A stretch of 63,566 nt of DNA, taken from Terriglobia bacterium (GTDB lineage: Bacteria; Acidobacteriota; Terriglobia; Acidiferrales; UBA7541). Made by a program: the position numbers and the translations under genes. The DNA lies in NCBI GenBank assembly GCA_020072805.1, contig JAIQGC010000013.1, forward strand, positions 1-63,566, written 5' to 3'. Positions within the stretch are counted from its first letter, which is position 1. The number at the start of each line of letters is the position of its first letter. Below, piece after piece: positions 1-63,566 of this stretch. The notes below the pieces were generated by a model. That model was not told the DNA's origin, did not search any database, and was given only the letters and a program-made list of their open reading frames with translations.

Positions 1-1
1 A

Positions 2-157
2 AAAAACGCCTTCGCTTATGTAATCGGCGGAGGAGGAGACTACCGGCTGAATCCGCTGCTTTCCTTCCGCATCCAGGCGGACCTGGTGGGAACGGCCTTT
101 TTTGGGCAGCACCAGCGGCACTATCAGGCCACCACCGGATTGGTGCTGAACTTCTAG
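2..157 (+). CDS. C-terminal fragment of an outer-membrane beta-barrel protein
   Basis: An open frame runs in from the left edge and stops at TAG 155-157, leaving about 51 codons of a protein whose start lies outside the window. The fragment alternates polar and hydrophobic residues (ends in GLVLNF) and finishes in phenylalanine, which is the classic last residue of outer-membrane beta-barrels recognised by the BAM complex. A typical intrinsic terminator follows at 185-206. The function beyond 'barrel' cannot be read from this fragment; a porin-like or OmpA-like small barrel similar to the one at 49250 is likely. Confidence 0.6.
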   Translation, partial: KNAFAYVIGGGGDYRLNPLLSFRIQADLVGTAFFGQHQRHYQATTGLVLNF

Positions 158-184
158 AATTGGTCCCGAAGAATAATTGAAAAG

Positions 185-206
185 CCCGCCGCCTGGCGGG
201 TTTTTT
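185..206 (+). terminator. Intrinsic terminator, possibly bidirectional
   Basis: A 6-bp GC stem (CCCGCC 185-190, GGCGGG 195-200) with a 4-nt loop is followed by six T residues at 201-206. It ends the plus-strand barrel gene. Read on the minus strand it lies just beyond the tyrS stop and is followed by a short T run, so it may serve both convergent genes. Confidence 0.8.
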
Positions 207-223
207 CTTTGGGATTGCGGAAA

Positions 224-1456
224 TCAGCCGACGAGGATGCGGAGGAATTTTTTCTTGCCGGCGCGGAGGAGGAATGCGCCGGGGGTGGCCAGGTTCACTT
301 CCCTGCGGGAGTCCTCGACGCGAACGCCATCCATTTCGACGCCGCCCTGCTTGATGAGGCGTTCGGCTTCGGCCTTGGAAGTAACGAGACCCAATTCGAC
401 GAGCAGCGCGGTAAGTTTTATGGCGGAGCCGATGGGAAGTTGGCGCTCGAGGGGTTCCTCGGGAGCCTGGCGATCGCGGAAGACGCGCTGGAATTCGGCA
501 GCGGCTTTTTGGGCGGCTTCGAGGCCGTGGAATCCGGCGATGACTTCCTGGGCGAGGCGCATCTTGAGATCCATGGGATGCAGCTTGCCGCCGGAGAAGC
601 CGGCGCGAAGGGCGGCGATTTCATCGGGGCGGAGGTCGGTGAGGAGTTCATAGTAGGACCACATGAGGGCGTCGGGGATGGACATGAGCTTGCCGAACAT
701 TTCGCCGGGAGCTTCGGTGATGCCGACATAGTTGCCGAGGCTCTTGGACATTTTGCGCTGGCCATCGAGGCCGACGAGGATGGGCATGGTGAGGGCGACC
801 TGGGACTCCTGGCCGTATTCGCGCTGGATGTCGCGGCCCATCAGGAGATTGAATTTTTGCTCGGTGGCGCCGAGTTCGATATCGGCTTCGAGGACCACGG
901 AATCGTAGGCCACGAGGAGCGGATAGAGCAGTTCATGCATGGAAATGGGCTGTTGCTCGGTGAGGCGTTTGTGAAAGTCGTCGCGTTCGAGCATGCGGGC
1001 GACGCGGTATTTTGCGCAGAGGCGGACGATGTCGTAGCTGGTGAGCTTGTCCAGCCACTCGCTGTTGTAGCGGATTTCCGTTTTTTTAGGGTCGAGAATC
1101 TTGAAGACCTGGTCGAGGTAGGTCTTGGCGTTGGCGCTGACCTGCTCGCGGGTGAGCGGCGGGCGGGTTTCGGACTGACCGGTGGGGTCGCCGACCAGGG
1201 CGGTGAAATCGCCGATAAGGAAGACGGCGGTGTGGCCCATATCCTGAAAATGTTTGAGTTTGCGGATGACCACGGTGTGGCCGAGGTGGATGTCCGGAGC
1301 GGTGGGGTCGACGCCGAGTTTGGCGCGGAGGGGTTTGCCGGTCTTGGCGGATTTTTCGAGTTTGGCCTTGAGGCCGTCGCCGGGAATGATTTCGGCGGCG
1401 CCTTTGCAGAGGTAGGCGAGCTGTTCGTCGACGGGTTTGAAATTGGTCGCGGTCAT
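224..1456 (-). CDS. tyrS: Tyrosine--tRNA ligase
   Basis: Class I aminoacyl-tRNA synthetase that activates tyrosine with ATP and charges tRNA-Tyr. The 410-aa product has the HIGH signature as HLGH (residues 57-60), the KMSKS loop as KMSKS (235-239), and a C-terminal S4-type RNA-binding segment (about 345-405). The residues around HLGH (VDPTAPDI) are typical of the bacterial TyrRS group with longer C-terminal domains. Its ATG overlaps the TGA of purN by 4 nt, so the two are translationally coupled. It is the last gene of the minus-strand run and ends near the terminator at 185-206. Confidence 0.97.
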
Positions 1457-2073
1457 TTCCTGTCCTGAGCGGTGAGAATCACGCGCCTCGCTTGGATTGA
1501 ATAGCGGCCTTCGAGGACGAGACGCACGGCTTCGGGGTAGAGTTTATGCTCTTCGGCGAGGATGCGCGCGGAAAGGGTTTGTTCGGTGTCGTCGTCGCGG
1601 ACGGGGACGACGGATTGAAGGAGGATGGGGCCGGCATCGAGATTTTCGTCGACGAAATGGACGGTGCAGCCGGCGAATTTCACGCCGTATTCGAGGGCCT
1701 GCTTCTGGGCTTCGAGGCCGGGGAAGGAAGGGAGCAGGGAGGGGTGGATATTGAGGATGGCGCCGGGAAAGGACTGAATGAAAAAGGGAGAGAGCAGGCG
1801 CATGAATCCGGCAAGGCAGACGAGTTCGACCTGTTTTTCGCGGAGGGCGGCAACGGCCTGGCGGTCATAGGCTTCGCGCTGAAGGCCCTTGGAGGGAAGG
1901 ACCAGAGCGGGGATGCCGCGCGAGCGGGCGCGGGCGATGCCCGGGGCATCCTCGTGGTTGCTGATGACGAGGGCGATTTCCGCGTTGGGGATGCGGCCGG
2001 CGGAGATGGCATCCGCCAGGGCTTCGAAATTGGAGCCGCGGCCACTCAGGAGCACGCCGATGCGCTTCTTCAT
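1453..2073 (-). CDS. purN: Phosphoribosylglycinamide formyltransferase (GAR transformylase)
   Basis: Third step of de novo purine synthesis: transfers a formyl group from 10-formyl-THF to GAR. The 206-aa length is normal for PurN. Visible motifs are the N-terminal [12 protein letters not shown] phosphate-binding loop and the [12 protein letters not shown] segment, which carries the catalytic Asn and His, followed by [13 protein letters not shown] with the conserved Asp. Its stop overlaps the tyrS start (ATGA). Other purine genes lie at 3917-10667 on the same strand but are separated from it by a VOC gene and two plus-strand genes, so it is probably a separate transcript. Confidence 0.97.
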
Positions 2074-2125
2074 ACGCAGAAAACACTAGCATATCCGCGC
2101 GGGGGCGCAAAACGGGGAGCGCGGA

Positions 2126-2533
2126 TCAGTGCGGCGGCGAGGCCATCTGCTGCGCGAACATGATGCTGTGTCCGGCGGGGTCCAGCACGCCGAATTCGCG
2201 GGCGCCGTAGAAGGTGGTGCGCAGGGGCTGGACGATCTCGACGCCGTGCATGGCGGCGAGGAGCGCGTCGAGATTTTCCACTTCGACGTAGAGAAAAGTG
2301 GGGCCCTTGCGAACGCCGAGAGCGAGAGCGTGGACGTCCTTTTCGGCGCTGGCATAGGTCTGGTACATGAGCTCGACGCCGTCCTTTTGGACGATGGCGA
2401 AACCCAGTTTATCGCCCTCGGGGACTTCGACGGTCATTTCAAAGTCCAGGCGATCGGTCCAGAACCTGACGCAGGGCTCGATCTCCGCGGCAAAGAGAAC
2501 GGGTGTGATTTTCCTGACGACGGGATTGTCCAT
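2126..2533 (-). CDS. VOC (glyoxalase/bleomycin resistance) family protein
   Basis: A 135-aa protein of the vicinal-oxygen-chelate fold. It starts MDNPVVRKITPVLF and follows the usual beta-alpha-beta-beta-beta pattern with FWTDRLDFE in the first half and FGVLDPAGHSIMF in the second; the latter is the common C-terminal VOC metal/substrate strand. The longer open frame upstream (to 3010) is discarded because it lacks VOC character and runs across the divergent intergenic region. The substrate cannot be predicted; single-domain VOC proteins act as dimers in lyase, dioxygenase or antibiotic-binding roles. The gap to purN is 52 bp. Confidence 0.85.
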   Translation of the reverse strand: MDNPVVRKITPVLFAAEIEPCVRFWTDRLDFEMTVEVPEGDKLGFAIVQKDGVELMYQTYASAEKDVHALALGVRKGPTFLYVEVENLDALLAAMHGVEIVQPLRTTFYGAREFGVLDPAGHSIMFAQQMASPPH

Positions 2534-2683
2534 GGGCCTGCTCCTTTCCGGATGCATTCGTTCCCCAGAGGAAACGACTGCGCTGGCGACGGGAAAACCG
2601 GCCGCCAGGAAACGTGCCTGAAACTTCGCGGGAAGGAAAATTTCTTCCTTGCCCGGCTCGGGGCTCCGGCGTAGATTGTGAAT

Positions 2684-2980
2684 ATGGTCAAAGCGAAAGT
2701 AAAGCGAAATAAAAAAGAGCCCCGGACTCTGGCCGGTCTGATCTCGATCGGCCCGGCGATGCTGCGGGATTTTGAGCTGCTGAAGATTGGCAGCGTGGAA
2801 CAGCTGGCGCGGCAGAATCCGCAGCGGATGTATGAAAAACTTTGCCGGCGGATGGGGACGCGGGTGGACATCTGCTGCCTGGACGTTTTTTGCGCGGCGG
2901 TGGCGCAGGCGCGCAACCCGCGGCTGGCGGCGGAGAAGTGCCAGTGGTGGTGGTGGAGCCGGCGGCGGAAGAAGAAGTAG
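2684..2980 (+). CDS. Cdd1-like helix-hairpin-helix protein ('pathogenicity locus' family)
   Basis: A small basic protein of about 98 aa. The segment LISIGPAMLRDFELLKIGS is a helix-hairpin-helix-like motif, followed by VEQLARQNPQRMYEKLC and VDICCLDVFCAAVAQAR, a pattern matching the Cdd1/'pathogenicity locus' family as I know it. The C terminus has a run of four Trp followed by SRRRKKK, also usual in this family. A GTG six bases earlier (2678) could be the start; neither has a clear Shine-Dalgarno sequence. Nucleic-acid binding is inferred from the fold only. It is divergent from the VOC gene. Confidence 0.75.
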   Translation: MVKAKVKRNKKEPRTLAGLISIGPAMLRDFELLKIGSVEQLARQNPQRMYEKLCRRMGTRVDICCLDVFCAAVAQARNPRLAAEKCQWWWWSRRRKKK

Positions 2981-3118
2981 AGCCTGCCGGAAGAGTTGTT
3001 CCGACAACAACGCCGCCCGGCGGGCGGGGTGCGGTTTAGGGCATCGCGGGTGGCACGGGAGAGGACAGGAGAGTAAGTTGAAGTGGAGGCCCAGTCCTCA
3101 AGACCACAGGGAGGAAAG

Positions 3119-3709
3119 ATGCTGTCACGATTTTGGCGAACGGTTTTGCTGGGAGTTTTGGCGTGGCCGCTGATCGCCGTGCCGGGGAACGGGCAGGGAA
3201 ACAGCCAGGGCAAGGGAAAGGGCCACCAGAAGAATCAGGAAGAAGACGAGGATCGCGATAGGGATAGCGACAAGGGAAAGCGGGGCGAGCACGGCCGCGA
3301 GAAGCAAGAAAAACGCGGGGGGCATGGGAAGGGCCGCCAGGAACGGGAGAGCCGCGAGCGCGAGTCGGAGCGGACAAGCCGTTCGAGCACGAGGACGCGG
3401 GTGAACGTGATTTTCAGCACGCGGGACCGGGATGTGGTGACGCGCTACTACTCGCGAAACAATTCGAATCTGCCACCGGGACTGGCCAAGCGCGGGGGAA
3501 ATCTGCCGCCGGGGCTGGAGCGGCAACTGCAGAGGAACGGGACGCTGCCGCCGGGGCTGGAGAAGAGGATGGAGCCATGCCCGCGGGAACTGGAGAGGGA
3601 TCTGCAGCCGTTGCCGGAGGGCCACCGCAGGGTGATCATCGGGGCCAAGCTGCTGATCCTGAACGAGCGGACCAACGTAATTGTTGATGTGTTGCACTTG
3701 CGGCGGTAA
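3119..3709 (+). CDS. Secreted CigR-like protein with LPPGL repeats
   Basis: A 196-aa protein starting at ATG 3119, chosen because GGAGG lies 5 nt upstream and a signal peptide (residues 1 to about 25, WPLIAVPGNGQG at its end) follows. Residues 30-115 are extremely charged and low in complexity, rich in K, R, E, D, G and H. Residues 118-160 contain three LPPGL units (NLPPGLAKR, NLPPGLERQ, TLPPGLEKR), and the end has RVIIGAKLLILNERTNVIVDVL. The LPPGL repeats plus the terminal 'I-D-L' segment resemble the CigR/RcnB-like family. A periplasmic role is likely; the biochemical role is unknown. A terminator follows. Confidence 0.75.
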   Translation: MLSRFWRTVLLGVLAWPLIAVPGNGQGNSQGKGKGHQKNQEEDEDRDRDSDKGKRGEHGREKQEKRGGHGKGRQERESRERESERTSRSSTRTRVNVIFSTRDRDVVTRYYSRNNSNLPPGLAKRGGNLPPGLERQLQRNGTLPPGLEKRMEPCPRELERDLQPLPEGHRRVIIGAKLLILNERTNVIVDVLHLRR

Positions 3710-3734
3710 GGCGATTTACTAGTTGCGGGATGGG

Positions 3735-3767
3735 GGGACAGGCGGAGATGCTTGTCCCTTTTTTTTT
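3735..3767 (+). terminator. Intrinsic terminator after the CigR-like gene
   Basis: An 8-bp stem (GGGACAGG 3735-3742 with CTTGTCCC 3751-3758, one G-T pair) and an 8-nt loop are followed by nine T residues at 3759-3767, 26 bp after the stop codon. Confidence 0.85.
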
Positions 3768-3799
3768 GGCAACGGCATGCATTGGCGGAGCGGAAAGGC

Positions 3800-3892
3800 C
3801 CGCCCTCTGAAGAGGGCGGCTACAGGAGTTTGCGGATACTGAACAGGCACTCGTGATCGGGCAGGGAGGGGCCGGGCAAGCCCGGCCCCTCC
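3800..3892. repeat. Two adjacent palindromic hairpin elements
   Basis: The first is CCGCCCTC/GAGGGCGG (3800-3807 with 3812-3819, 4-nt loop). The second is a perfect 13-bp stem (3865-3877 with 3880-3892) around a 2-nt AA spacer. Neither is followed by a T run. They lie between the convergent ends of the CigR-like gene and purM and look like dispersed intergenic palindromes (REP-like) rather than simple terminators. The copy number elsewhere in the genome cannot be judged from here. Confidence 0.55.
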
Positions 3893-3916
3893 GTCTGAGG
3901 CTGGCGAGAAATGCGC

Positions 3917-4963
3917 TCAGAGAGTGAGGGAGCCGCTGTAGACGACGCGGGTGCGGGAGACGTCGCTGCGTTCGATGCGGCCGATGCGGAAGAATTTTTC
4001 GCGGCGGCGCTTGAGGTCGGCTTCTACTTTTTTCACATGGGCGGGGGGAACGGAGAGAATCATGCCCACGCCGAGATTGAAAGACTGCAGCAGATCGTCG
4101 CGGTCCATTTTCCCAAGCTTGGCGAGGTAGCGGAAGATGGGGGGAACGGGCCAGGAAGAGAGTTCGATATGGGCGCGGACGCCGGCGGGAAGGACGCGGG
4201 GGAGATTGCCGGGGATGCCGCCGCCGGTGATATGAGCGAGAGCGGAGATCCAGCCGCGGGAGAGAGAAGAGCGCAAGGCGGGAGCGTAGCAGAGGTGGGG
4301 CTTGAGAAGTTCGGCGCCGATTTTATTGCTGACTTCGGGAACGTAGGTTTCGGGCTTGAGGCCGGCGGTTTCGAAACAGAGTTTGCGGGCGAGGGAATAG
4401 CCGTTGGTGTGCAGGCCGGCGGAGGGAAGAGCGAGGAGAATGTCGCCGGCCTGGACGGCCTTGCCGGTGATGAGTTTTTTGCGTTCGACCACGCCGACGA
4501 TGAAACCGGCGAGGTCGTATTCGCCGGGAGCGTAGAAGCCGGGCATCTCGGCGGTTTCGCCGCCGATGAGGGCGCAGCCGGCTTTGCGGCAGGCGCGGCT
4601 CATGCCGTCCACGAGCTGTTCGATGAGGTGGGAATCAAGCTTGCCCATGGCCAGGTAGTCGAGGAAGAAGAGCGGCTCGGCGCCCTGAACGAGGATGTCG
4701 TTGACGCAGTGGTTTACGAGATCGCCGCCAACGGTGGAATGGACCTTCATGGCCATGGCGACTTTCAGCTTGGTACCGACGCCGTCGGCGCTGGAGACCA
4801 GCACGGGCTCCTTCCATTTTTTCCTGTCGAGGGCGAAGAGGCCGCCGAAGCCGCCGATGCCGCTGAGGACGGCGGGGGTAAAGGTGCGGCTGGCGAGATG
4901 GCGGATGGTCTGCTTGGCCTCGTCAGCGGCCTGAATGTTCACTCCTGCGTCGGCATATTTCAT
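3917..4963 (-). CDS. purM: Phosphoribosylformylglycinamidine cyclo-ligase (AIR synthetase)
   Basis: Fifth step of purine synthesis: ATP-dependent ring closure of FGAM to AIR. The 348-aa length and the segments YADAGVNI (start), GGFGGLFAL, SADGVGTKLKVA (ATP/phosphate loop), CVNDILVQGAEPLFFLDY and ALIGGETAEMPGFY are diagnostic for PurM. It shares the PurM/PurL/SelD fold with the neighbouring purL. It lies downstream of lepB with a gap of about 70 bp and is probably in the same transcript as purQ-purL-purF-lepB. Confidence 0.97.
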   Translation of the reverse strand: MKYADAGVNIQAADEAKQTIRHLASRTFTPAVLSGIGGFGGLFALDRKKWKEPVLVSSADGVGTKLKVAMAMKVHSTVGGDLVNHCVNDILVQGAEPLFFLDYLAMGKLDSHLIEQLVDGMSRACRKAGCALIGGETAEMPGFYAPGEYDLAGFIVGVVERKKLITGKAVQAGDILLALPSAGLHTNGYSLARKLCFETAGLKPETYVPEVSNKIGAELLKPHLCYAPALRSSLSRGWISALAHITGGGIPGNLPRVLPAGVRAHIELSSWPVPPIFRYLAKLGKMDRDDLLQSFNLGVGMILSVPPAHVKKVEADLKRRREKFFRIGRIERSDVSRTRVVYSGSLTL

Positions 4964-5034
4964 GGTGGCTGGTGACCTGTAAATCCTGAGTTGAAATTCG
5001 AGACTCGTGCCGTGCGCCGGAATCCGGCGAAAAT

Positions 5035-5727
5035 TTAGAACGTATGAAAGAGCCGCTTCCAGCGAACCGTGCCGGGATGAATGAGGGCGTTGGCATAGGC
5101 CAGCAAGCGCAGACGAATCCCGCCGGAGTCCCAGGCTTCCTGGGGAGCATCGAGGGACATATAAATGACCACGGGAGTACCGATGATGTTGCCGCGGGGA
5201 ACAAAGCCCCAGAAGCGGCTGTCGTATGAATTACCGCGGTTATCACCCATCATAAAAAAATTGGCTTCGGGAACTTGCACGGGGCCGAAATGCTCCGTGG
5301 GATTCATGGGAGCATCCAGATAAGGTTCGGCCAGTCTTTTGCCGTTGATCCATACGGAGCCGTCATGAATTTCAAGGGTGTCACCGGGCATGCCGATGAC
5401 GCGCTTGACGTAGTCCGGGGCATTCTCGCCGAAGGGCGGCTTGAAGATGACGATCTGCTGGCGGTGAGGATTGCGCCAGAGCGGAGTGTGGATGGTGGTG
5501 AAAGGGACGCCGGCGTCGAAACCGATGCGGCTCATGATCAGGTGGTCGCCGATGAGCAGGGTGTGCTCCATGGAGCCGGAGGGAATGACGCGGGCCTGAC
5601 CGACAGTGCCGTTAATAAGCAGAAAAATGAGGCCAACCCAGAGCCAGGCAATGACTTCGCGCTGGATGCGGGCGCCCACGGGCAGATCGGGGGCGGGGGT
5701 AGTGGTCTTTTTATTGTCAGCTTTCAC
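5035..5727 (-). CDS. lepB: Signal peptidase I
   Basis: Membrane-bound serine protease that removes signal peptides from exported proteins. The 230-aa product has one N-terminal membrane segment (about 26-42), the box with catalytic Ser52 (IPSGSMEHTLLIGD), catalytic Lys108 (YVKRVIGMPGD) and the C-terminal box GDNRGNSYDSRFWGFVP. The start is a GTG inside the 3' end of purF (11-nt overlap), so it is probably translationally coupled to purF. A protein-export gene between purF and purM is an unusual neighbour. Confidence 0.96.
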   Translation of the reverse strand: MKADNKKTTTPAPDLPVGARIQREVIAWLWVGLIFLLINGTVGQARVIPSGSMEHTLLIGDHLIMSRIGFDAGVPFTTIHTPLWRNPHRQQIVIFKPPFGENAPDYVKRVIGMPGDTLEIHDGSVWINGKRLAEPYLDAPMNPTEHFGPVQVPEANFFMMGDNRGNSYDSRFWGFVPRGNIIGTPVVIYMSLDAPQEAWDSGGIRLRLLAYANALIHPGTVRWKRLFHTF

Positions 5728-7201
5728 GAATCACCGTTACGGGCGCCTTTTCCGGAGCCGGGGCGCCCTCCTTACCATTGGACGAGGTTTCGCGGACTTC
5801 CAGTTGCACGAGGTCGGTGGGATAAACGCCAGTGTAGCAGGAGCTGCAAAAGTCTCCGGCGGTATCGGCAACGGCCTGCTTAAGCGCGCTCATAGAAACA
5901 TAGCCGAGTGAATCGGCGCCGAGGAATTTGCAAATTTCTTCGGGAGAGTGGGAGGAGGCGATGAGCTCCTCGCGGGTGGGAGTGTCCACGCCGTAGTAGC
6001 AGGGGGAAATGGTGGGCGGGCAGGAGATGCGCACGTGGACTTCGCGGGCGCCGGCTTCGCGGACCATGCGCACGATTTTGCGGCTGGTGGTGCCGCGGAC
6101 GATGGAATCGTCCACGAGGACGACGCGCTTGCCGGCCATGAGTTCGCGGACGGGGTTGAGCTTGAGTTTGACGCCGAAATCGCGAATGGCCTGGGAGGGC
6201 TCGATGAAGGTGCGGCCGATATAGTGATTGCGGATGAGGCCCATGCGGAAGGGGATCCCGGCTTCCATGGCGAAGCCGACGGCGGCGGGAACGCCGGAAT
6301 CGGGCACAGGGACGATGATGTCGGCGGCGACGGGATGTTCGCGGGCGAGCAGGCGGCCGAGCATTTCGCGGCTGTCGTTGACGGAACGGCCGAAGATGAC
6401 GCTATCGGGGCGGGAGAAATAGACATGCTCGAAGATGCACTGCTGGCGGGGCTTGGGCGGAGCGAAATGGATGGATTCGACGCCTGAGCGGGAAATGCGC
6501 ACCATCTCGCCGGGCTCGATTTCCCGGACGTACCGGGCATTCAGGAGATCGAAGGCGCAGGTTTCCGAGGCCACCACCCAGGCGTCGGACCCGTTGACTC
6601 CGGGGAGTTTGCCGAGAACGAGCGGGCGAAAACCGCGAGGGTCGCGCGCAGCGAAAAGTTCGTCGGCGGTGAGGATGACCAGGGAATAGGCGCCTTCGAC
6701 CTGATTGAAGGCGTCGCCGAGAGCGCCGGAAAGATTGCGGGCCTGGGATTTGGCAAGCAGGTGGACGATGACTTCGGTGTCGCTATTGGTCTGAAAGATG
6801 GAGCCCTTGTGCTCGAGCTTGCGGCGCCAGTCGCCGGCGTTGGTGAGGTTGCCGTTGTGCGCGACGGCGATCTTGCCCTTGTTGCAGTCGATGACGAAGG
6901 GCTGGGCGTTCATCAGGGCCTTGTCGCCGGCGGTGGAATAACGCGTGTGGCCGATGGCGGAGCTGCCGGGAAGGCTGGCGAGAACGGCGGGCTGGAAGAT
7001 TTCCGCGACCTGGCCCATGGCCTTGTGCGCGTGCAATTCGGAGCCGTCGGAGGTGATGATGCCGGCGGATTCCTGGCCGCGATGCTGCAGGGCATAAATG
7101 CCGAGATAAGCGACCTTGGAGGCTTCGGGATGGCCAAAGACGCCGAAGACGCCACAGTGGTCGTGGAAGTGATCGTCGAGGATGTCGAGTTCGCTGGTCA
7201 T
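5717..7201 (-). CDS. purF: Amidophosphoribosyltransferase
   Basis: First committed step of purine synthesis: makes phosphoribosylamine from PRPP and glutamine. The start ATG at 7201 overlaps the TGA of purL, giving 494 aa; the longer open frame beyond it is antisense to purL coding sequence and rejected. The catalytic N-terminal nucleophile is Cys16 ([10 protein letters not shown]), so a 15-residue propeptide must be removed. The PRPP loop is [14 protein letters not shown]. The C-terminal [11 protein letters not shown] carries cysteines typical of the Fe-S-containing Bacillus-type enzyme. Confidence 0.97.
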
Positions 7202-9531
7202 TGAATCTTCATCGCGCGCACAAGTCCGTTGGCCCAGGGGTCGCGCAGAGAGTCTACACCGGAATCGAGCGCCGGTTGGCCATTGACCGCGACGCGGAAA
7301 GAGGCGTCGCGGGTGACAGTGCCGATGGCGGTGGCGGCCACACCATATTGTCTCGCAGTATCGAGAATTGCCGCAACTGAAGTTGCCGGAGCGGAGACGA
7401 TGGCGCGGGCGCCGCGTTCGCCGAAGAGAAGGGATTCGGCGGGGGTGTTGGCGGCGTTCAGGGTTATGTTTGCGCCAAGGACGGGCACGGCAAGCCGTGC
7501 CACTACGGAGACAAAACAACATTCCGCCAGCGTGACGGCTAGGCCGCCGTCGCCGATGTCGTGGGCGGAATGGAGGGTGCGGGCGTTGGCCAGGGCTACG
7601 AGGCAATCCTGGAGGCGTTTTTCGGCGGCGAGGTCAATGGCGGGGGGATCGCCGGCGACGATGGAGGAGATGGTTTTGGAATATTCGCTGGAAGAAAATT
7701 CGCGGCGCAGAACAGATTCGTCGTTACGAACCGCAGGCTTGGTCGAAAGGCCGTCGAGCAGGATGATCGCGTCCCCGGGTTCGCGGAAGGCGATTTTCAA
7801 GACGTTGGCGGCGTCATCGATGACGCCGAGAATGCCGATGGTGGGCGTGGGGTAGATGGATTTGCCGAGGGTTTCGTTGTAGAAGCTGACGTTGCCGCCG
7901 GTGATGGGAGTGCCCAGAGCGCTGCAGGCTTCGCCGAGGCCGTCGATTGATTCGCTGAACTGCCACATGACTTCGGGCTTTTCCGGGCTGCCGAAATTGA
8001 GGCAATTGGTGGCGGCGATAGGCCGGGCGCCGCTGGCGGCGACGTTGCGGGCGGCTTCCGCGACGGCGTGCATGGCGCCGAGTTTGGGATTCAACTGGCA
8101 CCAGCGGCTGTTGCTGTCTGTCGAAAGAGCCAAGGCGCGCGGGGTGCCCTTGATGCGCACGACGGCGGCATCGCTGGCGCCGGGGCCGGCGAGGGTATTG
8201 GTGCGCACGGAGGTGTCGTACTGCTCGGTGATCCAGCGTTTGGAGGCGATGGCCGGGGAGGCCAGGAGCTTTTTGAAATTTTCGGTGAGGTTCGCGCCTG
8301 CGGCCGCGAACTGGAACCAATCGGCGGATGTTTCGTTGCGCGGGGCGGGCGCGGCGAGCGGGCGCTTATAGACGGGGCCTTCTTCGGCGAGGGGATGCGC
8401 GGGGATTTCGGCGACGAGCTTGCCGTGGTCCTTCACGCGCAGCAGGCCGCCTGCGGTGACTTCTCCGACGATGCTGGCGTCCAAACCCCATTTCGAAAAG
8501 ACGGCGAGGACTTCGCTCTCGCGGCCTTTTTCGGCGACGAGCAGCATGCGCTCCTGCGATTCGCTGAGCATGATTTCGTAGGGGGTCATGCCGGTTTCGC
8601 GCTGGGGGACGCGGGCGAGGTCGATCTCGATGCCGGTTTCGCCGCGCGAGGCCATTTCGCAGGTCGAGCAGGTGAGCCCGGCCGCGCCCATATCCTGAAT
8701 AGCGACGACGGCGCCGGTGCGCATGGCTTCGATGCAGGCTTCGAGCAGAAGTTTCTCCATGAAGGGATCGCCGACCTGGACGTTGGGGCGCTTCTGCTGG
8801 GACTCTTCGGTGAATTCGGCGGAGGCCAAAAGCGAAGCGCCGTGAATGCCGTCGCGGCCGGTCTTGGCGCCGACGTAGATGACGGGATTGCCGGTGCCGC
8901 GGGCCTTGGCGAGGAAGATTTCATCTTTTTTGGCGATGCCCAGAGCGAGGGCGTTGACCAGCGGATTGGGCGTGTAGCAGGGCTCGAAGGCGACTTCACC
9001 GCCGACGGTGGGCACGCCGAAGCAGTTGCCATAGTGGCCGATGCCGCGAATGACGCCGTCGAGGATGCGGCGGTTGCGCGCGGCGTCCTCTTCGCTGACG
9101 CCGGGGCCGGCGGTAATCGGGCCGAAGCGCAGGGAGTCGAGGACGGCGATGGGACGGGCGCCCATTGTAAAAATGTCGCGCAGAATGCCGCCAACGCCGG
9201 TGGCCGCGCCCTGCAAGGGCTCGACATAGCTGGGATGATTGTGCGATTCAATTTTGAAAGCGGCGACCAGGCCGTCGCCGATATCCACCACGCCGGCGTT
9301 TTCGCCGGGGCCCTGCACAACGAGTTTTCCCCGCACGGGGAGGCGCTTGAGATGGACTTTGCTGGATTTGTAGGAGCAGTGCTCGCTCCACATGACGCTG
9401 AAGATGCCCAGTTCGGTGATGTTGGGGGCGCGGCCGAGGATTTCGAGGACGCGGGCGTATTCCGCGGCGGAGAGGCCGTGTTCAGCGGCGATTTCCGGTG
9501 TGACTTTAATTTCCGTGCTTGCCGTGGCCAT
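7198..9531 (-). CDS. purL: Phosphoribosylformylglycinamidine synthase, large (PurL) subunit
   Basis: Fourth step of purine synthesis: FGAR amidation. At 777 aa this is the 'small' PurL type, which needs PurQ as glutaminase and PurS as bridging subunit. Segments typical of the family are [37 protein letters not shown] and [15 protein letters not shown]. The start is ATG 9531 with AAGGCGG just upstream. PurQ is encoded upstream (9957-10667), but no purS is visible; an unrelated 118-aa gene lies between them. Confidence 0.97.
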
Positions 9532-9546
9532 TTCCGCCTTTCGCTC

Positions 9547-9903
9547 CTACAACAGACCGTGCCGGTCGAGAATCGGCGCCAGAGAAGCGCCCACGCGCAG
9601 CGGATCCGCGTCCGGTTCGATACCTACCGAGATATGCCCGCCCCGCACGGGCTGCACCCACTCAAAGAAATTGCCGTAACGCACGATGAGGTAGCGCGCG
9701 CCGCCGCAGTCAATCTCCCCGCGCTGGGTCACGAGCTTGAGCAGCGTGGGATTAACGATCAACTCCTCGTACTTGTCCGATTCACCGGCGCTGGCGCCGG
9801 ACAGGCCGGGCTTGACCGCGGATTCAAGCTTTCCATCCTGGTACAGGGCTGCGTAGCGCACTTCCGGATAGGTTTGAAGAAGCTCTTGAATGGTGGCGTC
9901 CAT
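9547..9903 (-). CDS. Uncharacterised 118-aa protein in the purine cluster, roadblock-like
   Basis: A small cytosolic protein with no signal peptide or membrane segment. It has a strong Shine-Dalgarno AAAGGAGG upstream of ATG 9903. Secondary-structure reading suggests strands around RYAALYQDGKLES, EIDCGGARYLIVRYG, NFFEWVQPVRGG and HISVGIEPDADPLRV, then a C-terminal helix. This order resembles the Roadblock/LC7 fold, but that is an inference. It lies between purQ and purL, spaced 15 bp from purL, where purS often lies. The sequence does not resemble PurS (about 80 aa, different motifs). Function unknown. Confidence 0.8.
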   Translation of the reverse strand: MDATIQELLQTYPEVRYAALYQDGKLESAVKPGLSGASAGESDKYEELIVNPTLLKLVTQRGEIDCGGARYLIVRYGNFFEWVQPVRGGHISVGIEPDADPLRVGASLAPILDRHGLL

Positions 9904-9956
9904 TTTCGGCTCCTCCTTTCAGGAAAGACTCATCCTGGAAACATTTACGGAAGGCT

Positions 9957-10667
9957 TCACGCCGTGGCCTTCGCCGCGCCCAGCAGCGTTTCGACCAGGG
10001 AGCGGAATATCACCAAGCCGTCGGCGGAATCGAGGGCGGCTTCGACGGCGCGTTCCGGGTGGGGCATGAGGCCGGCGACGTTGCGCGCGCGGTTGCAGAT
10101 GCCGGCGATGTTGTTCATGGCGCCATTGGGATTGCCGGCGGCATCGTTGGTTCCGTCGGGCGTGGTGTAGCGGAAAATTACCTGGCGGTTGCTTTCGAGT
10201 CCGGCGAGCGTCGCCGGGTCGCAGGTGTAGCAGCCGTCGGAATGGGCGATGGGCGCCTGGATGATCTGGCCCTTTTGCGCGGCGCAGGTGAAGGGCGTGT
10301 CGGTCTGCGCCACGCGGAAGTGCACGGGGCGGCAGATGAAGCGCAAGCCGGAGTTGCGGATGAGCGCGCCGGGGAGCAGGCCGGCTTCGCAAAGAATCTG
10401 GAAGCCGTTGCAGATGCCCAGGACGAGGCCGCCGGCGTTGGCGAATTTTTCCACGGACTTCATCACGGGAGAAAAGCGGGCGATGGCCCCGGTGCGCAGG
10501 TAGTCGCCGTAGGAGAAGCCACCGGGGAGAATGACGGCGTCGCATCCGGCGAGATTTTCGGACTGGTGCCAGATGAATTCGACGGGCTGGTTCAGGACGC
10601 TGCTGATCGCGTAAAACGCGTCGTGGTCGCAATTGGACCCGGGGAAGACGACGACTCCAAATTTCAT
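9957..10667 (-). CDS. purQ: Phosphoribosylformylglycinamidine synthase, glutaminase (PurQ) subunit
   Basis: Class I glutamine amidotransferase that supplies ammonia to PurL. The 236-aa product has the start [17 protein letters not shown], the nucleophile Cys in GICNGFQIL and the His-Glu pair in PHPERAVE near the end, completing the triad. It is slightly longer than the usual 220-230 aa because of an insertion around [17 protein letters not shown]. It is the first purine gene of the minus-strand run, 66 bp downstream of the SPFH gene. Confidence 0.97.
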
Positions 10668-10733
10668 GCGCTGGCGGCTCCCTGCTGCGTTCTGGGAAAT
10701 TCCATCTTATCACAGCAGCGGGAAACGCGGCGG

Positions 10734-11654
10734 CTACTTCCTGGACGCGGAGGAATCCGCCAGCGGGGGCGCGGGATTGAGCTGCGCCGGCAGGATGCCG
10801 TCGAGGCCAAGGACGTTCAAGAGGCTGGAGTTCGAGGGGACAATGTATTTGGTATTTTGCGCCAGGGTGTTGTTGAGAACTTCGAGGCGGCGCATCATTT
10901 CAGCGCGCTCCTTGAAGTAGGTTTCGGCGGCGGTGGAGACCATCTTGACGGCTTCGGCTTCGGCATTGGCGCGGGTGATGCGCGCCTGGGCGTCACCTTC
11001 GGCCTTGAGGATTTCGGACTGCTTGAAGCCTTCGGCGGCGAGGATCTGGGCCTGCTTGACGCCCTCGGCTTCGAGGATGGCGGCGCGTTTGTCGCGCTCC
11101 GCCTTCATCTGCCGGGACATGGCATCGGTGATGTCGCGCGGCGGCTGGATCTTCTGCACCTCGACGCGGGTGGCCTTCACGCCCCAGGCATTGGTGGCTT
11201 CGTCCAGCACCTCGCGCAGATTGCTGTTGATCATGTCGCGGGCCACGAGAGTTTCGTCGAGAGTGCGGTCCCCGATGAGGTTGCGCAAGTTGGTCTGGGC
11301 CAGGGTGGTGCAGGCGTAGCCGAAATTCTGGACTTCGAACTGGGACTTCACCGGGTCGATGACCTTGTAATAGACCACCGCGTCCACTTCGACGGTAACG
11401 TTGTCCTTGGTGATGACCTGCTGCGGGGGAACGTTGATGACCTGCTCGCGCATGTCCACGCTGATCAGGTCGTCCACAAAGGGCAGGATGAAGGTCAGGC
11501 CGGAGGAGGCCATGGCGTGGTACTTGCCGAGGCGCATGACCAGCCCTTTTTCGTACTGCTTGACGATGCGGCCTGCCTTGGCCAGGGTGACCAGGGCGAA
11601 GAAGGCGAACACAAAAAGCAGCACCGGAATAAAAACAGAAGTCGCGTCCTGCAT
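10734..11654 (-). CDS. SPFH/Band 7 family membrane protein (QmcA/stomatin-like)
   Basis: A 306-aa protein: an N-terminal membrane anchor (about 5-25), the Band 7/SPFH domain (about 25-190; GLVMRLGKYHAMASSGLTFI, YYKVIDPVKS, LGLRD-equivalent RVEVQKIQPPRDI), a long Ala/Glu-rich helix (about 190-255; KAEGDAQARITRANAEAEA), and a short hydrophilic tail. Family members assemble into ring-shaped membrane scaffolds and often pair with NfeD proteins and FtsH. Start ATG 11654 has GTGAGG upstream and lies 2 nt after the nfeD stop, so it is tightly coupled to nfeD. Confidence 0.9.
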   Translation of the reverse strand: MQDATSVFIPVLLFVFAFFALVTLAKAGRIVKQYEKGLVMRLGKYHAMASSGLTFILPFVDDLISVDMREQVINVPPQQVITKDNVTVEVDAVVYYKVIDPVKSQFEVQNFGYACTTLAQTNLRNLIGDRTLDETLVARDMINSNLREVLDEATNAWGVKATRVEVQKIQPPRDITDAMSRQMKAERDKRAAILEAEGVKQAQILAAEGFKQSEILKAEGDAQARITRANAEAEAVKMVSTAAETYFKERAEMMRRLEVLNNTLAQNTKYIVPSNSSLLNVLGLDGILPAQLNPAPPLADSSASRK

Positions 11655-11656
11655 GG

Positions 11657-12097
11657 TTACCTCACTTTGAGAGTTACGCCTTCTACGGAATCCACGATTA
11701 CCCTTGCGCCCGGTTCGCGGGGAGCATCTTCGGTTTGGAGCAGCTCCGCGCGCCATACCTCGTCGCCCAGCTTTACCTGGCCGGGATCGAGGGGAGCGAT
11801 GCGCTTGATCACCAGAGCGGTCTTGCCCACCACGGCGTCCACATTCATCGCGTGTGTTTTAGAGGTGAGCTTGGAGCGCAGCCAGCGGCGCAGAAAGGCC
11901 AAATAGGCGAACCCCAGCACGCCCGCGGCGATCAATCCCGTATTTCCAGAGTGAAAAAGAAGTCCGATGGCTCCGCCGGCCGCCAGAGAGCAGCCGATAA
12001 GCGCCAGGTCGAAGCCCGTCGCCGCGCCCATGGCCAACTCGGCGATCACACACACCAAGCCGCCGATCAACAGCAGCCAGTTTACCCAGGTCCCCAC
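11657..12097 (-). CDS. NfeD-like membrane protein (short form)
   Basis: A 146-aa protein with three to four membrane segments (about 3-75) followed by a soluble C-terminal OB-fold-like domain (about 85-146; AVVGKTALVIKRIAPLDPGQVKLGDEVWRA split by the usual Gly-containing turns). GTG 12097 is chosen as start because AGGAGG lies 7 nt upstream; the earlier ATG at 12133 has no such signal. Short NfeD proteins are partners of the SPFH protein encoded immediately downstream (2-nt gap) and modulate its membrane assembly. Here it lacks the long-form N-terminal ClpP-class serine protease domain. Confidence 0.85.
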   Translation of the reverse strand: MGTWVNWLLLIGGLVCVIAELAMGAATGFDLALIGCSLAAGGAIGLLFHSGNTGLIAAGVLGFAYLAFLRRWLRSKLTSKTHAMNVDAVVGKTALVIKRIAPLDPGQVKLGDEVWRAELLQTEDAPREPGARVIVDSVEGVTLKVR

Positions 12098-12195
12098 GGC
12101 TTTGCCTCCTGCACGTACCGGGGACGATAACACCCTAGCCGGAGCGGTTCAATGAGAAAGGCGGAAGAGGCTGTTCGGAGCGGCAGCGCCGCGAA

Positions 12196-13725
12196 TCAGC
12201 GGCGGCGGGATTTCTTTACGCGGCGTAATTTTGATTTTGTGCGAATGCGGGTGGGTTTTTTCTTTGGGCGGGCAATTCTTTTCTGGGGGCGCGCTGTTTT
12301 TTTCCTGAGACGGGCGGGCTTCTTCTTGGGTCTATCGGCCGCGGCGAGTGCGCGGCGTTTTTGGGCGGCCCAGCCGGGCTTGTTAACCTGGCGGCCGCGG
12401 GCGATGCCCAGGGCGTCAGGGGGGACATTTTCGGTGATGGTGGAGCCAGCGGCAACGTAGGCGCCATCGCCGATGCGCACGGGGGCAACGAGAGCGGAAT
12501 CGCTGCCGATGAAGACACGGTTGCCGATGGTAGTGGGGTGTTTGTGGAAGCCATCGTAGTTGCAGGTGATGGTGCCGGCGCCGATGTTGGCTTTGGCGCC
12601 GATTTTCGCGTCACCGAGATAGGTGAGGTGCATGGATTTCGTGCCTTCACCGACCACGGACTTCTTCAGCTCGACGAAGTTGCCGATGCGCGCGCCGCCC
12701 TTGACGTGCGAATGGCCGCGCAGTCGGGCAAAGGGGCCGATGATGACGTCGGCATCGAGACGGCTCTCGGAGACGACGCAATGCTGCTCGACGGTGACGC
12801 CGTCGGCGAGAAGGGCGTCGTGCAGGACGCTGCCGGTGCGGATGGTGCAGCGCGCGCCGAGTCTTGTTTTCCCCAGAAGCTGTACACATGGTTCGATGAC
12901 GGTGTCTTCACCGGCGGTGACTTCGGGGTCGATGGTGACGGTTTCGGGGAGCTGAATGGTGACGCCGGCATTCATCAATTCCAGGCGCTTGCGCTCACGG
13001 AAGATGCGGTCCACGGCGGCGAGGTCGGCGCGGGTGTTGCAGCCGAGGACTTCGCGGGAGTCGGCGGCCACCTGGGCGAGGACGGTATCACCCTGGGCGC
13101 TGAGTAGGGCCACGGCGTCGGTGAGGTAGAGTTCGTGATGCTTGTTGTCGGGCTTGACCTGGGCGAGGGCGGGCCAGAGTTTATCCAGGGAGAAGCAGTA
13201 GATGGCGGAGTTGATTTCGTTGAGGGGGCGCTGCTCTTCGGTGAGCTTGGACTCCTCGACGATGGCGGCGACGGTGGAAGCGGAGCGGCGCACGATGCGG
13301 CCGTAGCCGGAGGGGTCCTCGAGGACGGCGGTGAGAATGGTGGCGGCGGCTTGCCCGGCGCGGTGCGCGGCGAGCATGGCACGCAGGGTTTCGGTGCGGA
13401 CGAGGGGAGCGTCACCGGGGAGGACCAGAGCGATTTTGGCGCCGGCGAGGGCGCGCTTGGCAACGAGCATGGCGTGGCCCGTGCCGCGCTGCGGCAGCTG
13501 CAGGACGGTTTCCGCGCGGAGCGGGGCGACCGCAGCAGTGACTTGCTCGGCTTGATGGCCGACGACCACGCAGATTTTCCTCGCGCCCAGGGGCTGGCAG
13601 GCGCGCACCACGTGTTCCACGAGGGGACGGCCGCCGGCGCGATGGAGGACTTTGGCCAGGCTGGATTTGAGCCGGGTGCCCTTGCCCGCGGCGAGGATTA
13701 CTACGACAAGATCCGAAGCGGCCAT
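12196..13725 (-). CDS. glmU: Bifunctional UDP-GlcNAc pyrophosphorylase / GlcN-1-P acetyltransferase with basic tail
   Basis: Makes UDP-GlcNAc for peptidoglycan and lipid A. The N-terminal uridyltransferase domain (about 1-230) has LAAGKGTRLKSSLAKVLH. The C-terminal left-handed beta-helix acetyltransferase (about 250-450) contains hexapeptide repeats with LGDAKIGAKANIGAGTITCN and the CoA region GSDSALVAPVRIGDGAYVAA. At 509 aa it is about 50 residues longer than usual: the last ~55 residues (KKKPARLRKKTARPQKRIA and onward to KKSRRR) are almost entirely Lys, Arg, Pro, Ala and Thr. The gene lies 113 bp downstream of lpxC, giving a pathway-related pair. Confidence 0.96.
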   Translation of the reverse strand: MAASDLVVVILAAGKGTRLKSSLAKVLHRAGGRPLVEHVVRACQPLGARKICVVVGHQAEQVTAAVAPLRAETVLQLPQRGTGHAMLVAKRALAGAKIALVLPGDAPLVRTETLRAMLAAHRAGQAAATILTAVLEDPSGYGRIVRRSASTVAAIVEESKLTEEQRPLNEINSAIYCFSLDKLWPALAQVKPDNKHHELYLTDAVALLSAQGDTVLAQVAADSREVLGCNTRADLAAVDRIFRERKRLELMNAGVTIQLPETVTIDPEVTAGEDTVIEPCVQLLGKTRLGARCTIRTGSVLHDALLADGVTVEQHCVVSESRLDADVIIGPFARLRGHSHVKGGARIGNFVELKKSVVGEGTKSMHLTYLGDAKIGAKANIGAGTITCNYDGFHKHPTTIGNRVFIGSDSALVAPVRIGDGAYVAAGSTITENVPPDALGIARGRQVNKPGWAAQKRRALAAADRPKKKPARLRKKTARPQKRIARPKKKPTRIRTKSKLRRVKKSRRR

Positions 13726-13838
13726 CAGAAGACCTCGCAGCTGAATTTGTGCCGGGCGCCGATTACATCATCCCACTGGCATTCTGCGCGAGGCACGGGG
13801 GTCTTGGCAATGAGCGGCAAAAGGTTTGGCGCGGGAAG

Positions 13839-14783
13839 CTAATCAGCGGCAGGGACAGGCTGCGGATGGAGGGCGGGGGCATGGCCGGCGGAGTGGGAGG
13901 GAACGGCGGGGAGCGGTTCGGTGGTTGTGGTCCAAGCCGCGGGGTCGGCGAGGAGTCGGCTAACGAGCTGGGTGTGCATGGCGTGGCCCCCGCGATAGGC
14001 TTCCACGCGAGCGAGCAGGGGGAGGCCGACCAGGGCGAGATCGCCGATGAGGTCGAGGGCTTTGTGGCGGCCAAATTCATCGGGAAAGCGCAGGGGGCCG
14101 TTCATCACGCCGTCGGCGGTAAGAACGATGGCGTTCTCGAGGGAACCGCCGCGGATGAGGCCCATTTTCTTCAGCGGCTCGATATCGCGTTCGAAACAGA
14201 AGGTGCGCGCGCGGGAAAGACGCTCGCGGAAGGAGGCGGGAGTAACGGTTAGTTCCACGGCTTGCGGGCCCACCAGAGGATGGGGAAAATCCACGAAGCA
14301 GCGCAGATGGAATTCATCGGCGGGATAAATTCCAATGCGGCGCACCAGGCCGGGTTCGTGCGGGTCGGGCTCCTGCAGTTCGATGGGTTTCAGGACCTTG
14401 AGGTAGCGGCGCTTCCTGCGGAGCTGGCGGATTCCGGCGCGGTCGAGCATTTCCATGAACGGCTCGGCGGAACCATCGAGGATGGGAATTTCGATGGCGT
14501 CAATGTCCACATAGACGTTATCAATGCCGCTGGAATAAAGCGCGGCGAGAACGTGTTCGGTGGTGGAGAGCAGCACGCCCTGTTTCATCAGGCTGGTGGC
14601 GTAGCTGACGCGCGCGACGTTCTGGCCGCGGGCCTCGATGGGGAAATTGTCCAGATCGGTGCGGCGAAAAAGAATTCCGGTGTCGGCGGGCGCGGGCGTG
14701 AGACGAAGATTTCCGGCAACGCCAGTATGCAGGCCGATGCCGGAGGTTTCCACGGAGCGCGAAATGGTGGTCTGAAAAATCAT
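13839..14783 (-). CDS. lpxC: UDP-3-O-acyl-N-acetylglucosamine deacetylase
   Basis: Zinc-dependent committed step of lipid A synthesis, showing that the organism makes lipopolysaccharide. The 314-aa product has zinc ligands His77 (TTEHVLAAL), His240 and Asp244 (RHKALDLIGD) and the catalytic His267 (GGHAMHTQL). The first ~280 residues cover the usual enzyme; the last ~30 are a Pro/His/Thr/Ala-rich extension (AWTTTTEPLPAVPSHSAGH) not needed for the fold. Start ATG 14783 faces an AT-rich divergent intergenic region. Confidence 0.97.
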   Translation of the reverse strand: MIFQTTISRSVETSGIGLHTGVAGNLRLTPAPADTGILFRRTDLDNFPIEARGQNVARVSYATSLMKQGVLLSTTEHVLAALYSSGIDNVYVDIDAIEIPILDGSAEPFMEMLDRAGIRQLRRKRRYLKVLKPIELQEPDPHEPGLVRRIGIYPADEFHLRCFVDFPHPLVGPQAVELTVTPASFRERLSRARTFCFERDIEPLKKMGLIRGGSLENAIVLTADGVMNGPLRFPDEFGRHKALDLIGDLALVGLPLLARVEAYRGGHAMHTQLVSRLLADPAAWTTTTEPLPAVPSHSAGHAPALHPQPVPAAD

Positions 14784-14885
14784 GGGCGCAGAAGAATTTT
14801 AGCAATTGCGAGGCTGCCAAATAAACAGATTTCTCGTTTATTTTCATGTATATATAGGTCACAAAAAATGCTAAATCGGCGGTGT

Positions 14886-14903
14886 TGTTGTAAAAATACA
14901 ACA
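14886..14903. promoter_or_regulatory. Perfect 7-bp inverted repeat, candidate operator
   Basis: TGTTGTA (14886-14892) and TACAACA (14897-14903) form a perfect dyad around four A residues, about 100 bp upstream of the lpxC start and about 205 bp upstream of the S41 start. Its symmetry suits a dimeric DNA-binding protein; the regulator is unknown. Confidence 0.45.
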
Positions 14904-15068
14904 TTCGACCATAATACCGTGTCTTCTGCCCACACTTCAGGCTTCTCTTTTCAATCGGATGGGGTGTTTCAATTATTCAGTGATTTCTTGCCCGGTGCGG
15001 AGCAAGGTTCCAGGGACATGTCGTATGGCCGCATTCGGCTGTCGAAGCGCGTCATTGGCCGGGGAAGG

Positions 15069-15077
15069 TGATATACT
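15069..15077 (+). promoter_or_regulatory. Extended -10 promoter element for the S41-like gene
   Basis: TGATATACT matches the extended -10 (TGnTATAAT) with one mismatch and lies 31 bp upstream of ATG 15108. No convincing -35 is seen at 17-bp spacing, as expected for extended -10 promoters. Confidence 0.45.
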
Positions 15078-15107
15078 TTTTCTTTAGGAGCGACGAACGG
15101 AAAACGC

Positions 15108-16508
15108 ATGAACCGAATTACACAAGCAGGACTGGTCATTCTATCCATACTTGTTTTTGGCTACGTGGGACTGGGCCACGTGCTGGGAAAGACGGGCGAC
15201 GAGAAGGCCTATCACTCGCTGATCGTCTACGGCGAAGTCCTGCAGAAGATTCAGCAGGATTACGTGGACGAGCCCAATATGCATCAGGTGACGGCGGGCT
15301 CGCTGCACGGCCTGCTGGAGTCGCTGGATGCGCAGTCGAGTTATCTCACGCCGCGGGAATACGCCGAGTACAAACAAAAGATGGAGAACCCGGCGGGCGG
15401 GGAAATCGGAGTGACGCTGACCAAGCGTTACGGATACATCGTGGTGCTTTCGGTTCTGCCGGAGAGCGCGGCGCACAAGGCCGGGCTGCATTCCGGGGAC
15501 ATTCTGGAAGCGATCGGCGGGTTCACCACGCGGAATATGTCGGTGGGGCAGGCCATGAACCTGCTGGCCGGGGCGGCCGGAACGGGGATCAAGCTGGCGG
15601 TGATTTCCGGCGGACGAACGGCGCCGCAGGAAATGGAAATCGTGCGGGAGAAGCTGGTCCCGCAGAAAATGCAGAGCGCGAAGTTCGAGCCGGACACGCT
15701 GGTGCTGCGGCTGCCGTCGCTGAACGCGGGGCGCGCGGCGGAAGTGCGCGAGCGGCTGGCGCAGGCGGAGAAGCAGGGGATCCGCAAGGTGATCGTGGAC
15801 GTGCGCGATTGCGGGCGCGGCGAAGTTCCCGAAGCGGTGGCGCTGGCGCGGCTTTTCCTTTCTTCGGGCACGGTGGCGGCGCTGGAGGGGCAGACGGTTT
15901 CGAAACAGGTCCTGGCGGCGGAACCGGCGCAGGTGGCGTGGAAGCATGCGGTCTCCGTGCTGATTTCGACGACGACCTCGGGAGCGGCGGAAGTATTCGC
16001 CTCGGCGATGGTCAGCAATCATCGCGGGGATGTGGTGGGCGAGCGCAGTTACGGGCTGGCCTCGGAGCAGAAACTGATTCCGCTGGAGGACGGCGCGGCG
16101 GTCATCCTGACGGTGGCCAACTACATCGGGCCGGAGGGCAAGCCAATTCTGGAGCAGGGCGTGACGCCGACCGAAGTGGTGCGCGCGGCGGCAACCGCGG
16201 CGGCCAGCGAGGATGTCGGCGAGGATGAGGAGTCCGGCGAACCCGCGGCGGCGGCCAAGGAAGCGCCCGCGGCGCCGCAGCCCGCGCCGCTTGGACCGCG
16301 AAATTCGCGGACTACAGCAAGCAGTACCCCGGCCTCGCCGCGCAGCCAGGCCATCGTAGAAGCGCTTGCCCGCGTTGCGAACTTTCCCGAAGACAACTCA
16401 GTCAAAGTGGCTGCGGCGCGGCCTGGCTTGGGGTGCGCTCGCCGTCGCTCTCCTGGCCGCGGGCTGCAAGAAAGAGGCGGAGCGGCCTCCCGCTGCGCAG
16501 GTGCATAA
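15108..16508 (+). CDS. S41 (C-terminal processing) protease homologue lacking the catalytic Ser/Lys
   Basis: A 466-aa exported protein: an N-terminal signal/anchor (about 5-27), an S41 N-terminal segment (YDFL-like IQQDYVDEPN), a PDZ domain (about 100-185; EIGVTLTKRYGYIVVLSV, KAGLHSGDILEAIGG) and the S41 domain (about 195-360; DVRDCGRGEVPEAVALARLF). In active CtpA-type enzymes the block reads SASASE and, 25 residues on, FGKG. Here it is TTTSGAAE with Gly292 at the Ser position and SYGLAS with Leu317 at the Lys position, so the dyad appears lost. The Ala/Pro-rich C terminus overlaps the next gene by about 140 nt. A non-proteolytic scaffold role is inferred. Confidence 0.88.
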   Translation: MNRITQAGLVILSILVFGYVGLGHVLGKTGDEKAYHSLIVYGEVLQKIQQDYVDEPNMHQVTAGSLHGLLESLDAQSSYLTPREYAEYKQKMENPAGGEIGVTLTKRYGYIVVLSVLPESAAHKAGLHSGDILEAIGGFTTRNMSVGQAMNLLAGAAGTGIKLAVISGGRTAPQEMEIVREKLVPQKMQSAKFEPDTLVLRLPSLNAGRAAEVRERLAQAEKQGIRKVIVDVRDCGRGEVPEAVALARLFLSSGTVAALEGQTVSKQVLAAEPAQVAWKHAVSVLISTTTSGAAEVFASAMVSNHRGDVVGERSYGLASEQKLIPLEDGAAVILTVANYIGPEGKPILEQGVTPTEVVRAAATAAASEDVGEDEESGEPAAAAKEAPAAPQPAPLGPRNSRTTASSTPASPRSQAIVEALARVANFPEDNSVKVAAARPGLGCARRRSPGRGLQERGGAASRCAGA

Positions 16509-17535
16509 GATCACGCGTGAGCTTACGACAGCGGCAGCCGGAGCGGCCGGAGCTGATGCGCGGGTGCGCAGCGAACTGCGCTATGGCGACACGCGGGTGG
16601 ATTCGGCGGATCACCTCTACGTCACGGTGCGCGCGAGCGGGAACGAAGCGGGGCGGCGCGCAGCTCTGGCGAATCTGCTGCAAACGCTGGGCGCGGTGGC
16701 CACGCGCAATGGACTGACGCAGGATGCCGCCGTGGAAAGCGGCGGGCTGCTGCGCTTCAGTTACCGCCGCGGCGGAGTGGTCACCCATACAATCCACCTG
16801 GTTTCGCCGATTGCCGTGCGAGCCGCGGCGCCGGCTGCGGGCTCATCCGCCGGCGCGCGCGGGCCGGATAAGTCCCCTGCGCGGCTGGCTATCATTCTGG
16901 ACGATTTGGGAGGCGACCGCGCAGCGGCCGACGCGGTCTTCGCGCTGCGCTACCCTCTGACGCTTTCGGTGCTGCCCGGGCATCCCCATTCGGCGGAGAT
17001 CGCCGAAGAAGCCTATGCGCACGGTTATCAAGTGATGTTGCACCTGCCCATGCAATCCGTGGCCGGGGAAAAGGCCGAAGCGGCGGAACTGCACCCGGGG
17101 CTGGCGCCCGGTGAAGTGGCCTCGCTGGTCACGCAGATGCTGGATTCGATTCCGCACGTGGCCGGGGTGAACAATCATCAGGGGTCGCAGGCCACCGCCA
17201 ACACGGAGTTAATGTCCGCGCTGATGCCGGTGCTGCGCGAACGGGGGCTCTTCTACATTGACAGCCGCACGACGGCGGCGACCGTGGCCTTTGCCTCGGC
17301 GCAGCACGCGGGAGTGCCGGCGGGATTCCGAAACGTTCCCTTTCTAGATGATGTGGCCGAGGTGGACGCAGTGCGGCGGCAATTGACGCTGGCCATCGAC
17401 GGCGCGAAGCAGAAGGGCGAGGCCATCGCCATCGGACACCCGCATGCGGCAACGCTGCGGGCACTGGGCGAGATCTTGCCGGAACTGGAAGCGCAGGGAG
17501 TGCGGCTGGTCTACGCCTCCGAACTGGTTCACTGA
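16366..17535 (+). CDS. Divergent polysaccharide deacetylase lipoprotein (YibQ-like)
   Basis: The 389-aa product has a lipoprotein signal peptide (WGALAVALLAAGC, Cys about residue 34), a linker and an N-terminal domain (about 60-150), then a divergent polysaccharide deacetylase domain (about 160-389). Segments LAIILDDLGGDRAAAD, LSVLPGHPHS, VMLHLPMQS, GVNNHQGSQATA and FYIDSRTT match the YibQ/DUF610 family. In-frame upstream TAG at 16357 limits the start to TTG 16366 or TTG 16375. It overlaps the end of the S41 gene in another frame. YibQ-type genes commonly accompany envC/ctpA-like genes, so a cell-wall remodelling role in the periplasm is likely. Confidence 0.85.
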   Translation: MPALRTFPKTTQSKWLRRGLAWGALAVALLAAGCKKEAERPPAAQVHKITRELTTAAAGAAGADARVRSELRYGDTRVDSADHLYVTVRASGNEAGRRAALANLLQTLGAVATRNGLTQDAAVESGGLLRFSYRRGGVVTHTIHLVSPIAVRAAAPAAGSSAGARGPDKSPARLAIILDDLGGDRAAADAVFALRYPLTLSVLPGHPHSAEIAEEAYAHGYQVMLHLPMQSVAGEKAEAAELHPGLAPGEVASLVTQMLDSIPHVAGVNNHQGSQATANTELMSALMPVLRERGLFYIDSRTTAATVAFASAQHAGVPAGFRNVPFLDDVAEVDAVRRQLTLAIDGAKQKGEAIAIGHPHAATLRALGEILPELEAQGVRLVYASELVH

Positions 17536-17545
17536 AGAAAATCGC

Positions 17546-18487
17546 TCAGGCGCGCGGAGCGGACTCCGTTTTGCGCGGATAGATGCGGTGGATGGCGTAG
17601 GCCAGCAGCCCCATGGTCAGGAAGCTGAAGAGGCTGCCTTCGGGCCCCACGCTTCCGCCGGTGAGCCAGGCCGGGCCATGCAGCCAGGCCGAGGAAAGAT
17701 GGCCGGGAAAGACGACCCCGCTGTCGGGAACCGAAAAGACGAACGTCTGGCCGAAATTGAAGCTGGCGTGCAATCCCACGGCAAACCATAAACTGCCGGT
17801 GCGCGCAAGAGTCAGACAGAGGACCAATCCAACAACCACCACGCTGGCCGCGCCCACCCAGCTTTCGCCTTTGTTGGAGAGATGCGCGGCGCCAAACAGC
17901 GCGGAAAGCACCAGGGCGGCGGGCCAGAAGCCGAACCTTTTTCCCAGCGTGCTCTGCACATAACCGCGAAACAGAAACTCCTCGAACATCCCCACCAGGC
18001 ACATGAAAACCGCCCAGAAGCAGGCCCAGCGGGCGATTTCCCCTCCGCGCAGCACCACCACGCCGAAGGAGTAGCCGCCCCCGGCAGCAATCAGACCGAC
18101 CAGCGCGAAAACTTCTGCTAGCCCGGCCAGAACGCCCTGCCAGAACAGTTTTCCGAAGGCCAGCCGAGCGGGAAGTCCGTAAGCATCCATCTTCTGTCTT
18201 TCGAGGAAGGACATCAGCAGCGCCGCCAGCAGCGCGGCAAGAGCCAGCACGGCTTCACCCAGGAAAAGAGAACGCGGCGCGGGAGGGCCCGATGGGTGAG
18301 GGGAAAAAATTCGCAAGACCTGGATGGCGCCAATACTGACGGCCACGACAAGCAAGACATAGAAAATGCTTCGCAGGACGACCGCCCACCACGAGTAACC
18401 GCGCAGAAGTTTGCCGCCCCAACCCGGGGTCCGCACCGGCAAGGAGAGCGGCGAGGAAGCAGAGGGCGGCGGCGAGGAATCGGTCAT
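17546..18487 (-). CDS. CPBP family intramembrane glutamic endopeptidase
   Basis: A 313-aa multipass membrane protein of the CAAX protease/bacteriocin-processing family. The family motifs are all present: EExxxR at Glu169-Glu170-Arg174 (MFEEFLFRGY), FxxxH ending at His202 (FGAAHL) and HxxxN at His240/Asn244 (HASFN). About eight membrane segments are visible. ATG 18487 has GGAGG 8 nt upstream. Family roles include prenyl-protein processing and peptide maturation; the substrate is not evident here. It converges on the deacetylase gene with a 10-bp gap. Confidence 0.9.
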   Translation of the reverse strand: MTDSSPPPSASSPLSLPVRTPGWGGKLLRGYSWWAVVLRSIFYVLLVVAVSIGAIQVLRIFSPHPSGPPAPRSLFLGEAVLALAALLAALLMSFLERQKMDAYGLPARLAFGKLFWQGVLAGLAEVFALVGLIAAGGGYSFGVVVLRGGEIARWACFWAVFMCLVGMFEEFLFRGYVQSTLGKRFGFWPAALVLSALFGAAHLSNKGESWVGAASVVVVGLVLCLTLARTGSLWFAVGLHASFNFGQTFVFSVPDSGVVFPGHLSSAWLHGPAWLTGGSVGPEGSLFSFLTMGLLAYAIHRIYPRKTESAPRA

Positions 18488-18635
18488 GGGGACGGCCTCC
18501 GGGAAAAAATAAGCAAAGCGAGGAATTCTACTTCAGGAAATGGCGCGGGGGGAGAAAACAATAAGAAAAAAAAGCGGCGGGGTTAGAGCGGGCGAGAGTG
18601 AAAAAAGGAGAGGGAAAGAGAAAGGGCTTGTCCCA

Positions 18636-18676
18636 TAACCAGTTATTTGATATTTAGTGGTTAGGAGGAATCCTCC
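18636..18676 (+). promoter_or_regulatory. Inverted repeat and self-complementary ribosome-binding site
   Basis: TAACCA (18636-18641) and TGGTTA (18658-18663) form a spaced dyad. Directly after it, GGAGGA (18664-18669), which is the Shine-Dalgarno sequence, is mirrored by TCCTCC (18671-18676) immediately before ATG 18677. A 4-bp hairpin with a 5-nt loop could hide the ribosome-binding site. Confidence 0.4.
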
Positions 18677-19294
18677 ATGCCTACGAATACTCCTCGCTTC
18701 GCTCTTCTGGGCGACCGCGTCGCCGTGGACTTTGCCAATACCGCGCAGGCCATCGCAGGAACGCCGGGAGCGCTCGAGGACTGGGCCGGGCTGGTGGCGT
18801 TTCTCGAGCAGGCCCAGGTAATTTCCGGGGAACGAGCCAGCGCGCTGCTAGCATTGAAACGCACGGATCCACAAACGGTGGAATCGCTGCTGCGCAAAGC
18901 GCTGGCGCTGCGGGCCGGTCTGGTGCAAGCGCTGGGCGCGCTGGCGCGTCGAGAGCCGGTGGAACACGCCAGCATCCTGGCGATCAATGACTTGCTGCGG
19001 ATAACGGAGGGGCATGACGAGTTGGTGCCAGAGGGGCCCGGCTGGAAGCTGCAATTTGTGGCGCGGGAGAGGCATCCGGAATGGCTGCTGACGGCGATCG
19101 CCCGCTCGGCGGCGGAAATCATTTCCGAGGGGGCGGCGGCGCTGCGGAGGTGCGCGAATCCGGAGTGCCCGCTGCTGTTCTATGACGATTCGCGGAACGG
19201 GCGGAGGCGGTGGTGCGCGATGGCCAGTTGCGGCAACCGAAGCAAGGTAGCGGCGTTTGCGAAGAGGAAGGTCAAGCGCGGCGGAGGCCGCTAA
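18677..19294 (+). CDS. ABATE-domain / CGNR zinc-finger transcription factor-like protein
   Basis: A 205-aa protein with an N-terminal ABATE domain (about 8-140; LGDRVAVDFANTAQA is typical) and a C-terminal CGNR zinc finger (about 160-200; CANPECPLLFYD, RRRWCAMASCGNRSKV) with four Cys ligands. ABATE/CGNR proteins are stress-linked putative transcription regulators in actinobacteria, proteobacteria and acidobacteria. The start has an AGGAGG box that is part of a palindrome, hinting at translational control or autoregulation. The ligand is unknown. It is convergent with the M48 protease gene. Confidence 0.88.
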   Translation: MPTNTPRFALLGDRVAVDFANTAQAIAGTPGALEDWAGLVAFLEQAQVISGERASALLALKRTDPQTVESLLRKALALRAGLVQALGALARREPVEHASILAINDLLRITEGHDELVPEGPGWKLQFVARERHPEWLLTAIARSAAEIISEGAAALRRCANPECPLLFYDDSRNGRRRWCAMASCGNRSKVAAFAKRKVKRGGGR

Positions 19295-19332
19295 CCGCTA
19301 TTTCCTCGTTTGGCAGGAAGAGCCCAACAGCT

Positions 19333-20676
19333 TCACTTCACATATTGGGGAGATTGTCCCTTGGCCCAGGGGTCGTAGGTGTGCGCAAAGACGAGGCGGT
19401 CGGCCACCGGCGGATGGCTATAGAGCCAGAAGGTGATGAAATCGGGAGGATTGGGATCGGAGAGGTCCACTTCGCCGAGTACCTGGAAGGCGTGGGCAGC
19501 CACTTCGGCGGAGTCCGGCACCATACCGTGGGTGACTTCGAGGCCGTAGATATCCGCATGGGCCTCCTGCATGCGGCTGAAACCGTTGAAGACGGGAGAG
19601 GCGAAGAAGAGAATGACCGAGAGAACGCCGAGCATGACCGGGAGGGCGGCCCAGTCATCCTCGCCGCGAATCTTCCACAAGATGCCCCAGCGGTCCAGGG
19701 CCCAGTGCAAACCGCGGAAGGCCAGATAGAAGGCCCCCAGAAGCATGGCGGCGGCGAAGAGAAAACCGTTGCGGACATGGTTGAGAACGTAATGGCCCAT
19801 TTCGTGGCCAAAGATGAAGAGAGTCTCGTTTGGGGTGGCTTTCTGAATGGTGGTATCCCAGACGACGACGCGTTTGGAAGCGCCGAAGCCGGTGACATAG
19901 GCGTTGATGGCGTTGCTCTTCAAACTGGCCTGCATCAGGAACATTTTTTCGCGGGGAATGTCCATGCCGGCGCGATGAACCACTTTTTCAATGGCCGTCA
20001 CCAATTCGGGGTGCCGGGCGTCGAGCGGCTCGAATTTATTGAAGAGCGGGTCAATCACCCACGGACTGATGAAGAAGGCGGCCAGGGCGATGGGCAGGGC
20101 GGCCATCCAGAAATAGAGCCAGCAGCGGCGCGGGCTGCGGCGGATCACGGCGAAGAGAATAAGAACCAGCAGGAAACCGAAGAGAATTCCGAGCATCTCG
20201 CCCTTGCTCCAGTCCCAGAGCCAGGAGCCCCAGGTTTGCACGGAAAGCTCATAGCGCAGGGCCAGAGAGTGGCGGTAAACGGAGAGGGGCAGATCCAGGA
20301 CGTCCAGGGTGAGAAAGAGAAGGGGGACGAAGAGGGCCGCTTGCAGAAGCCGCCGGTCGGAGAAGCGCTCGGTGAGGTTGCGGAAATGCACGGCCAATCC
20401 GAAACGCAGGACAAGCAGGAGCATGAAGAGGCCATAGAAAAAGGAGACAAAGTAGAGGGTGTATTGGGAGCGGGAGTAGGCCACGGCTTTCTCGTAGCGG
20501 TCATGGGAGAGCGTGTATTGCCCGGTCTTGGGAGTAGTTTCGAGTTGCGCCGGAGCCGGGGCGGGCTGCTGCTGGCCCGGCGACGGGGACGACGACGCGG
20601 CCGTGGCGGAGAGAACGGGGGCGCCCGCCAGGAACATCGTCAGGAAAGCAGCGAGAATCCAGTATCTTCCGTTCAT
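19333..20676 (-). CDS. M48 family membrane metalloprotease (Ste24/CAAX-type)
   Basis: A 447-aa zinc protease. It has a signal peptide or first membrane segment (about 5-25), a Pro/Gln-rich linker (30-50), several membrane helices (70-95, 110-130, 160-180, 185-205) and the peptidase M48 domain with HEMGH (His291, Glu292, His295) and the third ligand Glu371 in MQEAHADIYGLE. The domain order matches Ste24p-type proteases. ATG 20676 is chosen because GGAGG lies 6 nt upstream; the open frame further upstream runs antisense through the divergent coiled-coil gene. A role in membrane protein turnover is likely. Confidence 0.9.
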   Translation of the reverse strand: MNGRYWILAAFLTMFLAGAPVLSATAASSSPSPGQQQPAPAPAQLETTPKTGQYTLSHDRYEKAVAYSRSQYTLYFVSFFYGLFMLLLVLRFGLAVHFRNLTERFSDRRLLQAALFVPLLFLTLDVLDLPLSVYRHSLALRYELSVQTWGSWLWDWSKGEMLGILFGFLLVLILFAVIRRSPRRCWLYFWMAALPIALAAFFISPWVIDPLFNKFEPLDARHPELVTAIEKVVHRAGMDIPREKMFLMQASLKSNAINAYVTGFGASKRVVVWDTTIQKATPNETLFIFGHEMGHYVLNHVRNGFLFAAAMLLGAFYLAFRGLHWALDRWGILWKIRGEDDWAALPVMLGVLSVILFFASPVFNGFSRMQEAHADIYGLEVTHGMVPDSAEVAAHAFQVLGEVDLSDPNPPDFITFWLYSHPPVADRLVFAHTYDPWAKGQSPQYVK

Positions 20677-20863
20677 GAGCCCTCCGGAGCGGCACGAGCG
20701 GGAGTATGCACCGGGTGGGCGGGCGGTGCAAGGGACCCCGTTGGAGTAGAGGATCGCGGAGAGGAAAGCGGGGGTGCATTCCTTGCTACACGGGGCGGCA
20801 AGGCAATTGCCACGGTGCGCGGGGCGGCGTATTCTTTTCTGGAGCCCAGCGAGAGAGGCCCGC

Positions 20864-21499
20864 ATGAACAAGACAACCTGGAATTTTTTTTCCGAAGACA
20901 CCGTAAGAGGCGCGAGCAAGGCCCTGGCCGCGCTGGCCGCCGCTTTCCTGCTGTTGTTCGCGGGGGAGATGGCGGTGCAGGCCGCGCAGCAGGATTCCAC
21001 GCAGTCGGTGGCGGAGGCGGCGCGCAAGGCGCGCGCGCGGAAAAAGTCCGCCAAACCGGTGAAAACAATCGACGACGATACCATTCGCAAGAGCAATACA
21101 GCGGCGCCGGTGGATGAATCGGAGAGCACCTCAAAGGAACTGACTCCGGACAGGGGCAAGCCGGAGTCCGAGAAAGCCGCGGATGCGGAAGCCGCGGCGC
21201 AAAAGACCGCGGATCTGAAGGACAAGATCGAGAAGGAAGAAGCCGAACTGAAGAGCGCCAAGGAACAACTAGTCAACGCGCAGAAGGATACCGACCTGGC
21301 GCAGCGCGACTTCAACCTGCAAAAGGAACAGTTTTATGCAAAGGCCGATGCCAGCCGGGACACGGCCGGCAAGGCGCAACTGGACGGGCTGGAGGCGCAA
21401 ATCAGCGCGCGGCAGCAGAACGTCGAGCGCATCAAGGCCAAAATCGTCGTGCTAGAGGATCTTCTTCGGCAGCACAAGGCCGCGGCCGGCGTGAAATAA
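20864..21499 (+). CDS. Secreted Ala/Lys/Glu-rich coiled-coil protein
   Basis: A 211-aa protein with an N-terminal signal peptide (about 15-42; ALAALAAAFLLLFAGEMAVQ ends near it) and a long predicted coiled coil (about 95-205) built from heptads such as DLKDKIEKEEAELKSAKEQL and VERIKAKIVVLEDLLRQ. The middle (55-95) is disordered and Lys/Asp/Glu rich. It has no enzymatic motif. ATG 20864 has GAGAGAGG upstream. It is divergent from the M48 protease and convergent with the SPFH gene; a periplasmic structural role is possible but unproven. Confidence 0.8.
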   Translation: MNKTTWNFFSEDTVRGASKALAALAAAFLLLFAGEMAVQAAQQDSTQSVAEAARKARARKKSAKPVKTIDDDTIRKSNTAAPVDESESTSKELTPDRGKPESEKAADAEAAAQKTADLKDKIEKEEAELKSAKEQLVNAQKDTDLAQRDFNLQKEQFYAKADASRDTAGKAQLDGLEAQISARQQNVERIKAKIVVLEDLLRQHKAAAGVK

Positions 21500-21520
21500 G
21501 GCGCCCCGCGGAGAGCCGTC

Positions 21521-22372
21521 TTAACGGGGTTCGAGGACCAGGGGCAGTCCGTTTTTGGGATTGCCGATGATGACCACCTTGGTGTTCGGACTCAAGGCCA
21601 GTTTTTCAGTGGCCTCAATTCCCTTCCATTCCAGCAGTTGCGAACTGATCCCCTGCGCCACGATGCGCTGAAAATCGGCAATACCCTGGGCTTCAATGCG
21701 CTTGCGTTCGGCCTCCTGCTTTTCCTTCTGCAGGATGAAGCTCATGCGCAGGGCGTCCTGTTCGGCCTGCTGCTTGGCTTCGATGGAGGACTTGAGCATG
21801 GCGGGAAGCTGCACATCGCGCAGGAGAACGTTTTCGACGATGAGGCCGCGCAGAGCCAGCTGAGTGGTCAGTTCCTCCATGATCTGTTTCTGCACCAGTT
21901 CGCGGGCGTTGGTATAGAGGGCGTTGGCGGAATGAGCCGAGGTGGCGGTGCGCACCGCGGCGCGCAGGGTCGGCTCGACAATATTCGCCACGTAATTCAC
22001 GCCCACCGTCTGGAACACTTCCGCGGCCTTGGAGCTGTCCAGGCGAAAGAGCAGAGACGTGTCCAGGGAGAGGATGAGGCCCTCATTGGAAGGGACGCTG
22101 GCGCTCTCCTTGAGGGACTGCGTCTGGACCGAAAGTTTTTCCACCGACTTCAGGGGATTGACCAAGTGGATGCCTTCCGGGAGCACCTCTCCGGTCACGC
22201 GGCCGAACAGGGTGAGCACGCCGACGTGGCCGGTGGGGATGGAAGTGACCGAGGCCATCAGGAAGAAAAAGGCGGCAATGGCTCCGATGATGAGGAGGAT
22301 CCTGGAACGCAATTTATCAAAACCGGGGAACTCGGAGCTGAAGTCATACCGCGGACCAGTGGGATTGGGCAT
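21521..22372 (-). CDS. Prohibitin-like SPFH/Band 7 protein
   Basis: A 283-aa protein, second SPFH member in the window. It has a cytosolic N terminus, one membrane segment (about 25-45; LLIIGAIAAFFFLMASV), the Band 7 domain (about 47-210; VLTLFGRVTGEVLPEGIHLV, LRAAVRTATSAHSANALYTN) and a prohibitin-like helical tail (AEQDALRMSFILQKEKQEAE). Start ATG 22372 has AAGGAG 9 nt upstream and is preferred over an upstream ATG at 22426. Prohibitin-like proteins form large rings that regulate FtsH-class proteases. It has no NfeD partner next to it, unlike the SPFH gene at 10734. Confidence 0.88.
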   Translation of the reverse strand: MPNPTGPRYDFSSEFPGFDKLRSRILLIIGAIAAFFFLMASVTSIPTGHVGVLTLFGRVTGEVLPEGIHLVNPLKSVEKLSVQTQSLKESASVPSNEGLILSLDTSLLFRLDSSKAAEVFQTVGVNYVANIVEPTLRAAVRTATSAHSANALYTNARELVQKQIMEELTTQLALRGLIVENVLLRDVQLPAMLKSSIEAKQQAEQDALRMSFILQKEKQEAERKRIEAQGIADFQRIVAQGISSQLLEWKGIEATEKLALSPNTKVVIIGNPKNGLPLVLEPR

Positions 22373-22614
22373 TGTTGCTCTCCTTGGCGCGGACTTGCTT
22401 CTTCCGCGGCGCTTTCGCGTGTACACCTTACCTTACCCCAAGTGGCGGGGACTCCGGAGAGTTTCGGAAAATGCAGGGGGAGAAAGCGCTGCAAAGGCAC
22501 CACAATATCTGGTGTGGTTCCTGCTTGACACCACAGGAGCCGTGCGGCACAATCCACCCGTCGCGCCGGAAGTGATCCGAGCCAAGCGCAAGGCCGGCGC
22601 GCAGGGAGAGTTCC

Positions 22615-22833
22615 TTGCAATATCTGCCCGGCTGGACCGTGCAATGCATCAATCCACAGTGCCAGGCGCGCGGGCAATGGTTACGCGCGGTGCTGGCCGG
22701 ACCCTTCGGGAGCGACCGCTGCTGCAATTGCGGGGAGCAGCTGCGCAATGTGCCGCCGCCGCTAGGGCCGCAACTGCGCATGAGGCCGCGCGCGCTCACC
22801 AGCCGGCAGCCGCTGCGCCCGCGGCCGCGCTAA
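22615..22833 (+). CDS. Small zinc-ribbon-like protein with TTG start
   Basis: A 72-aa basic protein with two Cys pairs, CINPQC and CCNC, about 22 residues apart (TVQCINPQCQARGQW and DRCCNCGEQL), suggesting one Zn-ribbon. The C terminus is Arg/Pro rich (RMRPRALTSRQPLRPRPR). The start is TTG 22615 with GGGAGAG 5 nt upstream. The coding potential rests on the Cys pattern and the ribosome-binding site; no family is assigned with certainty. It lies alone between the divergent SPFH gene and a minus-strand terminator. Confidence 0.6.
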   Translation: MQYLPGWTVQCINPQCQARGQWLRAVLAGPFGSDRCCNCGEQLRNVPPPLGPQLRMRPRALTSRQPLRPRPR

Positions 22834-22859
22834 ACCGTTTTTGAGGATATTCCTTACAG

Positions 22860-22889
22860 TCAAAAATAAGCCGGAGCGGGCGCTCCGGC
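22860..22889 (-). terminator. Intrinsic terminator of the nrdJ operon
   Basis: A 10-bp GC stem (AGCCGGAGCG 22868-22877 with CGCTCCGGCT 22880-22889) is followed on the minus strand by TTATTTTT. It lies about 30 bp downstream of the small gene following nrdJ. Confidence 0.75.
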
Positions 22890-22917
22890 TGGTCCTGCAG
22901 GGCAAAAAAAAGAAACG

Positions 22918-23256
22918 TCAGGCTCCGATCAGGCCCTTTTCGCGAAGTTCTTCATCGCTCATCCAGACATCGGGAAAATTGGCCGAACCCAGGCGCAGAA
23001 TATCCTCGAGAGCGCCGCGCACTTCCGCGCGGTGAAAATCCAGGCCAATGCGATCGAGCGTTTCGATGAGGGCTTGCGCCCCTTCCACCAAGACCGGGGT
23101 GGGCCCCAAGCCGCCGGAATCCAAACGGTGAAAAATGACGGTATAGACGGCGCTGGTGGAGACGCCGTGGCGCTGAACATGGAGGAAGCCACGCACTTTT
23201 GGAGAGAGCGTGGCGGCCGTGCGGCTGGCGGCGGTTCGAGCGGCGGTGCCCTTCAT
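22918..23256 (-). CDS. Uncharacterised 112-aa protein downstream of nrdJ
   Basis: It follows nrdJ by 11 bp on the same strand and precedes the operon terminator, so it is very likely co-transcribed with the ribonucleotide reductase. The first ~20 residues are Ala/Thr/Arg rich (GTAARTAASRTAATL). The remainder is a compact alpha/beta-looking domain (VRGFLHVQRHGVSTSAVY, TPVLVEGAQALIETLDRIG, VRGALEDILRLG) ending with an acidic helix (WMSDEELREKGLIGA). I recognise no known family. A role linked to nucleotide reduction or to B12-enzyme maintenance is suggested by position only. Confidence 0.75.
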   Translation of the reverse strand: MKGTAARTAASRTAATLSPKVRGFLHVQRHGVSTSAVYTVIFHRLDSGGLGPTPVLVEGAQALIETLDRIGLDFHRAEVRGALEDILRLGSANFPDVWMSDEELREKGLIGA

Positions 23257-23267
23257 CTACAAACCTC

Positions 23268-26060
23268 CTAGCTGCAGCCGGACGTGCTGCCGCAGTTTTC
23301 GCACTTATAGCAAGCCCCGTTGGGAACCATGAGCATGCCGCATTCGGAGCAGGTGGGAGCGCCTTCATGGGCATTGCGCGGGGCGCTGGCCTGCGTGAAG
23401 GATATTGCAGGAACCGCGGGCATGGCCGGCAGAGGCCGGGCCGCCGGGGGGGCCATCGCGGAGTTTTCCGCCGGGGCAGCGCCGTTGAGCTTGAGATAGT
23501 CGGAAGAGAGGAAGCGGCCGCCGAGCCAGCGCGCGAGATAGTCCAGCACGGAGCTGACAAAGCGGATATTGGGATTAGCGGTGATGCCGGAGGGCTCGAA
23601 GCGAGTGTTGACGAGCTTATCCACGAGCACCTTGAGCGGAACGCCGTGCTGCAGGCCGATGGAGAGAGTGAGGGCCAGGCCGTCCATGACGCCCGAGAGT
23701 GTGGAGCCTTCCTTGGCCATCTTGATGAAGACTTCGCCGGGGCGCCCGTCTTCGTACATGCCCACGGTGATGTAGCCTTCGTGGCCGCCCACGGAAAACT
23801 TGTGGGTGATGGAGGCGCGTTCGGCGGGCAGCTTTTCCCGCTGGGCGCGGGCGAAGAGTTCGCGCTGCTCCGGTTCGGGAGCGGCGGCCTTCTTTTCTTC
23901 GGCTTTCTTGCCGGCGGCGGAGAGTGGCTGGGCGCCCTTGCTGCTGTCGCGATAAATGGCCACGGCCTTCAGGCCCATCTTCCAGGACTGCATATAGGCC
24001 TGGGAGATGTCGTCCACGGTGGATTCTGCGGGCATATTGATGGTCTTGCTGATGGCGCCGGAGAGGAAAGGCTGCGTGGCGGCCATCATGCGCACGTGGC
24101 CGGACCAGGCGATGGAGCGGCCGCCGCCCGGAGGAGTGAGCGAGCAATCAAAAACCGGGAGGTGTTCTTCCTTGAGGTAGGGAGCGCCCTCGATCGTGCC
24201 GGCATGGTCGATGTGGGTGACGATTTCGCTCATCTGTTCGGCGGTATAGCCGAGGTTCATGAGGGCCTGCGGGACGGTGTTGTTGATGATCTTGATGACG
24301 CCGCCGCCGACGAGCTTCTTGTGCTTGACCAGGGCCAGGTCAGGTTCGATGCCGGTGGTGTCGCAATCCATCATGAAGCCGATGGTGCCGGTGGGAGCCA
24401 GGACGGTGACCTGGGAGTTCTTGAAACCGGACTTTTCGCCCTGGACCAGGGCGGTGTCCCAGGAGTTCTGGGCGGCGAGCATGAGCTGCGGCTGAACGTT
24501 TTCCGGGCGGATGCCGCGCATGGCGTCGCGGTGCATGCGGATGACGTTGAGCATGGGCTCGCGGTTTTCGGCGTAACCCTCGAAGGGGCCCAAGCGTTCG
24601 GCCACGCGGGCGGATTGTGCGTAGGCTTCACCGCACATGAGAGCGGTGACCGCGGCGGCCATATCGCGGCCCTTATCGGAATCGTAGGGAAGCGCCAGGG
24701 ACATCAGCAGGGCGCCGAGATTGGCATAGCCGAGACCGAGAGGACGGAAGCGGTGCGAATTCTCGCTGATTTTGGGAGTGGGATAGCTGGCGTTATCCAC
24801 CATGATTTCCTGGGCGGTGATGGTGATGTCCACGGCCTGCTGGAACGCGTCGGTATCGAACTGGCCGTTGGGCCCGAGATACTTCATCAGGTTCAGGGAA
24901 GCCAGGTTGCAGGCGGTGTCGTCGAGGAACATGTATTCGGAGCAGGGGTTGGAAGCGTTGATGCGCGCGGTGTTGCTGCAGGTGTGCCAGCGGTTGACGG
25001 TGGTGTCGTACTGCATGCCGGGGTCGCCGCACTGCCAGGTGGATTCGCTGATTTTGTGCATGAGGTCGCGGGCGCGCAGCTTTTGCACGGGCTGTCCGTC
25101 GGCCACGTTCTTGGTCCACCAGTCGCGGTCTTCCTCAACGGCCTGCATGAAGTCGTCGGTGACGCGGACGGAGTGGTTGGCGTTTTGGAAGAAAACGGAG
25201 CTGTAGGCATCGCCGTCGATGGCCGAACTGTAGCCTTGCTCCATGAGCACATGGGCCTTGCGCTCCTCGGACATCTTGCACTCGATGAATTCGACGATGT
25301 CGGGATGATCGATATTGAGGATGACCATCTTGGCGGCGCGGCGGGTCTTGCCGCCGCTCTTGATGACCCCGGCGAAGGCGTCAAAGCCCTTCATGAAGCT
25401 GACCGGGCCGGAAGCGATGCCGCCGCCGGAGAGGGTTTCCTTGCTGCCGCGGAGCGTGGAGAAGTTGGTGCCGGTGCCGGAGCCCCACTTGAAGAGCATG
25501 CCTTCGGTCTTGGCCAGGTTCATGATGGAATCCATGCTGTCCTGGACGGAATTGATGAAGCAGGCGGAGCACTGAGGCTTGGACTGAACGCCGACGTTGA
25601 ACCACACGGGGGAATTGAAGGCCATTTTCTGCTCGACCAGGAGGTGGCAGAGTTCGTCGCGGAAGGCGTCGCGGGAGGCGGCATCGGCGAAATAACCGCC
25701 CTCTTCGCCCCAGCGCACGATGGTGTTCACGACGCGGGCGATCAACTGACGCACGGAGGTTTCGCGCTCGCTGGTGCCGGGCTTGCCGTGGAAGTATTTA
25801 CTGGCGACGATATTGGTGGCGGTCTGCGACCAGGACTTGGGAACTTCCACGTTGTCCTGGCGGAAGATGGAGACACCCTTTTCGTTGCCGATGAGGGCGG
25901 TGCGCTGTTCCCACTCCACGGCATCGAAGGGGGCCAGCTTGCCGTCGGTGAAGAAGCGCCGGAAGGTCATTCCGGTCTGCGCTGCCGATTTCTTACCCGA
26001 TTGCGGGTTCATCTCCGTCTCCATTGTCTTGCCATTCAAAGCCTGTTTTGCCGTCGCCAT
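23268..26060 (-). CDS. nrdJ: Adenosylcobalamin-dependent (class II) ribonucleotide reductase
   Basis: A 930-aa enzyme that reduces ribonucleotides to deoxyribonucleotides with B12 as radical source. The N-terminal region contains FNSPVWFNVGVQSKPQCSAC with the first redox Cys. The barrel has NPCSEYMFLDDTACNLASLN with the thiyl-radical Cys and Glu. The C terminus ends CSECGMLMVPNG ... CENCGSTSGC, a Cys-rich zinc-like tail plus the CxxxC-type reducing pair. Length and motifs match the ~900-aa NrdJ form with a C-terminal ribbon. No cobalamin riboswitch was recognised upstream. It is followed closely by the 112-aa gene. Confidence 0.97.
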   Translation of the reverse strand: MATAKQALNGKTMETEMNPQSGKKSAAQTGMTFRRFFTDGKLAPFDAVEWEQRTALIGNEKGVSIFRQDNVEVPKSWSQTATNIVASKYFHGKPGTSERETSVRQLIARVVNTIVRWGEEGGYFADAASRDAFRDELCHLLVEQKMAFNSPVWFNVGVQSKPQCSACFINSVQDSMDSIMNLAKTEGMLFKWGSGTGTNFSTLRGSKETLSGGGIASGPVSFMKGFDAFAGVIKSGGKTRRAAKMVILNIDHPDIVEFIECKMSEERKAHVLMEQGYSSAIDGDAYSSVFFQNANHSVRVTDDFMQAVEEDRDWWTKNVADGQPVQKLRARDLMHKISESTWQCGDPGMQYDTTVNRWHTCSNTARINASNPCSEYMFLDDTACNLASLNLMKYLGPNGQFDTDAFQQAVDITITAQEIMVDNASYPTPKISENSHRFRPLGLGYANLGALLMSLALPYDSDKGRDMAAAVTALMCGEAYAQSARVAERLGPFEGYAENREPMLNVIRMHRDAMRGIRPENVQPQLMLAAQNSWDTALVQGEKSGFKNSQVTVLAPTGTIGFMMDCDTTGIEPDLALVKHKKLVGGGVIKIINNTVPQALMNLGYTAEQMSEIVTHIDHAGTIEGAPYLKEEHLPVFDCSLTPPGGGRSIAWSGHVRMMAATQPFLSGAISKTINMPAESTVDDISQAYMQSWKMGLKAVAIYRDSSKGAQPLSAAGKKAEEKKAAAPEPEQRELFARAQREKLPAERASITHKFSVGGHEGYITVGMYEDGRPGEVFIKMAKEGSTLSGVMDGLALTLSIGLQHGVPLKVLVDKLVNTRFEPSGITANPNIRFVSSVLDYLARWLGGRFLSSDYLKLNGAAPAENSAMAPPAARPLPAMPAVPAISFTQASAPRNAHEGAPTCSECGMLMVPNGACYKCENCGSTSGCS

Positions 26061-26574
26061 TTCTTCCTCCGCCTATCGGGGCTCCACCCCAACGGGGAGG
26101 GCGCCTTGTTTCAGTCTACTCTTCTCTGCTCTGTGCAAAACATCCGCGCGGTGGAAAACTCCCCCGCGCACTTCCCCAAGGTTGTTCGGCGCTCCCGAAA
26201 GCCAGCAGAGAGCCCGAAAATAGAATGCCCGGCCCCTGACCGGATTTTCACAGGCGGCCTTTGTGCTCCGATTCACGCCGCAACATTGAGCGTGAGACGG
26301 TCCTGCCCTATCAGTTGTTTGCTTTAGAACCCGGGCTGGCTTCGTGGCTTCAACCGGATCTTTACACTCCCTCGACTGGATCCGACTGGCGCTACCACGT
26401 TCCCCCGAATCTGGAAGCGCAGTATCTGCGCAAGGGCCAGCGGTGTCAAGAGGAAATCACAAAATATTGTTATCTTTTTGAGCGCATGTCTACCTGTAGT
26501 GGTGCCGTTTCGCATTGGCACGCTCCGAACTCTCCCGCTTTTTTGCGCGCGGGCCACTCCTTGGGCGTGAAATA
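26061..26574. other. Divergent intergenic region upstream of nrdJ and the phosphatase gene
   Basis: 514 bp with no supported gene. A 104-codon TTG-started frame at 26261-26575 has no ribosome-binding site and no family character and is left out. No B12-box or other riboswitch signature was recognised in the minus-strand leader of nrdJ. The region must hold two divergent promoters, but no consensus pair was convincing. Confidence 0.5.
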
Positions 26575-27282
26575 ATGATTGCGGCCATGCCCCTGCTTCG
26601 CTCCTTCACCGTAGCGCTTTTGCTCTTCTGCTTGCCCGTAGGACTGTCTGCATGGGCCGCGCAGAGCGGCGGGCTCACGCCAAATCCGGAACGAGCGCCG
26701 GTTCCAACGGCGGGGCGCGCCGCGGTGCAGCGGCTGGAGCTGCCGGGGATCGGCAATGCGGGGCGGGCGGGAGAATTTCTCTACCGCGGAGCGCAGCCAC
26801 GGGAGAGCGGATACGCGCAATTGCGGCAATTGGGTATTGCCATCGTGGTGGATCTGCACAACCGCGGGGAAAGACAGCAGCGCGAGCGGCAAGCGGTGGA
26901 AGCGAACGGCATGCGTTACATCGGCATGCCTGTCTCGGGCACGGCGGGCCCCAGCGAGGAGCAGATCGCGGCATTTCTGGGGCTGCTGCGGGAAAATGCG
27001 GGGCGCAAATTCTTCGTGCATTGCCTGCATGGAGCGGATCGCACCGGAGTGATGATCGCCGCCTATCGCATGTCCGCGGAAGGATGGACGGCAGCGCAGG
27101 CGCTGGAGGAGATGCGCGCCTATCACTTCCATCGCCTGTGGCTTCCGGCGATGCGCCGCACGGTGCGGGAGTTTCCACGACGATACGAAAGCAGCCCGGT
27201 TTTCATGCCGCTGCGCCAGCCCGGTCCGGGGGACGAGCGCGGCCCCGCCGGGAGGAATGGTTCGACGCCGCGGCCGCTTTAG
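26575..27282 (+). CDS. Secreted dual-specificity/tyrosine phosphatase-like protein
   Basis: The 235-aa product has a signal peptide (about 6-29; VALLLFCLPVGLSAWA) followed by a phosphatase domain (about 55-200). The P-loop is HCLHGADRTG, fitting CX5R with Cys150 and Arg156; it resembles the atypical dual-specificity group (LYRGAQPRESGYAQL, VVDLHNRGER). An internal ATG at 26587 could be the start. It precedes two Ser/Thr kinase genes on the same strand; because of the signal peptide it would act outside the cytoplasm, so it is not an obvious direct antagonist of the kinases' catalytic domains. Confidence 0.85.
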   Translation: MIAAMPLLRSFTVALLLFCLPVGLSAWAAQSGGLTPNPERAPVPTAGRAAVQRLELPGIGNAGRAGEFLYRGAQPRESGYAQLRQLGIAIVVDLHNRGERQQRERQAVEANGMRYIGMPVSGTAGPSEEQIAAFLGLLRENAGRKFFVHCLHGADRTGVMIAAYRMSAEGWTAAQALEEMRAYHFHRLWLPAMRRTVREFPRRYESSPVFMPLRQPGPGDERGPAGRNGSTPRPL

Positions 27283-27337
27283 TGCCCAAGTGCGCACGTT
27301 TGCAAAGATAAGACCTGTAACCGGGGGCGGCGAATTC

Positions 27338-27343
27338 TATACT
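27338..27343 (+). promoter_or_regulatory. Possible -10 element upstream of kinase gene 1
   Basis: TATACT lies 37 bp before ATG 27380. No good -35 is visible at 17-bp distance, so this is a weak call. Confidence 0.3.
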
Positions 27344-27379
27344 TTTATTCGCGGGTAGAGCTGGGAAGGAATTGCCTTC

Positions 27380-28240
27380 ATGCGCGTCGGACGTTACGAA
27401 ATTCTGGACATCATGGGCGAAGGAGCATCGGGAAAGGTGGCGCGCGCCCACGACCCGATCATTGACCGCACCGTGGCGGTGAAGCTGCTTTCGCAGGAGT
27501 TTGCCAAGCCGGCCAAACGCCAGCAATTTTTGAATGAGGCGCGCATCAACGGACAGCTCTCGCACCCGGGCATCGTGGCGCTGCACGACGCGGGGATTGA
27601 CGAGGCCACGTCCACGCCCTATCTGGTGATGGAGTTTATCGAAGGGCATCCGCTGGACCGTTTGCTGAGCAAAGGGTCGCTGCACTACACCAAGGTCTGC
27701 TCCTATATTGGGCAGGCGGCCAATGCGCTGGGCATGGCCCACCGCAAGGGGGTGATCCACGGCGACCTGAAACCCTCGAATTTATTGATCACGGAAGGCG
27801 GCAGCGTGAAGGTGACCGACTTCGGGATGGCCCGGCTGGCCAGCCGGGAGGTGCTGGAAGATCCGATGCGCGGCAAACCGGCCTACTGGTGCCCGGAACA
27901 GATCGTGGCGCGGCCGCAGGATGCGCGCTCGGATTTTTTTTCGCTGGGAACAATTTTATTTGAAGCGGTCACGGGGAAGCTGCCGTTTCAGGGAGAAACC
28001 CTGCAGGCCATTTGTGGGCAGATCCTTTCCACGCCGGCGCCGCAGGCCACCAACCTAAATCCGGCGCTGCCACCCGCGCTGGATATGATCATTCTGCAAT
28101 GCCTTTCGAAAAATCCGGCGCAGCGCTATGCCACCGGCGAAGCGCTGGCCGACGATCTTTTTCCGCTGGCGCGGCGCAAGCCCGCGGGACCAGCGGTAGC
28201 ATCGCCCGGCGCCGCTCCCCGGCGCGCACGCACGACATAA
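27380..28240 (+). CDS. Hanks-type Ser/Thr protein kinase (kinase domain only)
   Basis: A 286-aa soluble kinase: Gly-rich loop (GEGASGKVARA), VAVK Lys35, catalytic loop HGDLKPSN (127-134), DFG at 147-149 and the activation segment GKPAYWCPEQI. HGD instead of HRD makes it a non-RD kinase. There is no membrane segment or sensor domain, and the protein ends about 15 residues after the kinase fold with a Pro/Ala/Arg tail. It is followed after 177 bp by a close relative at 28418, suggesting tandem duplication. Confidence 0.92.
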   Translation: MRVGRYEILDIMGEGASGKVARAHDPIIDRTVAVKLLSQEFAKPAKRQQFLNEARINGQLSHPGIVALHDAGIDEATSTPYLVMEFIEGHPLDRLLSKGSLHYTKVCSYIGQAANALGMAHRKGVIHGDLKPSNLLITEGGSVKVTDFGMARLASREVLEDPMRGKPAYWCPEQIVARPQDARSDFFSLGTILFEAVTGKLPFQGETLQAICGQILSTPAPQATNLNPALPPALDMIILQCLSKNPAQRYATGEALADDLFPLARRKPAGPAVASPGAAPRRARTT

Positions 28241-28285
28241 AGGGAAATGGTTTCCCACGAGGGAGCTGCACGGCCCGCGCCGGAA

Positions 28286-28305
28286 CATGTACCGAAATGT
28301 ACATG
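28286..28305. promoter_or_regulatory. CATGTAC inverted repeat between the kinase genes
   Basis: CATGTAC (28286-28292) and GTACATG (28299-28305) form a perfect 7-bp dyad with a 6-nt spacer, 113 bp upstream of the second kinase. The following ~40 bp contains three more GTAC sites. It is a candidate operator in a gap that otherwise holds no gene. Confidence 0.4.
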
Positions 28306-28417
28306 AATGCAGGGCGATGGTACTCAAGTACTTCCGGCTTGGTACCAATGGGGCATTTTCCACGGGAATTTCCGCAGGCAGACTGGTCTGTGCCAGGCTT
28401 GGGGCAAATTCATCGCC

Positions 28418-29980
28418 ATGAATAACGAGCGTTACGAGATTCTCGAAACGATCGGAACGGGTGCCTCCGGACGGGTGGTGAAGGCCCGCGACACGCTCAT
28501 CGGCCGCACCGTGGCCCTGAAGACGCTGCTCTGCGAATTTGGCACGAAGGACTCCAGCGAAAAATTTCTAAACGAAGCGCGCATCGTGGGGCAGTTGAAC
28601 GACTCCTCGATTGTGGGCCTGTTCGACGTGGGGATCGAAGAGCACGGCCAGCCCTATCTGGTGATGGAATACGTGCCCGGGAGCACGCTGGCCAAAGTCA
28701 TGGAAAAAGAGCCGGTGCCCCTGCAGCGGGCCTGCCTGTGGGCCGCGCATCTGGCGCGGGCGCTGGGGCGGGCGCATGCCGCGGGAATCATTCACGGGGA
28801 CGTGAAGCCAGCCAACATCCTGGTAAACGACGACGGGCAGATCAAACTGGGGGATTTCGGAATCGCGCGCTTCATCACTCAGTTGTCCTACTCGGGCAGC
28901 ATCGCGGGAACGCCGGCTTATCTTTCTCCGGAGCAGATCGAAGGAAAGAAGCAGGATGCGCGGTCGGATATATTTTCGCTGGGCGTTCTGCTCTACGAGA
29001 TGACCACGGGGGAGCGGCCGTTTGAGGGGACTTCCCTGGCGGCGGTCTGCGCGCAGATCCTGGCGGCGCGGCCCCTGGCGCCTGCGCGGCTCAATCCCGC
29101 CATTCCCGCGGAGGTGGAGCGGATCATTCTGCGCTGCCTGGCGAAAGACCCCGCCGATCGCTACGCGACCGCGGATAAACTGGCCGCGGAACTCTATCCC
29201 ATCGCGCGGCGGGGGCCGCAGGCGCCCTCGCGGATGCGGCGGCTATGGAACAGCCAGCCCGCGCTGCGGGCCGCCGCGTGGGCGGGGGGAACGCTGGCCC
29301 TGCTGGCCCTGGCGGCGATTCCGGCGGTGAACAATGTGCGCCGCCGCATGGTCATTCCGCCCGCGCCTGTGTTTGTTTCCGCCGCGCCGCAGCCTCCTCA
29401 GGACCTCTATGGCCGCCCGGAACGCGTGGCTGCACTGAATTTGGCGATTGCCGATGCGCGTGCCGCCTCCCCGGCTTCCGCGAGCAAACTACCACCGGGC
29501 CCTGCGTATGAGCGGAGTCTCTCCGTGGAGAAGGCGCAAGCCGCGGTGGCGGCGCCCAGAAACGGGGCGGCGGAGCTTCCCGCGGCAAAGCAGAAGCTGG
29601 CCAGCGTGGACATTGAGATTTCCGGAAGCGCCGTGGAGACGGAAGAGACGCTGGTGGTGTTTGCCGACCGCGACATGCTCTACAGCGCGATGATTTCGCC
29701 CAACATTCCGCGCAAAGCGGTCCATTTGCGGCGGCAGTTGCCGCCGGGCAGCCACCAACTGCGCGTGGCGCTTTATCACGCCGACAAAAGCCTGCATCTC
29801 GAGCAGGAGGGTCTTGCGGAAATCGCGGCGGGAAGGAAGAACCACCTGCGCATTCAGATCACGCGGCATTCCAAGTTCATGCACAAAGCAGATCCCGTGC
29901 TGCAGGTGACCTGGCCGGCCGCGCCGCACGCCTCGGACGCTTCCACGCACAATGGCGCGGTACACTCGGCGATGCGCTAG
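28418..29980 (+). CDS. Transmembrane Hanks-type Ser/Thr protein kinase with PEGA-like C-terminal domain
   Basis: A 520-aa kinase. Kinase domain (about 5-265) with GTGASGRV, Lys35 in VALK, HGDVKPAN (Asp128), DFG (146-148) and GTPAYLSPEQIEG; again a non-RD catalytic loop. One membrane segment at about 283-304 is followed by an Ala/Pro-rich linker and a beta-rich extracytoplasmic domain (about 400-505; VDIEISGSAVETEETLVVFA, LPPGSHQLRVALYHAD), which resembles PEGA-type domains. Start ATG 28418 is the first residue giving the usual 'RYEIL' beginning. The 5' part is similar to the kinase at 27380, so the two probably arose by duplication. Confidence 0.9.
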   Translation: MNNERYEILETIGTGASGRVVKARDTLIGRTVALKTLLCEFGTKDSSEKFLNEARIVGQLNDSSIVGLFDVGIEEHGQPYLVMEYVPGSTLAKVMEKEPVPLQRACLWAAHLARALGRAHAAGIIHGDVKPANILVNDDGQIKLGDFGIARFITQLSYSGSIAGTPAYLSPEQIEGKKQDARSDIFSLGVLLYEMTTGERPFEGTSLAAVCAQILAARPLAPARLNPAIPAEVERIILRCLAKDPADRYATADKLAAELYPIARRGPQAPSRMRRLWNSQPALRAAAWAGGTLALLALAAIPAVNNVRRRMVIPPAPVFVSAAPQPPQDLYGRPERVAALNLAIADARAASPASASKLPPGPAYERSLSVEKAQAAVAAPRNGAAELPAAKQKLASVDIEISGSAVETEETLVVFADRDMLYSAMISPNIPRKAVHLRRQLPPGSHQLRVALYHADKSLHLEQEGLAEIAAGRKNHLRIQITRHSKFMHKADPVLQVTWPAAPHASDASTHNGAVHSAMR

Positions 29981-30111
29981 AGACAGGGCCGAAGCCCATC
30001 TTCCTCCCCGGTTTTTCCGCAAACCCAATGACCTTCCATTATTACCTAGCCGTTTAAGTATCCCAGTGCTATCCTCGCTGGCGCTGGCAACGCTCGAAGG
30101 ACATTTTCATC

Positions 30112-30792
30112 ATGTCTGAATTTAATCTCTCCGGCAGACCGGCTCACGAACCGCTGCAAACCAAGAGTTCCCAGGCCATTCTCCGGCTGCTCATTTTCTC
30201 CGGCGCCTTCCTTCTCTTGGCCCCGCTTCTGTGTTTTCTGGTCTGGAATCATTATTTACAGAGATACGGTAGGGTGGACCACTCCGCGGACACAGTCGAA
30301 ATCACGGTGCCGCAGGCGCAGAGCCTCCCGGGGACCCCGGCACAACTTGCTCGCGCAACGGTCTACCGCAATCCGCAGAGCGGAGTGACGCTGAAAGTTC
30401 CCGGGGTCTGGGGTGACCTGAAAGATCCCGGCGACCCGAAGCAGGATCCCTCTCGCAGCTTTTGTATTTTTGTTTCGCGGGACTTGTCGGTGAGATTCTG
30501 GCCGATTTTCCCCGACTTCTCTCCCTCCCTGGATGTCAGCGCGGGAGTGTTGGCCGCGCAATTCGGCCGGCGGAGTGGCTTCCGGCTGACTACGCAAAGG
30601 GAATTAATCATTCGCGGGAATAGGGCGAAAGAGATGGAGTTCCGGAAGCCCGGGAGCAATTTCCGGATGAATCTCGTATTGATCCGAAGATGGCCGGCGG
30701 CCTATGCCCTGCTGATTACCGGGTACCCGGGAACCGAGGAGGCGTGGAAACAGTTCGAGGATGCTCTTCCCGAAGCGGTGGAAATCGAATAA
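30112..30792 (+). CDS. Single-pass membrane-anchored protein, PsbP/DUF1795-like fold possible
   Basis: A 226-aa protein with a cytosolic N terminus of about 25 residues, a membrane segment (about 24-46; LLIFSGAFLLLAPLLCFLVW) and a soluble extracytoplasmic domain. That domain begins VYRNPQSGVTLKVPGVWGDL and contains RELIIRGNRAKEMEFRK and AYALLITGYPGTEEAWKQFE, a pattern like PsbP-type domains that bind hydrophobic or protein partners. This is a fold guess, not a function. It follows the kinases after 131 bp and may or may not be co-transcribed. Confidence 0.7.
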   Translation: MSEFNLSGRPAHEPLQTKSSQAILRLLIFSGAFLLLAPLLCFLVWNHYLQRYGRVDHSADTVEITVPQAQSLPGTPAQLARATVYRNPQSGVTLKVPGVWGDLKDPGDPKQDPSRSFCIFVSRDLSVRFWPIFPDFSPSLDVSAGVLAAQFGRRSGFRLTTQRELIIRGNRAKEMEFRKPGSNFRMNLVLIRRWPAAYALLITGYPGTEEAWKQFEDALPEAVEIE

Positions 30793-30829
30793 CGGAGCAG
30801 GACGGAAAATCCGTCTGCGAGACTGCCGG

Positions 30830-32071
<1,242 letters not shown>

Positions 32072-32110
32072 GTTCTTTCTCCGCCGGTCCGCCCAGTGAC
32101 CGGCTGATCT

Positions 32111-33433
32111 TTATCCTTCCGCGCGCAGCGCCTCGATGGGGTCCAGGCGGGCCGCGCGGGTCGCCGGGTAGATTCCGAAAAAGAGTCCGACGCCGGAGGA
32201 AAGCACGAGGGACAGGACGACCGCGCTCATCGGGGTGCGAATGGGGATGTCCGTGGCGGAGCGGGCCATCGCGCACACGGCCAGGGAGAGGGCGATGCCC
32301 AGAAGTCCGCCCACGGTGGCCAGGATGGCCGATTCCGCCAGGAACTGCATGACGATGTGTTTTCTGCGCGCGCCCAGGGAACGGCGCAGGCCGATCTCAC
32401 GGGTGCGCTCGGTGACGCTGGCCAGCATGATGTTCATGATGACCACGCCGCCGACAACAAGAAAGACGGCGGTGAGGCCCACGGCCAGATTGGCCAGGCT
32501 GCCGGTCAGAGAATTCCAGAGTTGGGTGATGGAGGCGGAGCCGACGATGCCGAAGCTGTCCGGGGCATTCCACTCGAGGTGGCGCAGGGCGCGCATGAGC
32601 ATTCTGGCCTCGTCCTCGGTGGCCTGCATGGTTTCGGCGGTTTGCGCCTGCACAAACAAGCCCAGGCTCTGCCGGGGCACGTGCCATTCCTTGCGGAAGG
32701 TTCCCAGGGGAATGAGCAGGAAATTATCCTGGGACTGGCCAAAGACGCTGCCGATGGCCGCGGCCACGCCGACGACCTGATAGCTATGCGAGCCGGCGCG
32801 GATGATTTTTCCGATGGGGTCCACGGTGGGAAAAAACTTTCGCCGGACGTCCTCGCCGATGAAGCAGACCGGGGCGCGGTGGGACTCGTCCACGGCGGTC
32901 AGGAAGCGTCCGGAGGCGACATCCACCTTGCGCACTTCGGTGTAGTTGGGGGTCACGCCCATGATGGTGGCGTCCTCGAGCAGTTCGTTGCCGGAGCGCA
33001 CGTCGCTTTGGGAGTTTTCCACGGCGGCCACCTGGATGATGGTGCGCATATTCTCGCGCAGGTAGCCGAATTCCTCGTAGGTGACCGGCGGACGCTTTTG
33101 CGCTTTGACGAAATCATCGAAGCTGGTGATGATGCCGAAGCGGTTCACCACCAGAACGTTGGCGCCCAGGTTGCCCACCCGTTCCGCCACGTAACTGTCC
33201 AGACCGGCGACCACGCTCATTACCGCCACGAGAGTGGTCACGGCCAGAATCACGCCGATGAGGGTCAGCAGGCTGCGCAGTTTGTGCGCGCGCAGAGCAT
33301 CCAGAGCGATGCGCAGGGTCTCGAAATTCGCGGTTCCCGCCGCCCGCCAGCGTCTCCACCGGGCGGACCAGCCCTGGGCCGCTCCCCTGGCATGCCCGGC
33401 CGGACCCAGTCTTTCGATGTGCGTAATGGACAA
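32111..33433 (-). CDS. Second MacB-like ABC transporter permease
   Basis: A permease of about 440 aa with the same architecture: first helix near residue 65 (LLTLIGVILAVTTLVAVMSV), periplasmic core (FGIITSFDDFVKAQKRPPV) and FtsX helices at the end (SVTERTREIGLRRSLGARRK). It begins with about 50 additional basic residues before the first helix. Starts TTG 33433 (AGAAGGGG 5 nt upstream) and GTG 33439 are both possible; the open frame further upstream (to 33877) runs over the DinB gene and is rejected. It is about 35-40% alike to its neighbour by eye, so the two probably form a heteromeric pair. Confidence 0.88.
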   Translation of the reverse strand: MSITHIERLGPAGHARGAAQGWSARWRRWRAAGTANFETLRIALDALRAHKLRSLLTLIGVILAVTTLVAVMSVVAGLDSYVAERVGNLGANVLVVNRFGIITSFDDFVKAQKRPPVTYEEFGYLRENMRTIIQVAAVENSQSDVRSGNELLEDATIMGVTPNYTEVRKVDVASGRFLTAVDESHRAPVCFIGEDVRRKFFPTVDPIGKIIRAGSHSYQVVGVAAAIGSVFGQSQDNFLLIPLGTFRKEWHVPRQSLGLFVQAQTAETMQATEDEARMLMRALRHLEWNAPDSFGIVGSASITQLWNSLTGSLANLAVGLTAVFLVVGGVVIMNIMLASVTERTREIGLRRSLGARRKHIVMQFLAESAILATVGGLLGIALSLAVCAMARSATDIPIRTPMSAVVLSLVLSSGVGLFFGIYPATRAARLDPIEALRAEG

Positions 33434-33659
33434 GAACACCCCTTCTTTTAAGATAAGACGAAAATGGGCTCTGCTTCGTTCCCTTTCAATTGTCCCTTTG
33501 CCCCCTTTTGTTAGACGCACGAACCCCTCCTTTTCTTTCAGCGAAGGCGGGTGTAGTCTGACCCCCTGTTCTGGACCCGCCCGGCAAGGGGCTCCCACAA
33601 TGGGAGGCGGCCGGAATCGGGACAGGCGAAGAATGAAAGACAGATCTGGAGGATAAGAG

Positions 33660-34262
33660 ATGAAGCGTATCTTGTTTATGTTTCTAGTGGTTACGGCGAT
33701 TGCCCTGGCCCCGGCCCGGGCCCAGCATGAACACCCGGCGACACCGCAGGCGGCACCGGGCGGGGCAAAGGCTGAATTCCTGGAACAGGTGGCGGAGTAT
33801 GAAAAGAAGTTCACTGCGCTTGCCGAAGCGGTTCCGGCGGAGAAGTACACGTCGCATCCGAGCGAAGGGGTGCGCACGGTCGGCGAAGTCTACGCGCACG
33901 TGGCGGCGGGCAATTACATGTTCCTGCACATTCTGGGGGTAGCGGCGCCCGCCGGCGTGGACCCCAAAGCCATTTCCGGACTGGGCGGGGACAAGGCCAA
34001 GACGGTGCAGGCGCTGAAGGATTCTTTTGTCTTTATGCGCAAATCGGTGGAAGGAATGGACGATGCCAGCCTGGAGAGCCCGGCTGACTTTTTCGGGACG
34101 AAGACCACGCGGCGCGGCGTCTTCTTCCATATCACCGGGCATCTGGGCGAGCACCTGGGCCAGGCCATCGCCAACGCGCGGACGAACGGCGTGGTGCCGC
34201 CCTGGACAGCGGAACGCATGAAGAAGCAGGCGGAGAAGAAGGACGCAAAACCGCAGCCGTAA
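33660..34262 (+). CDS. Exported DinB-family protein
   Basis: A 200-aa protein with a signal peptide (about 1-21; FMFLVVTAIALAPARAQ) and a DinB four-helix bundle (about 35-180). The metal-binding His residues are seen as YAHVAAGNY and HITGHLGEHLGQ. DinB family members bind divalent metals and act in thiol transfer or as enzymes; most are cytosolic, so the signal peptide is notable, though exported forms are common in Acidobacteriota as far as I know. GGAGGAT lies 8 nt upstream of ATG 33660. The last ~12 residues are Lys-rich. Confidence 0.85.
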   Translation: MKRILFMFLVVTAIALAPARAQHEHPATPQAAPGGAKAEFLEQVAEYEKKFTALAEAVPAEKYTSHPSEGVRTVGEVYAHVAAGNYMFLHILGVAAPAGVDPKAISGLGGDKAKTVQALKDSFVFMRKSVEGMDDASLESPADFFGTKTTRRGVFFHITGHLGEHLGQAIANARTNGVVPPWTAERMKKQAEKKDAKPQP

Positions 34263-34295
34263 GCGGAGGCGGTCCCGCAGCCGGCCATGCACGGC

Positions 34296-34335
34296 GCATG
34301 GTCCTTCCGCGCGGCCTCTGGCGGAAGGACCATGC
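34296..34335. repeat. Perfect 15-bp inverted repeat
   Basis: GCATGGTCCTTCCGC (34296-34310) and GCGGAAGGACCATGC (34321-34335) pair perfectly around a 10-nt loop, between DinB and the next gene. No T run follows, so it is not a standard terminator. It may be a mobile palindrome, an attenuator or an RNA-stabilising hairpin. Confidence 0.7.
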
Positions 34336-34409
34336 AACAATTCGCGGCGGCGAGGAATCCAATCCATAGCGGGCGGCAAGACGGCTCGCCGGTGAATTCG
34401 GCATTGCCC

Positions 34410-35333
34410 ATGACTCCTCCCAGGATGATGAAATTCCCCGCGATGATCGCGGCGGCCCTCGCCGGCGCCTTGCTGCTGGCCGGCTTGCTCGCGGCGCAGC
34501 AGACGACGCTGCCCCAGGAGCCCCTGCCGGAAGCGGAGAAAACCGCGCTGCTCACGCGCGCCGTGGCCAACGAAAAGAAAAACGAGCTGGCCCAGGATTT
34601 ATTCGAGCGCATCGAGCGCCGGGAAATTCTGCACTCCTCCGGCAATCCCCAGCCCGCGCAAATCACCACCGTGCGGGCCATCCCGGCGGGGACCGGAGTG
34701 GCCCGCCTGCCCGTGGGGCCCGATGGCGCTCCCGCCGACCCGGCCGCATACCGGGAGGCGCTGCAAAGGCTCAGCAGGACGCTGGAATGGGCCGCCGGGG
34801 ATGGGCCGGCGCAGCGCGAGGCTTACGCCAGAGTAACGCGCAAGCACAACGAGCGAATTTCGCTGATTGACACCGCAGCCTCCGCTTTCGTCTATACCTT
34901 GGCTTCGCGCGAACTGCGCGGCGGGCACGTAATATCCAAGGTCCGCTTCGATCCCAATCCGGCGTTCAAGCCCACCTCCCGGACCACGTCCTATTTTCCG
35001 AAAGTGAGCGGCTTCCTCTGGATTGACGAAGCCGGCGGGCAGATCCTGCGCATCGAGGGCAGCCTCATTGAGGATATTCCCATCGGACTTTTCCTCGCCA
35101 AAATCTACAAGGGGACGCGGTTTGCGCAGGAGCGAACGGAGGTAGAGCCGGGCGTCTGGCTGCCGGCGCTGACCGAGTACGACTACTCGGGGAGAAAACT
35201 TTTCTCCCCGTTCGCCGTGCATGAGCGCACCATCGCCAGCCGCTACCGCCGCATCGGGCCGCCGGGCAAGGCGCTGGAGCTGATCCGCACGGAGATCGGC
35301 GATTCGGGCGCGGCGCAAGCCACCAAGCGGTAA
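34410..35333 (+). CDS. Exported beta-rich protein of unknown function
   Basis: A 307-aa protein starting at ATG 34410 with a signal peptide (about 6-30; MIAAALAGALLLAGLLAAQ). After a helical region (KNELAQDLFERIERREIL) it has a beta-rich body (FVYTLASRELRGGHVISKV, FKPTSRTTSYFPKVSGFLWI, GGQILRIEGSLIEDI, EVEPGVWLPALTEYDYS). The strand pattern, with an 'IDEAGGQILRIE'-like hairpin and a hydrophobic groove, recalls LolA/LolB-type folds, but I cannot confirm the family. It follows the DinB gene (147-bp gap containing a palindrome) and precedes an MFS gene. Confidence 0.75.
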   Translation: MTPPRMMKFPAMIAAALAGALLLAGLLAAQQTTLPQEPLPEAEKTALLTRAVANEKKNELAQDLFERIERREILHSSGNPQPAQITTVRAIPAGTGVARLPVGPDGAPADPAAYREALQRLSRTLEWAAGDGPAQREAYARVTRKHNERISLIDTAASAFVYTLASRELRGGHVISKVRFDPNPAFKPTSRTTSYFPKVSGFLWIDEAGGQILRIEGSLIEDIPIGLFLAKIYKGTRFAQERTEVEPGVWLPALTEYDYSGRKLFSPFAVHERTIASRYRRIGPPGKALELIRTEIGDSGAAQATKR

Positions 35334-35381
35334 AAGCGCTTCCCGCTGCTCCGAGATTCGGGGTGTGCGATAATCTTTCGG

Positions 35382-36551
35382 ATGAACCGCCGCCTCGCGT
35401 TGCTTTCGACCGGCCATCTGTGGACGGATTTCTGCCAGGGCGCGGTCCCCGCGCTGCTGCCCTTCTTCGTCAGCGACCTGCATATTTCGCTGGCCGCGGC
35501 GGGCGGCCTGGTCTTCGCCGCCAACATCAGCTCTTCGCTTCTGCAGCCCGCTTTTGGGCACCTGGCCGACCGGCGTTCCGCGCCGTGGCTGATGCCCGCG
35601 GGACTGGTGCTCTCCGCAGGCTGCATCGCGCTGTCCGGCTACCTGACGCGCTATGGGATGCTCTTCGCCGCGCTGACGCTGGCGGGGATCGGGACGGCGG
35701 CGTTTCATCCGGAAGCCGTGCGTTTCGTCAATCTTTCGGCGCGGCAGGAGAAGAGCAGCCCCACGGCCGCGATGAGCATCTTTGCCGTGGGCGGAAATAT
35801 AGGCTTCGCGCTGGGACCGATGGTGGCCACGGCGCTGGTGGTGGCCTGGGGCCTGCACGCCGCGGCCGGGCTGGTGCTGCTGCCGTTCGCGGGAGCGGCT
35901 GCGCTGCTCATGTTCCTTCCGGATTTCGCCGCGCTGTCCCGTTTTCATGACAACGACCATGCCGGGCGCGCCGCCGCCGCGGGCCAGGACCAGTGGGGAG
36001 CCTTCGCGCGGCTGACCGGCGCGGTGATGATCCGCTCCGTGCTTTTCTTCGGCTTCAACACATTTGTTCCGCTCTACTGGCTGCGCGTGCTGCACGCCGG
36101 GAATACCGGCGCCGGGCTGGCCCTTTCCCTGTTTCTCGCGGCCGGGGCCGCAGGCACGCTGCTGGGCGGATGGATGGCGCCTTCCTTTGGACGGCGGCGC
36201 CTGCTGGTGTGGTCCTTCGCGCTGCTGGGGCCGCTGATTGGCGTGCTGCTGCTGGCGCATCAGTCGTGGCTGGCATTGCTCCTGCTCATTCCTGTGGGCG
36301 TGGTGGCGTTCGCGCCGTTCAGCGTGATGGTCGTTCTCGGCCACGAATATCTTCCCGCGCGGCTGGGAACGGCTTCGGGCGTCACCTTCGGGCTGGCCGT
36401 CACCGTGGGCGGAGTGTTCGCGCCGATGCTGGGCGGCTTCGCCGATCGCCACGGACTGCCCGCCATGTTTCTCGTTCTGGCGGCGCTGCCGCTGTTTGCC
36501 TGGCTGCTCTCGGTTTCGCTGCCGTCCAATTCCTCGTCCGCGACTTCCTGA
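35382..36551 (+). CDS. MFS transporter (fosmidomycin-resistance-like)
   Basis: A 389-aa multipass protein with twelve membrane segments. The start LLSTGHLWTDFCQGAVPALLPFF, the GHLADRR loop between helices 2 and 3, and FHPEAVRFVNL at helix 4 resemble the Fsr (fosmidomycin resistance) group of the Major Facilitator Superfamily. The second half contains GFNTFVPLYWLRVLHAGNTG and GHEYLPARLGTASGVTFGLA. It probably exports a small molecule; the substrate is not evident. It stands alone, 49 bp after the beta-rich protein gene. Confidence 0.85.
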   Translation: MNRRLALLSTGHLWTDFCQGAVPALLPFFVSDLHISLAAAGGLVFAANISSSLLQPAFGHLADRRSAPWLMPAGLVLSAGCIALSGYLTRYGMLFAALTLAGIGTAAFHPEAVRFVNLSARQEKSSPTAAMSIFAVGGNIGFALGPMVATALVVAWGLHAAAGLVLLPFAGAAALLMFLPDFAALSRFHDNDHAGRAAAAGQDQWGAFARLTGAVMIRSVLFFGFNTFVPLYWLRVLHAGNTGAGLALSLFLAAGAAGTLLGGWMAPSFGRRRLLVWSFALLGPLIGVLLLAHQSWLALLLLIPVGVVAFAPFSVMVVLGHEYLPARLGTASGVTFGLAVTVGGVFAPMLGGFADRHGLPAMFLVLAALPLFAWLLSVSLPSNSSSATS

Positions 36552-36693
36552 CCAACGCCGTGGGACAGTACGAAAGGCCCATTTCGAATTAGGAACACCA
36601 GCCCCCCACCGTTCTTGCCCCCTCCCGAGCAGGCTTTCATACTCTGCTGTCCCCAAGAGTACGGCTCGCCAAACGATTTACCAGGAGGACTCC

Positions 36694-37812
36694 ATGAGAA
36701 GAAATGCCGCAGGGATCGTGGCGGCTTTGCTGGCCATGCTGGCGGGAGCGGCCACATTGTTATTTGCCGGAGCGGGCGGGCCGCAGACGGCCGGTAAAGC
36801 CGCGCCGGCGACGGATACGCCGCTGATCGCATTTGTGAAGAAAGTGATTGCCGCGGTTCCCGGCGAGTTTGCCGCGCTGAAGGGCGAAGAAGACACACTC
36901 CTCGGGAAAGACAATCACAATATGTTTCATGGCACGCTGGCGCCGGACGCCGATTCCAAATGCACGTTGCACACCCGGCGCGGGGATAAGATGGAAAATC
37001 CTCCGCTGTACTCCTGCCAGCTGGGACCGTCACGAAATCTCCAGGACTCCAAGCCGGTCTATGAAGAAGCAGCGGCGGAATTGCGCGCCGCGTTTCCAAA
37101 ATGGAAATTCAAGGAGAAGAAAACCGGCGATGAATCGAAGCGGGAAGAGAGCTGGACATTGACCGCCGAGCAGGCCGGCTTCACCGTGGAACTCAACCTG
37201 TATGATTGGGGGAATCTGGCCGACCTGTTGAGCGGAAAACCTTCCGGCAAGCCGGGCGTAATGGTGAACTTGCAAGTGACCGACACGCTCCCGGAAAAAG
37301 AAAAGCCCAAGACGGCGGCGGCGCAGGAGATGACCGCCAATCTGCCGCTGTGCAAATTCATCGAGAAAGTGCGTGCAGCGCGGCAGAATGATTACGCGGC
37401 GCTGCGTTCGGCCAAGCCGGCGGAAGCTTCGGGGGCCATCCCGGGCACGCTGCGGCCGGATGCGCTTTCCACCTGCAAAGTGTATCCGCCAAAATCGGCG
37501 GGCAACGACAAGGCGTTCTATCTCTGCGAAATGCGCCGGGCGAAGACCATGGAGGAGATCAAGCCGGAGTACGAGCGGCTGAAGACCGAGTTGCAGGCGT
37601 GTTATTCCAACTTGAAGTTCGATGAGAGCATCAATGACAGCGAAGGCGAACATGCCGATATTTGGTTCTATTCGGGGAAGGATGCGGTCTACCAGCTTAC
37701 GGTGCAGGCGCGCGACGATGGTTACATGCTGAAGAGCGAGCCGGAAAAGGTGGACGCCAAGACCAAACAGAATCCCGTGTCGCTGGCCCTGCAGATCCGC
37801 TTCCTGCAGTGA
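36694..37812 (+). CDS. Secreted two-repeat protein, paralog 1 (unknown family)
   Basis: A 372-aa protein: signal peptide (about 5-27; IVAALLAMLAGAATLLFA) then two similar domains. Domain A (about 45-190) runs AFVKKVIAAVPGEFAALKG, GTLAPDADSKCTLH, YSCQLGPSRN, YEEAAAELRAAFPKWKF. Domain B (about 220-372) runs KFIEKVRAARQNDYAALRS, GTLRPDALSTCKVY, YLCEMRRAKT, YERLKTELQACYSNLKF. Each domain has two Cys in the same places, suggesting one disulfide per repeat. AGGAGG lies 6 nt upstream of ATG 36694. The next gene is a clear paralog. No known family is recognised. Confidence 0.85.
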   Translation: MRRNAAGIVAALLAMLAGAATLLFAGAGGPQTAGKAAPATDTPLIAFVKKVIAAVPGEFAALKGEEDTLLGKDNHNMFHGTLAPDADSKCTLHTRRGDKMENPPLYSCQLGPSRNLQDSKPVYEEAAAELRAAFPKWKFKEKKTGDESKREESWTLTAEQAGFTVELNLYDWGNLADLLSGKPSGKPGVMVNLQVTDTLPEKEKPKTAAAQEMTANLPLCKFIEKVRAARQNDYAALRSAKPAEASGAIPGTLRPDALSTCKVYPPKSAGNDKAFYLCEMRRAKTMEEIKPEYERLKTELQACYSNLKFDESINDSEGEHADIWFYSGKDAVYQLTVQARDDGYMLKSEPEKVDAKTKQNPVSLALQIRFLQ

Positions 37813-37844
37813 CGCGTGCCCAGCAGCGAATCGAGGAGGAGCCA

Positions 37845-38906
37845 ATGCAAAAGTGGATACTCGTGATCGTAATTCTGGCGGTGAACGCGGCAGCGATGGC
37901 GCAGCAGACGAAGGCGCCCGCAGCGGATACTCCGTTCAGCGCATTTGTGAAGAAGCTGGTGGCGGCGGCGCCGGGGAAACTCACCAGCTTCCGAGGCGCG
38001 GAAACCGAAAACGGCAAAGAGCATCACGACAAATATCAAGGAACGCTTACGCCGGACGCCGATACCCCGTGCACGCTGGAAACGTGGCACATGCGGGGCG
38101 GGCGCGAGACTCCTTATTCCTACGACTGCGATCTGGGACCTCGGCAGAACTTCGAGGAGGCCCGTGCCGTGTACGAAAAAACCGCCGCGGAACTGCGCGC
38201 GAGCTTTCCCCAGTGGGAGTTCAAAGAGAAGAGACTCGGCAACGCGGCAAAGCGGGACGAGGTTTGGGATTTGAGGGCGGAACAACCTGGATTTGCGGTG
38301 GGCCTCAACCTGAAGGATGACGGCGCCCTGGAGGATGCACTTTCCGGCAAGCCATCCGGCAAGCCCGGCGTTGTCGTGCAGTTTTGGGTGGTCAACCGGG
38401 AGATGCACCGGGAAAAGACAGTGATTCTGCCGCGAAAAACGGTCGCGCCGGCGCAGCCGGAAGCCCAACCGGGGATTTGCATCTTCATCGAAAAGGTGCT
38501 GGCGGCCAAGACCGACGGGTTTGCAACTCTGCGCGGACCGGCGAACAACAAGTGGATTGAGATGTACGAGGGGAAACTTACTCCGGGCGGCCAGTCTACT
38601 TGCGACGTAGTGCCCGACAAAATGTATTCGTGCACTTTGCGCTGAGCCGGAACCATGGCGGAGATCAAGGCGGAGTACGAACAACTGAAAGCCGGGCTGC
38701 AGGCGTGCTATTCGGACATCGAGTTCAAGGAAAAGACCGAGGGGAGCGCCGATTGGGATAACGAGCGCTGGACGCTTTCGGGTCACAACGCCAGTGTCAT
38801 GCTTATCTTGACCGCGACAGACGGATTCCATCAGGTGCAGTTCCTCCCGGAAGAAAAGAAGAAAACGCCCGTGCAGTTAAGTCTGGCCATCACGACCAGA
38901 CCATAA
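37845..38906 (+). pseudogene. Paralog 2 of the two-repeat protein, interrupted by in-frame TGA
   Basis: Starts ATG 37845 with GAGGAGGA upstream, signal peptide (about 1-19; WILVIVILAVNAAAMAQ), then the same two-domain layout as the gene at 36694. Translation stops at TGA 38643-38645 (codon 267), but the same frame continues without further stops to 38906 and matches the end of paralog 1: CTLR-stop-AGTMAEIKAEYEQ aligns with CEMRRAKTMEEIKPEYER, so the TGA stands at an Arg codon. Whether expression ends there (266 aa, domain B truncated) or the TGA is read through cannot be told from sequence. Most likely a recent nonsense mutation (CGA to TGA). Confidence 0.8.
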
Positions 38907-39070
38907 GTTGCAGCCGTAGGAGAACGCCGCGCGGACAGGATTCGCGCGCGGCAGGGCGCACCTGTACAAGGAGGCAGGTTGTCAGGACGGCACAGACGGA
39001 GCGCACGAGCGGACGCCAATCCCGCCACGTCCTAGAATGGGTACAGCGAGCAACAGGGGAGCCAACCGCC

Positions 39071-39496
39071 ATGCAACCGAGACTTTTTCTCATCGCACGC
39101 CACGTCATTCTTTTGCTGACCGCAGGGAGTTCTCTGGCGGTCCTGTGCGGCGTGGGGAATCCCGTCCTGGCGCAGGCGCGGCGGCATGAACGCAAAGGCG
39201 ACTCCGAGCTAGCCGGGGTGGTCCTGGGGCCCAACGACAAGCCCGTGGCCAACGCCACCATCACCTATCAATCCTCCGACGGCAGCGCGCCGCACATCAC
39301 CCATAGCGACAGCCGGGGCCACTTCAGCATCACCGGACTGGCCAGGGACAATTACGATATTCGCGCATCGGCGAACGGCCTGTTTTCCGAGTGGGAGAAG
39401 AACGTCACGGTCGGGGCGGGACACGCGGCCACAACCACGATTACGCTGCGCCTGATCTATTCCAAAGCGCCGCTGAGAAACAAGAAACGCCGATGA
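39071..39496 (+). CDS. Secreted carboxypeptidase-regulatory-like (CarboxypepD_reg) domain protein
   Basis: A 141-aa protein with a signal peptide (about 1-35) and a single transthyretin-like/carboxypeptidase-regulatory domain (about 46-128). The signature is LAGVVLGPNDKPVANATIT, SDSRGHFSITGLARDNYDI and the final strand TTTITLRL. These domains are the N-terminal modules of acidobacterial TonB-dependent receptors but here stand alone, so it may be a surface-adhesion or carbohydrate-binding protein. Its TGA overlaps the ATG of the next gene (ATGA). Confidence 0.85.
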   Translation: MQPRLFLIARHVILLLTAGSSLAVLCGVGNPVLAQARRHERKGDSELAGVVLGPNDKPVANATITYQSSDGSAPHITHSDSRGHFSITGLARDNYDIRASANGLFSEWEKNVTVGAGHAATTTITLRLIYSKAPLRNKKRR

Positions 39497-39894
39497 GCCC
39501 GGAGCCAACTCGCGCTTCAAATACGGAATGGGTGCCGCTGCTGATCCTGCTCGCGGTGGGAGCGGCGCTTTTTCTTTTTGGCGCGCGCGGATTTTATCTG
39601 CGCGGGCAGTTCGGATGGAGCGACGTGGTGGCCTGCGCCCTGGCGCTCATTCCGGCGGGGCTTTTTCTGCTTATCAGCAGCTACGTTTTTCAGCATGCCA
39701 AGCTCGTGATCATTATCCCCATTTTGTTCGCGGTGGTTACCGTTCGCGCCTATCCGGCGTTCGGCGTGGCCCTGGGCCTGGCTCTCGCGGGAATCGCGGC
39801 GAGCGCGCTGTGGAACGAACGGCGCGACCGCCGCAACCCTCCCGCACCCATTTCCCCCGATCCTCCGGTTTCCTCCAGCCAAGAGCCGTCCTGA
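39493..39894 (+). CDS. Small membrane protein with four hydrophobic segments
   Basis: A 133-aa protein, start ATG 39493 overlapping the preceding stop. Hydrophobic segments lie at about 13-30, 43-60, 68-84 and 87-105, followed by a Pro-rich cytosolic-type tail (APISPDPPVSSSQEPS). No family recognised. Translational coupling to the CarboxypepD_reg-like gene suggests a shared envelope role. Confidence 0.7.
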   Translation: MSPEPTRASNTEWVPLLILLAVGAALFLFGARGFYLRGQFGWSDVVACALALIPAGLFLLISSYVFQHAKLVIIIPILFAVVTVRAYPAFGVALGLALAGIAASALWNERRDRRNPPAPISPDPPVSSSQEPS

Positions 39895-39986
39895 ACTTCC
39901 CGCGCACCCTGCGCCTAGGGTAGACTCTCTCTCGCCGCCGCGAGCGACGCTCCGCGCGGCATTTCATTTCCGAAGGACGGAAACCA

Positions 39987-41471
39987 TTGAGCGACCAGGC
40001 AGCGAAAACATCGGCGCAGGACCGAGACCAACTAAAGGCGCTGGGTTACACCTCGAATTTCGACCGCACCATGAGTCTGTGGGAAAACTTTTCGCTGGGG
40101 TTTACCTATCTCTCGCCGGTCGTGGGCGTTTACACCGTTTTTGCGCTGGCCATCGTGGCTGGCGGGCCGCCCATGATGTGGAGTTACGTGCTGGTGGGCA
40201 TCGGGCAGTGGCTGGTGTGCTTGGTGTTCGGCGAAGTGGTTTCGCAATTTCCGATTTCCGGCGGGCTGTATCCGTGGGCGCGGCGGCTGGTGGGCAAGCG
40301 CTGGGCGTGGATGGCCGGGTGGGTCTATCTGTGGGCGCTGTGCACGACGATCGCGGCGGTGGCCGTGGGCGGGGCGCCCTACCTGGCAGAGATGTTTGGC
40401 GGGCGGATGTCCCACGCGGCGGAGATCTGGACGGCGGTGGGCATGATCGTGGCCACCACGCTGCTCAACGTGAGCGGGACGCGGCTGCTGGCGCGGGTGG
40501 CCATGTTCGGCTTCGTCTGCGAACTGCTGGGCGCGATCGTGGTGGGAACCTATCTGCTGATTTTCGCGCGGCACCAGAGTTTTCACGTTTTCTTCCGTAC
40601 GTTTCATCTCGGCGTGAACGGGCATTACCTCCCGGCATTCCTGGCCTCCAGCGTCGCGGCCATGTTTGCCTACTACGGATTCGAGGCCTGCGGCGACGTG
40701 GCTGAAGAGACGCCGGACCCGGGGCGGGCCATTCCCAAGGCCATGCGCATGACCATCTACATCGGCGGGGGCGCGGCGATTCTGGTGTGCGTGGCGCTGG
40801 TGCTGGCCGTGCCGGACATGAACGCTGCCGTTTCCGGCCAGGACGCCGATCCGGTGACCACGGCGCTGCGCACAGCAGTGGGCGAAACGGGACTGCGCAT
40901 GGTGATTGGCGTGGTGATGGTTTCGTTCTTCTCCTGCCTGCTGAGCCTGCAGGCGGCCACCAGCCGGCTGCTCTTCGCCTATTCGCGCGACAAAATGATT
41001 TTCGGCAGCGCGCACCTGAGCAAACTCTCTCCGCATACGCACATGCCCATTGCGGCGCTGCTGGCGGCGGGCCTGGTCCCGGCGTTCATCGCACTGGGCG
41101 GGCTTTTCATGGATGACGCGGTGCGCACCATCATCGTTTTCGGCTCGGCGGGAATCTACGTGGCCTTCCAGATGGTGGTGCTAGGAGCGCTGGTGGCTCG
41201 CGCCAGAGGCTGGCGGCCTGCGGGAACGTTCCGGCTGGGGGTGTGGGCCTGGCCGGTGAATATCATGGCGCTGCTCTACGGACTTTCCGCGATCGTCAAC
41301 ATGGTCTGGCCGCGGACGCCGGAAGACCCTTGGTATCGCAATTATGGGATGATCCTGACCACCGTAATCGTGCTGGCCAGCGGCGCCCTCTATATGGTCC
41401 TGGGCAGACCCTATGAGGCCGGAACCGCCCCCTCCGGGGACGCCCATCGGCTGCATCAGGAGAGAAATTAG
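39987..41471 (+). CDS. APC superfamily amino acid permease (GABA/choline-type)
   Basis: A 494-aa permease with twelve membrane segments. LKALGYTSNFDRTMSLWENF and FTYLSPVVGVYTVF at the start match the amino acid/choline (GABA permease-like) branch of the APC superfamily. GFEACGDVAEETPDPGRAIP is the usual helix 6 region with the conserved Glu. It starts at TTG 39987 with GAAGGACGG upstream. Substrate probably an amino acid, GABA or choline. No catabolic gene lies beside it. Confidence 0.9.
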   Translation: MSDQAAKTSAQDRDQLKALGYTSNFDRTMSLWENFSLGFTYLSPVVGVYTVFALAIVAGGPPMMWSYVLVGIGQWLVCLVFGEVVSQFPISGGLYPWARRLVGKRWAWMAGWVYLWALCTTIAAVAVGGAPYLAEMFGGRMSHAAEIWTAVGMIVATTLLNVSGTRLLARVAMFGFVCELLGAIVVGTYLLIFARHQSFHVFFRTFHLGVNGHYLPAFLASSVAAMFAYYGFEACGDVAEETPDPGRAIPKAMRMTIYIGGGAAILVCVALVLAVPDMNAAVSGQDADPVTTALRTAVGETGLRMVIGVVMVSFFSCLLSLQAATSRLLFAYSRDKMIFGSAHLSKLSPHTHMPIAALLAAGLVPAFIALGGLFMDDAVRTIIVFGSAGIYVAFQMVVLGALVARARGWRPAGTFRLGVWAWPVNIMALLYGLSAIVNMVWPRTPEDPWYRNYGMILTTVIVLASGALYMVLGRPYEAGTAPSGDAHRLHQERN

Positions 41472-41915
41472 GGGCAGAAGGGCCGGGCAGACAGGAATAC
41501 AGATAGTACTGAGGGAGTAAGAATCCGGCAGATTCAAGCAATGCACTGAAAATACAGCACTTAATGGATATATTGGTTGGCGTACTGGTCAACCCCCGTA
41601 CTAATACCCGAGTACTGAATAAATTGGCTCTCTTGGCCCATTGATGGTTTACCGGCGGACGTCTTAGGCTGTCTGTAACGGGTTGGGAGCCGCGCGGGGA
41701 CAACGGCTTCGTAAGAGGTCGTAGCGTGCCGCCCAACCCGGGTTTTTCCGCTGATCTTCCAATCCCTGTAAGAAAATACGCCAGCCCGGCAGTCGCAGAC
41801 CGGCAAAGAAGTTCAACCACCTTAGCCGCAACAAAATTTCTGAGAATCCAATGGCATCCGGCTTGCATCCATCCTATAGCGATGGATCTCGAAAAACCTC
41901 TCTTGGATTGATTCT
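41472..41915. other. Intergenic region with repeated GTACT sites
   Basis: 444 bp without a supported gene, AT-richer than the flanks. It holds four GTACT sites (41506, 41582, 41598 and 41612). Spacing of the last three is 16 and 14 bp, hinting at a multi-site regulator or chance. Open frames there show no family character. It is probably the promoter region of the START-like gene. Confidence 0.4.
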
Positions 41916-42863
41916 ATGGAAGTTAGTGGAAAAAAGCGGATGAAAGACGCAGGAAAAAGTGGACAGTTGCTGCCCAGTTCCGGCATCCAATGGGTATTCT
42001 GTCCCTTCGTCTTGGCCATGCTCCTCCTGGGGGGATTGAGCCAGCCTGGAACGGCTGCGCCCTCGCCGCGCCCCCAGCGCCTGCGGCAGGAAAGCAACGC
42101 GGCCTTCGAGCGCTACCGGCAATTGACCGATTTGCGCAACGATGAGGAGCTGCGCAAGGGAACTCCCTATCTGTGGATCGACGCACTGCCGGAAGCAGCG
42201 CGCGCGCGCGCCATCGCGGAATTGCGCGGCGGAGCGGTCAAGATGCGCCGAGTGGAAACCCGCGACGGAGGAAAAGCGATCGCCAGCCCGGGGGCCATGA
42301 TTCACCACTGGGAAGGGATTGTGTTCATTCCCGGGGCCAACGTGGATGACGTATTGAATGTGCTGCAGGACTACAATGAGCACACGCGCTACTACGCGCC
42401 CGAGGTGGAGCGAGCGCGGATTGAAATGCGCGACGGCGAGCATTTCCGGGTGTTTCTGCGGTTCCACCGGAAATATGTCATCAGTGTGGCGCTGAATTCC
42501 GAACACGATGTGCGCTATTACCGGGATTCCCCCGTGCGAGCGCACAGCCGCAGCTCCTCCCTGCGCATCGCGCAAGTGGAGGATGCGGGGCGGCCGAGCG
42601 AACACGAAAAACCGCCCGGCCAGGACGACGGCTACCTCTGGAAAATGGAAACGTGGTGGAGGATGGAAGAGCGTGACGGCGGCGTGTACCTGCAGAATGA
42701 AGCAGTCTCGCTCACCCGCGACATCCCCGCCGCACTGGGCTGGCTGATCGGGCCGTTCGTCACCAGCATCCCCAAGGATACGCTGACCTTTACCCTGGAA
42801 GCGACCCGCAAAGCGGTTAAGGAGCGCGGCGACAAATTCACGACGGACCAGGCGCGACGTTAA
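41916..42863 (+). CDS. Exported START/SRPBCC-like lipid-binding domain protein
   Basis: A 315-aa protein with a hydrophobic signal/anchor (about 26-46; WVFCPFVLAMLLLGGL), which follows a basic 25-residue N terminus; an internal ATG at 41940 would give a more usual signal peptide. The body (about 115-300; IHHWEGIVFIPGANVDDVLN, DYNEHTRYYAPEVERARIE, WRMEERDGGVYLQNEAV, GWLIGPFVTSIPKDTLTFTL) has the order of a START/SRPBCC helix-grip domain, which binds lipids or hydrophobic molecules. Function unknown. It is convergent with the polysaccharide island. Confidence 0.75.
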   Translation: MEVSGKKRMKDAGKSGQLLPSSGIQWVFCPFVLAMLLLGGLSQPGTAAPSPRPQRLRQESNAAFERYRQLTDLRNDEELRKGTPYLWIDALPEAARARAIAELRGGAVKMRRVETRDGGKAIASPGAMIHHWEGIVFIPGANVDDVLNVLQDYNEHTRYYAPEVERARIEMRDGEHFRVFLRFHRKYVISVALNSEHDVRYYRDSPVRAHSRSSSLRIAQVEDAGRPSEHEKPPGQDDGYLWKMETWWRMEERDGGVYLQNEAVSLTRDIPAALGWLIGPFVTSIPKDTLTFTLEATRKAVKERGDKFTTDQARR

Positions 42864-42887
42864 GCGCCAGCTTTTTCCTGCCTTGTG

Positions 42888-43613
42888 CTAATGTCGTTCT
42901 CTGCCGCCGAAATTCAAGTCAGCGGGCTTCTGCGCCAAGGTCAAGCAATCCCAACTGCGGCCGCAAAGCCTCTTCGCAAGAGACACCTCATTCTTATTGA
43001 TTAGCCGAAAACCGGCGCTGCAAAGATAGTAGAGCAATTCCGGTTCCCGGAAACGATAGGGATGGGCACGAACGAGAATTTCTTTCTTGCGCCGCCAACG
43101 CGTCCACAGATACCATTTGACGAGACCCGCAAAAGAAAAGACGTCCACCGCAAGATAGAAATATCCCCCAGGTTGTAGGACCCGGTACGCTTCAGCGACC
43201 ACGGATTGAGGATTGCAGACATGATCCAAGACATTACTGCAAAGGACAAGTCCGAAAGAGCCGTCCGGAAAGGGCAGGCGCTCGCCCTGAGCAGTTACAA
43301 GGTGGACAGATTTTCGCAACGATAGAACTACAGCCCGAAGGGAATCCCCACAGATGAGCGGAGGCGGCGGGAGCGGGTCCATCCCAACTCGCAATGAGGT
43401 CTGTTTTAGAAAACCCAGCGCTCCTATGCCGAGACCCCCAACGCCGATCTCCAAAGTGGCGTTCGGCAAAACAGGAAGCCAAGCTGAGATGCGTGCTGCC
43501 ACCTCCCGGTTTTCTTGGAGGACGTGCCGGATGCCTTCCTCTTGAGCGGTTAGACCGCTCCAGTATTCCCCTTCCGCCTGTTGTGCATGCTGCCACTGCT
43601 TCGAGTTACTCAT
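42888..43613 (-). CDS. Class I SAM-dependent methyltransferase
   Basis: A 241-aa methyltransferase of the Methyltransf_11/UbiE-like type. Motif I LEIGVGGLGIGALG, a PFPDGSFGLVLCSNVLDHV post-motif, and VLQPGGYFYLAVDVFS (motif III) are clear. The start ATG 43613 overlaps the stop of the glycosyltransferase gene (ATGA), so it belongs to the minus-strand polysaccharide operon. It probably methylates a sugar or a glycan-linked acceptor; this comes from position only. Several Cys codons (LCSNVLDHVC, LCSAG) are unusual for the class. Confidence 0.88.
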   Translation of the reverse strand: MSNSKQWQHAQQAEGEYWSGLTAQEEGIRHVLQENREVAARISAWLPVLPNATLEIGVGGLGIGALGFLKQTSLRVGMDPLPPPPLICGDSLRAVVLSLRKSVHLVTAQGERLPFPDGSFGLVLCSNVLDHVCNPQSVVAEAYRVLQPGGYFYLAVDVFSFAGLVKWYLWTRWRRKKEILVRAHPYRFREPELLYYLCSAGFRLINKNEVSLAKRLCGRSWDCLTLAQKPADLNFGGRERH

Positions 43614-44836
43614 CCCGCTGCTTCCTCCTCGACCGAGAGGTGCTGCCTCTTTCGTTCCAAGGCGGCGGTCAATGCGTCTCCCGTTTCCCGTGCATTGCGG
43701 TCCCAATTGTAGGCCTGCACCGTCCGGGCAGCATTCTCTCCAATCCGGGATCGGAGAGGGGCCTGCTCATAAAGGCAACGCAGAAGTCTTGCAAGAGCGG
43801 CACTGTCCAGCGGATCCTGCAAGACGAATCCATCCACTCCTTCGGTGATGGTTTGCGAGCCGCCGTTGTTGACGCTGGTGATCACTGGCAGGCCACAGGC
43901 CATGGCTTCCAGGGGTGGGAGAGCAAAGGAGTCGTCCAGGGAGGGGCTGGAGTAAACATCGGCCGCCGCATAAAACTGCATCACGTCAGCACTGGAGCCA
44001 GTGAAGTGCACGCGACCTTGCAAGCCGAGTTTCTCAATCACAGGGAGAAAAACACTTTGGTCATCCGCCCCGACAACCAGCAAATGAATCGGCAGGTCGC
44101 GGCATTCCGCCAGGGAACGCAGGAGCGCAGGCAGGCCCTTTGTTTCCCAATCGTTGCCCACCAGCAGCACGACGAAATCGTTCGCCGCCAAGCCGGCCTT
44201 TTCACGCGAAGCCGCACGGCGCTGGGAACGAATTTCAGGAGTAAAGCGATGGATATCCACGGCGTTCGGAACGACGAGCACATCTGAACGCTGGAAGAAC
44301 GTGGAAAGGCGGCTGGCCACAAGTCGTGAAACAGCCAGTAGTCTAGTTTTCGGTTTTGTGTAGACGTAGCTCTCCAGAAACATAATCAGGCGATAGTAAA
44401 GGCGGCGGTGCAACCGCCGTGGCCAGCTGGTGAGCGGCGAACCTCGAAACCTGAGCCGCGAACCTGCTTGGCGATAATACGCTTGGAAAACAATGTGCAC
44501 CGCAATCACGTCCGCATCGGCGCAATTGATACCAGGGGAATAGACCAGATCGGGGCGAACTCTTCCGGTACGGCGGTCGCGCCAGCGATAAATGTGGTTG
44601 GCGGCAAACCACCATAGGTAGCGCAGAAGGTGCGGCCCGGGAAATTCCGGAATCTTGTGCCAGACAATCTGCCCCGGAGAGAAATCCCGGCTCACACCCG
44701 CGACTTGCTCGACGCGCTGGGAATAGACGTGAATCTCCCATCCCGGCAGCCTGGCCAGCCGCTCGATCTGCTCGACGATGCAGCGTTCCGTGCCATGACT
44801 GCGATCGAGAAACGGCGAGACAACCGCGAGGCGCAC
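43610..44836 (-). CDS. GT4-family glycosyltransferase
   Basis: A 408-aa glycosyltransferase of the GT-B fold. The N-terminal donor-independent half starts LAVVSPFLDRSHGTERCIVE, and the C-terminal Rossmann half has NDWETKGLPALLRSLAECR and the donor motif SPSLDDSFALPPLEAMACG with the conserved Glu. It transfers a sugar from a nucleotide-sugar onto a growing lipid-linked glycan at the cytosolic face. Its start is 1 bp from the polymerase stop and its stop overlaps the methyltransferase start, making it the middle of a tight three-gene operon. Confidence 0.92.
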   Translation of the reverse strand: MRLAVVSPFLDRSHGTERCIVEQIERLARLPGWEIHVYSQRVEQVAGVSRDFSPGQIVWHKIPEFPGPHLLRYLWWFAANHIYRWRDRRTGRVRPDLVYSPGINCADADVIAVHIVFQAYYRQAGSRLRFRGSPLTSWPRRLHRRLYYRLIMFLESYVYTKPKTRLLAVSRLVASRLSTFFQRSDVLVVPNAVDIHRFTPEIRSQRRAASREKAGLAANDFVVLLVGNDWETKGLPALLRSLAECRDLPIHLLVVGADDQSVFLPVIEKLGLQGRVHFTGSSADVMQFYAAADVYSSPSLDDSFALPPLEAMACGLPVITSVNNGGSQTITEGVDGFVLQDPLDSAALARLLRCLYEQAPLRSRIGENAARTVQAYNWDRNARETGDALTAALERKRQHLSVEEEAAG

Positions 44837-44837
44837 G

Positions 44838-46424
44838 CTAAGTTCTCCGCTGCCCAGCCGCCTGCACGGCGGTTTCCGCGGCCACGGCCTGCTCGGAAAG
44901 AACGAAATCCGGGAGTCGGAAAAGAATCCCCAGGAGCAGCCAGAGATAGGCGTTCAGGATAAAATCCTGATAAGCCACGAAGCTCACAAATGACAGGGGA
45001 ATCAAGAGAAAAAACGCATAAAAGAAAATCATGAACCCCAGGGGAAACCATGGCGTTCCCCGGAGTTTGTTCACCACGCGCCAGGAGGAAAGCACGACCG
45101 CCACGGTCCACACCAGCCAGAGAAACAGACCCACGATACCCAGTTCGACGATCAGATTGCCATAGCCGCTCTCCACGCCAATACTCATTCTGGGGATCTT
45201 CAAGATGCGGCTCACGTACTGCAGGCCGAGGGAAGCAGTTCCAATTCCGTACCCGTACGGCCAGCGCGGATGCAGAAAGGCCTTCAGAAAATTGTCCAGG
45301 GGATAGTACCACGCGCGATGGGCCAGTTCGCTGGTCGGGCTATCCGGCATGAGCGTTTCCGAATAGATGGCGAAGCGGGAGCCCACCGCCTCCGGGTAGG
45401 CATAGATGAGTCCGGCGACGGCTAGTCCCACGACAAGCAGAACTCGAGGAATCGCGCGAATGACTTTCAACGCTTCGCGCTGCCGCCACGGCGCACCCCA
45501 TAGAAATGCCGCGGAGCCCACCAGCAGGCTTCCTCCGACCATCATAAAGGGTCCGCGTGACGCGCTCATCAGGGCAGCCGCAGCCAGAACGCCGAGGGCC
45601 GTAAAGGCCAGCATTCGTCCCCGTCGATAGCGCAGCAAGAGATAACCGGAGAAACCAAAGACGATGAGCGAACTGAGAAACAGATAATCCGCATAGCGCC
45701 CGGCGCCCACGAATACGGCATTGGCGCGGTACGCGGACACACCCGAAATCGGAGCGGTTCGATAAAGCGTGCTTAATCCTCGGATGTCCTCCTGGAGCAC
45801 CGCCGGGTTCAGGAATGTCGGCCCGAGAATGGATTGGAAGATGCCCAGTCCTCCAATCACCAGAGCCAGAATCGTATTAAAGGAATAGAAACGCCGCAGA
45901 TCGGTTTCCGATTCGAAAAGCGCGTATCCGATGAAGAACATCGGCACATAAAGGAAGTACAGCTTCAATCCCAGCAAACCGAAAAACACGCTCTCCGATG
46001 CAAAATTAAATACTTGAAGGATTCCAAACCAGATGAACACGACCAGCGGCATAAAAAAAGGCGGGCGAACAATACGCACTTCCCTTCGCCGCACGGCCGC
46101 CAGAAAGGAGATGTACACCACCGCCGCAAGAAAATCCTTGCCGAAGTAGATCGCCATGTTGTTGCCGAGATACTTCCGGGCCAGGTCTTCGAACAGCAGC
46201 CAGCCGAAGAATAGATAGACTCCTCTTCTCCAGTCTTTCAGGAGCGCCAGGACGACCCACCCGGCGGCAAGGAGCAGACCCGCGTAGGCAAAGGGAATGG
46301 AATCACCCGACAGAATCGTGGAGGCCGCCCACCAGGCCAGAACCGACGCGCTGAGAAACAGAAGAGGAGCCAGCCCATTACGGCTCGACTGTCCCGAAGT
46401 TGCTTGCGAAAGGAATCTCATCAA
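44838..46424 (-). CDS. O-antigen ligase / polysaccharide polymerase-like (Wzy/WaaL family)
   Basis: A 528-aa polytopic membrane protein with about twelve hydrophobic segments. The RGRMLAFTALGVLAAAALMS helix followed by ASRGPFMMVGG is the O-antigen ligase-like signature, and the large loop (about 340-430; EAVGSRFAIYSETLMPDSPT) holds the YGYGIGTASLGLQYVSR segment. It either ligates glycan to lipid A core or polymerises a repeat unit. It is first in the minus-strand operon with the glycosyltransferase and methyltransferase. Start ATG 46424. Confidence 0.85.
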   Translation of the reverse strand: MMRFLSQATSGQSSRNGLAPLLFLSASVLAWWAASTILSGDSIPFAYAGLLLAAGWVVLALLKDWRRGVYLFFGWLLFEDLARKYLGNNMAIYFGKDFLAAVVYISFLAAVRRREVRIVRPPFFMPLVVFIWFGILQVFNFASESVFFGLLGLKLYFLYVPMFFIGYALFESETDLRRFYSFNTILALVIGGLGIFQSILGPTFLNPAVLQEDIRGLSTLYRTAPISGVSAYRANAVFVGAGRYADYLFLSSLIVFGFSGYLLLRYRRGRMLAFTALGVLAAAALMSASRGPFMMVGGSLLVGSAAFLWGAPWRQREALKVIRAIPRVLLVVGLAVAGLIYAYPEAVGSRFAIYSETLMPDSPTSELAHRAWYYPLDNFLKAFLHPRWPYGYGIGTASLGLQYVSRILKIPRMSIGVESGYGNLIVELGIVGLFLWLVWTVAVVLSSWRVVNKLRGTPWFPLGFMIFFYAFFLLIPLSFVSFVAYQDFILNAYLWLLLGILFRLPDFVLSEQAVAAETAVQAAGQRRT

Positions 46425-46691
46425 CGCGTCTTAAATTGGGCTCACGACAATCTTCCCCCGAAGAAGGGGCGCCGGCAACATGTAAATTGCCGATCCGCCC
46501 GAAATTGGCGAAGTTCCGGCGGCCTTCACGCTATTTGCCCTGCGACCATGCAACGCGCGATACAGAGCAACCCCTGGCGCTTGGCACGCGCTCTTCCTTT
46601 CCCGTACTATAATGCCGCTTTCCTTCCATACATTCTCGCTTCAATCTTCATCGGAAAACGGCGGCGCTCTTGCCATCCGTCTTTCTTTCTT
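46425..46691. other. Spacer between acyltransferase and polymerase genes
   Basis: 267 bp with no supported gene, the likely promoter region of the polymerase operon (minus strand). On the plus strand a TATAAT (46608-46613) is seen 21 bp after TTGGCA (46581-46586), a spacing too long for a standard promoter. Confidence 0.4.
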
Positions 46692-47915
46692 CTATTCCGC
46701 GCGGCTGCGCCGAGGTCTTCCTCCAAAAATCGCTTTGTGCATGAGCCATTTGCGCAGGTCGTACGTCTTGCCCTCCGTGGGCAGCGATATAAGCCAGGAA
46801 AGGACGATCACCGCCGCACCGATCAGCGCGGCATAAAACAGATGGGCTCCATCCGGTCGCCACCTCTGCGATGGAGCGAGCCAGGCACGCAGGCAAAGAA
46901 GCAGCGGGAAGTGTACGACGTAGAGCGTGTATGAAAATGCAGCGGAGAAACCAGCCAAGGCTTGGTATCGCTCATTGCGAGCGCCGAGTTTCACCTGTAA
47001 TACTCCTAGCAGGAAAAGGGTGAAGGTTAATCCCAGCAGAATATCGCTTCCCGCTCCTTGGAAATGTCCCATTCGCACTAGGAGGAGACACGCGGAAACT
47101 GCAAGAGAAGAGCACAACAGCCACAGCGACAGCCATCTCCCGGCCAATCGCTCCGCCCGTAAATGGGCAATCACAAGGGCGCTTCCCGCCATCCAGACCA
47201 CGAACCCGGCCAGTTTTTCAAGACCTAACAAAGCCATTAGAACCACGGCAACCCCGCTAAGTGAAACGGCCCGGCGGAAACTGCGCCCCGCCCAGGCCAG
47301 TCCGGCAAAGAAGGCCACGGGAAAGAGAACGTAATACCAGAACTCGTTGGCCAGGCTCCAGAGAGGGCCATTTGAACCGAATGTTCTGGTAAAGATGGTC
47401 TGCACGAAAAAGACGTTGCCAAGGAAATCCCGCGCGGTAAGGCCGTCCGCCGCCACTGCCGAGCCGAGATCCTCCAATGGATGTGTGTACAGTCCGCTGG
47501 AGGCAAACAACGAACTGCCCGCCTTGTCCCACAGCAGGCTCAGCAAGAGGCCTGGAATAAGCACCGCATAGAGCCGCGCCGCCCGGTGGATGAAATAATT
47601 CCGCCAAGACCAGGTTCCCAATGCGTAGTTCCTAAAGATGGAGGAGGAGATGAGAAAACCGCTCAAAACGAAAAATACCATCACCGCTTGGTGTCCAAAT
47701 CCGGAGAGAAAATATAGAATCTTTACCAACCCGTTCGCCGAGGGTAGTTGTTGAGCATTTAGAAAAAAAAGCGCTCGAAGGTGGCCCCACATTACCGCCC
47801 AGGCGGCCAGGGCTCGAATCAAATCGAGATGTGCGGAAGCAGCTGGATCGAGCGGGCGAGGCTCCGGCGACTTAAACGGCAAACCTTGAGCAGAATGTTG
47901 GTGAGCCCATGACAT
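46692..47915 (-). CDS. Acyltransferase 3 family (OafA/YrhL-type) membrane protein
   Basis: Integral membrane acyltransferase with ten hydrophobic segments that O-acetylates or acylates exported sugars. Signature: LDLIRALAAWAVMWGHL (helix 1 with the catalytic His) and FFVLSGFLISSSIFRN (helix 3). Start ATG 47915 (407 aa) is preferred, with GAAG 6 nt upstream and AGTATA (minus strand TATACT) 14 bp before it; an upstream ATG at 47957 (421 aa) is possible. It lies next to the polymerase and glycosyltransferase genes, so the product is probably an acylated polysaccharide. Confidence 0.88.
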   Translation of the reverse strand: MSWAHQHSAQGLPFKSPEPRPLDPAASAHLDLIRALAAWAVMWGHLRALFFLNAQQLPSANGLVKILYFLSGFGHQAVMVFFVLSGFLISSSIFRNYALGTWSWRNYFIHRAARLYAVLIPGLLLSLLWDKAGSSLFASSGLYTHPLEDLGSAVAADGLTARDFLGNVFFVQTIFTRTFGSNGPLWSLANEFWYYVLFPVAFFAGLAWAGRSFRRAVSLSGVAVVLMALLGLEKLAGFVVWMAGSALVIAHLRAERLAGRWLSLWLLCSSLAVSACLLLVRMGHFQGAGSDILLGLTFTLFLLGVLQVKLGARNERYQALAGFSAAFSYTLYVVHFPLLLCLRAWLAPSQRWRPDGAHLFYAALIGAAVIVLSWLISLPTEGKTYDLRKWLMHKAIFGGRPRRSRAE

Positions 47916-48042
47916 GGCGGTCTTCAAGAGTATACATTCTTTCAATGCGTGCTCCATTCAGCAAGGCTTGTCAGTGTGACGTCCTATCTTATTTCCTGGC
48001 GTTTTACACTCTCAGCATCCATTCTTCATCGAAGGGCCACCT

Positions 48043-49173
48043 ATGATGAAACAGGCTATACCTCTTCACAATAAGGAAGCGTGCATAGCCCTCTTAGGCG
48101 TCCGCGATGAGCCGACCGACGGCGTGGAAGACTATTGCCGCTATCTCGCCGGAGCGCTTGAGCCGCGCGGATTCGCGCTGGAACTCGTTCGCGTTCCCTG
48201 GAGAGAACTTGGCTGGCGCGCGGCCTTGCGCAAGCTGGACGAACAGTCCCGCGCATGGCGGGGCCGCCGGGTCTTCCTGCAATACACCGCACTGGCATGG
48301 TCCCGCCGCGGCTTTCCCCTCGGGGTGTTGCGCGTCCTGAAACGATTAAAGAAGAACGGCGTTCGCTGCGCCATCGTCTTTCACGACTCCGGGCCCTATC
48401 CCGGCGAGCGGCTGCGCGACCGCATCCGGCGCCAAGTGCAGATCCAGGTCATGCGCCGGGCAGCGCGCCAGACTGAATTGGCCATTCTCAACGTCCCCGC
48501 GGAGAACATGTCCTGGCTTCCCGCAACCGGCCACCGCGCGGTATTCATCCCCGTGGGCGCCAACCTGCCCGCGCCAGAACAGGCCTGGACGCAAGAGAAA
48601 CGGGAATCCGGAGGAGCTCCGGCGGTGGCCGTCTTCTGCGTCTCCGAAGGAAAACCGGAACGAGCGGAAGTCGCGCACCTTGTGGAAACAGCGCGCTATG
48701 CCGCCGAGCGCGCCGGGGCTTTTCGGCTAGTGGTCCTGGGCCGCAATGCCGAACATGCCGGACCCATGATCCAGGAAGGTTTGCGCGGAACTTCCGTCGA
48801 GGTGGTCATCCACGGCCTGCTCTCCGGCGAGGAGGTGGTGCGGCAATTGGGGATGTGCTCTGTTTTGCTCTTCCTGCGGGGCGGCATTTCCACGCGCCGA
48901 GGCAGCGCCGTCGCCGGCATTTCCTGTGGCTTGCCGGTGATTGCCAGCGCATGCGAGGAGACCGGCGGGCCGATCCTGGAAGCGGGCGTGGTCCTGCTGC
49001 CGCCGGGAGCGTGGACGGAGTTTGGTCCGGCGCTGGCGCGCGTCCTGAGCGACGCTGCCTACAGGTCGGACTTGGCGGCGCGCAGCCGCAGGGCGCAGGA
49101 GCTTTTCTTTTCCTGGCAGGCTATTGCCGCGCGCTACGTGGAAGTTTTGGAGAAATCGCGAGCCAGCCGCTAA
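48043..49173 (+). CDS. Glycosyltransferase (GT-B, group 1-like)
   Basis: A 376-aa GT-B-type glycosyltransferase. The N-terminal half has CIALLGVRDEPTDGVEDYCR, with a loop for acceptor binding, and RRVFLQYTALAWSRRGFPL. The C-terminal half has FRLVVLGRNAEHAGPMIQEG and GSAVAGISCGLPVIAS, the nucleotide-sugar region, with the Glu of the family's EX7E present only in degenerate form (CEETGGPILEAG). It is divergent from the acyltransferase gene (85 bp apart) and closes the polysaccharide island on the right side. Confidence 0.82.
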   Translation: MMKQAIPLHNKEACIALLGVRDEPTDGVEDYCRYLAGALEPRGFALELVRVPWRELGWRAALRKLDEQSRAWRGRRVFLQYTALAWSRRGFPLGVLRVLKRLKKNGVRCAIVFHDSGPYPGERLRDRIRRQVQIQVMRRAARQTELAILNVPAENMSWLPATGHRAVFIPVGANLPAPEQAWTQEKRESGGAPAVAVFCVSEGKPERAEVAHLVETARYAAERAGAFRLVVLGRNAEHAGPMIQEGLRGTSVEVVIHGLLSGEEVVRQLGMCSVLLFLRGGISTRRGSAVAGISCGLPVIASACEETGGPILEAGVVLLPPGAWTEFGPALARVLSDAAYRSDLAARSRRAQELFFSWQAIAARYVEVLEKSRASR

Positions 49174-49194
49174 ACCGGCAAAGCGAACAAAAAA

Positions 49195-49220
49195 CAGGGG
49201 AGCGAACCGCCGCTCCCCTG
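49195..49220 (-). terminator. Intrinsic terminator of the barrel gene
   Basis: A perfect 10-bp stem (CAGGGGAGCG 49195-49204 with CGCTCCCCTG 49211-49220) and 6-nt loop are followed on the minus strand by TTTTTTGTT. It lies 30 bp beyond the stop of the barrel gene at 49250 and could also serve the convergent glycosyltransferase. Confidence 0.85.
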
Positions 49221-49249
49221 TCCGAATGGCATTCTCGCGCTGGCGGCGA

Positions 49250-49798
49250 TTAAAAGTTAAATACGACGCCGGCCGAGATGCGCACGTTGTTCTGCGTCGT
49301 CGCAAAATCCGTGCTCTTGAATCGCGTCATCAGATATTCGAACTGGAAGGGCCGGATCGAAATCCTCTTCGTGGCTTGCAAATCCAGCCCGCCTCCCAGC
49401 GCCATGGCGAAAGCGTTCCAGCTCGCGGTGACACCGGCTTGCGACGCGCTGGCATGCGCTCCGCCCACAAGAAACTGCGCGAACGGGGTTACCCGGTCAA
49501 CGCGGTAGGCATAGCGGGGACCAAACATATAGGTGGAAGTGTTGAAGCTGGTGCCCGAATTATTGGCGTTTCCGTTGTGGTTAAAGGCAAAGTCCGCCAC
49601 GATCCCGATCTTCGGCTCGATGTAGTAGGCCCCCGAGACGCGTATGCCGTTCAGGCCTATGGCCGGCTCATTCACCAGCCCGGGGTTGAAGCGCATGTAG
49701 TTGTAGCCGCCAAAAATCTCGGCCTTCGGGGCGTCCTGGGCCAAAACGGGCACGGCCAGGATAAATGCAAGGGCACAGACAGTTGCAAGGTAACGCAT
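49250..49798 (-). CDS. OmpA-like eight-stranded outer-membrane beta-barrel
   Basis: A 182-aa protein with a signal peptide (about 1-20; TVCALAFILAVPVLAQ) and a barrel of eight alternating strands (KAEIFGGYNYMRFNPG, VSGAYYIEPKIGIVADFAF, YMFGPRYAYRVDRVTPFAQF, LGGGLDLQATKRISIRPFQF), ending RISAGVVFNF with terminal Phe. It matches small OmpA/OmpW-like or outer-membrane protein beta-barrel families. AGGAGG lies 5 nt upstream of the start. It may act as a membrane anchor or adhesin; no enzymatic motif. Confidence 0.85.
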   Translation of the reverse strand: MRYLATVCALAFILAVPVLAQDAPKAEIFGGYNYMRFNPGLVNEPAIGLNGIRVSGAYYIEPKIGIVADFAFNHNGNANNSGTSFNTSTYMFGPRYAYRVDRVTPFAQFLVGGAHASASQAGVTASWNAFAMALGGGLDLQATKRISIRPFQFEYLMTRFKSTDFATTQNNVRISAGVVFNF

Positions 49799-50188
49799 GT
49801 AGCCTCCTGAGCTATTGAACAGATTGGGTTTACGCCTTACTTCGGTGACCTGGGGTCAGCCAGGCGAAGTGTCACATCTTGATAGGCTGGGTTCCTAATG
49901 ATAAGCCCTCCCTCTGCCTCCCCCCTTTCAACTCTCCCATTTTGTGCCCTATAAGTTATCAAACGCCCCAACGAGTATCCCTCTCGGAACCCCGGGGAGG
50001 ACAAACGCCAGTGGTTTCACCTCTCCCTTCGCTGTGCTAAACTAGCCGGGTTCAGGAGGGGTTTGCGACAGTCTCCGTCCTGGCGATGCAATTTCTTTTG
50101 TCGGAATTGCGGAGCCAAAGCGCCCCCTAAACACAAGAATCGGGCGCTGGGGCGCTCGAAAACGTCTCCACACAAAAGAGGTTCCGTC
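49799..50188. other. Intergenic region between the barrel gene and yebC
   Basis: 390 bp without a supported gene. It contains a bulged hairpin at 49839-49870 (see separate entry) and the divergent promoters. The ORF frame reaching into yebC from 50063 is considered untranslated because the conserved YebC start is at 50189 with AGAGG upstream. Confidence 0.5.
49839..49870 (-). promoter_or_regulatory. Bulged hairpin in the barrel-gene leader
   Basis: ACTTCG (49839-49844) pairs with CGAAGT (49865-49870), and CCTGG (49849-49853) pairs with CCAGG (49860-49864), leaving a 4-nt bulge GTGA and a 6-nt loop. It lies 41-72 bp before the start codon on the minus strand, where it may form in the leader RNA or be an operator. 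Confidence 0.4.
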
Positions 50189-50944
50189 ATGTCCGGGCAT
50201 TCAAAATGGGCCACGATTAAACACAAGAAGGCGGCCACCGACGCCAAGCGCGGGCGCGTCTTCACGCGCCTGATTCGCGAAATCACCATTGCCGCGCGCA
50301 TCGGCGGCGGCGACCCCAACACCAATCCGCGCCTGCGCACGGCCATCTCCGCCGCCAAAGACGAAAACATGCCCAGCGACAATATCGAGCGGGCCCTGTT
50401 GCGCGGCACCGGCCAGCTCGAAGGCGAGCAGTACGACGAGGTGACCTTCGAAGGTTACGGCCCGGGCGGCGTGGGCATGCTCATCCAGGTGGTCACCACT
50501 AACCGCAACCGCATTGTCAGCGAGATGCGCCACGTGATGGGCAAAAACGGCGGGAACATGGCCGAAGCCGGCGCTGTGGGTTGGATGTTCCACCGCAAGG
50601 GCGAAGTGATCGTGCCCAAGGAACTGGCGGACGAAGACAAGCTGATGGGCATCGTGCTGGAAGCCGGCGCCGATGACATGAGGGACGACGGCTCGAGCTG
50701 GTACATCGTGACGCCGCCGGAAGCCTTCGAGGCGGTCAAGGACGCGCTGGCCAAGGAAAACATCACCCCGGCCTCCGCGGAAATCGGCATGGTCCCCCAG
50801 AATTACGTCAAGCTCACCGGCGCGCAGGCCCAGCAGATGTTGCGCCTGATTGAAGCGCTCGAAGAGCACGACGACGTGCAGCACGTCTACGCCAACTTCG
50901 ATATCGACGAATCCGAGATTCAGGCGGCCGTCGGAGCCAACTGA
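50189..50944 (+). CDS. yebC: YebC/TACO1-family translation/transcription factor
   Basis: A 251-aa protein with the family hallmark start MSGHSKWATIKHKKAATDAK and GDPNTNPRLRTAI, then NIERALLRGTG and YGPGGVGMLIQVVTTNRNR, and the acidic C-terminal domain. YebC proteins help ribosomes through polyproline stretches and have also been reported as DNA-binding regulators. ATG 50189 has AGAGG 8 nt upstream. The yebC-ruvC neighbourhood is a widespread conserved order. A 9-bp hairpin overlapping the stop codon follows. Confidence 0.96.
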   Translation: MSGHSKWATIKHKKAATDAKRGRVFTRLIREITIAARIGGGDPNTNPRLRTAISAAKDENMPSDNIERALLRGTGQLEGEQYDEVTFEGYGPGGVGMLIQVVTTNRNRIVSEMRHVMGKNGGNMAEAGAVGWMFHRKGEVIVPKELADEDKLMGIVLEAGADDMRDDGSSWYIVTPPEAFEAVKDALAKENITPASAEIGMVPQNYVKLTGAQAQQMLRLIEALEEHDDVQHVYANFDIDESEIQAAVGAN

Positions 50945-50965
50945 CGGCCCCGCGAAGGGCCGTCA
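50942..50965 (+). terminator. Hairpin overlapping the yebC stop codon
   Basis: TGACGGCCC (50942-50950) pairs perfectly with GGGCCGTCA (50957-50965) around a 6-nt loop; no direct T run follows, though CTTTTTATC lies about 15 nt further. It may be a weak terminator or stabilise the transcript end. Confidence 0.5.
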
Positions 50966-51190
50966 TCCTAAGGCCTCGATGCTTTTTATCGTGGCCGAAG
51001 GATCTCACTTCCGCTTGCAAGTTCTTCCCACGCAATGCCCCGCGGCACTTCCATAGTCCAAACCATCCTTCCTTCGAGGAGTAGCTTTTCGTTTCATCCT
51101 AATTTCTCCATCCTTCTTCAATAAGCTATTCGGCCACACTATCAAAGAAAAACTGTTCCGAATTTTCCGCCCCGGCGTAAACTATGGAGC

Positions 51191-51805
51191 GTGAAGCTGC
51201 CATCCACCGAAAAGACCATCCGCGTGCTGGGGCTGGACCCCGCTTCGGCCGGGCCCACCGGCTACGGAATCGTGGAAAGCTGCGGCCGCGAATGCCGCAT
51301 GGTGCATTACGGGGCGCTGCGCGTCGCGCCCAGGCGCCGCAAGGAATCACCCGGCGCCGGGCTGTCGGAAGTGCACGCCCTGCTGGGTAAACTGATCGCC
51401 GAATACCACCCCGACGTGATGGCCGTCGAATCCGTTTTCACTGCGCTGAACATGGGCACGGCGCTGAAGCTCGCCGAAGTGCGCGGCGTGGTGCTCCTGG
51501 CGGCCGAGCAGCACGGCATTCCCGTGCACAGCTATTCCCCGCGGGAAATCAAGGCCGCCGTGGCCGGCTCCGGCAGCGCCAGCAAGGAGCAGATGCAGGT
51601 GATGGTGCGTTCGCTGCTGGCCATGGCCGAGACGCCGCAGCCCACCGACGCGGCCGACGCCCTGGCCGTGGCGCTCTGCCACCTGCAAGCGGAGCGCGTG
51701 CGGCGTAAATTCGCGCTTCCCGCGAAGACACCCGCGCCGCGGATTCCGCCGAGACCGGCAAACACTAGCGGCGCGCGCGCGCCGCGTACCTTCATCCGCC
51801 CATGA
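51191..51805 (+). CDS. ruvC: Crossover junction endodeoxyribonuclease
   Basis: A 204-aa Holliday-junction resolvase. The four acidic active-site positions are visible: Asp16 (VLGLDPASAG), Glu80 (MAVESVF), Asp153 and Asp156 (PTDAADALAVALCH). The flanking NMGTALKLAEVRGVVLLAA is also characteristic. It starts with GTG 51191. The C-terminal ~30 residues are Pro/Arg/Ala-rich and probably disordered. Its TGA overlaps the ATG of the next gene. RuvA and RuvB are not in the window. Confidence 0.96.
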   Translation: MKLPSTEKTIRVLGLDPASAGPTGYGIVESCGRECRMVHYGALRVAPRRRKESPGAGLSEVHALLGKLIAEYHPDVMAVESVFTALNMGTALKLAEVRGVVLLAAEQHGIPVHSYSPREIKAAVAGSGSASKEQMQVMVRSLLAMAETPQPTDAADALAVALCHLQAERVRRKFALPAKTPAPRIPPRPANTSGARAPRTFIRP

Positions 51806-52443
51806 AAAAATTCCTTCACCTTTTCCTCCTGTGCCTGCTCTGCCTGCCCCTCGCGCAAGCCGCCGCGCCCGGAGCCAGGCTGAGCTACCGCCGCGTGTTC
51901 AAATCCAGCACCCCGGAGTTCATCGAAATCGTGGTGCGCGAAGACGCCGACGCGGCTACCTGCGAAATCCGCCAGCTCGAGGAAGACCCGGCCGCCACGC
52001 CGTTCGATGTCAGTGCGGAGCTGCGCGCCAAGATTTTTGCGCTGGCCGCCGAGCTGAAAAATTTTCGCGGCGCCGATCTCGACGTGCACCGCAAAATCGC
52101 CAATCTGGGCGAGAAAACCTTTCACTGGGAGCGCGGCTCCGAAGCCCATGAAGCCAAATTCAATTACACCCTGAACGCCGCGGCCAACGAACTGATGCAG
52201 ATCTTCGAAGGCCTGGCCCGCCAGCAGGAACATCTCTCCACGCTGGCCCGCCGGATGAAATACGACCGGCTGGGAGTCAACGACGCCCTGCTGGAGCTGG
52301 AAACCGACCTGAACCGCAGCCTGCTGCCCGAGCCGCAGCGACTTCTGCCCGCGCTCGATCAAATCGGAGGCGATGCGCGCTTCGTGGAAGTGGCCCGGCA
52401 GCGCGCCCGCGCGCTGGCCGAACGCATCCGCCACCCCAAGTAG
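51802..52443 (+). CDS. Exported protein of unknown function translationally coupled to ruvC
   Basis: A 213-aa protein with a signal peptide (about 1-21; FLHLFLLCLLCLPLAQA), a beta-rich N-terminal part (LSYRRVFKSSTPEFIEIVVR) and a helical C-terminal part (NAAANELMQIFEGLARQQE, LLELETDLNRSLLPEPQR). ATG 51802 overlaps the ruvC stop. Exported, so a direct role in recombination is unlikely; the coupling may simply be genomic. No family recognised. Confidence 0.7.
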   Translation: MKKFLHLFLLCLLCLPLAQAAAPGARLSYRRVFKSSTPEFIEIVVREDADAATCEIRQLEEDPAATPFDVSAELRAKIFALAAELKNFRGADLDVHRKIANLGEKTFHWERGSEAHEAKFNYTLNAAANELMQIFEGLARQQEHLSTLARRMKYDRLGVNDALLELETDLNRSLLPEPQRLLPALDQIGGDARFVEVARQRARALAERIRHPK

Positions 52444-52863
52444 TTCCCTTCCGCGCTGTCATTCCCTGAGGCAATGGACCAGCTAGAAGCCTCCCGAGAG
52501 GGCGGCCATAGGCATATGGAAACTCCAAAACCTGAGTGGAAAAATGCCTCAAAATGAATCGGTCTGACCGCCGTACCATATTCTATATTAAAATTCCATA
52601 AATCATATAATCTGCCTAATTTTGTCTTAAAATCGTCTGTAAATTACATAAAACAAATATGTTATTTTACAAATAAATTGGCCAAAAGCGTGCAATTCAT
52701 TCGTTCCTCAAGACGTCGCTGTGGGTATTTAAGCGATGGAACCACTATTACGAACTGGGTCATGGCAGAAATAGACCCCAGAGGATCGCAAGCAGGGCCA
52801 GGTATCAGCGGAAACGCTGGCAGGGAAACTAAATTTTTGTTTTGAACACCAAACGGAGGAAAA
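52444..52863. promoter_or_regulatory. AT-rich leader of the TonB-dependent receptor gene
   Basis: 420 bp without a supported gene. The part 52560-52700 is markedly AT-rich against the surrounding high-GC DNA. It contains a promoter-like pair TTGTCT (52622-52627) and TACATA (52645-52650) with a 17-bp spacer, giving a long untranslated leader of about 200 nt before ATG 52864. No riboswitch was recognised. Confidence 0.55.
52622..52650 (+). promoter_or_regulatory. Candidate sigma-70-like promoter
   Basis: -35 TTGTCT and -10 TACATA, 17 bp apart, in the AT-rich segment. Weak match at -10 (TACATA versus TATAAT). Confidence 0.4.
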
Positions 52864-55800
52864 ATGCATTTTTCGTTTTTTCGTAAATTGCTTGTGATTG
52901 CTGGGCTGTTTGCCCTGGTTGGCATGCTACCGACGCAGAGGACCAGCGTGTCCGCCCAGGAGACCACGGGCGGCCTGCAGGGTACCGTCAAGGATCCCTC
53001 GGGAGCGGTCGTGCCCAATGCGCAGGTGATCGTAACCGGCAGCTCGCTGGTCGGCAGCAAGGAAGCCACAACGGATGCCAGCGGCTACTACCGCTTCGCC
53101 AACCTTCCGCCGGGCACTTACAGCCTCACGGTGACAGCGAAAGGATTCAGAACCGTCAAGCGCGAAGGTTTGACCCTCGAGGTCGGACACCTCCCCTCAA
53201 TTGATATCTCATTGGAAGTCGGCGCATCCGAAACGGTGGTCGAAGTAACCGGCGAAACACCCATCATTGACACCACGACCTCGCGTACCATGACCAACGT
53301 GACCAAGGACGTTATCGAATTCATCCCGCATGGTGAGTCCTTCCAGTCAGTCATCCAGTTTGCTCCCTCCGCCCGCAACGAACCCCTGATGGGCGGGAAC
53401 GGGTACAACAACTTCGCCGGCACGGGCGGCTGCTCTCCAACGGGTTGTTCGAACGGCGCGGCCGCCGGATACCAGGTCGGCGGCGCGGCGGACTCGGAAA
53501 ACGGATACCTGGTCGAGGGCCAGGATACGGCCAACAACATCGGCGGTTATTCTCACACCAACGTGCCTTTCGATTTCATCGAGGAAGTACAGGTGAAGAC
53601 GTCAGGCGTGGAGGCCGAACACGGCGGCGCTTTGGGTGGCGTGGCCAACGTGATCATGAAGAAGGGCGGCAACAATTTCCACGGCGCCGTCTTTACGCAG
53701 TACAGCTCGTCTGGGATGAGCGCTGCGGCGCCCGACTACTCCCGTTACGATCCCAGCTCGAATGGATCGACTGGACCTTGGGGGGGATTTGTGGACCCCA
53801 CCTACCAGCAATATCATCCCAAGAAGGACGCCATTAGAGACCTTTTCCCGGGCTTCAAGGTGGGCGGTCCCATCAAGAAAGATCGTCTCTGGTTTTTCCT
53901 CGGGTTCAATCCGCAATTCACCAAGATCCGCCGAGCGGTGGATTTCAGTTCGCAAGGCCTGGGAACACTGAACTTTGATCAGAACCAGCAGACCTACTAC
54001 ACCAACGGGCGTATTGACGCCAGCGTGACCAGCAAACTTCGCGTCTATGCCTCCTGGCTCTACCAGTATCAACGCGAAAGCGGTCAGGCCATGCCTTATG
54101 CGGATTCGACCACCGGAATGTACAACGTCAGCTCCACCATCCCGGCCTTCGCCTTTGTCCACGGCCTCGGTTTCGGCGCTCCCAACAATACCCTCAACGT
54201 CGGCGCCGACTACACAATCTCGCAGCACCTGATTGCAACCACCAGGTTCGGCTATTATTTTGAAAACTACCGCGACTTCGGTTTCCCGACAGGCGGCGCC
54301 GTATTGCGCTGGTCTACCAGCGGTCTCGGCGCCTTCGATGCCTGCACTCCCTCGCCTTGCACTCCGGCCACTCTGCTTCCCCCTTCCTTGCAGCAAGGTG
54401 CCAGCTACTTCAATGTGGCGAATAACATCAACACCACGGTCCGCAACGCCAACAAGCACACCCAATTCAATCAGGACCTTGCCTGGTACAAGAGCGGATG
54501 GAAGGGCACTCACAACTTCAAATTCGGCTATCAGCTCAACCAGCTCAGCAACGACATCTACCAGCGGTGGAACGAGCCAGCGGTCAACCTGTACGTCGGA
54601 ACCTCGTCTCCCTATTCTCCGCAGGGCGCGGTCGGTACGGCCAATTGCGCGACGTTCGTCGCTCTCTACGGCCAGTGCCAGGGTCTATACGGCTGGGCGC
54701 AGGTACAGGACTATGGCTCTTCCGGATATGCCCTCAGCCGCAACCACGGCTTTTTCTTCCAGGACTCCTGGACCGTGGGACACGGCATCACCATCAATGC
54801 GGGTATGCGCATCGAGAAGGAATACCTGCCCGCGGAGAATCAGCCCGCCGGCGCACTCTCCGCCCCCATCAACTTCGGCTGGGGTGACAAGATTGCTCCC
54901 CGCCTGGGTGTCGCTTGGGACGTTTTCCGGAACGGCAAGCTGAAGGTTTTCGGTGGCTACGGCGTAAACAATGACATTATGAAGCTGAATCTAGCCATCA
55001 GTTCCTTTGGCGGCCAGTATTGGCAAAATTGCGCCTATGCCCTGGATACATCGAACCTCGCCTCCATCCTTCCGGCGTTCGACAGCACGGGCCGTTACTG
55101 CAGCGGACCGGATTCCTCCAGTCAGGCCAATTGGCAAGGTGGTTCAACCCCACTGGGACTGACCTTCCTGGAAAACCAGAACTATCGCACCTTTCCTACC
55201 ACTTGCGCCACGTGCAGCGCTACGCAAGAGGGTGTAGCGCCAGGCCTCAAGCCCTACCGCCAGCATGAATCCCAGCTGGGCGCTGATTACCAACTGGCGA
55301 AGAACCTGGCACTGGAAGCGCGTTGGGACCGCCGCCGTCTCGATCATGCCATCGAAGACTCCGCCATTTTCAACCCCGCGATTGGCGAGACCTTCGTCAT
55401 CGTGAACCCCGGCGAAGGCGTCAACAAGACGTTCGATGGTTTCTACAACTTCCTCTATGGAGCCTCCAGCGGGTGCACAGCTTCGTCAACTCCATCCTGC
55501 CCGGACAACATCCCGGTGCAGCGGAATTACGACGGCTTGGAAATACGCCTGACCAAGGCGTACAGCAGCCACTGGACCGGCATGCTCTCCTACACCTATA
55601 GCCGCCTCTGGGGGAACTATTCGGGCCTGACCAGCACGGACCTCGGCGACGCCGGAGGAGGACGCAATTCGCCCAACAACAGCCGCGCCTTCGACGAACC
55701 GTTTTTCTCCTGGACCGCCAACGGCACTTCCGCCAGCGGATTGCTTCCCACGGACCGCCCGAATGCCCTCAAAGGCTGGGCGTATTATGAATTCTCCGAA

Positions 55801-56409
55801 GGACACCACAATTCCACCGACATCGGTGTATTCGCCTACGCTTACAGCGGCACGGCTCAGACCAGCTATGTGGACGTTGGGTACGCTTTCCCTGGAGGCT
55901 TTCCAACGCTGATTGCAGGCCGCGGGGAATGGATTGACGTCACCCAAGACCCGACCACTGGCGTGACCACCGTTAGCAATCCCTACGTCAAGCGCACACC
56001 CATGTTCTCCCAGGCCGATCTGAACCTGGGACATACCTTCAAATTCCACGAGACCATGGCGGTCAAGTTCTCCGCTAACTTCACGAACCTCTTCAACCGG
56101 AGAGCCGTTACTGCTTACTACTCGCAGATTGACTCCAACTACGCCACTATGTTCATTACACCGTCTACAGCCAACTGTGCTGCTGACAATCTTTCCCTCT
56201 ACGGTCCTGGCCTAGGCTCCTCGTGCTATCTTTTCACCGGCGCTTCGGCCTACTCGGCTTACGAGCATCCGTATGACATCTCTGCTGCATTGAACGCCGG
56301 CAATGCCTATACCGGTGGTTTGCCAATTACCGTGAACAGCCAATATGGAAAACCCTATCTCTTCCAGACGGGCCGCGGAATCCGCCTGTCGGTGCACTTC
56401 ACCTTCTAA
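52864..56409 (+). CDS. TonB-dependent receptor with N-terminal carboxypeptidase-regulatory-like domain
   Basis: A 1181-aa outer-membrane protein of the acidobacterial 'carboxypeptidase regulatory-like/TonB receptor' type. Layout: signal peptide (about 1-33), CarboxypepD_reg domain (about 36-125; LQGTVKDPSGAVVPNAQVIV), plug (about 130-270; VDTTTSR-like IDTTTSRTMTNVTKD, and YQVGGAADSENGYLVEGQD), then a large barrel to the final residues RLSVHFTF. GGAGGA lies upstream of ATG 52864. Fourteen Cys, all in closely spaced pairs. Family members import large nutrients such as glycans or siderophores. An intrinsic terminator follows; no partner lipoprotein gene is present. Confidence 0.93.
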   Translation: MHFSFFRKLLVIAGLFALVGMLPTQRTSVSAQETTGGLQGTVKDPSGAVVPNAQVIVTGSSLVGSKEATTDASGYYRFANLPPGTYSLTVTAKGFRTVKREGLTLEVGHLPSIDISLEVGASETVVEVTGETPIIDTTTSRTMTNVTKDVIEFIPHGESFQSVIQFAPSARNEPLMGGNGYNNFAGTGGCSPTGCSNGAAAGYQVGGAADSENGYLVEGQDTANNIGGYSHTNVPFDFIEEVQVKTSGVEAEHGGALGGVANVIMKKGGNNFHGAVFTQYSSSGMSAAAPDYSRYDPSSNGSTGPWGGFVDPTYQQYHPKKDAIRDLFPGFKVGGPIKKDRLWFFLGFNPQFTKIRRAVDFSSQGLGTLNFDQNQQTYYTNGRIDASVTSKLRVYASWLYQYQRESGQAMPYADSTTGMYNVSSTIPAFAFVHGLGFGAPNNTLNVGADYTISQHLIATTRFGYYFENYRDFGFPTGGAVLRWSTSGLGAFDACTPSPCTPATLLPPSLQQGASYFNVANNINTTVRNANKHTQFNQDLAWYKSGWKGTHNFKFGYQLNQLSNDIYQRWNEPAVNLYVGTSSPYSPQGAVGTANCATFVALYGQCQGLYGWAQVQDYGSSGYALSRNHGFFFQDSWTVGHGITINAGMRIEKEYLPAENQPAGALSAPINFGWGDKIAPRLGVAWDVFRNGKLKVFGGYGVNNDIMKLNLAISSFGGQYWQNCAYALDTSNLASILPAFDSTGRYCSGPDSSSQANWQGGSTPLGLTFLENQNYRTFPTTCATCSATQEGVAPGLKPYRQHESQLGADYQLAKNLALEARWDRRRLDHAIEDSAIFNPAIGETFVIVNPGEGVNKTFDGFYNFLYGASSGCTASSTPSCPDNIPVQRNYDGLEIRLTKAYSSHWTGMLSYTYSRLWGNYSGLTSTDLGDAGGGRNSPNNSRAFDEPFFSWTANGTSASGLLPTDRPNALKGWAYYEFSEGHHNSTDIGVFAYAYSGTAQTSYVDVGYAFPGGFPTLIAGRGEWIDVTQDPTTGVTTVSNPYVKRTPMFSQADLNLGHTFKFHETMAVKFSANFTNLFNRRAVTAYYSQIDSNYATMFITPSTANCAADNLSLYGPGLGSSCYLFTGASAYSAYEHPYDISAALNAGNAYTGGLPITVNSQYGKPYLFQTGRGIRLSVHFTF

Positions 56410-56451
56410 CCCCTTCCCGCCGCGTCTCATCCGCGCGGCGGTTGCTCTTCC

Positions 56452-56485
56452 AGGGCGTCCCGATCCAACGGGACGCCCTTTTTTT
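56452..56485 (+). terminator. Intrinsic terminator of the TonB-dependent receptor gene
   Basis: A 10-bp stem (AGGGCGTCCC 56452-56461 with GGGACGCCCT 56470-56479) with an 8-nt loop runs into a T run at 56479-56485, 43 bp after the stop. Confidence 0.9.
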
Positions 56486-56584
56486 GTGCCATTCCCCTTC
56501 CCCGGCTTCCTGCGTTATCCCCGCGTCCGCATTCTGGCGATGCCGAGCCCCTATGCTAGGATGAACCGGCAGCGGAGGATCACG

Positions 56585-56974
56585 ATGAGCCCAAACAATC
56601 CATTTGAAGCATTCGCGGGAGCCCGCTACATTAACCTGGAGACCGTGCGCAAGAACGGCGCGGTGGTGCGCACGCCGGTGTGGTTCGCCGCCTCTCCGGA
56701 TGAGCCCGGAAAACTCTACACCTACACGATGGCTTCGGCGGGCAAGGTGAAGCGCATCCGCAACAATTCCCAGGTGCGCATCGCCCCGTGCGACTTGCGC
56801 GGCAACCTGCGCGGCGATTGGATTCCGGCGCGCGCGGAGATTGCTTCCCCGGAATCGGCCGCCCGCTGCTCGCGGCTCTTGAACAGGAAATATTTTCCCG
56901 TGCGCCTGCTGATGAATTTCTTCGCGCTGATCAGCGGGAGCAAACGCGCCGGCATCATCATTCGCCCGGCGTAG
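56585..56974 (+). CDS. PPOX-class flavin/F420-dependent oxidoreductase
   Basis: A 129-aa split-barrel protein. INLETVRKNGAVVRTPVWFA and GKVKRIRNNSQVRIAPCD are typical of the PPOX-class F420-dependent (pyridoxamine-phosphate-oxidase-like) family. It has no signal peptide. The start ATG 56585 has GGAGGA upstream. Reaction unknown; the family reduces quinones, biliverdin or other acceptors with F420 or flavin. It is convergent with the DUF2182 gene. Confidence 0.88.
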   Translation: MSPNNPFEAFAGARYINLETVRKNGAVVRTPVWFAASPDEPGKLYTYTMASAGKVKRIRNNSQVRIAPCDLRGNLRGDWIPARAEIASPESAARCSRLLNRKYFPVRLLMNFFALISGSKRAGIIIRPA

Positions 56975-56981
56975 ACCCGCT

Positions 56982-57836
56982 CTACAAAGCGCGGAACAGA
57001 AAAAACGTTCCGGCGGCGATGGCCGCCACGCCCGTCGCCCGCGCCAGCAGCGGGCCGCGCTTCCACATTTTTTCCCCGGCAATCACCGCGGCCACGGCGA
57101 TCATCACGCCCAGGCTCATCACCCCGAGGACCATCTGGATCACCATCAGCGCCCAGCAGCACGCGGCGCAGTACGCCCCGTGATGCACGCCGACGCGCAG
57201 CGCTCCGGCAAAGCCCGGCCGCCAGGCGTGCCCCAGATAGAGCAGCGGGTCGCGGCAATGCTGCAAACAGGCCTGCTTGAGCGGTGTGAGCTGATAGATC
57301 CCCGCGGCAATCAGCGCCACGCCCGCAGCGGCGGGAACCCACTGGCTCAGGCGGTCCGACTGCATCGCCAGTCGGGAAATCCCCAGGCCCACGGCGAAGG
57401 CCGCGGCGCCGAAGGCCAGCCAGATGGCGAAATATCCTGCCCCGGCCAAAGCCGTGGCCAATCCGGCGGGGCGCAGGCCGCTGTGCCGCGCCGTGCGCCG
57501 GTAGAGAGCCAGCATCGGCCAGGTCGAGGGCAGCATCATGGCGATCATCATCGCCTGCCACATCACCAGGAACATCCACGCCGCGCCCCACGGCGATTCC
57601 CCGGGCATCACCATCCACATCATGGGCATGACCCATCCGCCGGGCATGGGCATGCCGCTGCTCATCGAATTCATTCCGCGCCAAGTCAGCGCCGCAGCCG
57701 CGAGGAAAATCAGCGTGGCAATCGCGCGCGCCCACAACTCATCGCGGCTGAACGCCGGAGTCGGAGCAGGCACCACCGCCTGCGGCAACAGCGCTTCACC
57801 GCCGGGCGCGTGCCCGCTGTGCTTTTCTTCATGCAT
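56982..57836 (-). CDS. DUF2182 predicted metal-binding membrane protein
   Basis: A 284-aa protein with about six membrane segments. The Met-rich first part (SGMPMPGGWVMPMMWMVMPG and WQAMMIAMMLPSTWPM) is the DUF2182 hallmark. The later region has His/Cys clusters (KQACLQHCRDPLLYLGH, VHHGAYCAACCW). The Met, His and Cys richness within and beside membrane segments suggests copper or other soft-metal binding, an inference. It is 24 bp downstream of the DUF1326 gene on the same strand, the usual pairing of the two families. Confidence 0.88.
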   Translation of the reverse strand: MHEEKHSGHAPGGEALLPQAVVPAPTPAFSRDELWARAIATLIFLAAAALTWRGMNSMSSGMPMPGGWVMPMMWMVMPGESPWGAAWMFLVMWQAMMIAMMLPSTWPMLALYRRTARHSGLRPAGLATALAGAGYFAIWLAFGAAAFAVGLGISRLAMQSDRLSQWVPAAAGVALIAAGIYQLTPLKQACLQHCRDPLLYLGHAWRPGFAGALRVGVHHGAYCAACCWALMVIQMVLGVMSLGVMIAVAAVIAGEKMWKRGPLLARATGVAAIAAGTFFLFRAL

Positions 57837-57860
57837 GGGGTTCCGGTTGCCGGGGGAAGC

Positions 57861-58481
57861 TCAGGCCGGGCTCTCGCCGGTATAGTCGAAGTGCGAAAAC
57901 TCGCCGTACTTGCCGCTATGGTCGTAGCTCAACTCCGGCGCGGTCGTTCGAAAGACTTTCCCTGCGCCCAGTGTGACCCGCTTGGAGGTAAATCCCGTGG
58001 GCTTGTCCAGATAGAGTTCCTCCGGCGTGCCCGTGACCGGATTCAGGATGGGCCCCATTTCGTATTCCACAAAGCCCACCGCACGCGCCTTGCTCTGCAG
58101 CCCGTCCAGCTTCACTTCGAACGGCGCAAACCGCGTTCCCAGATATTTTCCCGCCACGGCCATGAAGATCGTCCACGGCCCGCCGGATTTCCCCTCGAAC
58201 AGCGTGGCCAGCGCCGCGCGCTGCGCCGCATTGGCCTTTTCGTCCACCACGGTCATCCAGGTGACGTTGCCTTTGTGCAATGCCGCTGGCGAGTGCCCAA
58301 ACCAGGTAAACGAAAGCCCGTCGAGCGCCACGCCGCCAAAGTTTCCCCTTTCCACGTGCCACAAATACCCACCTTCGCAAAATCCCCGCGTCGGCGTCGC
58401 ATCAAAGCTGCACGGGCAGCCCCAATCGCAACTGCAAGCGCCCAGCAGCGTCCCTTTCATCGCCCATTTCGTCGCACTCAT
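57861..58481 (-). CDS. DUF1326 domain protein
   Basis: A 206-aa soluble protein. It carries the DUF1326 Cys cluster CSCDWGCPC (Cys16, 18, 22 and 24), near the N terminus, as a likely metal site. The middle GKSGGPWTIFMAVAGKYLG and FEVKLDGLQSKARAVGF are typical of the family. AAGGAG lies 6 nt upstream of ATG 58481. It precedes the DUF2182 gene, and the two together are a conserved unit of unknown biochemistry, probably linked to metal handling. Confidence 0.88.
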   Translation of the reverse strand: MSATKWAMKGTLLGACSCDWGCPCSFDATPTRGFCEGGYLWHVERGNFGGVALDGLSFTWFGHSPAALHKGNVTWMTVVDEKANAAQRAALATLFEGKSGGPWTIFMAVAGKYLGTRFAPFEVKLDGLQSKARAVGFVEYEMGPILNPVTGTPEELYLDKPTGFTSKRVTLGAGKVFRTTAPELSYDHSGKYGEFSHFDYTGESPA

Positions 58482-58732
58482 GCAACTCTCCTTGAAGTAG
58501 CAGTGCCGGGCTCATCGCCCGGCCACCAGCGGTCCCGAAGTATATATCAGTTTCCTATCTGCTCGGCCACTACCAGAAAGCAGCAATTATCCGCATGGTT
58601 CAACCATAAAACATTCTCAGGAATTACCGACCTTATCTTCTTTCTCTTACTCGCACACGAAGAATCATCATGAATCAGCAGGCAGGCGCTCACAAATAAG
58701 CGCCATGGCTTCACATTCAGGCGAAGGTACGT

Positions 58733-60151
58733 CTACGGCGGCACTTCGCCGCGCAATTCCAACTCGGATTTCTCTGGCGCGGTCGGCTTTCCGTGCGGCA
58801 AGTGAATGCCATCCTGCGCCAGCAAAGCCTCATAGACCGGCACGCGCCGCCAGTGCCGCGCCAGCGCAAAGGCGCTCATATTCGCCACCATCAAGGGAAG
58901 AACCAGTCCGTAGCCGCCGGTCATTTCGAAAATAATCAAGACCGAAGTCATCGGCGCGCGAATGCTCCCGGCAAAAACAGCGCCCATCCCCACCAGGGCG
59001 AATGCCCCAATCGAATCCGCCGAATGATGGAGCACGGCGACGTCCACATAGCCCACCGCTCCGCCGAGCATTCCGCCCATGAACAACACCGGCGCAAAGA
59101 TCCCGCCGACGCCTCCGCTGCTGTACGAACACACCGTTGCGGCAACTTTCAGCAGGCAAAGACCGATGAGCACCTTCGCCGGAAGAGAACCCGTCAGCGC
59201 CAGCGAAAGCGTGCGGTAGCCTCCACCTGTGATTCCATCCTGCTTCAGCCACAGAATTCCCACCACGGCCAGAGCGCCGGTTAACGCGCCGCCCATCGCG
59301 GGGTGAACCCATTTGGGCACCGCGGTGAATCGCTTGAACCACCCGCGCAGGCCCAGCAGAGAGTCGGTGAAGATAACGGAAACGATGGCCGAAAGCACGC
59401 CCAGCATCGCGTACGACACAAGCGAACTCGCGGGCCCCATGGAATATGCCCGCTGCATCTGGAAGACCGGATGTTGCCCCAGGATGCCCCGCTCCACCAC
59501 CGCGGCGATGGCCGCGGCAACGATGACGCCCGAAAGCATTGTCTGGTCGAGGTCGCCGATAATCTCTTCGAGGGTAAACGTCACGGCGGCAATCGGCGCG
59601 TTAAAAGCCGCCGCGATTCCCGCCGCGACTCCGATGGACGCCATGCGCCGCTGGTTTTGCCGCGAAAGCGAGGTCACGCGCGCAAGTAAACTGGAAACTC
59701 CCGCGCAAATCTGGACTGTCGGCCCCTCGCGTCCCAGCGAAGCTCCGCTTCCGATCTGCAAGATTCCGAGAATGAATTTTCCAGCGGCGTCGCGCCAGGA
59801 GACGTATCCGGAATGCAGCGCGTAGGCCAGCTTCACCTGAGGCACGCCGCTGCCTACCGCGCCGGGGACCCAGTAATGCAGCGCCAGTCCGGCAAACAAA
59901 CTGCCCAGCGCAGGTGTGAGGATGGTCCAATAGATCCAGGACAAGTGCGGCGCCGCCAGGGCGCGGTTGATCAGTAGCGCTTCGGCCTTGTCGATGCAGA
60001 TGTGAAACGATACCGCGGCCAGTCCGCAAAGACCCCCGCTCACGATCGTCACCAGCAGCAACCTCTGCCGCTCCGTGGGCGTCAGCCGCAGCAGCAACGC
60101 ATGAATTTTTTCTGGGACAGAGTTGGAATTGGACTGGTCCTGCAGGGACAC
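58733..60151 (-). CDS. ClC-family chloride channel/antiporter
   Basis: A 472-aa channel with about twelve hydrophobic helices. Selectivity motifs: GSGVPQVKLAYAL (GSGIP type), GREGPTVQICAGV (with the gating Glu) and GVAAGIAAAFNAPIAAV (GxFxP-equivalent). GGVGGIFAPVLFMGGMLGG is the third conserved loop. There is no C-terminal CBS pair; the protein ends soon after the last helix with a short charged tail. It starts with GTG 60151, having GGGGAGCG upstream. Acid resistance or anion exchange is likely. Confidence 0.93.
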   Translation of the reverse strand: MSLQDQSNSNSVPEKIHALLLRLTPTERQRLLLVTIVSGGLCGLAAVSFHICIDKAEALLINRALAAPHLSWIYWTILTPALGSLFAGLALHYWVPGAVGSGVPQVKLAYALHSGYVSWRDAAGKFILGILQIGSGASLGREGPTVQICAGVSSLLARVTSLSRQNQRRMASIGVAAGIAAAFNAPIAAVTFTLEEIIGDLDQTMLSGVIVAAAIAAVVERGILGQHPVFQMQRAYSMGPASSLVSYAMLGVLSAIVSVIFTDSLLGLRGWFKRFTAVPKWVHPAMGGALTGALAVVGILWLKQDGITGGGYRTLSLALTGSLPAKVLIGLCLLKVAATVCSYSSGGVGGIFAPVLFMGGMLGGAVGYVDVAVLHHSADSIGAFALVGMGAVFAGSIRAPMTSVLIIFEMTGGYGLVLPLMVANMSAFALARHWRRVPVYEALLAQDGIHLPHGKPTAPEKSELELRGEVPP

Positions 60152-60213
60152 TCTCGCTCCCCAGTGAAGTAATTTACCTCACCCATTATATGACGACGCG
60201 GTGCGCCGTGGTG

Positions 60214-61260
60214 TCAGGATCCGGCGAGGGCGCGCAGCGACTCGTTATACGGGGCACGGGCCACTCCGCGTTCGGTAAAAATGGCCGCGATGTAGCGCGC
60301 CGGGGTCACGTCGAACGCCGGGTGCGCCGCGTTCACGTCCGGAGCGATGCGCACGCCCTGAATGTGCGTCACTTCCGCGGCCGAGCGTTCTTCGATGGGA
60401 ATCTGCTCGCCGCCGGCGATAGTCAGGTCAAACGTGGAAATGGGCGCGGCAATATAAAACGGCACGTTGTTTTCCTTGGCCAGCACGGCGATCTGGTAGG
60501 TGCCAATCTTGTTGGCCGTGTCGCCGTTGGCCGCTATGCGGTCCGCGCCGGTGACAATTGCTCCCACTTTGCCGGTCTTCAGGAAATGTCCCACCATGTT
60601 GTCGGTGATCAGCGTGAGCGGGATGCCGCCGCGATGCAGTTCCCACGCGGTCAGCCGCGCTCCCTGCAAGTAGGGCCGCGTCTCCGGGACCAGCACGTGC
60701 AGCTTCTTGCCCTGCTCCACGGCCACGCGAATCACGCCCAGGGCCGTCCCGATGCCCCCGGTAGCCAGCGCCCCGGCGTTGCACTGGGTCATCACCTGGC
60801 CCTCGGCGGGCATGAATTCCGCGCCGTAGCGCCCGATGGCCTCGTCGGTGGCCTTCTTTTCGATGTGCACCTGGCGCGCTTCGGTGACCATGGCCTCGCG
60901 AATTTTGGCCAGGTCGCTGGTGGCCGAGGAGAGCGAAGCGAAGCGGCGCTTCATGCGCTCAATGGCCCAGAAGAGATCCACGGCGGTGGGGCGAGTCTTC
61001 GCCAGCGTCTCGCAAATCTCGGCAAACTCCGTGCGCAGCGCCTCCAGCGTCTGCGCTGGCGAGCGCAGCACGCCCAGCGCCACGCCCATGGCAGCGGCCA
61101 CGCCGATTGCCGGCGCCCCGCGGATCACCATCTCGGTGATGGCTTTGGCCACTTCGCGATAGTCGTTGTAGGTGTAGCTGATCTCCTCGGCGGGCAGCCG
61201 GCGCTGGTCCAGCATGACCACACCGCGGTCGGTCCATTCAATCGGTTGGGCAACGTACAT
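60214..61260 (-). CDS. mtnA: S-methyl-5-thioribose-1-phosphate isomerase
   Basis: Methionine-salvage enzyme that isomerises methylthioribose-1-phosphate to methylthioribulose-1-phosphate. The 348-aa product has the catalytic Cys160 ([13 protein letters not shown]) and Asp240 ([19 protein letters not shown]) in the eIF2B-like fold. [12 protein letters not shown] is the third signature. AAGGACGA lies 8 nt upstream of ATG 61260. No other methionine-salvage gene is visible nearby. Confidence 0.96.
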
Positions 61261-61319
61261 TCGGTTATCGTCCTTGAATCTCTCTATTGTACCGGAGAAG
61301 GCCGCGGCGGGCGAAATCC

Positions 61320-62252
61320 TCAGTGGTCCAGCGGCACATGCCGGAAGCCGCCCGTGGAGATGGCCATCAGCACCGCCAGAGCGGAATTGTATCCCAGGTG
61401 CAGAAGGTAGCTGGCCAGCACGGTTCCGGTGCGAGCGCGCGCATAGGTGAAAATCATGCCCACCGCGGAGAGCATCCCCACGATCCCCAGCGTCCAGCCC
61501 GTTTGCATTCCGTGCATCATGCCGAAGAGGCCGCCGGTGACCACAATGGATACTCCGCGGCCGATGCGCAGCGCTCGTTCGGGGTCATGGCCCATCCCGC
61601 GGGCCAGCCCGGCAACTTTTCCGGCCAGCAGCGGATACAGATAGCCCCGGAAAAGCGTTTCCTCCATCAGCGGAGCCACCAGGACGGCCATGCCCATCAA
61701 TAGCAGAAGTCCGTGCGGGTCCTTGAAAATTTCCTCGATGGGCATTTTCCCTTTGGGGTGAACTCCCTGCCCGCCGAGAAGAACCAGCGCCGAGAGGGCG
61801 CTACCGCTGAAAAAATATCTCCAGGCGTTGGGCCGCTGCGCGGGAGGAACGGGGCCGGGGAAGCGATGCCAACCGAGCGCCGTCCAAAAAGGCGCTTCGC
61901 GCAGGATTCCCAGCGTGACGTACAAGAACAGCAAAAGCCCCGCCAGCCACAGAGTTTGCATGCCCACGACCCAGGAAGCCTCGGTCATCAGCAATTGCTC
62001 GACCTGCTTCAGGGGCAAATGCCGGGCGGAAGCGAGATAGCCCATGAATGCCAGTTGCACGCCCAGCAAACTGCCAAAGGCGAAAAGAAAAAAAATCAAA
62101 AAATGCAGCCAGGACCACGAAACGCGCAAATCCTCGGGCAAGAATTCTCGAGCGTCGAGTTGCGCGCTTCCCGCGCTTTCGCCGGGCGCTGCTTCGCTGT
62201 GCGCGGCGGAGGCTTCTTCGACTCCGTGGGGGTCATCCGGAAATGACGTCAT
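61320..62252 (-). CDS. CPBP family intramembrane metalloprotease (second copy)
   Basis: A 310-aa multipass protein. Motifs: EETLFRGY (EExxxR), FGMMHGM (FxxxH) and HLGYN (HxxxN). The first ~55 residues are acidic and soluble ([20 protein letters not shown]). The chosen ATG 62252 overlaps the stop of the upstream gene (ATGA), so the two are coupled; an upstream ATG at 62267 also exists. This is the second CPBP member in the window and its motifs differ in detail from the one at 17546. Confidence 0.9.
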
Positions 62253-63238
62253 CGCTTCCCCGGCCATCCCGCCGCCAGCGCCGCGGCCACCAGCGGAAGC
62301 AGCAATTCGTGATGCCCGGTAATGGCGTAGCCGCGGGAGTCCGCGCCGCGGCGGCCGCGCTCGGGCGCGGTGGGACGCTTCACCACATTCTGCAGCGGGC
62401 GGTAATGCTGGATAAAATCAAAATTCGCGGTGGTAATCGGCCGCAGCGGCGCGCCCAGGTTGCGCACCACGGAAACGGCCTTCAGAAACACTTCCGGGAG
62501 AAGCACCGCCGAACCCCAGTTCAGATAAACGCCGCCGGGATGCATGCGCTTCACCAGCGCGCAGAAGAGGCGGAAATCGCGGTGCGTGGCCGCGCCCAGC
62601 GCCGCTCCGTCCGCCGCCGGATGCATGTGCGGGATGTCCGTGCCGATGGCCAGATGCACCGTCACCGGAATGCGCGCCCTATACGCCGCCGCCAGCACGC
62701 TCTGTTTGGCGTAGCGTGCGCGCAGTTTGCTCCCCGAGAGAAATCTTCCCGCGGCTTCCCCGTACCCGATGCCTTCCCACGCGGCAGCCACCGCAATTTC
62801 GTTCAGCCGCTCGCCGGTTTCCGTGGCCATGCCGAATTTTCCGCCACCCAAGCCGGCTTCCACGTCCTCGCTGGTGTGCCCGGCCAGCGCGATTTCGAAA
62901 TCGTGCACCAGCGCCGCGCCATTCATGGCGATGCCGGAGACAAACCCGCGCCGCATCAAATCAATCAGCAGCGGGGCGAGGCCAGCCTTGATCACGTGCC
63001 CGCCGATTCCCCACAAAATCGCCTTGCGCCCCTGCCTCGCCCGCTGCATCGCCGCCAGCAGGCCGCGCAAATCGGCCGCGGCCAGCAACTCCGGCAGCGA
63101 ATCTAGAAATTTCCGCAGCGACGCCGCGCCCGCCACAGGCCGCGCGAACTCTCGCACCGTCACCTTGCTCTTCCGCGAAGCCAGCGGGTAGGTGGCGATG
63201 GAACCGAGTTCGATGGGGTCAATGTCGTAGCGGGTCAT
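62249..63238 (-). CDS. Deoxyhypusine synthase-like family protein
   Basis: A 329-aa protein. The segment GGHVIKAGLAPLLIDLMRRG followed by IAMNGAALVHDFEIALAG and TSEDVEAG closely resembles deoxyhypusine synthase/homospermidine synthase-type NAD-binding regions (GAHVIKxGLxPLIIDLM, NGAAxIHDFExAL, TSEDV). The usual late Lys motif of DHS is not evident; near the end there is LNWGSAVLLPEVFLKAVSV instead. The substrate is therefore uncertain; bacterial relatives mostly remain uncharacterised. ATG 63238 is preferred to the TTG upstream. Coupled to the CPBP gene downstream. Confidence 0.75.
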   Translation of the reverse strand: MTRYDIDPIELGSIATYPLASRKSKVTVREFARPVAGAASLRKFLDSLPELLAAADLRGLLAAMQRARQGRKAILWGIGGHVIKAGLAPLLIDLMRRGFVSGIAMNGAALVHDFEIALAGHTSEDVEAGLGGGKFGMATETGERLNEIAVAAAWEGIGYGEAAGRFLSGSKLRARYAKQSVLAAAYRARIPVTVHLAIGTDIPHMHPAADGAALGAATHRDFRLFCALVKRMHPGGVYLNWGSAVLLPEVFLKAVSVVRNLGAPLRPITTANFDFIQHYRPLQNVVKRPTAPERGRRGADSRGYAITGHHELLLPLVAAALAAGWPGKR

Positions 63239-63328
63239 GGAAGAGTTCACTTTACGAGGAACCAGCCGGGCTGACAAGGATGAAGATGCCCCTGGGGCGC
63301 GAAACCAAAACAGCGCGCGCCGCAGTCG

Positions 63329-63566
63329 TCATTGTCCGCTCCGGGAATGCCCATTGCCGTTCGCTCCGGGGCTGACGCCCAGCAGCCGCGCCAGCGCCGC
63401 CCCCGTGTGCGACTTCCTGCTGCGCGCGATCTGCTCCGGCGGACCTTGCGCGACGATCTGCCCGCCGCCTTCCCCGCCCTCCGGACCCAGGTCAATGATC
63501 CAGTCGGCCTGCTTGATGACGTCCAGGTGGTGCTCGATGATCAGCACGGTGTTGCCCAGGCTGACC
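63329..63566 (-). CDS. uvrA: UvrABC system protein A, C-terminal fragment
   Basis: The gene enters from the right edge, and only the last ~78 codons are visible. [20 protein letters not shown], followed by [19 protein letters not shown], is the second ATP-binding cassette's H-loop region of UvrA; HHLDVIK holds the switch His. The tail ([18 protein letters not shown]) is short. UvrA is the damage-recognition ATPase of nucleotide excision repair. No frame anomaly in the visible part. Confidence 0.93.

Follow-up and report, generated by a model that had tools for sequence, protein, structure and literature searches.

A putative CtpA-type pseudoprotease and its dyad-less relatives in the Acidobacteriota

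The S41 gene and its surroundings

The window, i.e., the whole analysed stretch of 63,566 nucleotides from a Terriglobia soil bacterium (contig JAIQGC010000013.1), carries an open reading frame (ORF) for an S41/PDZ protein, followed on the same strand by the gene of a PF04748 deacetylase, as in an envC-ctpA-sddA-type cassette. The following features were distinguished:

15108..16508, + strand: ORF of the S41/PDZ putative pseudoprotease, 466 aa as called, with native support only to ~16262 (residue 385)
15114..15185, + strand: N-terminal helix, residues 3-26 (predicted model helix and sequence)
15333..15335, + strand: Gln76, at the position of His-84 (proposed acid) of P. aeruginosa CtpA (PaCtpA) (alignment)
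15381..15599, + strand: PDZ domain, residues 92-164 (Pfam PF00595, 1e-8)
15567..15569, + strand: Ala154, aligned with the substrate sensor Arg-162 of H. pylori CtpA (HpCtpA) and Arg-168 of CtpB (alignment)
15696..16178, + strand: Peptidase_S41 domain, residues 197-357 (Pfam PF03572, 6.5e-30)
15798..15821, + strand: D231-V-R-D-C-G-R-G238, a degenerate D-L-R-x-N-P-G-G loop (alignment)
15975..15992, + strand: T290-S-G292-A-A-E295, with Gly292 in place of the nucleophilic Ser (phmmer alignment, codon reading)
16056..16058, + strand: Leu317 (codon CTG) in place of the catalytic Lys, aligned with the Lys of FGKG (phmmer)
16068..16070, + strand: Gln321, kept as the third residue (PaCtpA Q331) (alignment)
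16263..16346, + strand: transketolase-like stretch of 84 bp (100% identity to a gene of the congener G029, 87% to G028)
16366..17535, + strand: divergent polysaccharide deacetylase of the YibQ/SddA type (PF04748, 1.9e-68)

Judging by its hydrophobicity, the helix at residues 3-26 is probably a membrane anchor or an uncleaved signal. The solved structures nearest by sequence are those of P. aeruginosa CtpA (7rpq, 2.9e-41) and of H. pylori CtpA (9ku0/9jr1). An AlphaFold2 model, built on a 39-row alignment, has a mean pLDDT of 76.4 (85-98 in most PDZ and S41 core blocks) and is aligned by VIA-align with H. pylori CtpA (9jr1_A) at Z 34.1 (333 residues, 3.5 A) and with P. aeruginosa CtpA (8sxe_B) at Z 33.9 (341 residues, 3.8 A). 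On this predicted model, the window protein is an S41/PDZ protein with the cap/core fold of CtpA. An earlier reading of the same DNA made from its letters (the sequence-only reading) had claimed that the fold and the PDZ domain are kept, and both claims are borne out, the former by the Z scores of ~34 to both CtpAs and the latter by the Pfam match. The window protein scores 187.5 bits against NCBIfam TIGR00225, below the curated cut-off of 218.6, a threshold that fails to separate dead from active proteins, as several dyad-less relatives pass it (e.g., that of G089, with 241.5 bits). A PADLOC search with the window protein gave no match.

The 3' end of the ORF is disturbed. Relatives from the genus end at ~410-420 aa with a conserved C-terminal helix, followed by KKAA and a stop, and it is at this place that the window has the 84 bp of transketolase DNA. 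The transketolase gene of the window genome (G000) is itself fragmented, and one of the pieces starts at base 12 of its contig, a little past the counterpart of 16263-16346 (as read from profile coordinates). The stretch is thus probably a mis-assembly, with a real insertion as the alternative. Because of it, position 16508 is probably not where the native ORF ends, and the overlap of 143 bp between this ORF and that of the deacetylase, which the sequence-only reading had mentioned alongside a possible pairing, is probably an assembly artefact; neither this overlap nor the model helix at residues 411-424 is to be interpreted. The catalytic positions lie ~200 bp upstream of the transketolase stretch, and the catalytic region is untouched.

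The deacetylase has a lipoprotein-like N-terminus, and the Asp-Asp, His and His columns of its metal site are present (alignment with 2nly). Upstream of the S41 gene lies a minus-strand ORF (13839-14783), which we take to be LpxC, and no EnvC-like M23 gene is adjacent. Also on the minus strand, two adjacent ORFs (10734-12133) presumably form a slipin/stomatin and NfeD pair, which they resemble.

In P. aeruginosa, envC, ctpA and PA5135 are described as one operon, PA5135 being the orthologue of E. coli sddA (available portion of PMC12569750). The substrates of E. coli YibQ/SddA, a deacetylase with a link to EnvC, are the denuded strands that septal amidases leave behind (PMC12440217, in part). 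Deep branches of the relatives of the window gene carry a gene for a coiled-coil, EnvC-like M23 protein upstream of the S41 gene, and Pfam M23 was found in 8/8 of those scanned; the match to an EnvC query started within the first 50 query residues in 8/32 genomes and was confined to the later part of the query in the others, including G000. We therefore conclude from gene order that the window gene descends from the central member of an envC-ctpA-sddA-type cassette for the splitting of septal peptidoglycan, apparently intact in deep-branching Acidobacteriota, of which only the deacetylase remains beside it here. The EnvC-like gene upstream in the deep branches had escaped the sequence-only reading.

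The link with the deacetylase, suggested in that reading, holds in part. A PF04748 gene was recognised in 33/80 genomes searched (19/52 and 14/28; uneven draws, as possession of a short S41 was the criterion for the 52 and lack of a strong match that for most of the 28), and in 31 of these 33 it stands directly downstream of a short S41 gene on the same strand (in one case across a contig break). The other two comprise one without a recognised S41 (L290) and one outside the comparison. The remaining 47/80 genomes were without a PF04748 match at E 1e-8; many genomes of this kind still have an S41 relative. Among 100 scored rows, both neighbours were found in 13, only the EnvC-like gene in 12, only the deacetylase gene in 15 and neither in 60, some of the last perhaps due to contig ends; the survey was seeded on S41 matches and cannot show a better retention of the S41 gene than of the genes beside it. 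Two kinds of loci deviate from these arrangements: L290 (G273:C83) has a PF04748 deacetylase gene with no recognisable S41 neighbour, and L292 and L293 have a strongly degraded S41 relative between EnvC-like and PF04748 genes, the S41 domain of L292 being barely seen by Pfam (0.00081, below cut-off).

Active-site residues in the window protein and its relatives

Codon 292 (15981-15983) is GGA (Gly), and in the phmmer alignment this residue falls on the catalytic Ser of P. aeruginosa CtpA (the rows of 7rpq and 7rqh differ at this column; 7rqh is the S302A mutant); Leu317 sits 25 residues on. The replacement of both catalytic residues, as proposed in the sequence-only reading, is thus confirmed by codons and alignment. 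The dyad of P. aeruginosa CtpA is Ser-302/Lys-327; the S302A and K327A variants are reported as dead in vivo, while the effect of Q331A is minor and that of H84A moderate (PMC11021448 and PMC8764530, both in part). Of the residues that define S41A C-terminal processing proteases (CTPs), Ser, Lys and His-84 are absent from the window protein, and Gln321 and Glu295 are present. Two substrate-binding elements are changed as well. The D-L-R-x-N-P-G-G loop, which the substrate peptide packs against in CtpA (PMC11021448, in part), is degenerate, and Ala154 occupies the place of Arg-162 of H. pylori CtpA (CtpB Arg-168), a substrate sensor at which mutation impairs activity (PMC12749690, in part). As far as the alignments go, the earlier reading is right on the dyad and understates the loss, which extends to the NPGG loop, the sensor Arg of the PDZ domain and the position of His-84.

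The survey of relatives covered the Acidobacteriota. Gly stands at the Ser position in 51/51 rows of the window's family, and Gly combined with a non-Lys residue at the base position was found in 79/79 readable sequences among 80 named loci, the best 80 of 330 confirmed stretches (one was unreadable, cut by a contig end); the named loci share many genomes with the family rows, so that the two counts overlap. The titles of these best 80 loci read Acidobacteria, Acidiferrales, Terriglobia and alike, bar one labelled Betaproteobacteria (L112; CAJCHZ010000021.1), whose protein groups with the window's genus and which is probably a mislabelled bin.

Across the phylum we compared 105 short S41 rows (ORFs of ~340-650 aa, mostly 390-450), 98 without the Ser/Lys pair and seven with it (L071 and L205-L208, of one family, L089 and L297). 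Left out of these counts were 38 of the 51 family rows (13 were used), L091 and L222 (loci that held the long paralogue), L212 (a masked stretch), L289 (a near copy of L288) and L290 (no S41 recognised). L297 falls outside the lineage in the tree, which gives 98/104 dyad-less rows for the lineage, defined as one side of a branch with a support of only 72. Among the 98 dyad-less rows, the residue at the Ser position is Gly in 81 and N, R, Q, H or W in the deepest branches; partial pairs are few (Ser without Lys in four, Lys without Ser in two). In a control set of S41 loci fetched by a TIGR00225 search, which includes the locus of L297, Ser and Lys were present in 60/60, and His too in 58. The survey for the same substitutions, which the sequence-only reading had called for, is thus in line with its claim, and the phylum-wide spread of dyad loss that the alignments point to went unnoticed there.

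At E 1e-3, some match was obtained in 36/36 genus genomes and 89/89 family genomes, with only other S41s or tiny matches in three and five of them, respectively (by table inspection), and the gene, as judged from these searches, is common and not universal in genus and family. At E 1e-40, matches were obtained in 192/200 class genomes and 106/198 phylum genomes. Two groups of loci are of separate interest. A genome of the window's genus contains a second dyad-less S41 (L204; G004:C3, ~3544-4659; Gly/Asp), which groups with rows of family f7 (support 100) and may reflect horizontal gain or contamination. The rows L071 and L205-L208 (family f9) have Ser and Lys, with no His-84 and with NCGGE replacing NPGG, and might be proteases with retained or regained activity inside a group of dead ones.

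Coordinated loss, selection and the remaining conserved residues

The changes extend to the positions around the dyad. His at position 76 occurs in 0/105 short rows (0/98 dyad-less and 0/7 dyad-bearing) vs. 16/16 long or reference rows, and Arg or Lys at position 154 in 35/98 dyad-less rows vs. 16/16. In the loop, Asn at position 235 is found in 8/98 and the first Gly (position 237) in 24/98 dyad-less rows vs. 16/16 long or reference rows for both, whereas Asp231 and Arg233 are kept in 98/98. The DVRDCGRGEV stretch, which the sequence-only reading had listed as kept, is therefore conserved in its Asp and Arg and not as a catalytic loop. Its claim of a retained Glu applies to the whole set, since Glu295 is present in 95/98 dyad-less rows.

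On a tree built without the dyad columns, the dyad-less rows show 50 changes at the Lys position (where the commonest letter reaches only 15/98), 54 at the first loop Gly, 14 at the Ser position and six at position 290. According to this reconstruction, the Ser/Lys pair disappeared 11-12 times if loss is irreversible, or else once, early on, and came back two or more times; as deep support is weak and several rows have very long branches, we favour neither course. A single origin of the dyad-less rows was rejected, in that a tree joining all 49 of them in a reduced set of 67 rows had an AU p of 6.8e-6 (LG+G4, quick tree), a test limited by long branches and weak deep support.

The dN/dS ratios of 16 close pairs (15 of them dyad-less) range from 0.026 to 0.219, which indicates that the protein is maintained and not decaying. 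The window pair has the highest value (0.219), and the 84-bp transketolase stretch disrupts the C-terminal part of the window protein, as could be expected of a decaying pseudogene or a sequencing error; however, the other 15 pairs have values of 0.026-0.164, the same residues recur in independent assemblies and the disturbed part lies outside the catalytic region, so that we give this explanation hardly any credence.

Could the protein still be a protease, using Ser291, Thr290 or Cys235 as a nucleophile in an unusual mechanism? Thr is found at position 290 in 90/98 dyad-less rows and Cys235 in 51/51 family rows, but Ser or Thr occupies position 290 in 23/23 dyad-bearing rows too and is not new, and Cys at 235 is limited to 34/98 dyad-less rows. 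Ser291, which the sequence-only reading had named as the residue that could overturn its own proposal, offers no way out either (Ala in 59/98 and Ser in only 21/98 dyad-less rows), and no replacement Lys or other general base stands in for the lost one. All three candidates were rejected on their conservation pattern across the 98 rows, and unusual proteolysis is regarded as very improbable.

The residues that are kept might also serve a rebuilt enzyme, in which the emptied pocket would run another reaction via T290-x-G292-x-x-E295 together with Asp231 and Arg233. Gly is held at the Ser position in 81/98 dyad-less rows (14 tree changes) while the Lys position drifts (50), and Thr290 (90/98), Glu295 (95/98), Asp231 and Arg233 (both 98/98) are strongly conserved. 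On such a reading, loss of proteolysis would itself have been favoured, repeatedly in the phylum, and the T-x-G-x-x-E motif, kept or converged on, would now bind or convert a ligand, a course of events to which we assign a low probability. Glu295, Asp231 and Arg233 are equally conserved in active CTPs and could have a structural role, the turn at position 292 might just call for a small residue, and the deepest branches break the Gly pattern. Moreover, neither a ligand or cofactor nor a new cluster of conserved residues came to light, and the Pfam, NCBIfam and PADLOC searches gave S41-, PDZ- or HtrA-type matches or none. Re-use of the pocket as an enzyme is thus quite improbable.

Proposed role and comparison with known systems

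The reading that we prefer, with a probability of roughly 0.55, is that the window gene encodes a conserved pseudoprotease derived from the cassette, which would keep the anchor, PDZ domain and fold of its S41 ancestors, have lost catalysis and, as we infer, bind partners without cutting them. Its most likely function would be that of a non-proteolytic PDZ scaffold or regulator in septal peptidoglycan processing. Cell-wall enzymes, or the proteins that activate them, may have their C-terminal tails held uncut in the PDZ groove or the tunnel. Such binding would gather, shield or hold back the partners, among which the adjacent deacetylase or the amidase-activating system may be considered. Actual proteolysis would fall to the other S41 protease of these genomes, which is longer and intact.

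A binding role is favoured by two points: a PDZ domain and tunnel can in principle hold a tail, and half of the subunits of the CtpA oligomer are non-cutting. In the CtpA-LbcA complex, one subunit per dimer stays inactive (PMC11021448, in part), and non-cutting copies within assemblies thus appear to have a precedent. Since the sensor Arg is lost in the window protein, peptide binding may itself be weakened or altered. Some relatives within the lineage may still cut, as six of its rows keep Ser and Lys. A role tied to the cassette is counted against by the 60/100 rows with neither neighbour and by the apparent absence of the gene from 3/36 genus and 5/89 family genomes.

The inactive half of the CtpA oligomer (PMC11021448, in part) would also suit a dead S41 that steers or inhibits the longer intact protease as a subunit of a mixed complex, and the partner is at hand: a longer S41 above the TIGR00225 cut-off was found in 80/80 genomes searched (52/52 and 28/28), and the window genome has one other CTP-type S41 (L002/L192), with an intact dyad. 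Such a complex is nevertheless unlikely. The short and long S41 proteins of the window genome are ~25% identical over 340 residues and encoded on different contigs in G000, the two genes are not neighbours wherever coordinates were compared, and the strongest linkage of the short one is with envelope genes.

In the open-licence literature, outside which most subscription papers lie, no description of a dyad-less Acidobacteriota S41 lineage was found. The S41 family and the cassette are known, and it is the catalytically dead, phylum-spanning CtpA branch seen in our alignments that appears to be new. Pseudoenzymes mostly turn up one gene at a time; in this case, an entire lineage of a well-studied cell-wall protease seemingly persists without catalysis across a phylum. 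This lineage sits within the envC, ctpA and sddA gene set, whose wiring is still under study, and offers a natural case in which binding by CtpA is uncoupled from cutting. Should the dead form still matter for division, part of the work of CtpA in other bacteria may be non-proteolytic too. The results are also a warning for annotation, as dead proteins are filed as S41 peptidases, some of them exceeding the curated score cut-off.

Among known systems, P. aeruginosa CtpA (PA5134-type; 7rpq, 8sxe) shares with the window protein the N-terminal dimer region, the PDZ domain, the cap/core S41 fold and the place of its gene before that of a YibQ/SddA-type deacetylase. It is active, with Ser-302/Lys-327/His-84 where the window protein has Gly/Leu/Gln, and its gene has envC in the operon, whereas the window gene is without an envC-like neighbour. 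H. pylori CtpA (9jr1, 9ku0) has the same fold and gives the best VIA-align rows (Z 34); it too is active, with the Arg-162 sensor and the NPGG loop intact, both of which are changed in the window protein. The modules of the interphotoreceptor retinoid-binding protein (4lur), which we take to be a non-peptidase member of the S41 family, have an S41-like fold, but their VIA-align Z is only 16.5, and the protein is eukaryotic, with no PDZ match and no neighbourhood shared with the window gene. The neighbour of the window gene belongs to the same deacetylase family (PF04748) as E. coli YibQ/SddA, with the metal-site residues in place. In E. coli, envC and sddA are adjacent, with no ctpA between them in the account given by the available portion of PMC12569750, while in the deep-branching relatives the EnvC-like gene lies upstream of the S41 gene. 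Finally, ATU2773, the Agrobacterium homologue of SddA, is described as dead, being without the zinc ligands, and as part of an envC-linked cassette, with a proposed regulatory role (PMC12440217, in part); in that cassette it is the deacetylase that is dead, whereas in the cassette of the window it would be the protease.
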